Assembly (NCBI GenBank): GCA_016870355.1
Contig: VGBR01000015.1
Coordinates: 1-43,394 of the forward strand
DNA length: 43,394 nt
Source of the DNA: Actinomycetota bacterium
Lineage (GTDB): Bacteria; Actinomycetota; Acidimicrobiia; IMCC26256; PALSA-555
Reading direction: 5' to 3'
Shown here: in pieces, positions 1-43,394 of the stretch
Position numbering within the stretch: position 1 is the stretch's first letter
Layout: each line of letters starts with the position of its first letter
The notes under the pieces: model-generated
The model's database searches: none
What the model was told of the DNA's origin: nothing
What the model saw: only the letters and a program-made list of their open reading frames with translations
Position numbers and translations under genes: made by a program

Positions 1-454
1 CTTTGCCCTCCCGGGAGGCCGCAAACGTCAGCTCGACGCACTCGTGGACGGTTGGCTAGATGAACCCTTGCTTGGGAAGGGACTCGGTGCCGTGGCGAGG
101 GTCATCCGCTCGAACAGCCAACCATGGGCGTACGAGCTCGCTTACGCATCGTTGTTGTTCGCAACTGGAGTCGTTGGGATTGCACTCTTCTTGTATGGCT
201 TGTCGTGGATAATTCGCAGCTCGCGCACAATGATCCGTGAGCGAAATGAACGGGTAGAAGTTCTGCTCAGCCTCTTGATCGGAACTCTTGGCATCATCGT
301 GGCGAGCGCGACCAATCCCTACATCACCAAGTTCGACGCTCTATGGACGATCTTCGTTCCGATCGCATTCATCAATCACTGGTTGCGGACACGCACGGAC
401 CAACTTGCTCCCGGTGTCATGTCCGCGAGGGGCGCAACAGCCACCAGAGACTGA
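1..454 (+). CDS. O-antigen polymerase/ligase-like membrane protein, 3' part
   Basis: The reading frame (codons from base 2) is open to the window edge, so the 5' end lies outside. The visible 151 residues begin in a loop and contain a motif of the form LLGKGLGAVA followed by a Glu-Tyr stretch (YELAYASLLF) and two hydrophobic segments. This is the pattern of the conserved C-terminal loop and last helices of Wzy/WaaL (O-antigen polymerase or ligase) proteins. Such proteins act in the cytoplasmic membrane to join lipid-linked glycan repeats. The gene converges on and overlaps the Wzz-like gene by 38 bases. Family assignment rests on a short segment and is moderate; polymerase and ligase cannot be told apart. 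Confidence 0.6.
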   Translation, partial: FALPGGRKRQLDALVDGWLDEPLLGKGLGAVARVIRSNSQPWAYELAYASLLFATGVVGIALFLYGLSWIIRSSRTMIRERNERVEVLLSLLIGTLGIIVASATNPYITKFDALWTIFVPIAFINHWLRTRTDQLAPGVMSARGATATRD

Positions 455-923
455 GCGTCATCCCAAGCGCGCAAGCGAGCGCGACGTTGCGCGCCGTAGC
501 GGGCTGACTCGGTCCATCTGGGATCTCTGCCCGCGTCACGTTTGATCGCCCCTCGAACCGATCAACGAGCGCGGCAGCGTACGCATTCGCAGCTCGTGCT
601 GCAGAATTCGCCTGATTGAGCTCGACCGCGAACCGCAGCGTCTGCCGACCTTCCATCGTGACCAACACGCGCTCCCGATCAACGCGAGGAACGACGTCGC
701 GCTGGAAGTCGCGCGATCTCGCCACAGCGATAGCTGCTTCCAGGGAGCTGCCTCGAACCCTGACGTCCGCAGTCGCAGTAAAACGCTCAGATTGCGCGAG
801 CGAAAGAGCAAGGGCAAGAGCACCCAACGTGATCACAGATCCCGCAATAACCTTCCAGCCATGGCGGATCAGGCGCACGTAGTCGCTCAGCGCAGGCCCA
901 GGCCCCAGCGCGCGTGCTGACAC
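417..923 (-). CDS. Short Wzz/chain-length-determinant-like membrane protein
   Basis: 168 residues from a GTG start. A hydrophobic helix at about residues 25-45 follows a basic stretch (RLIRHGWK). The middle is a charged extracytoplasmic domain, and a second helix at about 145-163 precedes a short basic tail. This N-TM/C-TM layout with a YVRLIRHGWK-type N-terminus is that of Wzz-type proteins, which set polymer length with Wzy polymerases; here the partner may be the convergent gene just upstream. It is shorter than most Wzz proteins (about 300 residues or more) and lacks a tyrosine-kinase domain, resembling YveK-type short forms. The role is inferred from topology and context. Confidence 0.6.
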   Translation of the reverse strand: MSARALGPGPALSDYVRLIRHGWKVIAGSVITLGALALALSLAQSERFTATADVRVRGSSLEAAIAVARSRDFQRDVVPRVDRERVLVTMEGRQTLRFAVELNQANSAARAANAYAAALVDRFEGRSNVTRAEIPDGPSQPATARNVALACALGMTLSLWWLLRPSRT

Positions 924-1005
924 AGCGCGGACTCTACCGAATCACACCCATGGACTCAGTGTGTTGCAGTCACACCGTCGATCGATACGGCAAGATACGC
1001 AGTTG

Positions 1006-1890
1006 ATGAGCGAGCACCGAGTCGTTCCGAGAGCACTCTCGACCACTCACGAGCATCTCCTTGCCGTGATAGCAACAGAGGCACTAAGCGCCGGCCATTC
1101 GCATTTCAACTTGTTAGACGCCGGATGCGGCAATGGACAACTCATCTCGTATCTATTGGAGAACATCCCGGTGACAAGTGGATCAGCCGTCGATGTTTCC
1201 GGCTTCGATGTTCTCGACGACGGCGTTCAACGACAAGGGTTCCTAGACGCGGCCCGCGCGACGTTGAGCGGCAGTCATCCCGAGATCGATTGGCAGGAAC
1301 ACGTGCTCGCCGCAGCAACAAGCGAACCCTGGCCCTTTCCAAAGCAATCGTTCGACATCGTTGTGTCCAATCAGGTTTGTGAGCACGTAGCCGATCTGAA
1401 CGAGTTCTTCTCGGAGAATGCCCGTGTTCTGCGCAATGACGGGGTTGCCATTCATCTCTTCCCGCTGCGGGACTACTTGCTCGAAGGTCACCTACTCCTA
1501 CCCCTGGTACACCGGATCGCGAGTCATGACCTGCGGAGAGATTTCATTGCATTCCTCAGCAAGCATGGAGTGGGTAAATACCGTGACCGTTCCCAAGCGC
1601 TCGAGACCTACGCCGAACAACATGCCGACTACCTTCAGGGTCTCACCCACTACCGTTCATGGTCCGAGGTTGCTGAGGCTGCAAAGAGCGCTGGGCTGCG
1701 GGCTTCGTACCGTTACACACCGGAGTACTACTGGCGTCGATTGGCGCGCGTACGGGGACGGGACTACCCGTACATCTTGCGCACACAGGGTCGTGCGCTC
1801 TCGGACGCGATCTGGTTCCGACTCTTGAAGCGGATATCAAGCGTCACGATCGTGCTGCAGAAGCGATACACGTATGCATACAACAGCTGA
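1006..1890 (+). CDS. Class I SAM-dependent methyltransferase
   Basis: About 294 residues. Motif I of Rossmann SAM methyltransferases is clear (LLDAGCGNGQLISYL), and a motif IV-like stretch follows (FDIVVSNQVCEHV), the usual pattern of Methyltransf_11-type enzymes in glycan clusters. The C-terminal third is basic and aromatic-rich and may bind the sugar or polyprenyl-linked acceptor. I chose the ATG at 1006; the frame also has a GTG at 961, but the 15 extra residues look like leader sequence. No strong ribosome-binding site precedes either. The substrate is unknown; the neighbours suggest O-methylation of a surface glycan. Confidence 0.72.
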   Translation: MSEHRVVPRALSTTHEHLLAVIATEALSAGHSHFNLLDAGCGNGQLISYLLENIPVTSGSAVDVSGFDVLDDGVQRQGFLDAARATLSGSHPEIDWQEHVLAAATSEPWPFPKQSFDIVVSNQVCEHVADLNEFFSENARVLRNDGVAIHLFPLRDYLLEGHLLLPLVHRIASHDLRRDFIAFLSKHGVGKYRDRSQALETYAEQHADYLQGLTHYRSWSEVAEAAKSAGLRASYRYTPEYYWRRLARVRGRDYPYILRTQGRALSDAIWFRLLKRISSVTIVLQKRYTYAYNS

Positions 1891-1936
1891 CGAGGATTTG
1901 CATCACAAGCATGATCGCCTGAGCTGAGAAGCACGA

Positions 1937-3613
1937 ATGATCTTTCGCAACCGCTACGGGAGACGCAGAAGCCTCGTTCGTTGGACAAGGCGCCGGATGG
2001 ATGCTCTCGCGCTCGCCACACAAGGGCGGCCGGGGTTGGCGCACTTGGTCCGTGTGGTGCGATTCCCGATGCGACGAGTCGTCGTGCGCTTCATGTCGCG
2101 TGCCCTTGAGCGTCCGGAGCTGGAGCAGGCGAAGACCATCATGGCCGACGCTCCGCCCGACCCGTCGCAAGGTCCGAAGGTCTTGTTCATGACCTTTCGG
2201 GCCTGGACGAGTCACGCTGCGTGGGAGGTGACGATCGCACAAGCGCTCCGACTCCGCGGCGCCCGCTGCGAGTTCTTCTTCTGTGGCGGGGGTCTCCCAA
2301 TTTGCGAGATCGGATGGCCAGGAGAAGACAGGAAGACTCCGTGCGACAGTTGTGGCTCGTACGTTGCAGCGATGATTGATGCCGCCCACTTCTGTCGCCA
2401 CTCTTTGGACGCCTTCGTACCCGGCGAGGAATGCGCCTCGATCGATCGCAAGGTTCGAACAGGGTTTGATGCGAGGCGGCTGGATGACGCGGCAAGGCAG
2501 TCACTCATGTGGTTCTTCCGGAGCGCTCACCTTCCGAACACGCCGACAGTCGAGAAGGCTCGCGAAGACTTCAGGGTCGGCGCTGCGATCATGACCGCGG
2601 CGGCACAACGGGTCCTGGACGCGCTCGTACCGGACATCGTCGTGATGGTCAACGGCCTCTTCTACGAGGACCGACTGGTTCGCGAAGCAGCGAAGGCGCG
2701 GGGCATCCGTGTCGTCAGCTATGAGGTCGGTGCGCAGGCCGGCACGCTGTACTTCTCCGGCGAGCGGCCAGCCGCCGAATACGACATCTCGGAGCTCTGG
2801 GATCAAACACGCGACCAGCCGCTTTCCCTTGCCTCCGAAGCCGCGCTCGATGCAGTCCTTTCATCGCGGCGAAGCGGTACAGGTCTCTCGCGGAAGTACT
2901 ACGCCCGCCATCGAGATCTCCGAACGCGCGGGGGCGTGCCGCTCGTTGCAGTGTTCACAAACGTCTCCTGGGACACAGCGGCCACCCTCGCTTCACCGGC
3001 ATTCGGCTCAATGTTCGACTGGGTGAGAGAGACCATGGCCATCGCGGAGGCGCACCCACATCTGGACTTCGTGATTCGCGCTCACCCCGCGGAGTCTCGA
3101 TGGCCAGGATTGGAAACGAACGAGTCACTCGAAACATTCGTGGGTTGCGAATTCACATGCGTTCCCCACAACGTTCGCTTCGTGTCCGCACGTGAAGCAA
3201 TCGATTCGTATCAGCTCATCGAAGCCGCCGACATCGTCTCAGTCTTCGCTTCAACCGTCGGACTCGAAGCGGCAGCATCCGGGAAACCCGTATGCGTAGC
3301 CGGCATGACTCACTACCGAGGACGTGGCTTTACCCTCGACGTGTCAAGCATTGCTCACTACCACGAGCTCTTCGACGACCTGTCATGGACTCAGCCCGAC
3401 AGCAGGCGACGCGACTTGGCTCGACGCTACGCGTACAGCTTCTTCTGTCGCGCAATGCTTCCGTTCGGAGCGGTGATCGAAGATGAGCCCTCCGAACCGA
3501 TGCTCACGTACTCGAGCATCAACGATCTCGAACCCGGGAGAGACGCCGTTCTTGACATCATCTGTGACGGAATCGTGGGAAGGAGTTCGTTCTCGATCGA
3601 TTCAAGAGATTGA
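1937..3613 (+). CDS. Capsule-biosynthesis-type GT-B protein with conserved Cys motif (copy 1)
   Basis: 558 residues. The C-terminal half has features of capsule polysaccharide transferases: a FVIRAHPAESRWPG motif, then an SVFASTVGLEAAASGKPV stretch that matches the nucleotide-sugar-binding fold of GT-B enzymes. The N-terminal half has an unusual cysteine cluster: FFFCGGGLPICEIGWP, then PCDSCGSY. A close paralogue, truncated at its 3' end, lies at 18871-20508; the start chosen here (ATG) aligns with the paralogue's start (both have a VRW.RRRMDAL segment near residue 20). The end overlaps the convergent GT2 gene by 12 bases. A glycosyl- or glycerophosphoryl-transferase role is inferred; the cysteines might bind a metal. 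Confidence 0.65.
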   Translation: MIFRNRYGRRRSLVRWTRRRMDALALATQGRPGLAHLVRVVRFPMRRVVVRFMSRALERPELEQAKTIMADAPPDPSQGPKVLFMTFRAWTSHAAWEVTIAQALRLRGARCEFFFCGGGLPICEIGWPGEDRKTPCDSCGSYVAAMIDAAHFCRHSLDAFVPGEECASIDRKVRTGFDARRLDDAARQSLMWFFRSAHLPNTPTVEKAREDFRVGAAIMTAAAQRVLDALVPDIVVMVNGLFYEDRLVREAAKARGIRVVSYEVGAQAGTLYFSGERPAAEYDISELWDQTRDQPLSLASEAALDAVLSSRRSGTGLSRKYYARHRDLRTRGGVPLVAVFTNVSWDTAATLASPAFGSMFDWVRETMAIAEAHPHLDFVIRAHPAESRWPGLETNESLETFVGCEFTCVPHNVRFVSAREAIDSYQLIEAADIVSVFASTVGLEAAASGKPVCVAGMTHYRGRGFTLDVSSIAHYHELFDDLSWTQPDSRRRDLARRYAYSFFCRAMLPFGAVIEDEPSEPMLTYSSINDLEPGRDAVLDIICDGIVGRSSFSIDSRD

Positions 3614-4615
3614 TCTTCGCGTTCGTCGGAGATGCATCGCGCGCCGCACTCGTCGTAGAACGTGGACCATTCTCGTTCCGACCGCAGCCTTCGCCGCCAT
3701 TGCCAACCAGGTCCCTGACGCAATCATCGAGGGATCCTCCCGCACCCCCTCGATGAGTCGCCGGCGGGCGGTCGACCCGTCACCCGCCAACATGTAGTGG
3801 TGAGCGATCAATGTCCACATCGCGACGCGCAAGCGTCGTTGCTGAGGTGCGAGCCGTTTTCGGTTGCGAGGGTGCCGGCGGATCTTTGTGGCCGCGGTGC
3901 GGATTGCTCGTTCCATCGATGCCGGGTCGCCAAGGGTGTTCCTGTCGTGAAAGTGGATCCGTGTTCTCCCACCATCGACGAACATCACCTGACTCGCGCC
4001 CAGACATCGGGTCCAGAACTCCCAGTCCTCCATACCAGAGAGTTGCCGGTCTTCGTCGAACCACCCGACCGTGTCCAAGAGTGAGCGTCGTACGACAACG
4101 GATCCAATTGTCATTCGGTTGCCAATGGCACATTCGAGAAATGCATCGCCCGTCACAGGATGGCGGGGAAACACATCGAAGATCTCACCCGTTCGATCAT
4201 CGAAGAACTCGGCTGGTCCGTACGCAATACCGATCTCAGGTCGGTCGCTGAGCACCTCTGACAGCCGACTCAGCTGCCCTGCAGCCATCTCGTCATCCGA
4301 GTCGAGGAAGGCGATGAGATCGCCAGTCGTTGCCGCGATGCCGGAGTTGCGCGCTGCACCCCGCTCCTTGTTCTCTTGAACGAGGCACCGAATGCGGGTA
4401 GCGAACCGGCGAAGCACCTCCTGTGTGTCGTCTGTCGACCCGTCGTCGACCACGACGACTTCCATCGGCTCATAGTCCTGCGCGAGAACGGATTCGACCG
4501 CGCGAGCGATCACACCGGCGCGGTTGTGAGTGGGAATGATCACTGAGATCAAAGGTCTTGCCGAAGTCGATGCGGATTCAATCCGCTGAGGACCGCCCCC
4601 GTCATCCGACCCCAC
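3602..4615 (-). CDS. Family 2 glycosyltransferase
   Basis: 337 residues from a GTG. The GT-A nucleotide-binding start is clear (LISVIIPTHNRAGVI), followed by VVVVDDGSTDDT and the metal-binding LDSDDE at about residue 108. A GMEDWEFWTRCL segment gives the usual acceptor/base region (ED-W). The C-terminal 100 residues are basic and probably lie on the membrane surface. It is likely to add a sugar to a lipid-linked repeat unit. It is divergent from pseB with 78 bases between the starts and convergent with copy 1 of the capsule-like gene. Donor and acceptor cannot be read from the sequence. Confidence 0.85.
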   Translation of the reverse strand: MGSDDGGGPQRIESASTSARPLISVIIPTHNRAGVIARAVESVLAQDYEPMEVVVVDDGSTDDTQEVLRRFATRIRCLVQENKERGAARNSGIAATTGDLIAFLDSDDEMAAGQLSRLSEVLSDRPEIGIAYGPAEFFDDRTGEIFDVFPRHPVTGDAFLECAIGNRMTIGSVVVRRSLLDTVGWFDEDRQLSGMEDWEFWTRCLGASQVMFVDGGRTRIHFHDRNTLGDPASMERAIRTAATKIRRHPRNRKRLAPQQRRLRVAMWTLIAHHYMLAGDGSTARRRLIEGVREDPSMIASGTWLAMAAKAAVGTRMVHVLRRVRRAMHLRRTRRSIS

Positions 4616-4693
4616 GAACCCGTACTAGCACGCGCCGCCGGCGCCGGGCCCCTCGCTGTGCAGGAGACGCGGCGACTCGGCAAGAATGTACGA

Positions 4694-5665
4694 ATGGATC
4701 TTTCGGGTTCGACCATCCTGCTCACTGGGGGCACCGGTTCGTTCGGTAATGCCTTCGTCGAGCGGGTGCTCTCGCGCTGGTCGGATGTGGTAATCCGCGT
4801 CTACTCGAGAGACGAACTCAAGCAAGTGGAGATGCGAACGAAGTTGGGCGACGAGCAGATCCGCTTCTTCATCGGTGACGTGCGTGATCGCAACCGTCTG
4901 ACCCGCGCCGCGCAAGGGGCTGACTTTATCGTGCATGCCGCTGCGATGAAGCAGGTACCGGTATGTGAGTACAACCCGTCCGAGGCCATCCAGACCAATG
5001 TGGTCGGAGCGCAGAACGTTGTGGACGCTGCAATCGATGCCGGGGTGAACAAGGTAGTGGCGCTGTCGACCGACAAGGCTGTGAATCCGGTGAACCTCTA
5101 CGGCGCAACCAAGCTCTGCGCCGAGAAGGTAATCGTCCAAGGAAACGCGTACGCCGCGGGCGGGGAGACACGACTTTCGTGCGTACGCTATGGAAACGTC
5201 GTCGGCTCTCGAGGATCAGTCGTACCGCTGTTTCGTGATCAGGCAACTCGAGGTGCCATCACGATCACCGACGAACGCATGACTCGATTCTGGATCACGC
5301 TTCCCCAATCCGTCGATCTCGTCTTGTATGCCCTCGAGCACATGAACGGTGGAGAGATCTTCATCCCGAAGATCCCTTCCATGCGCGTCGTCGACCTAGC
5401 GGACGCGATGGCACCGGGTAGCAGCCACGAGATCATCGGCATTCGACCCGGCGAGAAGCTGCACGAGGTCTTGCTCACCGTCGACGAGAACCGGCACGCG
5501 ATCATGGTCGATGACGTCTACGTCGTCCTCCCTGAACATCCCTGGTGGACTGATCACCCTCGTTGGGCAGACGGCAAGCCACTCGAAGACGGTTTTATGT
5601 ATTCGAGCGACCAGAACGATTGGTGGCTCACCAGGGACGACCTGGTGGCACTCCTCGCGCAGTGA
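4694..5665 (+). CDS. pseB: UDP-N-acetylglucosamine 4,6-dehydratase (inverting), PseB
   Basis: 323 residues. It catalyses the first step of pseudaminic acid synthesis: UDP-GlcNAc to the 4-keto-6-deoxy-L-arabino sugar. The NAD(P)-binding ILLTGGTGSFGNAFVE start, the HAAAMKQVPVCEYNP motif, STDKAVNPVNLYGATK (with the catalytic-site YxxxK) and RYGNVVGSRGSV are diagnostic of PseB/FlaA1-type dehydratases. The ATG at 4694 gives the usual short N-terminus (MDLSGSTILLTG); the frame extends upstream to 4658 but those residues are unlikely. Its stop overlaps the pseC start (GTGA), so the two should be translationally coupled. Confidence 0.95.
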   Translation: MDLSGSTILLTGGTGSFGNAFVERVLSRWSDVVIRVYSRDELKQVEMRTKLGDEQIRFFIGDVRDRNRLTRAAQGADFIVHAAAMKQVPVCEYNPSEAIQTNVVGAQNVVDAAIDAGVNKVVALSTDKAVNPVNLYGATKLCAEKVIVQGNAYAAGGETRLSCVRYGNVVGSRGSVVPLFRDQATRGAITITDERMTRFWITLPQSVDLVLYALEHMNGGEIFIPKIPSMRVVDLADAMAPGSSHEIIGIRPGEKLHEVLLTVDENRHAIMVDDVYVVLPEHPWWTDHPRWADGKPLEDGFMYSSDQNDWWLTRDDLVALLAQ

Positions 5666-6738
5666 TCCCGTACGGACGCCAATCGATCGACGACGATGAC
5701 ATCGCGGCGGTCGCAGATGTTCTCAAGGGAGATTGGCTTACACAAGGCCCCCACGTCGAGGAGTTCGAGACCGAACTCGCATCGGAAGTTGGCGCGCGGC
5801 ACGCGGTTGCCTTCTGCAACGGCACCGCAGCACTTCACGCGGCTTGTGCCGCCGCCCAACTCGGTCCTGGTTCTATCGGCGTCACATCGGCACTGACCTT
5901 CGCTGCGAGTGCGAACTGCCTGCTGTACGTCGGTGCCGATGTCCAATTCGTTGACATCGACCCGCTTACGCTCAACCTCGACCCCCGTCAGGTGCCGGAC
6001 GGCATCGATGCTGTCATTGCAGTTCACTACGCAGGGTTGCCGGTCGATCTCACGTCGCTGCGATCACGAAGTCGCTTCATCATCGAAGATGCCAGCCACG
6101 CACTCGGTGCTCAAACGCCGGACGGTCCAGTTGGCAACTGCGCTCGATCCGACATGTGCACCTTTTCATTCCATCCGGTGAAGCACATCACGACCGGGGA
6201 AGGCGGTGCGGTCACGACGAACTCGGACGATCTCGCTGCCCGGTTGCGCCGATTTCGCCATCACGGGATCTCGCCGCAACCGGAGAAGGGTGGTTGGTAC
6301 TACGAGATCGAGTCGCTCGGCTTCAACTACCGACTCACGGACCTCCAGGCTGCGCTCGGAACGAGCCAATTGAAGAAACTCGATCGATTTCTCGCTCGGC
6401 GGAACGAACTAGCCGTGCGCTACCGCGAGGCACTTCTCGGGCTTCCCGTGGTCCTTCCACCCGAGGCTCCCGATGGGTGGTCGCACGCGTACCACTTGTT
6501 CGTGCTACGCGTCGCGGGTCGCCGCGGAGTCTACGACGAGTTGCGATCTGCAGGTATCGGCGTGCAGGTCCACTACGTCCCCGTCCATCACCATCCGATC
6601 TACAAGGAACACGCTTCGGTACCGTTGCCACAGACCGACGCCGTGTACGACGAACTGCTCTCGCTTCCCATGTTCCCCGATCTCACGGATCGCGAGCAGG
6701 ACACAGTGATCGAAGCGCTGAAGGTCGCAGTTTCTTGA
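5662..6738 (+). CDS. pseC: UDP-4-amino-4,6-dideoxy-AltNAc aminotransferase, PseC
   Basis: 358 residues, DegT/DnrJ/EryC1/StrS fold type I PLP enzyme. It transaminates the PseB product at C4. Visible signatures are VIPYGRQSIDDDD at the N-terminus, GDWLTQGPHVEEFE, the cofactor-site AFCNGTAALHAA, IEDASHALGA and the PLP-lysine segment FHPVKHITTGEGGA. The GTG at 5662 overlaps the pseB stop and gives the typical PseC N-terminus; upstream in-frame residues lie inside pseB and look non-coding. It sits second in a compact five-gene run. Confidence 0.94.
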   Translation: MIPYGRQSIDDDDIAAVADVLKGDWLTQGPHVEEFETELASEVGARHAVAFCNGTAALHAACAAAQLGPGSIGVTSALTFAASANCLLYVGADVQFVDIDPLTLNLDPRQVPDGIDAVIAVHYAGLPVDLTSLRSRSRFIIEDASHALGAQTPDGPVGNCARSDMCTFSFHPVKHITTGEGGAVTTNSDDLAARLRRFRHHGISPQPEKGGWYYEIESLGFNYRLTDLQAALGTSQLKKLDRFLARRNELAVRYREALLGLPVVLPPEAPDGWSHAYHLFVLRVAGRRGVYDELRSAGIGVQVHYVPVHHHPIYKEHASVPLPQTDAVYDELLSLPMFPDLTDREQDTVIEALKVAVS

Positions 6739-6742
6739 TCAC

Positions 6743-8101
6743 GTGAGCACCAGCAAACCCCTACGAGTGCTCGCACTCGATCACTACTTCGATCAAGATC
6801 TCAAGGCGCTGGAGGCACAGTCCGCCCTTTCCATCCGAAGGCTGCCCGTCTACCGGCTCCGCGAGCCCGCGATCCGAATGATGGGCGAAGAGGTAGGGAT
6901 GGGCTTCGAGAGCGGCTTGAAGCTGTTCACCAGTGAAGAGCTCCGTCTCGCTCGTGAGACGTATGCGCGATGGCTTGACAAGGAGATGAGAGGAATCTAC
7001 TTGGAATGGCCTTTCGACATCGTCGTTCTTCCGAGTGACATCTTCTTTTTCGTCCGAGCCCTTCCAACGATCGCTCATGCTCTCGGACTGCCGGTTGTTG
7101 TTGCGCAGAAGGAAACGACGGTATCTCCAGAGACCATGGAGTTCGAGGCACCGATCGTTGGACGGTACGCACCATTCATCTCGGATTGGATGGCAGTGTG
7201 CAGTGAACGCCAGAAGGAGTACTGGCTGCGCGTAGGGGCCGATCCAGCCGCTATCGATGTCACCGGGCAACCACGGTTCGACATGTATGCGCATGCGACT
7301 CCGCCGGATCGCAAGAGCGTTCCGACTGTGCTTTTCTTCAGCTACGCCGTGGACGCCTACGTTCCTGAAGCCGACCTCGGCCAGGCCGTCTGGCAAGAGC
7401 TTCGTGATGAAACCGAACGGGTTCTTGTCGCGCTGGCCAGAGCGTCGAAGGTTCGAATCATCGTAAAGCACCATCCACAGCAGGAGCGCCGCGGAGAGGT
7501 TGATCGACTTCGAGCCCTCGCTGGCAAGAGTTGGGGGCAAGCGTTCGTGGTTGCAGACCCCGAAGCCGACACACGAGAGCTCGTGCTCGCCGCAGACATC
7601 ATCGTCGGGTTTCAGACAACAGCGCTCTACGAGGCCGTCGCGGCGCAGCGACCGGTCGTGTATGCGGCATGGGGGAAGGACTGGGAACGGCACCTGGATC
7701 GCTTGATCCCGTTTCATGATGCACCGCCCGGCTGCGTTCACCACGCGCAAGGCCCGGATGCACTGCGGACGTTTTTGGAGTCGAACCCTGCGCCGCCTAC
7801 GCCCGACTCACGTGTCTGGTGTGAGGAGGCACTCGGGCCAATCGACGGACGCGCAAGCAGTCGCGTTGCCAAGGGACTTGCCCGCGTCGCATCTGACTGG
7901 CCACAGGAGGCTCGGGAAGGCTTGGGAAGGCACCGGAGGAGCTATCTGGTTAGGATGCTCGCCGGCGCGAGCGCGGCGGAGATGTTTTGGCTCGCTGCTC
8001 GTGTTCCGGCGCTCGTTCTTGGGAGAACCGGGGGTGTCGTCCTTCGTCAGCAACGAGCTGCTGAATTCCGAAAGGTCGCGATGCGCGGCCTCAGGGATTG
8101 A
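6743..8101 (+). CDS. GT-B / capsule-type glycosyltransferase, candidate nonulosonate transferase
   Basis: 452 residues from a GTG, four bases after pseC. The C-terminal half carries IIVKHHPQQER and IIVGFQTTALYEAVAAQRPVV, the HP and SxxALYEA patterns of the CDP-glycerol glycerophosphotransferase/capsule superfamily. No membrane segment is obvious. Its stop overlaps the pseG start. Because it is embedded among pse genes and no Maf-type flagellin transferase is present, it is a reasonable candidate for the enzyme that moves the CMP-activated nonulosonic acid onto a glycan or protein; this is inference. It could instead be another polysaccharide transferase of the island. Confidence 0.6.
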   Translation: MSTSKPLRVLALDHYFDQDLKALEAQSALSIRRLPVYRLREPAIRMMGEEVGMGFESGLKLFTSEELRLARETYARWLDKEMRGIYLEWPFDIVVLPSDIFFFVRALPTIAHALGLPVVVAQKETTVSPETMEFEAPIVGRYAPFISDWMAVCSERQKEYWLRVGADPAAIDVTGQPRFDMYAHATPPDRKSVPTVLFFSYAVDAYVPEADLGQAVWQELRDETERVLVALARASKVRIIVKHHPQQERRGEVDRLRALAGKSWGQAFVVADPEADTRELVLAADIIVGFQTTALYEAVAAQRPVVYAAWGKDWERHLDRLIPFHDAPPGCVHHAQGPDALRTFLESNPAPPTPDSRVWCEEALGPIDGRASSRVAKGLARVASDWPQEAREGLGRHRRSYLVRMLAGASAAEMFWLAARVPALVLGRTGGVVLRQQRAAEFRKVAMRGLRD

Positions 8102-8955
8102 TCGCCGTGCGTTTCTGCCTGTTTTATGACGAAGGTCCCGGCCGCGGCCTTGGCCATCGACGACGCATGGAGGCGCTCGCGGATGCCCTCAAGATCATTG
8201 GGTTCGAGAGTGTTCTCCTCCCGATCGATGGTGAGCCGACAGCGCCCGCCGACGTCGCGGTCGTGGACTCATACATCTATCGCGCCGATGACACGAAGCG
8301 GTTTCGGGCGGAGACGATCGCAGCAGTCGACGACCTGAGTCGGAACCTCGCGGTGGCCATCGTGGTGGACCCGGCTCCCGGCGCGACGGTGAAGTTCCAT
8401 GCCGCGGCACACCACGCGTTGACCGGCCCGGAGTACGCGCTAGTCGATCCGAAGCTCGTCGACATCCAGCGAGCACCGGTTGAGGGAGCGGTCACGCGAA
8501 TCCTGGTGACAACGGGTGGCACCGATGTCGATGGGTACGGATACGCGATCGCACACGACCTGACCAAACTGCTTCCCAGCGCCACCATCTCGCTGGTCAT
8601 GGGCCCTTGGTCCTCAGACCAAGTTCCGCGTCAGGTAAATCCGATTCGGACAAGCAGCGGTCTGGGCAATGAGCTGGCGATCTCTGATCTCGTGGTGACC
8701 GCGGGTGGTGTCACGATGCTCGAGTCCCTCGCCTTGGGACGACCAACCGTTGCCGTGCTCACAGCAGAGAACCAGCAGCGCTACGTAGAGGGCGCGGCGG
8801 CGGTGAACGCCGTCGTCCCCGCGTCGATTGACGATGCTGCGCTCGCGGCCGTCACCCTCGCCGGTAACGCTGATCTCCGTGTCGAGCTTGCTCATCGAGC
8901 TGCGAACCTGATCGACGGTCGCGGCGCGTTGCGGGTGGCGCGGGCATTGACATGA
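8098..8955 (+). CDS. pseG: UDP-sugar hydrolase, PseG
   Basis: 285 residues. PseG removes UDP from the diacetylated altrose intermediate. Seen are the GPGRGLGHRRRMEALADAL segment (the conserved G-H-xxR of PseG near the N-terminus), LVTTGGTDVDGYG, and SDLVVTAGGVTMLESLALGRPT, the MurG-like UDP-binding loop. The TTG at 8098 overlaps the preceding stop; a GTG at 8107 is an equally good start and would give an N-terminus beginning MRFCLFYDEG. It is compact compared with fused PseG-PseH forms, in keeping with a separate acetyltransferase gene at 20505-20990. The gene overlaps the next one by ATGA. Confidence 0.88.
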   Translation: MIAVRFCLFYDEGPGRGLGHRRRMEALADALKIIGFESVLLPIDGEPTAPADVAVVDSYIYRADDTKRFRAETIAAVDDLSRNLAVAIVVDPAPGATVKFHAAAHHALTGPEYALVDPKLVDIQRAPVEGAVTRILVTTGGTDVDGYGYAIAHDLTKLLPSATISLVMGPWSSDQVPRQVNPIRTSSGLGNELAISDLVVTAGGVTMLESLALGRPTVAVLTAENQQRYVEGAAAVNAVVPASIDDAALAAVTLAGNADLRVELAHRAANLIDGRGALRVARALT

Positions 8956-9677
8956 ACATCGCGATCGTGCAAGCCCGAATGAGCTCGTCACGTCTTCCGG
9001 GCAAGGTGTTGCGGAACCTCGGGAGCCGTCCGGTGCTTTCGTGGGTGTTGCGCGCGGCGCTAGTAAGCGAGGTGTTCGACGATCTCGTCGTCGCTACCAG
9101 CACTCGCGGTGACGATGACGCGGTGGCTTCGCTGGCCTCAATTGAGGGCGCGCGGTGCGTCCGCGGCCCTTTAGATGACGTGCTCACGCGCTTCCTCATG
9201 GCCCTTGAAGGCGTGGACGTCGCAACGGTGGCAAGGTTCACTGCCGATTGTCCGTTGCTGGATCCCGACATCATCAAGATGGCTGTGCAAGCGTTCAATC
9301 CTGACGAGATGGACTACTTGGGTACGACGGTGCCTCCACGAACCCTTCCACGAGGCCTCGACGTCGAAGTGTTCTCGCCAGAGGCGCTCCGGCGAGCGGA
9401 TCAGCTCGCGACAGGACCCCATCGTTCCCACGTGACCTCGTACCTGTACCGACATCCCGAGGACTTCCGAGTCACCGGACTCACGTTCAGCCCGCCGGCT
9501 GACGATCTCCGAGTCACGCTCGACACCGAGGAAGACGCAGAGCTCTTGGACCGCTTGGTCGAGGAACTCGGTGATCAACCGCCGAATTGGCGCGACATCG
9601 TTGGTCTGCTCAGAAGCCGTCCTGACCTCGCCGAGCTGAATGCCCGCGTCGTTCAGAAGGGCTTCGACGAAAGCTGA
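8952..9677 (+). CDS. SpsF-type cytidylyltransferase (probable CMP-nonulosonate synthetase)
   Basis: 241 residues, GT-A-like nucleotidyltransferase. The N-terminus IAIVQARMSSSRLPGKVL is the CTP-binding signature of SpsF/NeuA proteins (COG1861 type). VRGPLDDVLTRF and FTADCPLLDPD give the rest of the active site. In pseudaminic acid pathways a protein of this type takes the place of PseF, activating the sugar with CMP. It is the last gene of the plus-strand pse run and meets the pseI gene tail to tail with only 27 bases between. The exact sugar is inferred from the neighbours. Confidence 0.83.
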   Translation: MNIAIVQARMSSSRLPGKVLRNLGSRPVLSWVLRAALVSEVFDDLVVATSTRGDDDAVASLASIEGARCVRGPLDDVLTRFLMALEGVDVATVARFTADCPLLDPDIIKMAVQAFNPDEMDYLGTTVPPRTLPRGLDVEVFSPEALRRADQLATGPHRSHVTSYLYRHPEDFRVTGLTFSPPADDLRVTLDTEEDAELLDRLVEELGDQPPNWRDIVGLLRSRPDLAELNARVVQKGFDES

Positions 9678-9704
9678 CGAGCCCGGAGGTCGCAGCTCGC
9701 GCGC

Positions 9705-10793
9705 TCACCGCCCGCTCGGCGTGAGCTCGCCTCCCAGTAGCTCCCACGAGAGTGGGGTTCCCGGTTCGATGTCGCGAGGAGCCTTTCGACCGATCACCGC
9801 GTCGAGATGCTTCGGAGGCAATCCGTCTCCGGGCCGAATGGCTCGGACATTCGCGGTCGTGAACGCTTCGCCGGCTCGTACGGCTTCGACGACGAAGAGT
9901 GACCGCCGAAACGCGAGGCTGGCCATCTCACTCGGAGATGGTCCGTACCGAACGCTCCCCCGCACCCGCTCCGCTTCGCGCACGGCATCGACCACGGCAC
10001 GAAATTCTTCGGGTTCGAGTGAGAAGGCACTGTCAGGGCCCGGATCTTCACGCGAGAAGGCGAGGTGCTTCTCCAAGAGAGATGCGCCGAGTCCAACTGC
10101 GACGATCGCCGCGTTCGTCTCGAGCGTGTGATCGGACAATCCCACGGGAAGCTGCCATGTGCGGATCATGTCCGGGATGGTGCTGAGATCCATCTCCTCC
10201 GAGGGAGCGGGATACGAACTGTTGCACCGAAGGAGGGCAACGCCACCAGCACCTGCATCTCTCGCCGCCGCCACCGCTTCATCAATCTCGTCGAATGAAG
10301 CCATTCCAGTGGAGATGATCACAGGCTTGCCAGTCGACGACACTTCTCGGATGAGCGCAAGGTCGAGCAACTCGAACGAGGCAATCTTGTACGCCGGCAC
10401 GTCAAGCGCGCGAAGAAACGCCACTGCCGAACTGTCGAACGGTGTCGAGAAGAAGTCGAGCCCCTCTGCCTCTGCGAGCTCTTTGAGCGGCTCGTGCCAC
10501 TCCCACGGAGTGCTCGCCTCGCTGTACAGATCGTGCAGTTGCCGTCCCTCCCAGATCGTGCCTGGACCGATGCGGAACCATGGCTGGTCAGAACGCAAGG
10601 TCATCGTGTCGGGCGTGTACGTCTGGAGCTTCACGGCGTCAGCGCCGACGTCGCGAGCGATGTGCACAAGATCACGAGCAAGGCCCAGATCCTGCTGGTG
10701 GTTGGCGGAGAGTTCGGCGACGATGTACGTCGGATGCGCAGGACCGACTCGACGTTGGCCGATCGAGATCTCAGGGAGCTGTTCACGCTTCAT
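9705..10793 (-). CDS. pseI: Pseudaminic acid synthase, PseI (NeuB family)
   Basis: 362 residues. It condenses the PseG product with phosphoenolpyruvate. The TIM-barrel shows IVAELSANHQQDL, VKLQTYTPDTMT, FSTPFDSSAVAF and KIASFELLD, plus GLSDHT and LEKHLAF with the metal-binding histidines. KIASFE and GPDSAFSLEP are the forms seen in PseI rather than sialic acid synthase (where KIPSGE is usual). The C-terminal 60 residues form the SAF antifreeze-like domain (NVRAIRPGDGLPPKHLDAVIG). Unlike the other pse genes it lies on the minus strand, divergent from the amidotransferase module. Confidence 0.94.
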   Translation of the reverse strand: MKREQLPEISIGQRRVGPAHPTYIVAELSANHQQDLGLARDLVHIARDVGADAVKLQTYTPDTMTLRSDQPWFRIGPGTIWEGRQLHDLYSEASTPWEWHEPLKELAEAEGLDFFSTPFDSSAVAFLRALDVPAYKIASFELLDLALIREVSSTGKPVIISTGMASFDEIDEAVAAARDAGAGGVALLRCNSSYPAPSEEMDLSTIPDMIRTWQLPVGLSDHTLETNAAIVAVGLGASLLEKHLAFSREDPGPDSAFSLEPEEFRAVVDAVREAERVRGSVRYGPSPSEMASLAFRRSLFVVEAVRAGEAFTTANVRAIRPGDGLPPKHLDAVIGRKAPRDIEPGTPLSWELLGGELTPSGR

Positions 10794-10926
10794 TGAGCAA
10801 CTCGTCTGAAGGGAACGCAGGGTTGGGTGTCCCTTCCAACCCGGAGGGCGCCATCGCTATCATTCTAACCGCCGTCTGGCGGGCGTCCTTCGAGGAACGC
10901 ACCGTCGTGACTCTTGAGGAATCGCA
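10794..10926. promoter_or_regulatory. Divergent control region between pseI and the amidotransferase gene
   Basis: 133 bases hold the starts of two opposite transcription units. A perfect 7-bp inverted repeat with a 9-base loop lies at 10820-10842 (GGGTTGG/CCAACCC), and a 5-bp one with a 4-base loop at 10869-10882. A possible -10 box for the plus-strand unit is TATCAT at 10858-10863, with only a weak -35 match about 18 bases upstream. A GAGGA sequence a few bases before 10927 serves as ribosome-binding site. The repeats could be an operator; promoter calls are tentative. Confidence 0.35.
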
Positions 10927-12084
10927 ATGATCAGGTACTGCCGACGATGTGTGATGCCGGAGACCAAGCCCGACATCTTCTTCGACGACAACTGGATCTG
11001 CAGCGCCTGCCGCCACTTCGAGCAACGCGAAGAAGTTGATTGGGAGGCGCGATACAACGAGCTTCTTCAGGTCCTCGATCGATACCGCTCATCCGACGGC
11101 AGCAACTACGACTGCATCGTGCCGTGCAGCGGTGGCAAGGACAGCACATATCAAGTGCTTCGGATGCTCGAACTCGGCATGAACCCGCTGTGCGTCACCG
11201 CGACCACGGACAAGTTGACCGCGATCGGCCGACGCAACATCGAGAACATCAAGAACTTGGGTGTCGACTACCTCGAGATGTCAACCAATCCGGTCGTCCG
11301 CCGCCGCATCAACCGCTTGGCACTGACCGAGGTGGGCGATATCTCCTGGCCCGAACACGTCGCCATCTTCACGGTTCCGGTGCGAATTGCGGTGCAACTG
11401 GGCATTCGGCTCATCGTATGGGGCGAGAACTCCCAGAACGAGTACGGCGGCCCAGCGACAGCGGCGGACGACAGCGCTTTGACTCGACGCTGGCTCGAGG
11501 AGTTCGGCGGATTGCTGGGTTTGCGAGTTTCAGACCTGCTCGGACAAGAAGAGATCGAATCGCGTCATCTGATCCAGTACACGTATCCATCCGATGTCGA
11601 GCTCGCGAATGTCGGTGTCACTGGGATCTTCCTCGGATACTTCCTGCCGTGGGATGGATGGGCGAACGCGCTTGTGAGCCAAGCACACGGCCTCGAGACC
11701 TACTCACGGGTTGTCGAGGGCTCGCTCGTGAACTACGAGAATCTCGACAATGCGCAGACCGGGATCCACGACTACTTCAAGTTCTTGAAGTACGGATTCG
11801 GACGGGCTACTGACCTGGCGTGCATGCACATTCGTCGCGGACGGTTCCGGCGCGAGGACGCCATCAACCTCGTTCGCATGCACGAGGGGCGCTTCCCCTG
11901 GACGTACCTCGGTGTCGCCCTTGAAGAAATTCTTGACGACATCGGTATGAGCCTCGAAGAGTTCCGACAGGTCTGCGATCGATTCACCAACCGGAAGCTG
12001 TTCGTGCAGGATCGCCATGGTGAGCTCGTACGGGATGAGCATGGCGACCTGACGAAGGTCAACTACGACAACGTGCCGGGATGA
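10927..12084 (+). CDS. N-acetyl sugar amidotransferase (PseA/WbpG family)
   Basis: 385 residues. The PP-loop ATP pyrophosphatase motif is clear (IVPCSGGKDSTYQ, about residues 63-75), and an N-terminal CRRCVMP...ICSAC pair of Cys motifs probably binds zinc. This is the layout of the N-acetyl sugar amidotransferases (WbpG, PseA) that turn an acetamido group into an acetamidino group with ATP and ammonia. Ammonia would come from the HisH-HisF pair encoded directly downstream; the stop overlaps the hisH start (ATGA). The likely substrate is a pseudaminic acid intermediate or product, inferred from neighbours. The start is well supported by a GAGGA ribosome-binding site. Confidence 0.9.
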   Translation: MIRYCRRCVMPETKPDIFFDDNWICSACRHFEQREEVDWEARYNELLQVLDRYRSSDGSNYDCIVPCSGGKDSTYQVLRMLELGMNPLCVTATTDKLTAIGRRNIENIKNLGVDYLEMSTNPVVRRRINRLALTEVGDISWPEHVAIFTVPVRIAVQLGIRLIVWGENSQNEYGGPATAADDSALTRRWLEEFGGLLGLRVSDLLGQEEIESRHLIQYTYPSDVELANVGVTGIFLGYFLPWDGWANALVSQAHGLETYSRVVEGSLVNYENLDNAQTGIHDYFKFLKYGFGRATDLACMHIRRGRFRREDAINLVRMHEGRFPWTYLGVALEEILDDIGMSLEEFRQVCDRFTNRKLFVQDRHGELVRDEHGDLTKVNYDNVPG

Positions 12085-12701
12085 TGAACCGAGTCGCCAT
12101 CATCGACTACGGGATGTGCAACCTCGATTCAGTGCAACGCGCGCTCGAAGAGTGTGGAGCGTCTGCAACGATCACGGACGAACCGGCTGATCTTGACCAC
12201 GCTGATCGCATCGTCTTGCCTGGGGTGGGCGCGTTCGGCGATGCGATGGCCAGGATGAGGGCTCGGGGCCTCGACACAGCTCTCAAGGAGCTGGTGCTCG
12301 GCGACGGGGTTCCTTTTCTTGGCATCTGCCTCGGCATGCAGATGATCGCAACGGTCGGCGAGGAAGGCGGAGAGACGCCAGGGCTCGGATGGATCGACGG
12401 GGTCGTGCGACGCCTGCAACCCAACGCCGTCGACCGTCGAATACCGCACATTGGTTGGAATGAGGTCGAAGCCCGTGGATCGTCGACGCTCCTCCAAGGC
12501 ATCCCGCCGCGTTCCGACTTCTACTTCGTGCACAGCTACCACCTCGACTGTGACGTAGACGCCGATTCCGCTGGCGTGACCCCGTATTGCGGCGAGTTCA
12601 CATCTGTCGTCGAGCGCGGTGCGATCTTTGGCGTGCAGTTCCATCCTGAGAAAAGTCAGCAACATGGCTTTCGGGTGCTCAAGAACTTCCTCGCCTACTA
12701 G
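12081..12701 (+). CDS. hisH: HisH-type glutamine amidotransferase, accessory paralogue
   Basis: 206 residues, class I glutamine amidotransferase. The nucleophile elbow is FLGICLGMQM (Cys at about residue 82) and the His/Glu pair is in QFHPEKSQQHG near the C-terminus, so the triad is complete. The N-terminus VAIIDYGMCNLDSV and VLPGVGAFGDAM are HisH-like. It should release ammonia from glutamine for the HisF-like partner. It lies between the sugar amidotransferase and the hisF-like gene, with no other his gene in the window, so it probably serves the glycan pathway and not histidine synthesis (the WbpG/HisH2/HisF2 arrangement known from Pseudomonas O-antigen). Confidence 0.9.
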   Translation: MMNRVAIIDYGMCNLDSVQRALEECGASATITDEPADLDHADRIVLPGVGAFGDAMARMRARGLDTALKELVLGDGVPFLGICLGMQMIATVGEEGGETPGLGWIDGVVRRLQPNAVDRRIPHIGWNEVEARGSSTLLQGIPPRSDFYFVHSYHLDCDVDADSAGVTPYCGEFTSVVERGAIFGVQFHPEKSQQHGFRVLKNFLAY

Positions 12702-12704
12702 CCA

Positions 12705-13463
12705 TTGCTCAAAGCGCGGATCATCCCGACCCTTCTCTATCGGGACTTCGGTCTGGTCAAAGGGATTCGGTTCGATCCGAACCGAGCAGTGGGTAGCCCG
12801 ATGCAAGCCATCAAGGTTTACAACCTCCGCGGCGTCGACGAGCTCATCTTCCTCGACATCACTGCGACGCTCCAGGGCCGCCGACCCGAGTTCGCGTTGA
12901 TCGACGATCTCGCAGACGAATGCTTCATGCCACTCACGGTCGGGGGTGGCGTTCGGTCCGTGGAGGATGTGCGCGGCCTTCTGGAGGTGGGAGCAGACAA
13001 GGTCGCCGTGAACACCGCTGCGGTCGAGTATCCGGAGCTGGTGCAGGAGGGAGCCGATCGGTTCGGGTCGCAGTGCATCGTCGTCTCGATCGACACCAAG
13101 ATCGGATCTGATGGGCGAAACACCGTCTGGACTAGGTCAGGAACCCAGCCCACGGGCCGTGACCCCGTTGAATTGGCAGTCGAAGTCGCCGAGCACGGCG
13201 CTGGGGAGATTCTTCTCACCTCCATCGATCGCGATGGCACGATGGATGGATACGACCTCGCGATGATTCGCGAGATCACCCAGGCCGTTTCCATACCGGT
13301 CATCGCGTCGGGCGGCGCTGGGAACTACGAACACATGGCTCGCGCAATCCTCGACGGTGAATCGTCGGCCGTGGCGGCGGCAAGCATGTTCCATTTCACC
13401 GAACAGACGCCGCGTGAAGCAAAGGTCTATCTTCGCGAACAGAACATCCCGGTGAGGCTCTGA
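12705..13463 (+). CDS. hisF: HisF-type cyclase subunit lacking catalytic Asp11
   Basis: 252 residues from a TTG, three bases after hisH. The (beta/alpha)8 barrel is readable throughout (LIFLDITAT, LTVGGGVRSVED, GADKVAVNTAAVE, GEILLTSIDRDGT, VIASGGAGNYEH). Compared from memory with Thermotoga HisF, the ammonia-gate residues Arg5, Glu46, Lys99 and Glu167 are kept and the second catalytic Asp (in VVSIDTK) is present, but position 11, the essential Asp of true HisF, is Leu (RIIPTLLYRDFG). This suggests that the barrel acts as an ammonia conduit to the sugar amidotransferase and does not cyclise the histidine intermediate. Confidence 0.88.
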   Translation: MLKARIIPTLLYRDFGLVKGIRFDPNRAVGSPMQAIKVYNLRGVDELIFLDITATLQGRRPEFALIDDLADECFMPLTVGGGVRSVEDVRGLLEVGADKVAVNTAAVEYPELVQEGADRFGSQCIVVSIDTKIGSDGRNTVWTRSGTQPTGRDPVELAVEVAEHGAGEILLTSIDRDGTMDGYDLAMIREITQAVSIPVIASGGAGNYEHMARAILDGESSAVAAASMFHFTEQTPREAKVYLREQNIPVRL

Positions 13464-13467
13464 TGAT

Positions 13468-14091
13468 ATGAGTGACGACAACCAGACAGACGAAGCGGCT
13501 CGACTCGAGGATCTTTGGGCAGGCGACTTCGGGGACGCATATGTCGATCGCAATGCGGACAGTTACGAGCACCGCCGCGGATTCTGGGAGTCTCTGCTCG
13601 ACGAGTTTCCTTGTCACGAGGCGTTGGAGATCGGCTGCAATGTCGGCGGCAACTTGAGATGGCTGGCGAGCAAGATCGAACCCTCAAACATTTGCGGGAT
13701 AGACATCAATGAGAAGTCACTTCGAGCGATGCGCGAGCGCGTCCCCGGCGCAGTCGCGGTCTCTACACCCGCACGGCAGCTGCCCTTCCGTGACCGGCAG
13801 TTCGACCTGGTGTTCACGATGGGAGTGCTCATCCACCAACCGGAAGACAGTCTTCCGTTCGTCATGGACGAGATGGTCCGGTGCTCAAGGAAGTGGGTGT
13901 TCTGCGGCGAATACTTCGCTACTCAGACCGAAGAGGTTCCCTACCGCGACCAGTCCGGAGCGCTCTTCAGGCGTGACTATGGGAGCTTGTTTTCGGCGCG
14001 CTTTCCGACGCTCAGTCTCGTCCAGTCAGGATTTCTAGGCCGCGACGACGGTTGGGACGACGTGACTTGGTGGATCTTCGAACGTTCTTAG
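13468..14091 (+). CDS. Pseudaminic acid biosynthesis-associated methylase
   Basis: 207 residues, class I SAM methyltransferase. Motif I is ALEIGCNVGGNLRWL and motif IV FDLVFTMGVLIHQPED. The N-terminal LWAGDFGDAYVDRN signature is typical of the small methylase family associated with pseudaminic acid clusters (TIGR03587, as I recall it). It is the last gene of the amidotransferase-hisH-hisF run, four bases after hisF, and meets the following minus-strand operon with overlapping stops. It probably methylates the modified nonulosonic acid or its amidino group; the site is unknown. Confidence 0.85.
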   Translation: MSDDNQTDEAARLEDLWAGDFGDAYVDRNADSYEHRRGFWESLLDEFPCHEALEIGCNVGGNLRWLASKIEPSNICGIDINEKSLRAMRERVPGAVAVSTPARQLPFRDRQFDLVFTMGVLIHQPEDSLPFVMDEMVRCSRKWVFCGEYFATQTEEVPYRDQSGALFRRDYGSLFSARFPTLSLVQSGFLGRDDGWDDVTWWIFERS

Positions 14092-15029
14092 AATTGGCGC
14101 TGGCTCTTTACAGCAACCAGGAGAGCCAGCCAGAACGAACCCGTCCCCATTGATCGGAAATCGTCGCGGGGAAAGACCTCATACGTCGTCTCGGTGTCAA
14201 GGTCGAGTAGTTCGTGAAGGGCCCCATAGTCACGCGGATACCGGTGGTAGTCGTAGGGGTGATCTGGACCGTGGAGCTCAAAGTGAACGACTGCATTCGA
14301 AGCTATCCGGTGCATCTCGCGGACCACGCCAGCAACCTCGGTGTGCGGCACGTGCACGAGCACACCGCTCGTGAAGACGACATCGACAGACGCCCCACCC
14401 CAGTCGTCGAGCGCGTACAAGCTGGATGCGGAAAGCGTCGCGCTCGGAACTTCGCGTCTCGCGAGCGACAATGCGGATTCGTTCACATCGATCCCTGCGA
14501 TGTTGGCGCTCGGTGCGACATCTGCAAGAGCTCGGAGATTCCGTCCCGCGCCACAGCCGATTTCGAGAAATGAATTGCCAAGCGGGGCGAGCACACCCGC
14601 GAGCCAGCGACTAACCGCCCACGCGTTGGCGTCCTGCTGTTCGATCGGCAGATGCTCGTGGTATTCCTGGATCTCGGCCCACGACTGCTCACGGCTTGCT
14701 ACTTCATCCTTGCTGTCGAGTGGTATGAGGAAATGCGCCTCGCCGTAGTTTGCAACGCCGAACTCTCCGGTCGGAACAACGCGGGACAACTGATATGTCG
14801 CGCTCTCGGTAGTTCGATCCTTGAGCACCGCTGTACACACGTCATATCCGCGTCCAAGGAGAAAGTGAGCTGTTCGCCGAACTCTTGAGCGGGGATCGCG
14901 TCGCCGGAGCCAGAGGGACTGACCATCTACTGGTAGAAGGACAACCGTGGAAGGAGAGCCAAGATCTTCGTAGAGCGCGTTCGGCAGACTCATGCGATCA
15001 GCATCAATCGCTACGGTCCGTGCCGACAT
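14088..15029 (-). CDS. SAM-dependent methyltransferase with N-terminal extension
   Basis: 313 residues. The methyltransferase domain begins near residue 150: FLEIGCGAGRNLRALADV is motif I, VDVVFTSGVLVHVPHTEV motif IV. This domain looks related to the neighbouring pseudaminic-associated methylase (same GxxxxNLRxLA and TxGVLxHxP patterns). The first 120 residues are a separate region of unknown fold. Its ATG overlaps the stop of the gene upstream, and it is the last of four minus-strand genes starting with the ABC exporter. A glycan-methylating role is inferred. Confidence 0.75.
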   Translation of the reverse strand: MSARTVAIDADRMSLPNALYEDLGSPSTVVLLPVDGQSLWLRRRDPRSRVRRTAHFLLGRGYDVCTAVLKDRTTESATYQLSRVVPTGEFGVANYGEAHFLIPLDSKDEVASREQSWAEIQEYHEHLPIEQQDANAWAVSRWLAGVLAPLGNSFLEIGCGAGRNLRALADVAPSANIAGIDVNESALSLARREVPSATLSASSLYALDDWGGASVDVVFTSGVLVHVPHTEVAGVVREMHRIASNAVVHFELHGPDHPYDYHRYPRDYGALHELLDLDTETTYEVFPRDDFRSMGTGSFWLALLVAVKSQRQF

Positions 15030-15823
15030 CAGGAGTGAGATCCGCTAATGAGGCCCGCACGATTCGTCGCGAATACGAGCGGCTTCGCGTTTGGCGCGGC
15101 CAATCGATCTGCACCCAACGACACCCACCGACCTGCTCCCAGGTCTTTGACAACCCACCGTTCCCGCCGAACACCGAACGCGGGGAGCACCGTCGACGCG
15201 CTTGTCAGAACAACACCATCCTCGTCATAGACGCGCAACTCAGACGTCACAGATCGCGCCGTTGGGTTTATTTGGAACGCCTCTACGAACTCTGCAAGCT
15301 CCGTGTCGATAAGCAGCGTTGACCGCCATTCTTCAAGCGGGCCGCCTCCTGCCCACGCCTCGGTCTGCGGATGGACAAGCGCCAGAAAGCCCATCTCGGG
15401 CTCGTGATAGAGAGCGTAGAAATGAGGGGTCAGCCGCCCCAAATGTTGATCGTGTCGGGTGAAGAACGATGTGGGACGAAGACTCACGTGAACCGTGCCC
15501 CACGGCGGGAGCTCTGTTCCAAAGAGTTGGGTGATTTCCGCCTCGACAGCCCCGAAAGCCGGCACGGTTAAGGTCTGACGACCGAACTTTGCGCCGTCGG
15601 ATCCACGGCACTCGACTGTATAGCGATAGCTCTGAGCCCCACGCGGCGCGTACAACGACGGAAAGTTCACGAAGCTGAAGGTCGTGGTGCGCAAGGCGTC
15701 ATGGATATACAACTGGATGACAGGACCGGCAATGTTCATGCCTCGCGGCAGATGGCGGGCCTTCCAACCTCGCGCGCGAGTCAGCGCCCGACCCGCGCTT
15801 CGTCTGAGCAGCCTGGCGCTCAC
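15029..15823 (-). CDS. Unrecognised beta-rich protein B (pairs with protein A)
   Basis: 264 residues; I do not recognise the family. No signal peptide or membrane helix is evident after a basic N-terminus. The sequence alternates short hydrophobic strands and polar turns as in beta-sandwich proteins (for example SELRVYDEDGVVLTSAS). It contains HLGRLTPHFYALYH near residue 125, matched by HSLSPHYYA in the upstream protein, and both have a VxDxxGxVVxS strand pair, so the two are probably distant relatives. GTG start overlaps the stop of protein A (GTGA) and its own stop overlaps the methyltransferase start. Context suggests a role in the glycan or its carrier; function unknown. Confidence 0.6.
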   Translation of the reverse strand: MSARLLRRSAGRALTRARGWKARHLPRGMNIAGPVIQLYIHDALRTTTFSFVNFPSLYAPRGAQSYRYTVECRGSDGAKFGRQTLTVPAFGAVEAEITQLFGTELPPWGTVHVSLRPTSFFTRHDQHLGRLTPHFYALYHEPEMGFLALVHPQTEAWAGGGPLEEWRSTLLIDTELAEFVEAFQINPTARSVTSELRVYDEDGVVLTSASTVLPAFGVRRERWVVKDLGAGRWVSLGADRLAAPNAKPLVFATNRAGLISGSHS

Positions 15824-16644
15824 GCTTGCGACCTGACGTCACCAAGACCAGGAAATAGAAGCGCCTCGTCCCGAACCCGCTCTAGGCGGCTTGCGTAGTA
15901 GTGCGGCGAAAGCGAGTGCTCGATAGCGCAGGCCCCGGTCGTCTCATTGAACAAGAGCGTGAAGATCGCGAAAGAGCCGGCCCCGCCCCGCGCGACCACA
16001 TCAAAGAACACAGGCTTCGCGGACAACGGCCTGCCCGCTACAGCCTCTCGCACGTCAAAGATAACTACATCGTGGTCTCGAACGACCCGCTCATCGCTCG
16101 CGACGACAGTACCTTGATGGTCCAGAACCGTGATCTCGAGCGGTCGGCTTTGAAACCCACCGTTCTCCTCGATGGGGGAAGCAACGGTTGCGAACACGAT
16201 CCAACAAGCCAGCTCGGAACTCACCCATGCTTTGGGTGCAATAAGCACGATCGGTGATGGAGTCTTCCCCAACACGGGGACAGGAATCTGGTCATAGAGG
16301 AGTGTTGTAGCTGTCCGATGGGCTGGCACCTCGTATATGAGTTGGTGCTCCTGGGGGAAATACTCACGACCGGCCTTTTGCGAACACTGCGCAAGAACAA
16401 GGTGCTCTCCGTCGCTGCCGAGCTCCGGGCAGGTCTCTGCAGAAATCTCCAACATGCCTTCTGGCCTCACTTCACCAAATTCGGGATAGGTGGCCAGGAG
16501 TTTTCCCGCGCGATAGACAGATACGTCGACCGTCATTGATTCAAGCAAGTCATCGGTACCCGTGTCGCGAGCTGTATTCCGCATGAGGGCGCGCGCTCGA
16601 AAGCCGATTGAGTGACACGATGCAAAGAGGAACTGCCCGATCAC
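15820..16644 (-). CDS. Unrecognised beta-rich protein A (pairs with protein B)
   Basis: 274 residues from a GTG preceded by GGAG. The family is not recognised. Several likely beta-strands (MTVDVSVYRAGKLLATYP, LEITVLDHQGTVVAS, VVIFDVREAV) and a C-terminal IEHSLSPHYYASRL motif are visible. The last motif and the DHQG hairpin have counterparts in the next gene. Translation is coupled to that gene by a GTGA overlap, and the ABC exporter ends 36 bases upstream, so all four minus-strand genes probably form one operon. A possible sugar-binding or modification role is only a guess from context. Confidence 0.6.
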   Translation of the reverse strand: MIGQFLFASCHSIGFRARALMRNTARDTGTDDLLESMTVDVSVYRAGKLLATYPEFGEVRPEGMLEISAETCPELGSDGEHLVLAQCSQKAGREYFPQEHQLIYEVPAHRTATTLLYDQIPVPVLGKTPSPIVLIAPKAWVSSELACWIVFATVASPIEENGGFQSRPLEITVLDHQGTVVASDERVVRDHDVVIFDVREAVAGRPLSAKPVFFDVVARGGAGSFAIFTLLFNETTGACAIEHSLSPHYYASRLERVRDEALLFPGLGDVRSQA

Positions 16645-16680
16645 GAAACTCCGTTTCAGACCTCTTGGGTACTAGACACC

Positions 16681-18429
16681 CTACGCAGGGGTGTCTGCGA
16701 GTTGCGCAGCGAGCATCTTACGGAACATTCCGTTTCCTGAGGCGAGATCCTGCCAGCTGCCTTCTTCGATCACACGTCCGCGCGAAAGCACCACGATGTG
16801 GTCGGCCATCTGTACGGTTTTCAGTCGGTGAGCGACTATCAACATCGCGCAGTCTCCGCGTAGAGAGACAAGCGCTTCTTGAATGACGCGCTCCGATTCG
16901 CTGTCTAGTGCGCTCGTCGCCTCATCAAGAATCAGTAGCCACGGTCGCCGATACAGCGCGCGGGCGAGTGCAAGACGTTGTCGCTGACCGCCTGACAGAG
17001 TTGCCCCTTTCTGTCCCAGTTGAGAGTGAATGCCCTCGGGTAGGCCGCGCACAACTTCCGAAAGATGAGCCATTTCCGCCGCCCACCACGCTCGTTGTTC
17101 ATCCGGTTCCGGGTCCGTGAACGCGATGTTTTCGAGAACGGACGCATGGAACGCAGGGCTGTCTTGCATCACGAGCCCGATGCGTTCCCGCCACATTGCT
17201 CGGTCCACGTCGCGTAAGTCGACATCATTCAGCCGAACTGCACCTCGGCTCGGACTTACCAACCCGGTCACGAGGTCAAGCATCGTCGTCTTTCCGGCAC
17301 CAGACTCACCTACGACCGCGAGTCGTTGACCGGGTTCAAGAGTGCATGACAGCTCAGCGAGTACAGGCGTCGACCGCCCTGGATAGGTAAAACTCACATT
17401 GTCGAGTTCGATCCTCGACGGCTCAGTGATGACGACAGTGCCCGAAACCTCTTCGACAGCCTCGATGCATACGTCGTATTGCCGCTTCCACGCGTCCCAC
17501 CACGACTGAAGGGTACGTGCCGTGAGAAGCGTTTGTTGCGCAGCCTGAAGTCTGGGCGCAAGCCGATAGAACAACGCTAGGAATACAAGAGCGCCGGCGA
17601 TGGAATCGTCGAGAGCGGTGATGGTCACTACAAGGACGACGGCGATGAACAACAACCCTGCCGACTCCGCTCCAAGTCTCGTGGCTGGGAGAAATCGCTG
17701 GACTCTCGCGTAGCGATTCGCGTAGTCGGAGAACTGCTTATTGATGCGGTCAAGTGCGCGACTCTGGAGGCCCGTTGATCGATAGAACTTCGCATTGGAA
17801 AGGAGATCCGTTGCTGATTCCGTGATGTCTCCGGCCCTGACTGCGATTTCCCTGCTAAGTACTCGAGACCTGTTCCCGGCCTGGCGATAGGCCAGTGCCA
17901 TTACCGCACCGAACACAAGCACAGCTCCGGTCATGATCGGATTGACCACAAGCGCAACACTGCCCAGAACGAGAGCAATTGAACTCATTCCGATTGCCTG
18001 CAGGAAGGCGAACGTACCTACAGCAACCTGCGTGCTATCGATGATCGATGCCTTGATTCCGTCGCCGAGTGACACCTGGAGATAGTCCGACCACTTCATC
18101 TTCAGAAGCGCATTCGTAACCTTTGACCTCAATTCTCGCTCGACAGATGCCTGCACGACGTACGCCCACTTGTCTGCGAAGAATCGGAGCACTGCCGCCG
18201 CCAGCCCAAACCCAACGAGCGCGCCCACACATGCGAGAGCCAGCGAGTCACCGCGAAGACCAAACCATTCTGATTGCCCCCCGGCGCTCGAGGAGAGATT
18301 GCTCGAAAGCAGCGGCAGCAGCGACGCGATTCCGAGCGCTTCGGCAAGACCCGACATGACGAGCAACACGATGCTCACGGCGGCCAACCTGCGAGAACCT
18401 GCAAGCGCCTCAAAGTATGCGCGGAACAT
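16681..18429 (-). CDS. ABC exporter, fused permease and ATPase (MsbA/PglK type)
   Basis: 582 residues. The N-terminal 330 residues hold about six membrane helices (for example VSIVLLVMSGLAEALGIASL). The ATPase follows with Walker A GESGAGKTT, signature LSGGQRQRLALARAL, Walker B LLILDEATSALD and the switch histidine in VAHRLKT. Single-chain half-exporters of this type flip lipid-linked oligosaccharides (PglK) or export lipids and peptides. Here, in a glycan island, flipping of a lipid-linked glycan is likely. The ATG at 18429 overlaps by one base the stop of a possible small upstream frame; an in-frame TTG sits one codon earlier. Confidence 0.9.
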   Translation of the reverse strand: MFRAYFEALAGSRRLAAVSIVLLVMSGLAEALGIASLLPLLSSNLSSSAGGQSEWFGLRGDSLALACVGALVGFGLAAAVLRFFADKWAYVVQASVERELRSKVTNALLKMKWSDYLQVSLGDGIKASIIDSTQVAVGTFAFLQAIGMSSIALVLGSVALVVNPIMTGAVLVFGAVMALAYRQAGNRSRVLSREIAVRAGDITESATDLLSNAKFYRSTGLQSRALDRINKQFSDYANRYARVQRFLPATRLGAESAGLLFIAVVLVVTITALDDSIAGALVFLALFYRLAPRLQAAQQTLLTARTLQSWWDAWKRQYDVCIEAVEEVSGTVVITEPSRIELDNVSFTYPGRSTPVLAELSCTLEPGQRLAVVGESGAGKTTMLDLVTGLVSPSRGAVRLNDVDLRDVDRAMWRERIGLVMQDSPAFHASVLENIAFTDPEPDEQRAWWAAEMAHLSEVVRGLPEGIHSQLGQKGATLSGGQRQRLALARALYRRPWLLILDEATSALDSESERVIQEALVSLRGDCAMLIVAHRLKTVQMADHIVVLSRGRVIEEGSWQDLASGNGMFRKMLAAQLADTPA

Positions 18430-18596
18430 CAACGTCGCATTTCGTTCAGCACGGTGTTCAAGACCTTACCGGCCTCTGGCACGCCGAAGGATGCTCGTGT
18501 CGCAGGGAGGACCGCGCTTGCCCAACACGTCGCCGCCAACGCGGGCGGATTGCCAGACCGTGAACTGGGGCTACCATCACTCGTCCACAAGCGCAC
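18429..18596 (-). CDS. Possible 55-residue protein or gene remnant upstream of the ABC exporter
   Basis: A GTG-initiated frame of 55 codons ends in a TGA that shares its A with the exporter's ATG (TGATG), the usual mark of coupled translation. The C-terminal part reads like protein (FGVPEAGKVLNTVLNEMRR); the N-terminal part is less convincing. It fills almost the whole 197-base gap to the divergent acetyltransferase gene, leaving 30 bases. It could be a small protein, a leader for coupling, or the tail of a gene whose front was lost. No family is recognised. Confidence 0.3.
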   Translation of the reverse strand: MRLWTSDGSPSSRSGNPPALAATCWASAVLPATRASFGVPEAGKVLNTVLNEMRR

Positions 18597-18626
18597 CTCG
18601 CGCGAAATCGGGCTCGGAGACTAGGA

Positions 18627-19112
18627 ATGACAAGAAGGCAGCCGGCCTCACTGCCGCGTCGCATCGTCGCCCGCCTCACCCGTCCCCTCGGCAACTACGT
18701 CAAGCGCCGGTTCGACGAAGTACGGATCGAGGGGTACACAATTGAAGGCGGTGACAGATCGCGAGTGATGATCGCTCCAACCGCCGTCGTCAACCAAACG
18801 CTCTTGAACGTCGCGAGCGGGCGAATCTGGATCGACGAGTACGCGTTCTGTGCTCTCGGTGTATCCCTCATCACGGGCACTCATGACATTTCGAAGCGCG
18901 ACCTAGACCGCCAGCTTGCAGTGCCGGAGGAAGGTGGCGACATCGTCGTCGAACGCGGCGCTTGGATCGCGGCAAACGCCATCGTTCTCGGGCCGTGCAG
19001 AAGAGGTATGCGTAACGACGGGCAGATGCGTGCCGCTCCGCGTCGTAGTCGGTCCACGCGAGATTGTCGAACAACGCGCGGTAATCATCTGTGCCCATCA
19101 CATCAGTCGTGA
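18627..19112 (+). CDS. Hexapeptide-repeat acetyltransferase, 3'-truncated
   Basis: The ATG has a good GGAG ribosome-binding site. Residues 1-124 are a left-handed beta-helix acetyltransferase of the WcaF/maltose-acetyltransferase type: VMIAPTAVVNQ, IWIDEYAFCALGVSLITGTHD and DIVVERGAWIAANAIVLGP. The homology stops at about 18,995; normal proteins go on with several more hexapeptide turns and a C-terminal helix. The remaining codons to 19112 are antisense to the next gene and look random (Arg/Ser-rich). The missing part includes usual acetyl-CoA contacts, so the product is probably inactive. The break coincides with the 3' break of the convergent gene. Confidence 0.7.
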   Translation: MTRRQPASLPRRIVARLTRPLGNYVKRRFDEVRIEGYTIEGGDRSRVMIAPTAVVNQTLLNVASGRIWIDEYAFCALGVSLITGTHDISKRDLDRQLAVPEEGGDIVVERGAWIAANAIVLGPCRRGMRNDGQMRAAPRRSRSTRDCRTTRGNHLCPSHQS

Positions 19113-20508
19113 ATCCGCGCCCTCGGTAATGGGTCTTGCCCGCCACACAGACGGGCTTGCCCACTGCTGCTGCTTCTAAGCCAACCGTCGAACTGAATAC
19201 GGCGACGATGTCAGCGGAGTCGATCAGCGCATAAGAATCCAGCGCTTCTTCGGCTGGAACCAGGCGCGCGTTCGCCGGGAGCGAGCCAGTGTCACCTCGC
19301 GCGAAGTCGGGTAAGCGCTCCCGCGACTCCAACCCCCGAAACCGGGTTTCCGCAGGATGAGCCCTGATGACGAACTCCATGTCGGGGTGGCACTCTGCAA
19401 TCCGTACCGTTTCGCTCACCCAATCGGTCATAGAGTCGAACGCAACCATTTCTCCGGTCACGGCCAAGTCCCATGAGACATTGGTGAACACGGCGACGAG
19501 CTTGGAATATTCGGTCTTGTCCAAAGTTCGACGGCGGGCGTAGTACCGAAGTGGCATTCCCGCTCCCGTTCGTCGAGTACTCAGGACGGTTGCCAATGAA
19601 TGCTCGGACGCCTCGTCGAGAGATTCCGTTCCAGACTCTTCCCAGAGCTCGGTGATGTCGTACTCGCCGGCGGGCCGAGTCTCCGAGAGAAAAAGCGTCC
19701 CTGCCTGGGCGCCGGCCTCGTATGACACGCAACGCACACCGCGTGCCAGTGCCTCCTCGCGGACAATTCGATCCTCGAAGAGCAGACCGTTCAGGAGCAC
19801 CACAACGTCTGGCGAGATCTCGCCAAGCAGGCGGGGTGCAACGACTTTCATGATCGCGGCGCCCACGCGGAAGTCGTCTCTTGCCCGTCCACACTCCTCC
19901 GTTTCGGGGAGGGTTCCCGTCCGAAAGAACTGCATCAGCGACTGTTGGATGATCGGATCAACGACGTGGGTGCCATCGTGCGCAGGCCGCCGCACCTCAA
20001 GTTCGATGGCTCGTCGTTCGTCGCCAGAAATAAAGTCGCTCAGCGACCGGCGAGGGAAGCCCGCTGCTTCGAGCATTCCAGCAACGTACGGGCCACACGA
20101 CTGGCACGGTCTCTCTGCTTCCTCTCGGGGCCAACCGATCTCGCAGATCGGCAGACCCCCGCCGCAATAGAAGAACTCGCATCGGGCACCGCGGAGGCGC
20201 AGCGCCTGAGCGATCGTCGTATCCCACGCAACAGGTGTCGTGAACGCCCTGAACGTCATGAACAGCACCCTGGGACCCGAAATCGGCTGTTGGGGAGCGT
20301 CAGCCATCACAGCTCGAGCTTGCGCAAGCTCGGGCCGTTTCAGCGCGCCTGGCAAGAACCGGCGCACGACCCAACGCATGGCCACCCTCAGGCGTCGGGT
20401 CACCGTTGACAAGAGAGGCCGACGCTGTAGGCCGAGTTCCAACGCGTCCATTCTTCGTCGGATCCATCGAACGGTGCTCGGTCGCTGGTTAGCGTTCCGC
20501 CTGGTCAT
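18871..20508 (-). CDS. Capsule-biosynthesis-type GT-B protein (copy 2), 3'-truncated
   Basis: Close paralogue of the gene at 1937-3613 along most of its length: shared VRWIRRRMDAL start, FFYCGGGLPICEIGWP, PCQSCGPY, FVIRAHPAETRF and VFSSTVGLEAAAVGKPVCVAGK. The ATG at 20508 overlaps the upstream stop (ATGA) and aligns with copy 1. Homology ends at RRYAYLFC (about 19,000); the last 45 codons are antisense to the acetyltransferase and unlike copy 1, so about 55 residues of the normal C-terminus are missing. The catalytic half is nearly complete, so some activity cannot be excluded. Confidence 0.75.
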   Translation of the reverse strand: MTRRNANQRPSTVRWIRRRMDALELGLQRRPLLSTVTRRLRVAMRWVVRRFLPGALKRPELAQARAVMADAPQQPISGPRVLFMTFRAFTTPVAWDTTIAQALRLRGARCEFFYCGGGLPICEIGWPREEAERPCQSCGPYVAGMLEAAGFPRRSLSDFISGDERRAIELEVRRPAHDGTHVVDPIIQQSLMQFFRTGTLPETEECGRARDDFRVGAAIMKVVAPRLLGEISPDVVVLLNGLLFEDRIVREEALARGVRCVSYEAGAQAGTLFLSETRPAGEYDITELWEESGTESLDEASEHSLATVLSTRRTGAGMPLRYYARRRTLDKTEYSKLVAVFTNVSWDLAVTGEMVAFDSMTDWVSETVRIAECHPDMEFVIRAHPAETRFRGLESRERLPDFARGDTGSLPANARLVPAEEALDSYALIDSADIVAVFSSTVGLEAAAVGKPVCVAGKTHYRGRGFTTDVMGTDDYRALFDNLAWTDYDAERHASARRYAYLFCTARERWRLPRSKRRVRRRCRHLPPALQAGGLGRASKCHECP

Positions 20509-20990
20509 TCCACACTTCTTCCGCACCATCGGAAGACCTGGAACTCCGACTGATCATCCGTGCACACAAATCCGGACCGCTCGAAGAGGCGACGCGAAGC
20601 GGCGTTGTCCCGATGAACGTTGGCAACGAGCTCCGGAGTTGGATGGTCTGCAGCCATCTTCAGTTGGAGGTGACGGAGCATCTCCATGGCATACCCGCAG
20701 CCCCGTCGCTCTGGGATGACGGCGATCGACACGGTCGCGCTTCCCCCATCGATGTCGACGCGTACCTGTCCAACTACATCACCGTTTGACTCACCGATCC
20801 AGATGCTCGTCGCAGCACCGGTAAGGCAACGAGCAAACCATTCGCGGTGCTCCTCCCAGGTCACAGCCCGAGCGGTGCCACTGAACTCCACCGACTCCGG
20901 ATCATTCCTAAGAACGAAGAGAACCTCGACATCATCTTCCGCCGCGGGTCTCAGCGAGAGTCCTTCGCCATGCGATTGACTGCGTGTCAC
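20505..20990 (-). CDS. GNAT acetyltransferase, PseH-like
   Basis: 161 residues from a GTG. The N-terminal LSLRPAAEDDVEVLFVLRNDPE and VTWEEHREWFARCL are the pattern of PseH and related sugar 4-amino acetyltransferases; the acetyl-CoA loop is PERRGCGYAMEML and the C-terminal LVANVHRDNAASRRLFERSGF is standard GNAT. PseH acetylates the PseC product, and no other candidate lies in the window, so this gene could complete the pathway although it is 14 kb from pseC. It is coupled by overlaps to the GT2 gene upstream and the capsule-like gene downstream. Confidence 0.75.
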   Translation of the reverse strand: MTRSQSHGEGLSLRPAAEDDVEVLFVLRNDPESVEFSGTARAVTWEEHREWFARCLTGAATSIWIGESNGDVVGQVRVDIDGGSATVSIAVIPERRGCGYAMEMLRHLQLKMAADHPTPELVANVHRDNAASRRLFERSGFVCTDDQSEFQVFRWCGRSVE

Positions 20991-21883
20991 TTCCCGATGC
21001 CGATCGCGAGTCGGGCGATCGTAGAATACGCCCTAAGCCGTAGACGCGCGAGCGTTCGCTTGCTCGGTACGAGCCACAACACCGTCCAGATCACGCTCCG
21101 TACCATCATCTCCACGACGGTCATGGCTCGCACGAGCCAGCGCCGCCAACTCGGTCCGTGCTGGCGGAAGTACCGATCGGTGCTTCGGTAGCTGTCTACG
21201 AGGCTCTTCGCCTCGACATTCCGGGTGCTCGCGCCACCGATGTGCACGATGGGCGCGGTCGGTACGAACCACACCTCGTGTCCGCGTTCGCGCGCCCGCG
21301 CGCAGAGATCGAGGTCCTCGTAGAACATGAACATCCCCTCGTCAAGACCGCCGAGCTCCCGGAGTACCGACGTTCGAGCGAACAGTGCTGCTCCAGTCAC
21401 CCAGTCCACCGCACGAGCTTGGGAAGGCGCCTTCGCACGGAGGCCAGGAAGCAGTCGGTGCAGGAGCGTCTTACCGAGGAGCTCGGTCCACAGATTTGGC
21501 CCCGGACCACACGATGGCTGGGGGCTGGCGTCGGGGTTCACGAGCGTCGGTCCCACGATTGCGACGGCTGGGTGTTCGTCGAGGAAGCTCACCACGGCTT
21601 CCAGCGCGGCGGTGTTCGGCACGGTGTCGTTGTTGAGCAGGAGCACGTAGTCGGTCTTCGCCGTCGCGATCCCCTGGTTGTTCGCCACCGCGAAGCCCCG
21701 GTTCGCCTGGTTGACGATCATGCGAACGGAGCCGCGCGACTTCTCCAAGAGCTGCACGGACCCATCCGTCGACGCGTTGTCCACCACGATCACATCGAAC
21801 GGTCCACCGGTGAGCGGACCGAGGCAATCAGCGAGGAGATGTTCGCCATTCCAATTGACGACGATGACGCTCAGACGATTCAA
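20987..21883 (-). CDS. Family 2 glycosyltransferase, rhamnosyltransferase-like
   Basis: 298 residues from a TTG. GT-A signatures: LSVIVVNWNGEHLLADCL, VIVVDNASTDGSV, NRGFAVANNQGI, LLLNNDTVP, and GGLDEGMFMFYEDLDLCAR. The NNDT and FMFYEDLDLC motifs are usual in the WbbL rhamnosyltransferase-type branch, but the donor is not certain. The C-terminus has one hydrophobic, amphipathic region that may attach it to the membrane. Its stop overlaps the GNAT start, and it diverges from the next GT4 gene with 34 bases between. Confidence 0.88.
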   Translation of the reverse strand: MNRLSVIVVNWNGEHLLADCLGPLTGGPFDVIVVDNASTDGSVQLLEKSRGSVRMIVNQANRGFAVANNQGIATAKTDYVLLLNNDTVPNTAALEAVVSFLDEHPAVAIVGPTLVNPDASPQPSCGPGPNLWTELLGKTLLHRLLPGLRAKAPSQARAVDWVTGAALFARTSVLRELGGLDEGMFMFYEDLDLCARARERGHEVWFVPTAPIVHIGGASTRNVEAKSLVDSYRSTDRYFRQHGPSWRRWLVRAMTVVEMMVRSVIWTVLWLVPSKRTLARLRLRAYSTIARLAIGIGK

Positions 21884-21917
21884 GCCACGAGAGAGTAACT
21901 AGGATTCAACGAACATC

Positions 21918-23003
21918 ATGCTCCGGGTCACGCTCCTCGTGCCATATCCCGTCGACCGATCTCCGGGTCAGCGTTTTCGAGTGGAGCAATGGCTTCGGCT
22001 CCTTCCGGACGATTCGGTGCGCGCCGACATCCGTCCCCTGTTCTCACCACAGGCGTTCGCCGAGCTGTACGAGCCCGGTCTCACCGTGCGCAAGGTCGGT
22101 CGAACGCTGTCGGCACTCACGCGACGCATGCACGACGTCGTGGCATCGGGAAAGCCCGACGTGGTCGTGCTCTACCGCGAAGCGTTCCCGCTCGGTCCTC
22201 CCGTGCTCGAGTGGCTCGCCGAGCGCCGGCACCCTGTCGTGTTCGACTTCGATGATGCGATCTACCTCGGCGACACGAGCTCCGCCAACCGCAGGGTGGC
22301 GTTCCTGAAAGCGCCGGGAAAGACCGCGCGGATCATCGCGGGGGCGGCCGTAACGACCGTCGGCAACGAGCATCTCTCCGCGTACGCCAGTCAGCACAGC
22401 GACCGGGTCGTCGTGCTCCCCACGACGCTCGACGTCGAGGAGTATCAACCGAGTGCACCGCGTGCGGCGAACAACCCGCTCCGCATCGGCTGGAGTGGCA
22501 GCCCGACCACAGGCGCACACCTCGCCGCGATCACACCAGCGCTGCGGCGTGTCCTCGAGCGCGTGCCAGCCCGTCTGGAGGTGATCGGCGCGCCGGGTTT
22601 CTCCATCGCGGGTTCGGACGCGGTGACGTCGAGGGCGTGGCGTCGCGAGACCGAGCTCGACGACGTCCGCGGCTTCGACATCGGGCTCATGCCGCTCCCA
22701 GATGACGAGTGGAGTCGGGGCAAGTGCGGGTTCAAGGCACTGCTCTACATGGCATTGGGCGTGCCTGCGATCGCGTCGCCGGTGGGCGTCAACACCGAGA
22801 TCATCGAGCACGGTGTGAACGGGTTGCACGCGTCCACCGAGGATGAGTGGGTCGAAGCGATCGAACAACTGGCGCGCGACCCGGAGCTGTGCAGTCGCCT
22901 CGCCACCGAAGGCCGGAAGACCGTGGTCGAGCGCTACTCAGGCCAACGATGGGCGCCGAGGTTCCTCGAGGTGCTCGAAGAGGCTGCCGCCACGCGCCCC
23001 TGA
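21918..23003 (+). CDS. Family 4 glycosyltransferase
   Basis: 361 residues. GT-B fold: VTLLVPYPVDRSPGQRFRVE at the N-terminus, VVFDFDDAIYLGDT, PLRIGWSGSPTT at the domain border, and IGLMPLPDDEW...KCGFKALLYMALGVPAIASPVG, the nucleotide-sugar site of GT4/GT1 enzymes. It is a single plus-strand gene between a divergent GT2 and a convergent dehydrogenase, only three bases from the latter's stop. Sugar and acceptor cannot be read off. Confidence 0.87.
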   Translation: MLRVTLLVPYPVDRSPGQRFRVEQWLRLLPDDSVRADIRPLFSPQAFAELYEPGLTVRKVGRTLSALTRRMHDVVASGKPDVVVLYREAFPLGPPVLEWLAERRHPVVFDFDDAIYLGDTSSANRRVAFLKAPGKTARIIAGAAVTTVGNEHLSAYASQHSDRVVVLPTTLDVEEYQPSAPRAANNPLRIGWSGSPTTGAHLAAITPALRRVLERVPARLEVIGAPGFSIAGSDAVTSRAWRRETELDDVRGFDIGLMPLPDDEWSRGKCGFKALLYMALGVPAIASPVGVNTEIIEHGVNGLHASTEDEWVEAIEQLARDPELCSRLATEGRKTVVERYSGQRWAPRFLEVLEEAAATRP

Positions 23004-23006
23004 GCG

Positions 23007-24317
23007 TCAGAGGCGTTCGCGCGTCTCGCCGCCGGGTCCGCCCGCGTTCACCGCGTCGAACACGATGACACCGGCGGCATCGAGCGCATCGAGGGGCCAG
23101 TCGGCTCCGCCGACGAGCACGACCGCAAGGTCGAACCCGCTCGCAGTGACGTCGCCGACCGGGAACGACTTCCGTTCACCGCTCGGGAGCGTCAGCGTCG
23201 GGACGTGGATGTCGATGTACTCGACGTGCGCGCCTGCGTGCTCCAGCAGCTCCATCACCCTGATGGCTCGGGAGTTTCGGACATCGCTGACGCCAGGCTT
23301 GAACGCGGCGCCGAGGCACAGCGCCTTTGCGCCGTTGAGCGCACGACCGTGGCGGTTCATGAGCTCGTGCAGGCGCATCACCACGTAGCGCGCCATGCCT
23401 GAGTTCACGTCGGCCGCGACCTCGATGAACTTCGTCTGGAAGTCGAACTCGCGCGCCTTCCACGACAGGTAGTGCGGGTCGACGGGGATGCAGTGCCCGC
23501 CCGGTCCGATGCCCGGGTAGAAGGCCTGGAACCCGAACGGCTTCGACGCCGCCGCGTCGATGACCTCCCACACGTCGATGCCCATCTCGTGCGCGAGCAT
23601 CGCCAGCTCGTTCACGAGCGCGATGTTCACGGCGCGGTAGGTGTTCTCCAGCAGCTTGGCCATCTCTGCGGATGCGGGGTTGCTGACGATCTTGACCAAC
23701 CCATCGCCGTCCATCACGGCCTCCAGAAGTGCCTGGGCTCGCTTCGAGCACTCGGGCGTGAGGCCACCGACGACCTTGGGTGTGTTGTGGACCGTCCAGG
23801 TCGTGTTCCCCGGGTCGACACGCTCTGGCGAGAACGCCAGGTGGAAGTCATCGCCGGCGCGCAGTCCGCGCTCTTCGAGGAGCGGCTGCACGATCTCGGT
23901 CGTGGTACCTGGGTACGTCGTGGACTGGAGGATCACGAGCATCCCGGGACGAAGGATCTCGGCAACTGAGTGCGTCGCGGCGCGCACGAACGAGAGGTCG
24001 GGGATCTTGGCTAGGTCGAACGGCGTCGGTACGCAGATGAACACCGCATCTGCCTCGACGAGGGCGCTCGGTGTTGCGGTCGCCTCGAAGCGACCAGCTT
24101 CCACTGTGCGCGCGACTCGATCTGACGACACGACATCGACGATGTGACTAGTGCCGCGGTTGAGCGACGCCGCCAGCTCGGGATCGACGTCCAGGCCGAT
24201 GGCACGGAAGCCCGATTCGGCATAGGCGATCGCCAGCGAGAGACCGACGTACCCGAGCCCTACGACGCCGACGACGACATCGCGCTCGGCAATTCTTCGG
24301 CGGAAGTCGTCAGCCAT
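23007..24317 (-). CDS. UDP-sugar 6-dehydrogenase (WbpA/UDP-GlcNAc or UDP-ManNAc type)
   Basis: 436 residues. Two-step NAD-dependent oxidation of a UDP-sugar to its uronic acid. VVGVVGLGYVGLSLAIAYAES is the NAD site, DDFHLAFSPERVDPGN and AEMAKLLENTYRAVNIAL are typical, and the catalytic Cys lies in GPGGHCIPVDPHYL. The CIPVDP form is that of the WbpA/WecC group acting on N-acetylhexosamines. Its start overlaps the stop of the upstream epimerase gene by eight bases, so the two are co-transcribed. Confidence 0.9.
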   Translation of the reverse strand: MADDFRRRIAERDVVVGVVGLGYVGLSLAIAYAESGFRAIGLDVDPELAASLNRGTSHIVDVVSSDRVARTVEAGRFEATATPSALVEADAVFICVPTPFDLAKIPDLSFVRAATHSVAEILRPGMLVILQSTTYPGTTTEIVQPLLEERGLRAGDDFHLAFSPERVDPGNTTWTVHNTPKVVGGLTPECSKRAQALLEAVMDGDGLVKIVSNPASAEMAKLLENTYRAVNIALVNELAMLAHEMGIDVWEVIDAAASKPFGFQAFYPGIGPGGHCIPVDPHYLSWKAREFDFQTKFIEVAADVNSGMARYVVMRLHELMNRHGRALNGAKALCLGAAFKPGVSDVRNSRAIRVMELLEHAGAHVEYIDIHVPTLTLPSGERKSFPVGDVTASGFDLAVVLVGGADWPLDALDAAGVIVFDAVNAGGPGGETRERL

Positions 24318-25278
24318 GCGTCTTCACCCACCACTCGATGGTCCGCGCCAGCCCATCTTCCAGTGTGATCGTTGGCTCCCAATCGAGGATCTCGCGAGCG
24401 CGGCTCACGTCGGGAACACGGCGACGCGTGTCCTCGAAGCCGGGCCCGTAGTAGCTCTCATACGACGTGGGCGCTATCGGCGAGTCGGATCCAACGGACT
24501 GCTTGATGAGCTCCGCGAGCTCCAGGATCGGGGTCTCGCGGGTCGAACCGAGGTTGAACACCAAGCCTTCCGCCTCGGGTGTGAAAGCGGCGAGCATCGT
24601 CCCTCGCACGGTGTCGTCCACGTATGTGAAACAACGGCTCTGGCTTCCGTCTCCGTGCACGGTGAGCGGCTCACCGGCGGTGGCTTGCCGCAAGAAGTTC
24701 GCGACGACTGAGCCGTACCCGCGCTCGTCGATGCGGGGACCGTACGAGTTGAAGTAGCGCACGATCACGATCGGGAGCTGCTTGGCCGCGTACGCGAGGG
24801 CCAGGTGCTCATCGATCGCCTTCGCAGTCGAGTACGACCATCGGTGCACACTCGTGGAGCCGAGCACACGGTCGTCGTCCTCACTCATGGGGAACTTGCT
24901 CGTCTTGCCGTACACCTCTGAAGTCGACGCCACCAGTACCTTGCGCCAGTGCCGGAAGCAGGCCGCGAGCACATTCTCGGTGCCGCGGGTGTTGGTGAGC
25001 AGCGAGTTCAGCGGGTCGTCGACGATGTGACGAACGCCGACTGCGGCGGCGAGGTGGAAGACGAGTTGCGCCGCCGCCACTTCCTGCTCGACGATCTCCG
25101 CGTCGAGGATCGACCCGTTCACGAGGTGCACTCGATCGAGCCTCCCGGCGAGGTTCTCGGCCTTGCCAGTCGACAGGTTGTCGAGGACCCGCACCTCATG
25201 ACCGGCTTCGCAGAGAGCGTCGACGAGATGCGATCCGATGTAGCCGGCTCCGCCGGTCACCAGCACGCGCACCGGCAC
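24310..25278 (-). CDS. NAD-dependent epimerase/decarboxylase (UDP-glucuronate decarboxylase-like SDR)
   Basis: 322 residues. Extended SDR: RVLVTGGAGYIGSHLVD, VFHLAAAVGV, STSEVYG, the YSTAK catalytic pair, RYFNSYGPRID and GDGSQSRCFTYVDD. The last motifs are those of UDP-xylose synthase-type decarboxylases and their relatives, which use a UDP-uronic acid such as the product of the co-transcribed dehydrogenase. The GTG at 25278 gives the usual start; a GTG at 25272 is equally possible, and codons further upstream run into the divergent gene's control region. Confidence 0.85.
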   Translation of the reverse strand: MPVRVLVTGGAGYIGSHLVDALCEAGHEVRVLDNLSTGKAENLAGRLDRVHLVNGSILDAEIVEQEVAAAQLVFHLAAAVGVRHIVDDPLNSLLTNTRGTENVLAACFRHWRKVLVASTSEVYGKTSKFPMSEDDDRVLGSTSVHRWSYSTAKAIDEHLALAYAAKQLPIVIVRYFNSYGPRIDERGYGSVVANFLRQATAGEPLTVHGDGSQSRCFTYVDDTVRGTMLAAFTPEAEGLVFNLGSTRETPILELAELIKQSVGSDSPIAPTSYESYYGPGFEDTRRRVPDVSRAREILDWEPTITLEDGLARTIEWWVKTHG

Positions 25279-25342
25279 AATGGTAGACGAGGTCACCGCG
25301 ACCGCACCGAACGTGCACGGACCATCAGTAGGCTCGCCGGTC

Positions 25343-26512
25343 ATGCCCACCCCCACACCGGCGTCCTCGGCGCGCCTGAAGGTGATGCGCGTGATCGCGC
25401 GCATGAACGTCGGTGGACCCGCGCTGCAAGTGACGGCGTTGACGACAGGGCTCGACCCCGAACGCTTCGAACAACGATTGCTCGTGGGCGATGTGGACGA
25501 AGGCGAAGCCGACTACCTCGTGCTTCGCGCGCCCGAGGTGCCAGCCATTCGCGTGCCCGGGCTCGGCCGTTCGCCGAACCCGATCGCCGACATCCGTGCG
25601 CTCGCGCGCATCAGACGCGAGATCCGCGCGTTCCGCCCGCACATCATCCACACGCACACCGCGAAGGCGGGGGTGCTCGGGCGCACCGCCGCGATCTTGA
25701 GCAGGTCGCGCACGCGAGTCCACACGTTCCACGGCCATCTGCTGCAGGGCTACTTCTCGCCCACAGTGACCCGAGCCGTGATCATGACGGAGCGCATGTT
25801 TGCGCGTCGGACCACCCGTCTCGTCGCAGTGGGTCGACAGGTTCGCGACGATCTGCTCGCGGCGAAGATCGGCCGGCCCGACCAGTACGTCGTCGTGCCG
25901 CCCGGCGTCCAGCTGCCGCCCGCGCCGTCCCGGGACGAGGCACGGCGGCGTCTGGGTCTCCCCCTCGATGCTCCCGTCGTCGCGTTCGTGGCCCGGCTCA
26001 CGCAGGTGAAGCGACCGGACCGCTTCGCCCACGCAGCCCGAGCGCTCTCGGAGACGCACCCCGACGCCGTGTTCCTGGTGGCCGGCGAGGGCGATCTGCT
26101 CGACAGCCTTCGCTCGGAGATGGCAACCCTCGGTGACCGCGCGCGCTTCGCCGGATGGCGCGGCGACGTCGAGACTGTCTACGCAGCAAGTGATGTGGTC
26201 GCACTCACCTCAGACAACGAAGGGATGCCCGTCTCCCTCATCGAGGCAGCCTCCGTTGGGTGCCCCGCGGTCACGACGCGCGTCGGCGCCGCAGCTGAGG
26301 TGGTCATCGACGGTGTCACCGGGTTCGTCGTCGACGTGAGTGCCGAAGCCGTCGCGAGCGGGCTCTCCCGACTGCTCGAGGATTCGGACCTTCGGAACCG
26401 ATTCGCCGACGCCGCGCGTGCACACGCGAGCGAGCACTTCTCGCGCAGTCGGTTGATCTCCGATACCGCGAACCTCTACGAGGAGCTCGTGCAAGCCCGG
26501 GTTGCGGCATGA
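25343..26512 (+). CDS. Family 4 glycosyltransferase
   Basis: 389 residues. MRVIARMNVGGPALQVT is the common GT4 N-terminus, IIHTHTAKAGVLGRTAA follows, and the C-terminal domain has VAFVARLTQVKRPDRF and DVVALTSDNEGMPVSLIEAASVGCP, the E-x7-E-type donor site. The ATG at 25343 leaves room for divergent promoters; an ATG at 25280 would overlap the opposite leader and an ATG at 25385 is also possible. Its stop overlaps the following epimerase start (ATGA). Confidence 0.88.
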   Translation: MPTPTPASSARLKVMRVIARMNVGGPALQVTALTTGLDPERFEQRLLVGDVDEGEADYLVLRAPEVPAIRVPGLGRSPNPIADIRALARIRREIRAFRPHIIHTHTAKAGVLGRTAAILSRSRTRVHTFHGHLLQGYFSPTVTRAVIMTERMFARRTTRLVAVGRQVRDDLLAAKIGRPDQYVVVPPGVQLPPAPSRDEARRRLGLPLDAPVVAFVARLTQVKRPDRFAHAARALSETHPDAVFLVAGEGDLLDSLRSEMATLGDRARFAGWRGDVETVYAASDVVALTSDNEGMPVSLIEAASVGCPAVTTRVGAAAEVVIDGVTGFVVDVSAEAVASGLSRLLEDSDLRNRFADAARAHASEHFSRSRLISDTANLYEELVQARVAA

Positions 26513-27426
26513 ACGTGCTCGTCACCGGCGGCGCCGGGTTCATCGGCTCGCACCTCGTCGACGCGCTCGTCGAACGAGGCGATTCCGTTCGAGTCCTCGA
26601 CGACCTCTCGAACGGACGCGCGGAGAACGTCAACCCAGCGGCGCAGCTCTTCGAAGGTGACGTCGCGGATCACGAGCTCGCACAGCACGCGGTGGATGGC
26701 GTCGAGATCGTGTTCCACCAGGCCGCGCTCGGATCGGTGAAACGATCGATCGAGAACCCCCTCGCGACCCACCACGCGAACCTCGATGGGTCGTTGTCGA
26801 TGCTCCAGGCCGCGCGCCGTGCGGGCGTTCGGCGCTTCGTGGCTGCGTCGTCGAGCAGCGTGTACGGCGGTGCCGCGCCACTGCCCAGCCGAGAAGACTT
26901 CCCGTCGTCGCCGCGCTCCCCCTATGCGGTCACGAAGGCCGCGATGGAGCAGTACTGCCGGGTGTACCACGAGCTCCTCGGCCTGGAGACCGTCTGCCTC
27001 CGTTACTTCAACGTCTTCGGACCTCGCCAGCGGCACGATTCCGAATACGCGGCTGTCGTTCCACTCTTCGTCACGGCCTTGCGCAACCGTCAGCGTCCCA
27101 CCATCTTCGGCGACGGGCAGCAGCGTCGCGACTTCACGTTCGTGACTGACGTCGTACGTGCAAACCTTCTTGCCTCCACAGCCGCGACGACCGACTGTGG
27201 TGGCCACGTGTACAACGTCGCCGGCGGTCAGCAGCACACGGTGCTGGACCTGTTGCATCAGATCGCAGACCTCGTAGGCGTGGATGCCGATCCCGTCTAC
27301 GCCGATCCCCGTCCGGGTGAGATCCGCGACAGCGCGGCTGACCTCACCGCGGCGGGACGCGACCTGGGCTTCGTCCCCGAGTACTCTCTCGAGGACGGGC
27401 TCGCGGTGCTGGTGCGCGGGTCTTAG
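26509..27426 (+). CDS. NAD-dependent sugar epimerase (WbpP/UDP-GlcNAc 4-epimerase-like)
   Basis: 305 residues, extended SDR. NVLVTGGAGFIGSHLVDAL binds NAD; VFHQAALGSVKRSIENP, SSSVYGG, YAVTK (catalytic Tyr and Lys) and LRYFNVFGPRQ follow. The ALGSVPRS-like segment and FNVFGPRQ are characteristic of the UDP-GlcNAc/GalNAc 4-epimerase branch. It would provide an N-acetylhexosamine for the same repeat unit as the coupled GT4. The 3' end overlaps the convergent membrane-protein gene by four bases. Confidence 0.87.
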   Translation: MNVLVTGGAGFIGSHLVDALVERGDSVRVLDDLSNGRAENVNPAAQLFEGDVADHELAQHAVDGVEIVFHQAALGSVKRSIENPLATHHANLDGSLSMLQAARRAGVRRFVAASSSSVYGGAAPLPSREDFPSSPRSPYAVTKAAMEQYCRVYHELLGLETVCLRYFNVFGPRQRHDSEYAAVVPLFVTALRNRQRPTIFGDGQQRRDFTFVTDVVRANLLASTAATTDCGGHVYNVAGGQQHTVLDLLHQIADLVGVDADPVYADPRPGEIRDSAADLTAAGRDLGFVPEYSLEDGLAVLVRGS

Positions 27427-28808
27427 AACACCGAGAACAAGGCGGAGAGGTACAACCCGACCGCGCCCACGGTGACGACGATTCGTGCCGAAGCCCAGCG
27501 TTCCGTCGTCGCGGCGATGATCACGGCCAACGCGGGGACCGTGCCGAGCCCGTACCGCGCGGCAGGCTCCAAGTAGTTGGAGGTCTCGAGCCAATCCCGT
27601 AAGACGATGAGCGTCGGGCTCACGAGCAGCGTGATCGTCGTCGCGAACGTGATGGCCCCGATTCGATCTCGAAGGCGTGAGCCGAGTGTCGCGAGGGCGA
27701 TCACCCCGACTGCGATGAGCTTGGATGCGGCGGCCCACGCCACATATGGCGCCGTGTACAGGTCGCGTGGGATCCATGACTCGAAGGGCGGGAACATGGC
27801 GAATGGCGTTGTGAATCCGAACGCGCGACCGATCGTTGGAGGATGTTGCGTCACGACCTGCGCCACCGGGTTGTGGTCGATGTTGCGCAACCGCGACGAG
27901 GGCTTGATCACATCGGCCTCGTAGAGCCAATCCTTGAACCGGTCCCAGCCTTTGCTCGCGAGGTACACGGCGAGCACCAACATCGCGACGACGACCAACT
28001 GGGCTCCCGCCCGGGGCGCTTGCTGCACACTCTCGGAGTCCCCGGATCTCCAACGGCGTTGCGCGGCACGGACGCCGAGGTAGATGAGGACGAGCAGGAT
28101 CGCCACCGCGTTCGTCGGATCGAGTGCCGCCCCCAGGAGTGCCACGAGACCGACGAGCCAGAGGCGACGTCCGCTCTTCTCCCAAGACAGCCCCGCGAGG
28201 AGCATCGCAGCACCGCTCGGAATCGCCGTCTGGTCGGGATTCACGATCGTCGATGCATGCCAGAGCGCGGGCGTCACGATCAGGAATCCGATCGCCAAGA
28301 TCATGGCGCGCCGGGAGAGCGCAAGGAGCTCGCCGATCCTCAGTGTGAAGTAGAGACCCAGGAGCAGCCACGCAGATCCGAGGAGGCGCCCCCACGTGAC
28401 GATGCTGTCGTTCGGTGGGAGATCGATCGGCGTCGAGCGAAGCGCCCGCGCGATGGGACCTGTGATCAGGAAGTAGAACGGCGAGTGCTCCGAGATCTCG
28501 ACGCCCTTGTACACGTAGTCAGAAGCGTCGATGCGTCCGTGATCAGGACAGGCCGGCCAGGAGAAGAGCTGGTGTCCTCGCTGGCAGAACTCCCGAATCG
28601 ACTCGTCGACCATCAGCTCGCCCGGGGTGACCACTTCGAAGCGCGAGCCCTTGATGAGCTGGTTGATCCAACCGGTCTCGTCGATCGGCGAGATACTGCT
28701 CGAGTCGTGAACAGCGAGGCCGTTCAACGGAACGACGAGGAGTGCCAGCACCAGCATTGTCGGACCGCGTGGACACCGTCGTACGAACGCGGCCCAGAGC
28801 CGTCGCAT
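27423..28808 (-). CDS. Polytopic membrane protein, GT-C/DUF2142-like
   Basis: 461 residues with about ten predicted membrane helices. After the first helix comes a loop with SPIDETGW, the acidic pair expected for GT-C glycosyltransferases and DUF2142 proteins, then two spaced Cys (EFCQRGHQLF, PACPDHG) and EHSPFYFLITGP, again like DUF2142 (Y..P.YY pattern). Such proteins use polyprenyl-phosphate sugars on the outer face of the membrane. I chose the ATG at 28808, just before the first helix; a GTG at 28880 is an alternative. The family is inferred from topology and the loop. Confidence 0.55.
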   Translation of the reverse strand: MRRLWAAFVRRCPRGPTMLVLALLVVPLNGLAVHDSSSISPIDETGWINQLIKGSRFEVVTPGELMVDESIREFCQRGHQLFSWPACPDHGRIDASDYVYKGVEISEHSPFYFLITGPIARALRSTPIDLPPNDSIVTWGRLLGSAWLLLGLYFTLRIGELLALSRRAMILAIGFLIVTPALWHASTIVNPDQTAIPSGAAMLLAGLSWEKSGRRLWLVGLVALLGAALDPTNAVAILLVLIYLGVRAAQRRWRSGDSESVQQAPRAGAQLVVVAMLVLAVYLASKGWDRFKDWLYEADVIKPSSRLRNIDHNPVAQVVTQHPPTIGRAFGFTTPFAMFPPFESWIPRDLYTAPYVAWAAASKLIAVGVIALATLGSRLRDRIGAITFATTITLLVSPTLIVLRDWLETSNYLEPAARYGLGTVPALAVIIAATTERWASARIVVTVGAVGLYLSALFSVF

Positions 28809-28899
28809 CAAACGCGGAGCATCCCCATTCGCATCGGCATGCAGATCGGGATGCCCGGCCGCTCTCTTTACGGATGTCACGGGCGAGTCACGGTAGCAG

Positions 28900-29682
28900 T
28901 CAGGCGGAGAGCACTGCCCGCGCGAGCACATCGGTACCGAATGCCGTGAGGATCGCGAGGTACAGGAGACCCGTGGTCGCCATGACCGCCGAGTAGTAGG
29001 GCTCGCGCAGCGCGCGCCGAGCGATCAGGGCGAGCGCAACCGTCGTGATCGCGCTCACGACCCACGTCCAGCCGAGCAGGCCGTCGTAGCCGTCGTCGAT
29101 GCTCCGGTCGAGCACATCGACCATGCCCGTCGGCACCAACCAGAGCACGACCTCCAGCGGCCAGACGAACGTCACGGCCGCGACCAGCTCCTTGATCGGC
29201 TCACGGCCGAGACCCGGCTGCACCAAGTACCAGTGCCCGAGGAGCATCGCGTCGGTCACCACGCCGAGGAAGACGGCCCCGACGATGAGCCGCGCCGCGC
29301 CGAGCGCGTACGGGCCACCGATCGCATCGGCGGCCCCACACAGCGCGATCACTCCCGCGATCGGCGCGAGAAGGTCCAACCAAGGTGGAAAGCCCCGCTC
29401 GTCGTCGACTGCCACGCGCCGGCGCACCACGGAGACGACCAGCGCCACCGTCGTCAGCGCGGCCATGGCCGCGCCGCCGACATCGCGCACGGTCGCGCCG
29501 GTCCCCGACTCGTCGCCGGCAAAGCCCGCGCCGACGCCGCCGAGCGCGATCACGAGGAACGAGCCGCGCACGAGCCAGCCGTAGCCGGTGCCGACGACAC
29601 GCCGCCGCGTCGTCACCCAGCCCGCGAGCAATCCCCCAGTGGCCCATTGAAGGAGGACGGTTCCGACGTCGAGCTCGGCCAT
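28900..29682 (-). CDS. Hypothetical integral membrane protein (about 7-8 helices)
   Basis: 260 residues. Hydrophobic segments are spread over the entire length with short polar loops. A notable segment is DAMLLGHWYLVQPGLGREP in the middle, with a His-Trp-Tyr cluster near a membrane face that could bind a ligand or haem; this is only a suggestion. The gene lies between the GT-C-like gene and the M24 peptidase, nine bases after the latter, and probably shares its transcript. The family was not recognised. Confidence 0.7.
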   Translation of the reverse strand: MAELDVGTVLLQWATGGLLAGWVTTRRRVVGTGYGWLVRGSFLVIALGGVGAGFAGDESGTGATVRDVGGAAMAALTTVALVVSVVRRRVAVDDERGFPPWLDLLAPIAGVIALCGAADAIGGPYALGAARLIVGAVFLGVVTDAMLLGHWYLVQPGLGREPIKELVAAVTFVWPLEVVLWLVPTGMVDVLDRSIDDGYDGLLGWTWVVSAITTVALALIARRALREPYYSAVMATTGLLYLAILTAFGTDVLARAVLSA

Positions 29683-29691
29683 CGGTATGCG

Positions 29692-30789
29692 TCAGGCGAC
29701 GATGGCGAGGTCGCGGGGTGCGTCGTTGAGGCGGCGCGGACCGTCGGCGGTGGCGACCACGATGTCCTCGAGCCTCAACCCGAAGCGGCCGGGGAGATAC
29801 ACGCCGGGCTCGATGCTGAACGCGTGACCGGCGACCAGCTCGGTGGTGTTGCCGGCGACGACGTACGGGTCCTCGTGCGCTTCCATGCCGATCCCGTGTC
29901 CGGTGCGATGGACGAACGCGTCACCGAAACCGGCACCGACGAGCACGTCGCGCGCCGCCGCGTCAACGGCTTCGTAGGTCGCACCAACCTGTGCCGACTG
30001 CACCCCGGCTTCCTGGGCAACCCTGAGCGCGGCGTACGCATCACGGACCTCGGCGTCAGGCTCGCCGACCGCGAACATGCGCGTGATGTCGGAGCAGTAG
30101 CCGTGCATCGTGCCGCCGAAGTCACACAGCACGACGTCACCTTTCGCGATGACTCGGTCGGCCGGATCGTGATGCGGGCTCGCCGCGTTCGGGCCAGTGG
30201 CGACGATCGCAAAGTTCACCCGCTCATGCCCAACATCAAGAATCCGCTCCATGAGCTCGCGATGCACCTCGCGCTCGGTGCGGCCGGCGAACGGTCGCTC
30301 GCGCATCTCGATCGCGATCTCATCCACCGAACGTGCGGCCGCGTAGAGCGCCTCGATCTCATCTGCGTCCTTCACTGCCCGCAAGGGTGCGGTGACGTGG
30401 CTTGCAGCACAGAACTGCGCGCGGGGCAACGCGGATTGCATCGCGAGTACGAACCGGGCCCAGGTGTGGTCACCGACTGCAACTGATCTCGCGCCGTCGA
30501 CAAGCGCGGCGACGCGCGCCACGGGATCGTCGACCTCGTCCCAAGCGTCGACGCAAAACACCTCGGGACGCTCTTCGACGCGCGGTGCTTCGAGCCGGGG
30601 GACTACGAGCACCGCGTCCGACTCGCGCGGCACCACCAGCATGGTGAGCCGCTCCAACGGCATTGCCTCGTAGCCCGTGAAATAGGGAAGGTCCGGCCCG
30701 ACCGACAGGAGCAGGGCATCGACGCCCTCCTCCTGCATTCGGGTGCGCGCTCGCGCGAGTCGAGCCGCGAACGTTGCGGTGTCAGTCAC
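29692..30789 (-). CDS. M24 metallopeptidase (Xaa-Pro aminopeptidase/creatinase fold)
   Basis: 365 residues. The N-terminal domain is creatinase-like (LPYFTGYEAMPLERLTMLVV). The pita-bread domain shows all five metal ligands: two Asp in LCDFGGTMHGYCSDITRMF, His in HRTGHGIGMEAHEDP, Glu in FSIEPGVYL and Glu in LRLEDIVV. It should remove N-terminal residues ahead of proline in the cytoplasm. The GTG at 30789 begins four bases after the lipBA stop; in-frame codons upstream are inside lipA. It probably sits at the end of the lpd-E2-lipBA transcript. Confidence 0.9.
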   Translation of the reverse strand: MTDTATFAARLARARTRMQEEGVDALLLSVGPDLPYFTGYEAMPLERLTMLVVPRESDAVLVVPRLEAPRVEERPEVFCVDAWDEVDDPVARVAALVDGARSVAVGDHTWARFVLAMQSALPRAQFCAASHVTAPLRAVKDADEIEALYAAARSVDEIAIEMRERPFAGRTEREVHRELMERILDVGHERVNFAIVATGPNAASPHHDPADRVIAKGDVVLCDFGGTMHGYCSDITRMFAVGEPDAEVRDAYAALRVAQEAGVQSAQVGATYEAVDAAARDVLVGAGFGDAFVHRTGHGIGMEAHEDPYVVAGNTTELVAGHAFSIEPGVYLPGRFGLRLEDIVVATADGPRRLNDAPRDLAIVA

Positions 30790-30793
30790 CCGC

Positions 30794-32470
30794 TCAGGCG
30801 CCGGCAGCAGTGCCGGCCATCTCCGGCGAAGCGGAATCGACGGCGCGCTTCGCGTGGTAGCTGGAGCGCACCAGCGGTCCCGCCTCAACGTGCGCGAAGC
30901 CGAGTGCGGTCGCGAAGTCGCCGAGCGCGGCGAGCTCATCGGGATGCCACCAGCGAACGACGGGGAGGTGCTGAGCCGACGGTCGCAGGTACTGGCCCAT
31001 CGTGACGATGTCGACGCCTACCGCGCGCAGGTCGACGAGCGCGGCGTGAACCTCGGGCTCCTCTTCACCCATACCGAGGATGAGCCCCGACTTGGTGACG
31101 AGGCCCGCATGCTTGGCCCGCGCGAGGAGCGCGAGCGAACGCGCGTAGCCCGCGGACGGCCGAGCCGCGCGTTGGAGGCGCGCCACGGTCTCGAGGTTGT
31201 GGTTGAGCACGTCGGGGCGCGCCGCGAAGATCACGTCGAGGGCGCCTGGATCGCCCTTGCAGTCAGGGATGAGCACTTCGATCGTCGTCGCCGGGGTGCG
31301 TGCGCGGATGGCGCGCACGGTGGTGGCGAACCCGGACGCGCCCCCGTCGTCGAGGTCGTCGCGGGCGACGCTGGTGACGACGGCGTGACGCAGTCCCAAC
31401 GTCGCGACCGCCTCTGCGACGCGCGCCGGCTCAGCAACATCGAGGGGCAGCGGCTTGCGGGTGTCGACGAGACAGAAGCCGCACGCGCGGGTGCAGCGCT
31501 CGCCGAGGATCATGAAGGTGGCTGTGCGGTCGGCCCAGCACTCGTAGATGTTCGGGCACCCGGCCTCTTCGCAGACGGTGTGCAGCTCGAGCGTGCGCAT
31601 GAGCCGCTTCGTCTCGCGATACGCCGTCCCGAGATCGGCGCGGACCCTCATCCACTCCGGTCGCCGAAACGCCGCACCATCCGACCCGTCCGTCACCGGC
31701 ACATCGACGCCAGCATCTGCCAGCCTCCCCAACAACCGAATCGGCTCTCCCCCCGGGGTTTTCGGCACGCTGAGGGTGTCATAGGCACGCTCAGCGTGCC
31801 GAAAATCCGTGACGTGCTGATGTTCGACGGTGGTGTGGCCGAAGTGGGCAGCGAAGTTGCGGGTGACCGTGTCGACGACCGTCAGCATGTCAGGGGTGTC
31901 GGCGCCGAGGAGTTGGCGCAGTGACGTCACACCCTTGTCGCGGATGCCGCAGGGCACGATGTGCTCGAACATCGCCAGCGCGGGGTCGACGTTCAACGCG
32001 AACCCGTGCCGCGTGCGACCACGAGCCACCTTCACACCGATCGCGGCGATCTTCTCCTCTCTGACCCACACTCCAGTGAGCCGCTCTCGCCGATCGGCCG
32101 TCACCCCCAGCTCGGCGAGCGTGGCGATCAGCACCTGCTCGAGCTCGCGCACGTACGCAACGACGTCGCGCATGCCGTCACGCCACTCGGGCAAGGTGAT
32201 GATCGGGTAGCCGACGAGCTGACCGGGGCCGTGGTACGTGACGTCGCCACCGCGGTCGGTGCGCACGAGCTCGGCGCCCACGTCCGCGGGCGGCGTGAGC
32301 ACGTGCTCCAGATGCGACGTGGTGCCGAGCGTGTAGACGTGCGGGTGCTCGAGCAGCAGCAGGTGGTCGTCGGCGCCGTGCTCGTGCAAGCCCCGCTGGA
32401 GCGCATCCGCATCGGCGTACGAGACCCGTCCAAGCCAACGCGCGTGGAGTGTGGTCACGTTCAAGACCAT
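30794..32470 (-). CDS. lipB-lipA: LipB-LipA fusion: octanoyltransferase joined to lipoyl synthase
   Basis: 558 residues in one uninterrupted frame. Residues 1 to about 220 are LipB: RGGDVTYHGPGQLVGYPI, the Lys in IAAIGVKV and the Cys in HIVPCGI. From about residue 267 it is LipA: RRPEWMRVRADLG, the auxiliary cluster CEEAGCPNIYECW, the radical-SAM CTRACGFC and the C-terminal RSSYHAKR. Together the two would move octanoate to E2 and insert both sulfurs. The ATG at 32470 is eight bases after the E2 stop. A perfect inverted repeat lies in frame in the linker. Internal GTG codons at 31702 and 31696 could still start a normal 300-residue LipA. The stop is four bases from the peptidase start. Confidence 0.9.
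   Translation of the reverse strand: MVLNVTTLHARWLGRVSYADADALQRGLHEHGADDHLLLLEHPHVYTLGTTSHLEHVLTPPADVGAELVRTDRGGDVTYHGPGQLVGYPIITLPEWRDGMRDVVAYVRELEQVLIATLAELGVTADRRERLTGVWVREEKIAAIGVKVARGRTRHGFALNVDPALAMFEHIVPCGIRDKGVTSLRQLLGADTPDMLTVVDTVTRNFAAHFGHTTVEHQHVTDFRHAERAYDTLSVPKTPGGEPIRLLGRLADAGVDVPVTDGSDGAAFRRPEWMRVRADLGTAYRETKRLMRTLELHTVCEEAGCPNIYECWADRTATFMILGERCTRACGFCLVDTRKPLPLDVAEPARVAEAVATLGLRHAVVTSVARDDLDDGGASGFATTVRAIRARTPATTIEVLIPDCKGDPGALDVIFAARPDVLNHNLETVARLQRAARPSAGYARSLALLARAKHAGLVTKSGLILGMGEEEPEVHAALVDLRAVGVDIVTMGQYLRPSAQHLPVVRWWHPDELAALGDFATALGFAHVEAGPLVRSSYHAKRAVDSASPEMAGTAAGA
31759..31805. repeat. Perfect 16-bp inverted repeat inside lipBA
   Basis: Arms at 31759-31774 (TTTTCGGCACGCTGAG) and 31790-31805 are exact reverse complements, separated by 15 bases. 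The inner part (31784-31800) is a further palindrome, GGCACGCT-C-AGCGTGCC. It encodes about residues 222-237 of the fusion protein (the linker) without a stop. T/A tracts on both outer sides and a GC core look like a bidirectional terminator or a mobile palindromic element. No second copy was seen in the window. Confidence 0.85.
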
Positions 32471-32477
32471 ATGTCGC

Positions 32478-34286
32478 CTACTCGAGCTCGGCGTTCCAGT
32501 CCCTGGACTCGAGTCGCTCCTTGAGCGCACGCAGGAACGACGCTGCGTACGCTCCGTCGAACGCACGGTGATCCCATGCGAACGACAGCATGCCGAGGTG
32601 ACGCACTGCGATCACATCCTCGCCGTCAGGAGTGTTGACCACGTCGGGGCGCTTCTCGACCGCGTCGGTGGAGAGGATCGCGACCTGCGGCTGGTTGATG
32701 ATCGGCATCGTCAGGAAGGTGCCGAACGGTCCGGGGTTCGTGATCGTGAACGTGCCGCCGAGCACCTCGTCGGGGAGGAGCTGCTTGGTGCGGGCACGCT
32801 CGGCGAGATCACGGATCTCCCTGGCGATGAATGGCAGCCGCTTGCCGTCGGCGTTGTGGATCACCGGTGCCACCAGGCCCTCGAAGTCGAGATCGACTGC
32901 GATCGAGAGATGGACGTCGCGGTGCACGACGAGCGAGTCGCCGACCACGCTCGCGTTCACGTGGGGGAACTCGGCGATCGTGTCGGCAACTGCGCGAGCG
33001 ATGAACGGCATGAAGGTGAGCGAGAACCCTTCCTTCTGCTTCCAGTCGGCCTGGCGCGCATCGCGCACGCGCGAGATGCGCTCGAAGTCGACCTGGATGG
33101 ACGTGTGCACGTGCGCGCTCGTGGCCTTCGAGCGGACCATGTGCTCCGCCGTACGGCGCCGGATGTTGGTGAAGGGCACGGTCTCGTCGCCGCGTGAGCC
33201 CGCGGGCATCGTGCCCCACGCCGGCGGCGCCAGCGGTGCTGGCGGCGGCGGTGGTTCGGGCACCACGACGGGCGGCGGTGCCGGTGGTGGTGGAGGCGGT
33301 GGCACCGGGGGCGGCGGCGGAGGTGGTGCGGCCGGGGGTGGCGGGGGCTCCACTGGCGCGGCCGGAGTCGGCAGCTCCATCGGGGGCGGAGGTGGCTCAG
33401 GCGCCGGTGCGGGCTCCGGTACCGGCTCGACGGGCGGTGGCTCGACCGGGGCCGGGATGATCGGCGCCACGGGCTCGGGAGGCGGCACCGATGCGGGAGC
33501 GGGCGGCGGGGATGGTGCCGTTCCGCGGGAGGCGGCCGCGGCCAGCACGTCGCGACGGGTGATGCGCCCGCCCTCACCGGTGCCCTGGATCGATGCGGCG
33601 TCCAGGCCGTGCTGCGCGATCAGGCGACGCACGACCGGCGACGTGAGCGGCTGACCCGCGGCAGCGGTGACGGGCGCGGCGGGCGCGGGCGGAAGCGGAG
33701 AGGGTGGTGGAGGTGCTGGCGAAGGCGGCGGTGGTGCTGGCGAAGGCGGCGGTGGTGCCGCCGCGGGCACGAGCGGCTCGGGTGGCGGCGCCGGCGCGAC
33801 GGGCTCCGGCGCCCTCGGTGCGACGGGTATCGGAGCGGCGGGCGCAACGGGTTCCGCTGGCGCCACCGGCATGACGGGCTCCGGCGGTGCAACAGGTTCT
33901 GGCGCCATCGGTGTGACCGGCTGTGCTGGCGCGGCCGGCGCAACCGGCGGGATCACGACTGGGACCGGTGGCGGCGCCGCGGCGGGTGGCACTGCGGTCG
34001 GTGGCACTGCGGCCGGCGACACGCTGGCAGCAGGCGTGTCGGCCGGAGCTGCTCCCGCTTCGTCGATGATCGCGAGCACGGTGCCCACGGCGACCGTCTC
34101 TCCCTCCGCAACCCGGATCTCGGTCACCACGCCGCTCATCGGCGCGGGGACCTCAGAGTCCACCTTGTCGGTCGACACCTCGAACAATGGCTCGTCGGCT
34201 TGGATCCTCTGCCCGGCTTGCTTGAACCAGCGCGTGATCGTGCCCTCGGTGACCGTCTCACCGAGCTGCGGCATCGTCACGTCCAA
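32478..34286 (-). CDS. 2-oxoacid dehydrogenase E2 acyltransferase with long Pro/Ala linkers
   Basis: 602 residues. An N-terminal lipoyl domain has the lipoylated Lys in FEVSTDKVDSEVPAP. Pro/Ala-rich linker 1 follows (about residues 85-205), then the E3-binding domain SPVVRRLIAQHGLDAASIQG (about 212-250), Pro-rich linker 2 (about 255-360) and the catalytic domain from about 365, ending with DHRAFDG (His and Asp of the active site). It transfers acyl groups to CoA in the 2-oxoglutarate or branched-chain complex; which one is unclear. The TTG at 34286 is preceded at eight bases by AAGGAGG, a strong ribosome-binding site, and fits the domain start. lpd lies directly upstream. Confidence 0.92.
   Translation of the reverse strand: MDVTMPQLGETVTEGTITRWFKQAGQRIQADEPLFEVSTDKVDSEVPAPMSGVVTEIRVAEGETVAVGTVLAIIDEAGAAPADTPAASVSPAAVPPTAVPPAAAPPPVPVVIPPVAPAAPAQPVTPMAPEPVAPPEPVMPVAPAEPVAPAAPIPVAPRAPEPVAPAPPPEPLVPAAAPPPPSPAPPPPSPAPPPPSPLPPAPAAPVTAAAGQPLTSPVVRRLIAQHGLDAASIQGTGEGGRITRRDVLAAAASRGTAPSPPPAPASVPPPEPVAPIIPAPVEPPPVEPVPEPAPAPEPPPPPMELPTPAAPVEPPPPPAAPPPPPPPVPPPPPPPAPPPVVVPEPPPPPAPLAPPAWGTMPAGSRGDETVPFTNIRRRTAEHMVRSKATSAHVHTSIQVDFERISRVRDARQADWKQKEGFSLTFMPFIARAVADTIAEFPHVNASVVGDSLVVHRDVHLSIAVDLDFEGLVAPVIHNADGKRLPFIAREIRDLAERARTKQLLPDEVLGGTFTITNPGPFGTFLTMPIINQPQVAILSTDAVEKRPDVVNTPDGEDVIAVRHLGMLSFAWDHRAFDGAYAASFLRALKERLESRDWNAELE
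33715..33756. repeat. Two perfect 21-bp tandem repeats in the E2 linker
   Basis: Two head-to-tail copies of a 21-base unit (33715-33735 and 33736-33756; seven codons giving a PPPPSPA unit on the minus strand), with a degenerate third copy beside them. They lie in linker 1 of the E2 gene. In-frame units of this kind let the linker lengthen or shorten by slippage without breaking the gene. Confidence 0.8.
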
Positions 34287-34305
34287 GGGGTTCGCCTCCT
34301 TCCGG

Positions 34306-35688
34306 TCAGTGGAGTGGTCGTCCGGTGAGCGCGAGCGTCGCCTCGCCGAACACCTCACTGAGCGTCGGGTGCGCGTGGATCAGCGGCGCGATCTCTGCGG
34401 CCGATGCTTCCCAGTTCACGGCCAGGTAGCCCTCGGCGATGAGCTCGGTTGCCCACGGACCGACCATGTGGACACCGAGGATCGGCCCGTCGCGCTCAGC
34501 CACGATCTTCACGATGCCGTCGGGCTCTCCGAGGATGAGCGCGCGGCCGTCGCCGACGAAGCGCTGCACCGCGGTGACGACGTCATAGCCGCGCTCGCGC
34601 GCCTGCTCTTCGGTGAGACCCGAGAACGCGACCTCGGGGTGGCAGTAGATCCCCCACGGCACCTTGTCGTACTGGATCGGCTGCACCTCTTCACCGAGGA
34701 TGGTCTTGACCGCGACGATCGCCTCGGCGAACGCAACGTGCGCGAGCGCGGGCGTGTCGACGACGTCGCCGACCGCGTACACGCCGGGCACTGTGGTCTG
34801 CATGTGATCGTTCACCTGGACGAACCCGTTGCGCTCGAGTCCCACGCCTGATTCCTCGAGGCCGAGGCCCTGGGTTCGCGGCGCGCGACCAACACAGACG
34901 ACCACCTGATCGACGGCCACGGTCGCGGTGCCTTCGGGACCCTCGAACGTGACCGCGAGCTCGCGCGTCCCCTCGATGCTCGTGACCCGTACACCGGCAT
35001 GGGCCGAGATGTTGCGACGACGGAACGCGCGCGCCAACGCCACCGACACCTCGGCATCGACGCCGGGCAGGATGCGCGGCAGCGCCTCGAGCAGCGTCAC
35101 CTCGGTACCGAAGTCGGCGAGCATCGACGCGAACTCGCACCCGACGGCACCCGCCCCGATGATTGCGACGCGGCGAGGAACCTCTTCGAGCTCGAGCACG
35201 TGGTCAGAGGAGAGGATGAGCGACCCGTCGAAGTCGAGCCCGGGCAACGAGCGCGCGGCCGAACCGGTGGCGAGCACGAGCGCGTTGCCCGCGACCTCAG
35301 TGCCTTCCGACACGAGGATGCGTCGCGCGGCAGCGTCAGCGATGGCCCCGGTGCCGCTGATGACCGTGACCTCGCGACCTTTGAGCAGCGTCTCGAGTCC
35401 CTTGGTGAGGCGGTCGATGACCTGGTGCTTGCGGGCCTGACTCGTGCGGACGTCGAGGGTTGGCTCGCCGGCGTTCACGCCGAACTCCTTGGCGGTCTGC
35501 ACGGTGCGGAGCACCTCGGCGGTCTGGAGGAGCTCCTTCGCCGGGATGCAACCGTGGTGCAGGCAGGTGCCGCCGACGCGCTGCTCCTCGACGAGGGCGA
35601 TGCGCAGGCCCGCGGCGGCGCCGTACAGCGCGGCCGCATAGCCGCCCGGCCCTCCGCCGAGGACGACTACGTCGAACTGGTCCGGCAC
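34306..35688 (-). CDS. lpdA: Dihydrolipoamide dehydrogenase (E3)
   Basis: 460 residues from a GTG preceded by GGGGAG. FAD site VVVLGGGPGGYAAALYGA, redox disulfide in GGTCLHHGCIPAK, NAD site RVAIIGAGAVGCEFASML, the second FAD motif PGVYAVGDVVDTPAL and the C-terminal active-site HAHPTLSEVFGEA are all present. It reoxidises the dihydrolipoyl arm of E2 encoded immediately downstream (19 bases between the genes), so it starts the lpd-E2-lipBA unit. The 5' leader holds a 6-bp hairpin at 35700-35716 next to the ribosome-binding site. Confidence 0.95.
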   Translation of the reverse strand: MPDQFDVVVLGGGPGGYAAALYGAAAGLRIALVEEQRVGGTCLHHGCIPAKELLQTAEVLRTVQTAKEFGVNAGEPTLDVRTSQARKHQVIDRLTKGLETLLKGREVTVISGTGAIADAAARRILVSEGTEVAGNALVLATGSAARSLPGLDFDGSLILSSDHVLELEEVPRRVAIIGAGAVGCEFASMLADFGTEVTLLEALPRILPGVDAEVSVALARAFRRRNISAHAGVRVTSIEGTRELAVTFEGPEGTATVAVDQVVVCVGRAPRTQGLGLEESGVGLERNGFVQVNDHMQTTVPGVYAVGDVVDTPALAHVAFAEAIVAVKTILGEEVQPIQYDKVPWGIYCHPEVAFSGLTEEQARERGYDVVTAVQRFVGDGRALILGEPDGIVKIVAERDGPILGVHMVGPWATELIAEGYLAVNWEASAAEIAPLIHAHPTLSEVFGEATLALTGRPLH

Positions 35689-35773
35689 GGGACTCCCCTC
35701 CCCACCGTGAGTGGGGGTCGTGGACCACGCAAGTATCGGCCACGCGCCGTGGCTCGGCGAGGACTCGGCAGAT

Positions 35774-35875
35774 TCAGCCGAGGGTGAGCAGCTTGACGGC
35801 TGCCGCCGCGAGGATCGCCACCGCGCAGAGTGCGGCGAGGATCAACAGCATCCGGGTGCTCATCGGTCTGGCCAT
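35774..35875 (-). CDS. Possible 33-residue single-helix membrane peptide
   Basis: The frame from an ATG at 35875 reads MARPMSTRMLLILAALCAVA and continues as one hydrophobic helix with a C-terminal Lys, ending within the 235-base gap between lpd and the divergent flippase gene. A basic N-terminus followed by one helix fits a small membrane protein. No good ribosome-binding site is seen and the region must also contain two promoters, so it may be chance. An ATG four codons later is an alternative start. Confidence 0.25.
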   Translation of the reverse strand: MARPMSTRMLLILAALCAVAILAAAAVKLLTLG

Positions 35876-35923
35876 TATGCTCGCAGGGCTTTCTGTGCCT
35901 CGTTCGGGGGACGGCGTCATCGC

Positions 35924-37273
35924 ATGGCACAACGCACGCAGCGTCTGATCGAGGCGGCCAGACGCCCGCTGCCCGAGGGGACCTTCGTCGTCGGGGCGGG
36001 CCTGCTCATCGCCGGCGTCAGCGCGTACGGATTCCAGATCCTCACGTTCCGCGCGCTCAGCCACTCCGACTACACGGCGGTCAACGGGTTGTGGGTGCTG
36101 GTCTTCATCCTGGCGCCGGGGTTCTTCCTGCCCCTCGAGCAAGAAGTGGGTCGGGCCCTGGCCGATCGACGAGCGCGTGGGATCGGCGGCGGTCCGGTCG
36201 TCAAGCGGGCCGCCTTCGCCGGCCTGGTCCTGTCGGTCGCGCTCGGTGTCGTCACCGGCGCGGCGGTCCTCGGTACCCCGGTGCTCGACGACGTGTTCGA
36301 GGGCAGCACCGGCCTGGCGAGCTGTGTCGTGATCGCGATGTTCACGTTCTGCGTCCAGCACCTCGCGCGCGGCACGCTCTCGGGGAACGCGCGCTTCGGC
36401 TCGTACAGCCTCATCATCGGGGCCGAGGGCGTGTTGCGCTTCGGTGCGTGCGCGGCGCTCTTCGCCGCCGGCGTCGAGAAGCCCGCGTACTACGGGCTGT
36501 GCCTCGCGCTGCCGCCCGCGTTCGCCGCCGCGATCGCGCTGTCGCGCGAGCACGGCTTGCTCGCACCCGGACCGGCCGCGCCGTGGAACGAGCTCTCCAC
36601 GAACCTCGGCTACTTGTTCTTCGGTTCGGTGTCGGCCCAGGTGCTCGGGTACGCGCCGTTCCTGTCCGCGTACATCCTTCCCACCGATGTGACTGACAAG
36701 CAGATCGGCCGCTTCGTCGCCGGGTTGTTCCTCGCTCGCATCCCGATCCTGCTGTTCCAGGCGGTGCAGGCCTCGCTGCTCCCGAAGCTCGCCAGCCTGG
36801 CGGGCGCGGGACGGCACGACGACTTCCGCACCGGACTCAAGAAGCTGATCCTCGTGGTGGCCGGCATCGGTGCGGTCGGAGTGCTCGCGGGCGGGTCGCT
36901 CGGGCCACCGGTGGGCGAGTTCCTCTTCGGCAAGAAGTTCGATCTCGGCAACATCGACCTCGCACTGCTGGCCGCGGGGAGCGGCCTGTTCATCCTCGCC
37001 CTCACGCTCGCCCAGGCGTTGATCGCGCTCATGGGTCACTCGCGCGCGCTGCTCGCGTGGCTGGTGGGCATCGCCGCGCTCGCGGCCGCCACCGCGATCA
37101 TCGAGAACCCGCTGTTCCGACGGGTCGAGATCGCGTTCATCGTGGGCTCCGCGGCGGCGGCTGCGTCGATGTGGGTGCTCCTCGCCGCTCGCCTGAAGGC
37201 CGGCGTTCCCGACGACGACGCCGCCCTGGCACGTTTGGCCGAGCAGATCGAGCACGAGCCACTCGAGATCTGA
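35924..37273 (+). CDS. Wzx/MATE-like polysaccharide flippase
   Basis: 449 residues with 12 or more membrane helices. The N-terminus (FVVGAGLLIAGVSAYGFQIL, then LSHSDYTAVNGLWVLVFIL) is that of MVF/MATE polysaccharide transporters. The charged PLEQEVGRALADRRARG loop follows helix 2-3. It probably turns lipid-linked repeats to the outer face, the step between the glycosyltransferases and the Wzy/Wzz proteins at the left edge. The ATG at 35924 begins just before the first helix; longer in-frame starts lie in the lpd leader. A second flipping candidate is the ABC exporter at 16681-18429. Confidence 0.8.
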   Translation: MAQRTQRLIEAARRPLPEGTFVVGAGLLIAGVSAYGFQILTFRALSHSDYTAVNGLWVLVFILAPGFFLPLEQEVGRALADRRARGIGGGPVVKRAAFAGLVLSVALGVVTGAAVLGTPVLDDVFEGSTGLASCVVIAMFTFCVQHLARGTLSGNARFGSYSLIIGAEGVLRFGACAALFAAGVEKPAYYGLCLALPPAFAAAIALSREHGLLAPGPAAPWNELSTNLGYLFFGSVSAQVLGYAPFLSAYILPTDVTDKQIGRFVAGLFLARIPILLFQAVQASLLPKLASLAGAGRHDDFRTGLKKLILVVAGIGAVGVLAGGSLGPPVGEFLFGKKFDLGNIDLALLAAGSGLFILALTLAQALIALMGHSRALLAWLVGIAALAAATAIIENPLFRRVEIAFIVGSAAAAASMWVLLAARLKAGVPDDDAALARLAEQIEHEPLEI

Positions 37274-37285
37274 GCGGACCGCGCG

Positions 37286-38494
37286 TCAGGCGCGGCGCTT
37301 CGCCACCATCCCCGCGATCGTTCGGCCGATCTCCAGCGACGCGGTCGCACCTGGTGACGGTGCGTTGAGCACATGCACCGCGCGCGCAGTCTCGGCGATC
37401 TCGAAGTCGTCGAGCAGCTCGCCGTCGCGGCTTACCGCCTGGGCGCGAACCCCAGCGGGTGCGCGAGTGAGGTCGGTGCGACGGATCTCGGGCACGAGCC
37501 GTTGGAGGTCACGCTCGAAGCGCCGCGTCGAGAACGAGCGGAGCACCTCACGCACACCGGTCCGCCAATGACGACGCGCCAACCGCCGCATCCCTCGGTA
37601 GCGGAGGAGCTCTCCGATCTCTCGCCATTCGACCGCGCGCCAGGAGTAGCCCTCACGTGCCAATCCGAGGACGGCGTTGGGGCCGGCCATGACCCGGCCG
37701 TCGATCCCGCGGTTCAAGTGGACTCCGAGGAAGGGGAACGCCGGATCTGGAACTGGATAGACGAGGCCGCGCACGAGCGAGCGCTTCGCCTCTGCGAGCT
37801 CGAAGAACTCGCCACGGAACGGGATGATGCGCAACCGCTGTTGCGTCATCTTCGGTCCACCCGAAAGGCGATCAGCGTGCAGGCCCGCACAGTTCACGAC
37901 GAACGAGGCCTCGACGCCGCCGGCGTCGGTCACGACGACAACGGACGCCGAACCTTCCTTCAATCCCGTCACGGCCCGACCGAGGTGGAGCTCCACCCCT
38001 CGACTGCGGAGCACGTCCTCCAGGACGCGCGACACCTGCGCGAAGTCCACGACGCCGGCGTCGGCGACGTGCAGCGCGCCGAGCCCGTGCACCGATGGCT
38101 CCACCTCGGCCATCTGGCCCGACGTGAGACGGCGGGCGCGGACCTTGTTGCCGCGGGCGCGGGCCTCCAACGCCTCGAGACGGGGGATGTCGGCGAGCTC
38201 GGAAGCAACGATCGGCTTTCCGCACATGTCGTACGGGATCTCGTGCGCCTCGCAGAATTGCAGCATGCTGGCGCGACCCAGGGCCGTGAACTCGGCCTTG
38301 CGTGACCCCGGCCGGTAGTAGATCCCCGAGTGGAGCACCCCGGAGTTGCGGCCCGACTGGTGCCGAGCCACCCCGCCTTCCTTCTCGACGATCGCAACCC
38401 GCGCATCGGGATCGGCGTCAGTGATGCCGTAGGCGGTGGCCAAACCGACGATCCCGCCGCCGACGATGACCACATCGAAGTTCTGCAGTGTCAC
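37286..38494 (-). CDS. lhgO: L-2-hydroxyglutarate oxidase
   Basis: 402 residues, FAD-dependent DAO-fold oxidase. FDVVIVGGGIVGLATAYGI binds FAD; ARHQSGRNSGVLHSGIYYRPGS has the conserved GRNSGVLHxGIYY motif of LhgO; FVVNCAGLHADRL and the C-terminal NAPSPGATASLEIGR complete the pattern. It oxidises L-2-hydroxyglutarate, a side product of 2-oxoglutarate metabolism, to 2-oxoglutarate with electrons to oxygen or the membrane. The GTG at 38494 (AGAGG upstream) gives the normal start. It converges on the flippase with 12 bases between and diverges from a GT4 gene. Confidence 0.9.
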   Translation of the reverse strand: MTLQNFDVVIVGGGIVGLATAYGITDADPDARVAIVEKEGGVARHQSGRNSGVLHSGIYYRPGSRKAEFTALGRASMLQFCEAHEIPYDMCGKPIVASELADIPRLEALEARARGNKVRARRLTSGQMAEVEPSVHGLGALHVADAGVVDFAQVSRVLEDVLRSRGVELHLGRAVTGLKEGSASVVVVTDAGGVEASFVVNCAGLHADRLSGGPKMTQQRLRIIPFRGEFFELAEAKRSLVRGLVYPVPDPAFPFLGVHLNRGIDGRVMAGPNAVLGLAREGYSWRAVEWREIGELLRYRGMRRLARRHWRTGVREVLRSFSTRRFERDLQRLVPEIRRTDLTRAPAGVRAQAVSRDGELLDDFEIAETARAVHVLNAPSPGATASLEIGRTIAGMVAKRRA

Positions 38495-38562
38495 GCCTCT
38501 ATTGTGCGCGGCATCGCCACCACCGCTGTGCCCACGATCGCCGTCACCATGTGGATGTTCCC

Positions 38563-39702
38563 ATGAGCAAGGCAAGTGGCCGGATCCGGGTCGCCGTGGA
38601 ATCGACCGCGCTGCTGACGCCACGGACGGGTGTGGGTCAGATGGTGACGAACCTGCTCACGACCCTCTCGGCGCGCGATGACCTCGAGGTCAGCGCCTTC
38701 GCCGTCACGCTTCGCGGCCGGGGTGCGTTGGCGTACGAGGTTCCTCGCCATGTACGCGCCCGCACGCGTCACATCCCCGCGCGGCTCACCCGGATGCTCT
38801 GGCGCCACCTGCCGATTCCTCGCGCCGAGCTCTGGACCGGGCGCGTCGACATCGTGCACGCACCGAACTTCGTCGCGCCGCCCGCGCGTGCTCCGGTCAT
38901 CGCGACCGTGCATGACCTGACGTTCGTCTGGTATCCGGAGCTCAGCACTCCCGACACCCTCACGTTCCCGCGCTACATCCAGCTTGCGATTGATCGCGGT
39001 GCCGTGTTGCACGTCGTCAGCGACTTCGTGGCATCCGAGGTCAGAGATCACTTCGACATCGAGCCTGAGCGAGTGGTCCGGGTCTACAGCGGCCTCGTGC
39101 CCTCAGCGGGTGGCGATCCCGCACGCGGACGGCGGTTGGCCGGCTCCGATCGCTACGTGCTCGCGCTCGGGACTGTCGAGCCGCGCAAGAACCTGCCGAA
39201 CCTCGTCAAGGCATTCGATGCGGTCGCGGGTGATGACCCCGATCTCGTGCTCCTGGTCGCCGGTCCGGATGGCTGGGGTGTGGAGGACTTCGATGCTGCG
39301 GTCGACGACGCACGGCATGGCGAGCGCATCCGGCGACTCGGTTACGTCGACGACCACGATCGCCGCGACCTGCTGGCCGGCGCGACCGTGCTCGCGTACC
39401 CATCGATCTACGAGGGATTCGGCCATCCCCCGCTCGAAGCGATGTTGAGCGGCATCCCCGTCGTCGCGTCCAATGCTGGCGCCCTGCCCGAAGTACTGGG
39501 CGACGCGGCCTTGCTCCCCGATCCCAACGACGTCGACGCGCTGGCTGGGGCGCTCCACACCGTGCTGTCCGACGGTGATGTGCGCGCGCAGCTGATCGCA
39601 CGGGGGCACGAGCGCGTGAAGCTCTACACCTGGGACCGCGCCGGCGCGGAGTTCGCCGACCTCTATCGCCAGGTCACGGAAGGCGGTCCAGCCAACCGAT
39701 GA
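38563..39702 (+). CDS. Family 4 glycosyltransferase (mannosyltransferase-like)
   Basis: 379 residues. IRVAVESTALLTPRTGVGQM at the N-terminus and VHAPNFVAPP, ATVHDLTFVWYPE, LALGTVEPRKNLPNLVKAF and YPSIYEGFGHPPLEAMLSG follow; the last holds the E-x7-E donor-site motif. The GTVEPRKNL and ARDDLE-type pattern is that of GT4 mannosyltransferases in actinobacterial glycan or lipoglycan synthesis. The ATG at 38563 was preferred to in-frame codons further up, which overlap lhgO. The 3' end overlaps the convergent hydrolase by 29 bases. Confidence 0.87.
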   Translation: MSKASGRIRVAVESTALLTPRTGVGQMVTNLLTTLSARDDLEVSAFAVTLRGRGALAYEVPRHVRARTRHIPARLTRMLWRHLPIPRAELWTGRVDIVHAPNFVAPPARAPVIATVHDLTFVWYPELSTPDTLTFPRYIQLAIDRGAVLHVVSDFVASEVRDHFDIEPERVVRVYSGLVPSAGGDPARGRRLAGSDRYVLALGTVEPRKNLPNLVKAFDAVAGDDPDLVLLVAGPDGWGVEDFDAAVDDARHGERIRRLGYVDDHDRRDLLAGATVLAYPSIYEGFGHPPLEAMLSGIPVVASNAGALPEVLGDAALLPDPNDVDALAGALHTVLSDGDVRAQLIARGHERVKLYTWDRAGAEFADLYRQVTEGGPANR

Positions 39703-40405
39703 GCGCGGCCACGGCCCTCGGGTCGTGGCGGAGCTCATGGCTGGCAGCCTGCACGACCCGCAGCTGCGACGCGGACGCCGCAGCTTCCGCGAGCTGCCGG
39801 GCATCCGCGAGTGGCACCACCTCGTCGTCGGATCCGTGCAACACGAGGAGCGGACGCGGCGGCAGCGAGCGGGCGGAGGTGATGGCGTCGATCGCCGCGA
39901 CCTCGCGGCTCCACTCGGCCATCGACTCGGGGAAGTTGGGCGTACGCACCATTCCGACGCGCCGCGCGTATTCGAGCAGTCGTCCGGTCTCACGCGCCCA
40001 ATCACCCAGACTCGGGGGCGCAGCCAGGGTGGCGACACCACGTACGAGATCGTTGTCGGCGGCCACCGTGATCGCGAGTGCACCGCCTTCGGCCACGCCG
40101 ACGAGCCACACACCCCGCACGTCATCGCGAGCGTCGAGATGCGCGACTGCGGCGCGGATGTCATCGAGCCAACCGCCGACCGAGAAGTCACCCTCGCTCG
40201 AACCCGAGCCGCGGCAGTTGAACGCCAATGCGACGCATCCCGTCTCGCGGGCGATGCGCTCGGCGAGCTCGGGGAACGTGGTCGCCGAGGTGATCGCGCC
40301 CCGCGGGCCGGTCGGGAAGCCGTGACACAGCACGACACCTGGGGACGTGGCGGCGCCTGACACCGCGAGGTGCCCCACGAGTCGCGAGTGCTCCGTCGTG
40401 ATCAC
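39674..40405 (-). CDS. Alpha/beta-hydrolase-fold protein with nucleophile replaced by Ala
   Basis: 243 residues. HGFPTGP near the N-terminus gives the oxyanion region, FNCRGSGSSEGDFS is the usual second motif, LLVLHGSDDEVVPL carries the acid and SHELRHDP the His. The nucleophile elbow should be G-x-S-x-G-G but reads VGVAEGG: the Ser position is Ala (codon GCC on the minus strand). It is therefore either non-hydrolytic or uses another residue. The GTG at 40405 starts a compact protein; the open frame continues upstream for 170 codons with no homology, antisense to the DUF1802 gene. Confidence 0.75.
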   Translation of the reverse strand: MITTEHSRLVGHLAVSGAATSPGVVLCHGFPTGPRGAITSATTFPELAERIARETGCVALAFNCRGSGSSEGDFSVGGWLDDIRAAVAHLDARDDVRGVWLVGVAEGGALAITVAADNDLVRGVATLAAPPSLGDWARETGRLLEYARRVGMVRTPNFPESMAEWSREVAAIDAITSARSLPPRPLLVLHGSDDEVVPLADARQLAEAAASASQLRVVQAASHELRHDPRAVAALIGWLDRLP

Positions 40406-40427
40406 GGTTTCCAGGAGTGGCGAGCGT

Positions 40428-40461
40428 CCCCTTAGGGGCGGCGGCAGGTACCCTGCCGCCG
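40428..40461. promoter_or_regulatory. Paired hairpins in the divergent region before DUF1802
   Basis: CCCC-TTA-GGGG at 40428-40438 is followed at once by a perfect 10-bp inverted repeat with a 3-base loop at 40439-40461 (CGGCGGCAGG/CCTGCCGCCG). They lie in the 108-base gap between two divergent genes, about 23 bases from one start and 53 from the other. No T-run follows either way, so an operator or a leader structure is more likely than a terminator. A TATCCT at 40501-40506 could be a -10 box for a nearly leaderless transcript of the plus-strand gene. Confidence 0.45.
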
Positions 40462-40513
40462 AGCGAGTGCGACAAAGGATGATGACTCCAAGAGGCCCAG
40501 TATCCTCGGCGCC

Positions 40514-41113
40514 GTGCCATCGGCGGTAGCGACCCCCGCGTGCAAGGAGTGGGCCGTCATCGTGCGCGCACTCCTCGCTGGTGAGCAGATCCTCGACGTG
40601 CGCAAGGGTGGCTTGCGCGAGGAAGGTCGCCACTTCGATCTGCAATCGAAGCGGCTGTGGCTCTACCCCACCGCCGAGCACCAGAAGTCGGAGCTTCTCA
40701 AGCCTGCGTACCGACGGTGGGTCGACGAGTCGATCGCCGCCGCACCCGGCGAAGGTGACGTCCGCGTCGACGGGTGGGCCGACGTCGTGAAGGTCGCAAC
40801 GATCACCGACCCCGACGATCTGGACAAGATCGCGGGGAAGTTCATCTGGACGACCGACTACGCGGCGTCGCGTTTGAGCTGGAAGAAGCGCGACCCGCTG
40901 TGGATCCTTGCGCTGCGCGTCCACCGGTTGCTCGAGCCGATCACCGTCCCCTGGCGCGACGAGTACGGCGGGTGCACGTCATGGGTGGAGCTCGACGGGT
41001 TGCCGGCCGATCCTGCGTCGGTGGCGAGCGAACCCGCGCTCACCGACGAATCCTTCGCGGCGCGCCTCCAGCTGACGGAGAACGACCTGCCGGGGAAGTT
41101 CGAAGCCCCCTAA
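40514..41113 (+). CDS. DUF1802 family protein
   Basis: 199 residues from a GTG. KEWAVIVRALLAGEQILDVR, KGGLREEGRHFDL and LWLYPTAEHQKSELLKP are the conserved blocks of the DUF1802 family as I know it; WKKRDPLWILALRVHRL is a further conserved helix. No function is established. The protein is soluble, with no membrane segment or signal peptide. It diverges from the hydrolase gene and overlaps the stop of the small convergent gene. Confidence 0.8.
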   Translation: MPSAVATPACKEWAVIVRALLAGEQILDVRKGGLREEGRHFDLQSKRLWLYPTAEHQKSELLKPAYRRWVDESIAAAPGEGDVRVDGWADVVKVATITDPDDLDKIAGKFIWTTDYAASRLSWKKRDPLWILALRVHRLLEPITVPWRDEYGGCTSWVELDGLPADPASVASEPALTDESFAARLQLTENDLPGKFEAP

Positions 41114-41301
41114 GGGCGGTAGCCGCGGTTCCTTGCCTCTTCGAGGGTGTCGGGGCCGAACGTCGCAAAGGCTTCGGATTTCATCAGCTCCTCGACCTTC
41201 GCCGCGACCTCCGGATCGTCGAGCGCGTCGAGGTCGTGGACTCGCTGGTTGCGTTTGTCACCCAACCAACGGAAGTGCTCGAACCGCGCCGGCTTCTCCA
41301 C
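41110..41301 (-). CDS. Conserved-looking 63-residue hypothetical protein
   Basis: The frame starts at GTG 41301 after GGAG and encodes a compact, charged protein (EHFRWLGDKRNQRVHDLD, then an Asp-Pro-Glu helix and DTLEEARNRGYRP). Codon use has the strong third-position G/C expected of a real gene here, and the sequence has the look of a small soluble helical protein. No family can be named. A leader of about 180 bases separates it from the micro-ORF at 41478-41519, and hairpins at 41315-41361 lie in between. Its 3' end overlaps DUF1802 by four bases. Confidence 0.6.
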   Translation of the reverse strand: MEKPARFEHFRWLGDKRNQRVHDLDALDDPEVAAKVEELMKSEAFATFGPDTLEEARNRGYRP

Positions 41302-41314
41302 GACTCCAACCTAA

Positions 41315-41361
41315 CGCCCGCTCCGGAACGCGAGCGGGCGGGGTGCCTGCGCACCCCGCCC
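41315..41361 (-). promoter_or_regulatory. Two overlapping, mutually exclusive hairpins
   Basis: On the minus strand the first stem is 11 bp with a 4-base loop (41361-41351 with 41346-41336) and the second 8 bp (41340-41333 with 41322-41315). They share bases 41336-41340, so only one can form fully. They stand between the micro-ORF and the 63-residue gene, 14 bases from its start. Neither has a T-run, so an attenuation or translation-control element is suggested rather than a simple terminator; a factor-dependent terminator is also possible. Confidence 0.5.
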
Positions 41362-41477
41362 ACTCATCAAGGCTGTTGAGCACCATCCGGACTTCTCGGG
41401 AGGGACCAGTCCCCGACCGGGTTGCGGTGCCGGTGCGGCGGTCGGAACTCCGCCAGGCGGTCCAGCCGGTGTGGGGC

Positions 41478-41519
41478 CTAACGGCCGCGCACCTCCAGGG
41501 TCCCAAAAGGTTGATGCAT
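41478..41519 (-). CDS. Putative 13-residue leader peptide
   Basis: ATG at 41519 to TAG at 41478 encodes MHQPFGTLEVRGR. It stands ten bases after an exceptionally strong ribosome-binding site (41524-41539). About 115 bases further on are the two alternative hairpins and then the 63-residue gene, so the arrangement resembles a leader peptide with an attenuator. No runs of a single amino acid suggest a specific sensor. Translation through other frames of the same stretch is possible. Confidence 0.4.
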   Translation of the reverse strand: MHQPFGTLEVRGR

Positions 41520-41523
41520 TCGT

Positions 41524-41539
41524 GGACCACCTCCTTTCT
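41524..41539 (-). promoter_or_regulatory. Near-complete complement of the 16S rRNA 3' tail
   Basis: The minus strand reads AGAAAGGAGGTGGTCC here. Compared with the complement of the usual 16S 3' end (AGAAAGGAGGTGATCC) it matches 15 of 16 positions, far longer than normal Shine-Dalgarno sites. The following ATG is at a workable distance. Such a site could initiate very strongly or hold ribosomes. Confidence 0.65.
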
Positions 41540-41594
41540 CTGGTGACCCACTTGTAGCACGCGGGTGCAAGCACCTGCGTTGGACTTGTTGTAT

Positions 41595-42026
41595 TCAGTC
41601 CTCGTCGGCGGGTGGCCCGATCGCACCGATCTCCTGGAGGTACGCGAGCTGGGTTTCGACGACCGCGTCGATCTGCTCGGGGAGGTAGGGCTCGCCCGTG
41701 CGGGCGGCTTCTTCGACGATGTACGCGATCTGCTCGCCACCACCCACGATCACCGGACCGCCGGGAGCCGCGCCGTTCCCGTTCGGCGACACGCCGTGGT
41801 GCTCGAAGAACTCGATCTGGAGCTGGAGGATCCGCCGCACGTCCTCGGTTGTCAGCGTTGCGGCGACGGCGTCCGGCAGATGCTCCACGATCCACTCGAA
41901 CGCGTCTTCGGCATCGAACAACGCGGGTGGCGGAGTGCGGGCGAGACGGCCGGCCTCGCGGGCGACGACCCACGCGGCGATCCCGACGATCAGCCCGACA
42001 ACGAGGAACCCGGCGACGTACTCGAT
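41595..42026 (-). CDS. One-helix membrane-anchored protein of unknown function, start anomalous
   Basis: The frame codes for a membrane helix (VIEYVAGFLVVGLIVGIAAW) followed by PPPALFDAEDAFEWIVEHL, TLTTEDVRRILQLQIEFFE and a C-terminal YLPEQIDAVVETQLAYLQEIG. The helix is clearly part of the protein, but no ATG, GTG or TTG lies before it back to an in-frame stop near 42193; I placed the start at the ATC at 42026. The nearest canonical start is a TTG at 41921, which would drop the helix and give 108 residues. The original start may have been lost in a deletion (see the preceding gene). Confidence 0.6.
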   Translation of the reverse strand: MEYVAGFLVVGLIVGIAAWVVAREAGRLARTPPPALFDAEDAFEWIVEHLPDAVAATLTTEDVRRILQLQIEFFEHHGVSPNGNGAAPGGPVIVGGGEQIAYIVEEAARTGEPYLPEQIDAVVETQLAYLQEIGAIGPPADED

Positions 42027-42039
42027 GACGAGACCGCCG

Positions 42040-42192
42040 TCAGGCGAAGGTCGCGCCGGGCACAGACGCGACGGTTCCGGCGAGCGTGGCGCGCGACATG
42101 AAGCTGCTGCGGTTGAGGCGCGCGTCGAGAAACCCGCTCGTCTTCGACCCGATCCAGTTCGCAGTTGCGATGTCCTTGCTCGGCGTCTGCAT
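42040..42192 (-). CDS. 50-residue Tat-leader-like peptide, probable truncated gene
   Basis: ATG at 42192, three bases after the MauE-like stop, to TGA at 42040. The C-terminal half, LNRSSFMSRATLAGTVASVP, resembles a twin-arginine leader (x-R-x-S-F-x-x-R followed by a mild hydrophobic stretch), though the Arg pair is degenerate. In related redox clusters MauE is accompanied by a Tat-exported, Cys-rich methylamine-dehydrogenase-light-chain-like protein; here nothing follows the leader. The next gene begins without a usable start 13 bases on. A deletion of the mature part and the next start would explain both. Confidence 0.4.
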   Translation of the reverse strand: MQTPSKDIATANWIGSKTSGFLDARLNRSSFMSRATLAGTVASVPGATFA

Positions 42193-42195
42193 CAG

Positions 42196-42720
42196 CTACT
42201 GAGCCTCGCGTACGGACGCCAGCACTCGTGGGAGCGCGCTGAGAGTGAGCAACGACAACCCCGTGCCGATCACGACGAGCATCACAAAGGGAACACCGGA
42301 GAGCGGCTGTGAGCCCACCGCGTCGGCGATGCCGGCGGAAGGGTCGATGGCGATCGTCACCGCAGCGATCACGGCCGCGAGATTGAAGACCAAGTGGACG
42401 CGACTCGGAGGCGTGTCGGTCTTGCCGAAGCAGCCACACGTCGAGATGGGGAGGTCACACGCGAGTGCGAAGGCCACGAACGCAGCAAAGAGCACGTACG
42501 ACAGCGCAACCAGCACGGCGCCGATCAGGTCGCCTTCGATGAACGCGTAGGCACCGCCGAGCGCCTCGATCGCGCCGCCCGCGCGGACGAGGCGCGGCGA
42601 GGCCGGGAGTCCAGCGCCGCGGAGCGCATTCGCGGTGTCGGCAGGTGATGCGACCTTCATCGCGCCCGCAACGGCCAACAACAGCGCGGCGATCGCGAAC
42701 GGACCCGCGGCGATGCTCAC
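42196..42720 (-). CDS. MauE/DoxX-like redox membrane protein
   Basis: 174 residues with four to five membrane helices. The STCGCFGKTDTPPSR segment after the third helix is the conserved Cys motif (CxC) of MauE-type proteins, which help form disulfides in exported redox enzymes. AALLLAVAGAMKVASP at the N-terminus is the DoxX-like first helix. Its start overlaps the stop of the upstream gene by four bases. Together with the TlpA-like gene it forms a periplasmic thiol-disulfide unit. Confidence 0.82.
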   Translation of the reverse strand: MSIAAGPFAIAALLLAVAGAMKVASPADTANALRGAGLPASPRLVRAGGAIEALGGAYAFIEGDLIGAVLVALSYVLFAAFVAFALACDLPISTCGCFGKTDTPPSRVHLVFNLAAVIAAVTIAIDPSAGIADAVGSQPLSGVPFVMLVVIGTGLSLLTLSALPRVLASVREAQ

Positions 42721-43013
42721 CCGACCGCCCCGTCGATCCGGATGTTCGCGAGGACGTTGTTGACAGCAGGCACGACAACGCTGCGACGCGCGTACGCGCC
42801 GAGCACGATGAGGCAGAAGGCACGCCCCGCTTCATGGAAGAACCCTTGACGGCCGGCGTGGCCATCGAGGCCGCGCTGGAGGCCCGCGGGATCGAAGTCT
42901 TCGGGGTCGAGCTCGCGCGGCATCCCCTCACGTGCGAAGAGCGGCTGGGAGACCCGTCCTCCCCACCCGGGAGGGACGGCAACTTCCAGGCCGTGTGCGG
43001 TGATGTGGCTCAT
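42717..43013 (-). CDS. Small hypothetical protein of the redox cluster
   Basis: 98 residues from ATG 43013 (AGGCGG upstream). It begins MSHITAHGLEVAVPPGWGGR and has a FHEAGRAFCLIVLG segment and a C-terminal NNVLANIRIDGAVG. No membrane helix or signal peptide is evident. I have an impression of similar proteins next to TlpA/MauE pairs in actinobacteria, but no named family. It is coupled to the MauE-like gene by a GTGA overlap. An in-frame GTG/ATG further upstream would overlap the preceding gene. Confidence 0.55.
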   Translation of the reverse strand: MSHITAHGLEVAVPPGWGGRVSQPLFAREGMPRELDPEDFDPAGLQRGLDGHAGRQGFFHEAGRAFCLIVLGAYARRSVVVPAVNNVLANIRIDGAVG

Positions 43014-43038
43014 GGCCGCCTGCCCACGAGTGGAGAGA

Positions 43039-43394
43039 TCACATGCCTGCCTCGGCGTCGTGGAGGTCGGCACCGGGCGTGGGATACAGGCTGGGATGGC
43101 CCGGCTCGATCCCGGCATCGATCAGGTCCCGGTCGACGCTCGCCTCGCGCGTGCGGTTGTCCTCGCCGCGGCGACGACGAGCCGAGGTCGAGGTCGAGAG
43201 GCCAGCGTCGACGACGGCTTGCTCCATCATCCCCACGATCTGCGGCCAGGACATCGCCGCGCCCTCGCCCACGATCGCGCTCATGGGCCCGTCGACCAGC
43301 ACGAAGTAGGGAGCAACTGGCACGTCATAGGCGTCCCACGCGGGACTCGACATCACCACGGTGAGGTCGCGCGGCGCGAACTTCTTCAGCCGCG
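43039..43394 (-). CDS. TlpA/thioredoxin-like protein, 3' part
   Basis: The frame is open to the window edge, so the N-terminus and the CxxC are not seen. The visible part holds FAPRDLTVVMSSPAWDAY, then DVPVAPYFVLVDGP with the cis-Pro of thioredoxin folds (VAPYFVLVDG), then an Ala-rich helix and a polar C-terminal tail. TlpA-type proteins reduce or oxidise exported thiols, usually with a MauE/DsbB-like membrane partner as encoded two genes on. The gap of 25 bases to the next start suggests one operon. Confidence 0.7.
   Translation of the reverse strand, partial: RLKKFAPRDLTVVMSSPAWDAYDVPVAPYFVLVDGPMSAIVGEGAAMSWPQIVGMMEQAVVDAGLSTSTSARRRRGEDNRTREASVDRDLIDAGIEPGHPSLYPTPGADLHDAEAGM

Follow-up and report, generated by a model that had tools for sequence, protein, structure and literature searches.

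The spread of REPs is known mainly with RAYTs (REP-associated tyrosine transposases). REPs themselves are short, dispersed, species-specific palindromes that lie mostly less than 20 bp from the stop codons of convergent or tandem genes; certain copies provide the stop codon itself, others are read in frame inside genes, and the RAYT gene is bracketed by two copies (PMC2817692, PMC3733652, PMC3116915). In Xanthomonas, the recB genes of different species carry different REPs at nearly the same position (PMC3733652). Another system, the Rickettsia palindromic elements (RPEs), consists of palindromes of 105–146 bp that are common in protein-coding genes, where they are translated in frame (PMC2229807). 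We analyzed a 43,394-nucleotide stretch of an Acidimicrobiia genome (contig VGBR01000015.1), called the window below, in which a 47-bp palindrome is located inside the lipB-lipA fusion gene (lipBA). This palindrome is very probably one copy of a dispersed REP-like repeat family, and the lipBA copy a tolerated passenger. The coordinates of the features are given in Table 1.

Table 1. Features of the lipBA locus (window positions) and units in which an AbiEi-DUF559 gene lies between two element copies (contig positions)
Feature	Position	Strand	Basis or remark
47-bp palindromic element, CGGCACG class	31759..31805	.	16-bp perfect arms and 15-nt middle
Inner 17-base palindrome	31784..31800	.	8-bp arms, 1-nt center; overlaps the right arm
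lipB-lipA fusion gene, 558 aa	30794..32470	minus	probable ATG at 32470, stop ends at 30794; homologous fusions in relatives
LipB domain, PF21948 LplA-B_cat, residues 22–206	31853..32407	minus	Pfam
Interdomain linker with element, residues 221–268	31667..31810	minus	alignment of 30 fusions
LipA N-terminal domain, PF16881 (LIAS_N), residues 265–305	31556..31678	minus	Pfam
LipA radical SAM domain, PF04055, residues 320–476	31043..31513	minus	Pfam
E2-like 2-oxoacid dehydrogenase ORF	32478..34358	minus	translation only
Dihydrolipoamide dehydrogenase-like ORF	34306..35688	minus	translation only
Bracketed unit, G000 (L101)	C10:93675-94703		
Bracketed unit, G000 (L166)	C4:166181-167236		
Bracketed unit, G000 (L176)	C5:77060-78083		
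Bracketed unit, G000 (L425)	C5 ~199.0-200.06 kb		
Bracketed unit, G002 (L424)	C197		
Bracketed unit, G005 (L154)	C160		
Bracketed unit, G007 (L427)	C278		
Bracketed unit, G014 (L426)	C23		

The arms of the palindrome, TTTTCGGCACGCTGAG (31759–31774) and CTCAGCGTGCCGAAAA (31790–31805), are perfect reverse complements separated by 15 nt, and the inner palindrome reads GGCACGCT-C-AGCGTGCC. The element is in frame in the LipB-LipA ORF and encodes residues 223–237 (FRHAERAYDTLSVPK). The lipBA-strand RNA of the palindrome folds with −37.5 kcal/mol (z = −6.1), and none of 200 dinucleotide shuffles was as stable. The exact arms, the stable fold and the uninterrupted 558-aa ORF bear out the initial annotation, which had described perfect 16-base arms at an in-frame linker position. 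Against the covariance model of the family the lipBA palindrome scored E = 4e-20, a value obtained with the same copy in the training set of the model. Rfam gave no matches in the window, and the exact element sequence was not found in viral contigs. The fusion gene adjoins the E2-like ORF, which has a very long proline-rich linker, and the dihydrolipoamide dehydrogenase-like ORF lies nearby.

The genome to which the locus belongs (G000; 2.82 Mb, 31 contigs, draft, 96% complete) contains many BLAST matches to an 81-bp region around the palindrome. The core TTTCGGCAC occurs there at 66 sites, mostly within paired elements, while its reversed control gave 17 sites, and many of the 66 form inverted pairs at exactly 36 nt. 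The paired pattern TTTCGGCAC(N27)GTGCCGAAA was found at 20 sites, all with this single spacing, although spacings of 24–30 were allowed; the reversed control gave no sites, and the pattern was absent from all 60 relatives. A covariance model built on 21 members (R1) detected about 70 sites in the genome. Both-sided changes were present in 9 of the 16 stem pairs of these members, which were chosen partly for palindromy. The copies are near-constant in length and fall into at least three stem classes, CGGCACG (the majority), GGCGTCG and GGGGACG; beside the stem, the flank consensus is C-G-G-K on both sides. A DNA uptake sequence of the Neisseria type was rejected, since single TTTCGGCAC copies are not in large excess. 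It could also be supposed that the palindrome arose by chance from codon usage in the linker, as GC-rich coding DNA may allow. The fold stability, the fixed spacing, the empty reversed control and the related copies argue against this; chance is refuted because a genome-wide family exists, and we give it practically no weight. The initial annotation had regarded the palindrome as a dispersed element captured as a coding linker, comparable in principle to an RPE, and had named the lack of other copies in the genome as the outcome against this idea. The search found the copies, and the idea holds.

Elements of the same kind are present in the congeners G001–G003 and in genus g3, and other palindrome families in genus g5, G014, G029 and G025. 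For 94 of 112 copies, the nearest neighbor by sequence belonged to the host's own genome. With a length of 47 bp and about 70 similar copies, the family resembles REPs. The GTAG/CGTC end tag of REPs was not seen, and the C-G-G-K flanks stand in its place.

The location of the copies was classified with a simple codon-usage gene caller written for this analysis. Among 66 classified copies of G000, 34 were located between convergent genes, 27 between tandem genes and 3 between divergent genes, and 2 were inside genes; the commonest distance from a stop codon to an element was 8 nt. As a background, 20 stretches of 20 kb each (400 kb of G000) were analyzed; of their gene pairs, 60 were convergent, 253 were tandem and 63 were divergent, and 92% of the DNA was coding. 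Thus, both the convergent excess of the elements (p = 8e-12) and their avoidance of coding DNA are strong. The pattern in G001, G002 and G003 is as in G000. A mainly extragenic location near gene ends is also the one published for REPs (PMC12306157, PMC3733652). The GAGCATGTGACG palindrome of genus g5 in many cases provides the TGA stop codon of the neighboring gene (L133, L316, L319 and L321; G007 and G009).

Such a distribution could mean that the elements are bidirectional terminators or mRNA 3′-end stem-loops selected at gene ends, and that the lipBA copy attenuates transcription from LipB to LipA. The location 3′ of genes, the convergent bias, the ability of a palindrome to work from both strands and the strong hairpins (on average about −27 kcal/mol) are in agreement with this. 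However, the stem starts with T4 and ends with A4, and the flanks are T-poor; therefore, neither strand carries a U-tract after the hairpin. In the transcribed orientation of tandem copies, imperfect pairs were G-U in 26 cases and A-C in 35 (p = 0.31), and the absent asymmetry gives no support for selection on an RNA hairpin, which in lipBA might adjust the LipB:LipA ratio according to the initial annotation. Moreover, sites in sister species are empty, and in lipBA the essential-type LipA lies downstream in frame. Intrinsic terminators, including the mycobacterial TRIT (PMC3526491; compared by description only), are likewise hairpins located shortly after stop codons, but the present palindromes lack the U-tract, form a dispersed repeat with turnover and have in-frame coding copies. 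We consider a terminator function unlikely. From the suggestion of a former terminator in the initial annotation, the position of the family 3′ of genes stands, and the U-tract is missing. If the repeats have any role at mRNA 3′ ends, it would belong to the intergenic copies; in lipBA, the hairpin would presumably be held open by ribosomes during translation.

Both in-gene copies of G000 are in frame at interdomain junctions, one in lipBA and the other where two CoA-transferase III domains are joined in a fusion protein (CaiB-CaiB; L113, C4:141045). In G001, two in-gene copies were found, again in lipBA and CaiB-CaiB (L303). In G029, which belongs to another family and carries an unrelated palindrome class, two of ten loci were in-gene copies, and these too were lipBA and CaiB-CaiB (L407). 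The CaiB-CaiB protein of G029 is a different paralogue with 32% identity, with the element at the domain junction. As with RPEs, these palindromes are translated in frame in protein-coding genes; they differ from RPEs in that just two of the roughly 70 copies are coding and both of these lie at domain junctions. In genus g1, the copy has not lengthened the lipBA linker. The length of the lipBA linker varies widely and can even include peptide repeats (G015), so tolerance explains why the linker is a target. Plain tolerance would predict a less specific pattern than the one seen, in which lipBA and CaiB-CaiB are both struck in unrelated lineages, and it does not fully explain this recurrence. 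Xanthomonas recB offers a similar case of one gene struck by different palindromes in related species, but here there are five unrelated classes in several Acidimicrobiia families, and CaiB-CaiB is struck in parallel.

LipB and LipA are fused in all Acidimicrobiia loci with both parts readable, nearly all of which are without such a palindrome; in Actinomycetes loci, the two are split. The fusion existed before the palindrome, and therefore the element did not create it, contrary to what had been proposed from the sequence of this locus. Palindromes of dispersed families, in five classes, occupy the lipBA linker of G000, G001, G002, G005, G007, G009, G010, G025 and G029, with unrelated families at this same linker in G001, G007/G009/G010, G025 and G029. 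G014 has a dispersed family and an element-free lipBA linker, thus capture is not obligatory. In G000, G001, G002 and G005, the lipBA element differs from a paralogue in its own genome by 2–4 mismatches, whereas between these genomes the lipBA elements differ by 12–25 mismatches, with lipBA flanks 77–81% identical. The better match within the genome indicates that the site was rewritten and not just inherited. Other orthologous element sites in sister species are empty or carry another class. The lipBA linker of genus g1 does not exceed the length seen in relatives without an element, which suggests that the sequence was replaced and not simply added. As for linker composition, there are three tandem in-frame palindromes in G025 (L089) and two in G010 (L091), and the linker of G015 (L094) is very long, with degenerate, REHDRA-like peptide repeats.

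The same data can be read as vertical inheritance of elements that are not currently mobile and that evolve in concert through gene conversion (or quasi-palindrome template switching). The lipBA element has the same offset in G000 and G002, congeners share orthologous sites with a host-typical inner sequence, and the both-sided stem changes fit this process. Nevertheless, the linker holds unrelated classes in different genera and families, and orthologous sites have switched class, an outcome that conversion between 47-bp repeats would not readily produce. The empty sites and the bracketed genes described below are also left unexplained. Inheritance of this kind has some chance of being correct, but we find it improbable as the main process. 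A dispersed REP-like family remains our preferred reading.

The Y1_Tnp/RAYT domain (PF01797) was found in none of 21 draft genomes, while the control genomes were positive. Instead, an AbiEi-DUF559 nuclease-like gene lies between two element copies in eight units of five genomes, three of these units being at one orthologous site. The arrangement of a candidate mobilizer gene enclosed by two copies is shared with REP/RAYT systems; the enclosed gene is different. Around each bracketed gene, the palindromes belong to the host's own class, and in G000 all four element pairs that are at most about 1.1 kb apart enclose such a gene. The relative orientation of the bracketing copies is mixed or undecidable, not consistently inverted. 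The chance level of bracketing was about 4–7% per side. The N-terminal half of the protein matches AbiEi antitoxin models, and the C-terminus matches DUF559/MTES_1575 of the restriction-endonuclease type, with several matches below the Pfam cut-offs. At the orthologous site, the units of G000 (C10), G002 and G005 are 1029–1033 bp long, and G001 and G003 have the same neighbors with the whole unit absent. Iterated matches in L433 and L434 turned out to be antisense artifacts; both loci are empty sites. The protein clades follow the palindrome core, with three proteins for CGGCACG (100/100) and three for GCGTCG (100/99); two further palindrome classes have one protein each.

The bracketed gene could, on the other hand, be cargo, that is, an antitoxin-like or defense gene moved or insulated by the palindromes and not their mobilizer. 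The AbiEi matches suit such a role, the bracketed genes were detected only in loci of draft genomes fetched for their elements, so detection is biased toward element loci, and three of the units (G000 C10, G002 and G005) are orthologous. Several points speak against the cargo role: the enclosure of the gene by every close pair in G000 together with its absence from the 400-kb sample of that genome, the agreement of protein clades with the core in both classes that have more than one protein, and the nuclease-like C-terminus. We regard cargo as a serious possibility, somewhat short of an even chance. Closely spaced elements on contig C364 of G005 enclose no AbiEi-DUF559 gene, and the palindrome families of G025 and G029 had no partner gene in the loci examined. 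Phmmer found no relative of the protein in the PDB, the sole plasmid match (a Tsukamurella DUF559 protein, 32% identity) has no flanking palindromes, and the papers searched contained none joining DUF559 or AbiEi proteins to REPs. Enclosure of a candidate gene also invites comparison with MITEs; the flanks of orthologous and empty sites are too diverged to define a target duplication or a clean single-element junction.

The copy number, the location 3′ of stop codons, the presence or absence in sister species and the similarity within a genome are apparent from the genomes compared. The family probably spreads by DNA-level copying. The AbiEi-DUF559 protein, judged by the bracketing of its gene with own-class copies, is the most likely agent of this spread, and we put its role in mobilization at about an even chance. 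Copies would persist where they are harmless, for the most part behind stop codons and in rare cases within linkers that permit them. In lipBA, the copy would then be translated as 15 linker residues that are not kept for their protein sequence, and the host's current repeat sequence may overwrite it from time to time. In the fullest form of this proposal, AbiEi-DUF559 proteins, each specific to its bracketing palindrome class, spread and homogenize palindromes in Acidimicrobiia, and the lipBA and CaiB-CaiB linkers are repeatedly overwritten, which would make an undescribed REP-like class. We hold this tentatively, as slightly less probable than its opposite.

A specialist would be surprised that an AbiEi-DUF559 gene is bracketed in the manner of RAYT genes and that the same coding linkers were rewritten repeatedly. 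The AbiEi-DUF559 protein and its palindrome form a definite protein–DNA pair for testing. The lipBA linker, a single coding site where each species has a repeat of its own, serves as a natural record; thus, mobility and gene conversion can be directly distinguished with strain genomes. If the proposal is true, a second, unrelated type of nuclease occupies the same gene arrangement, and palindromic repeats would have been exploited at least twice.
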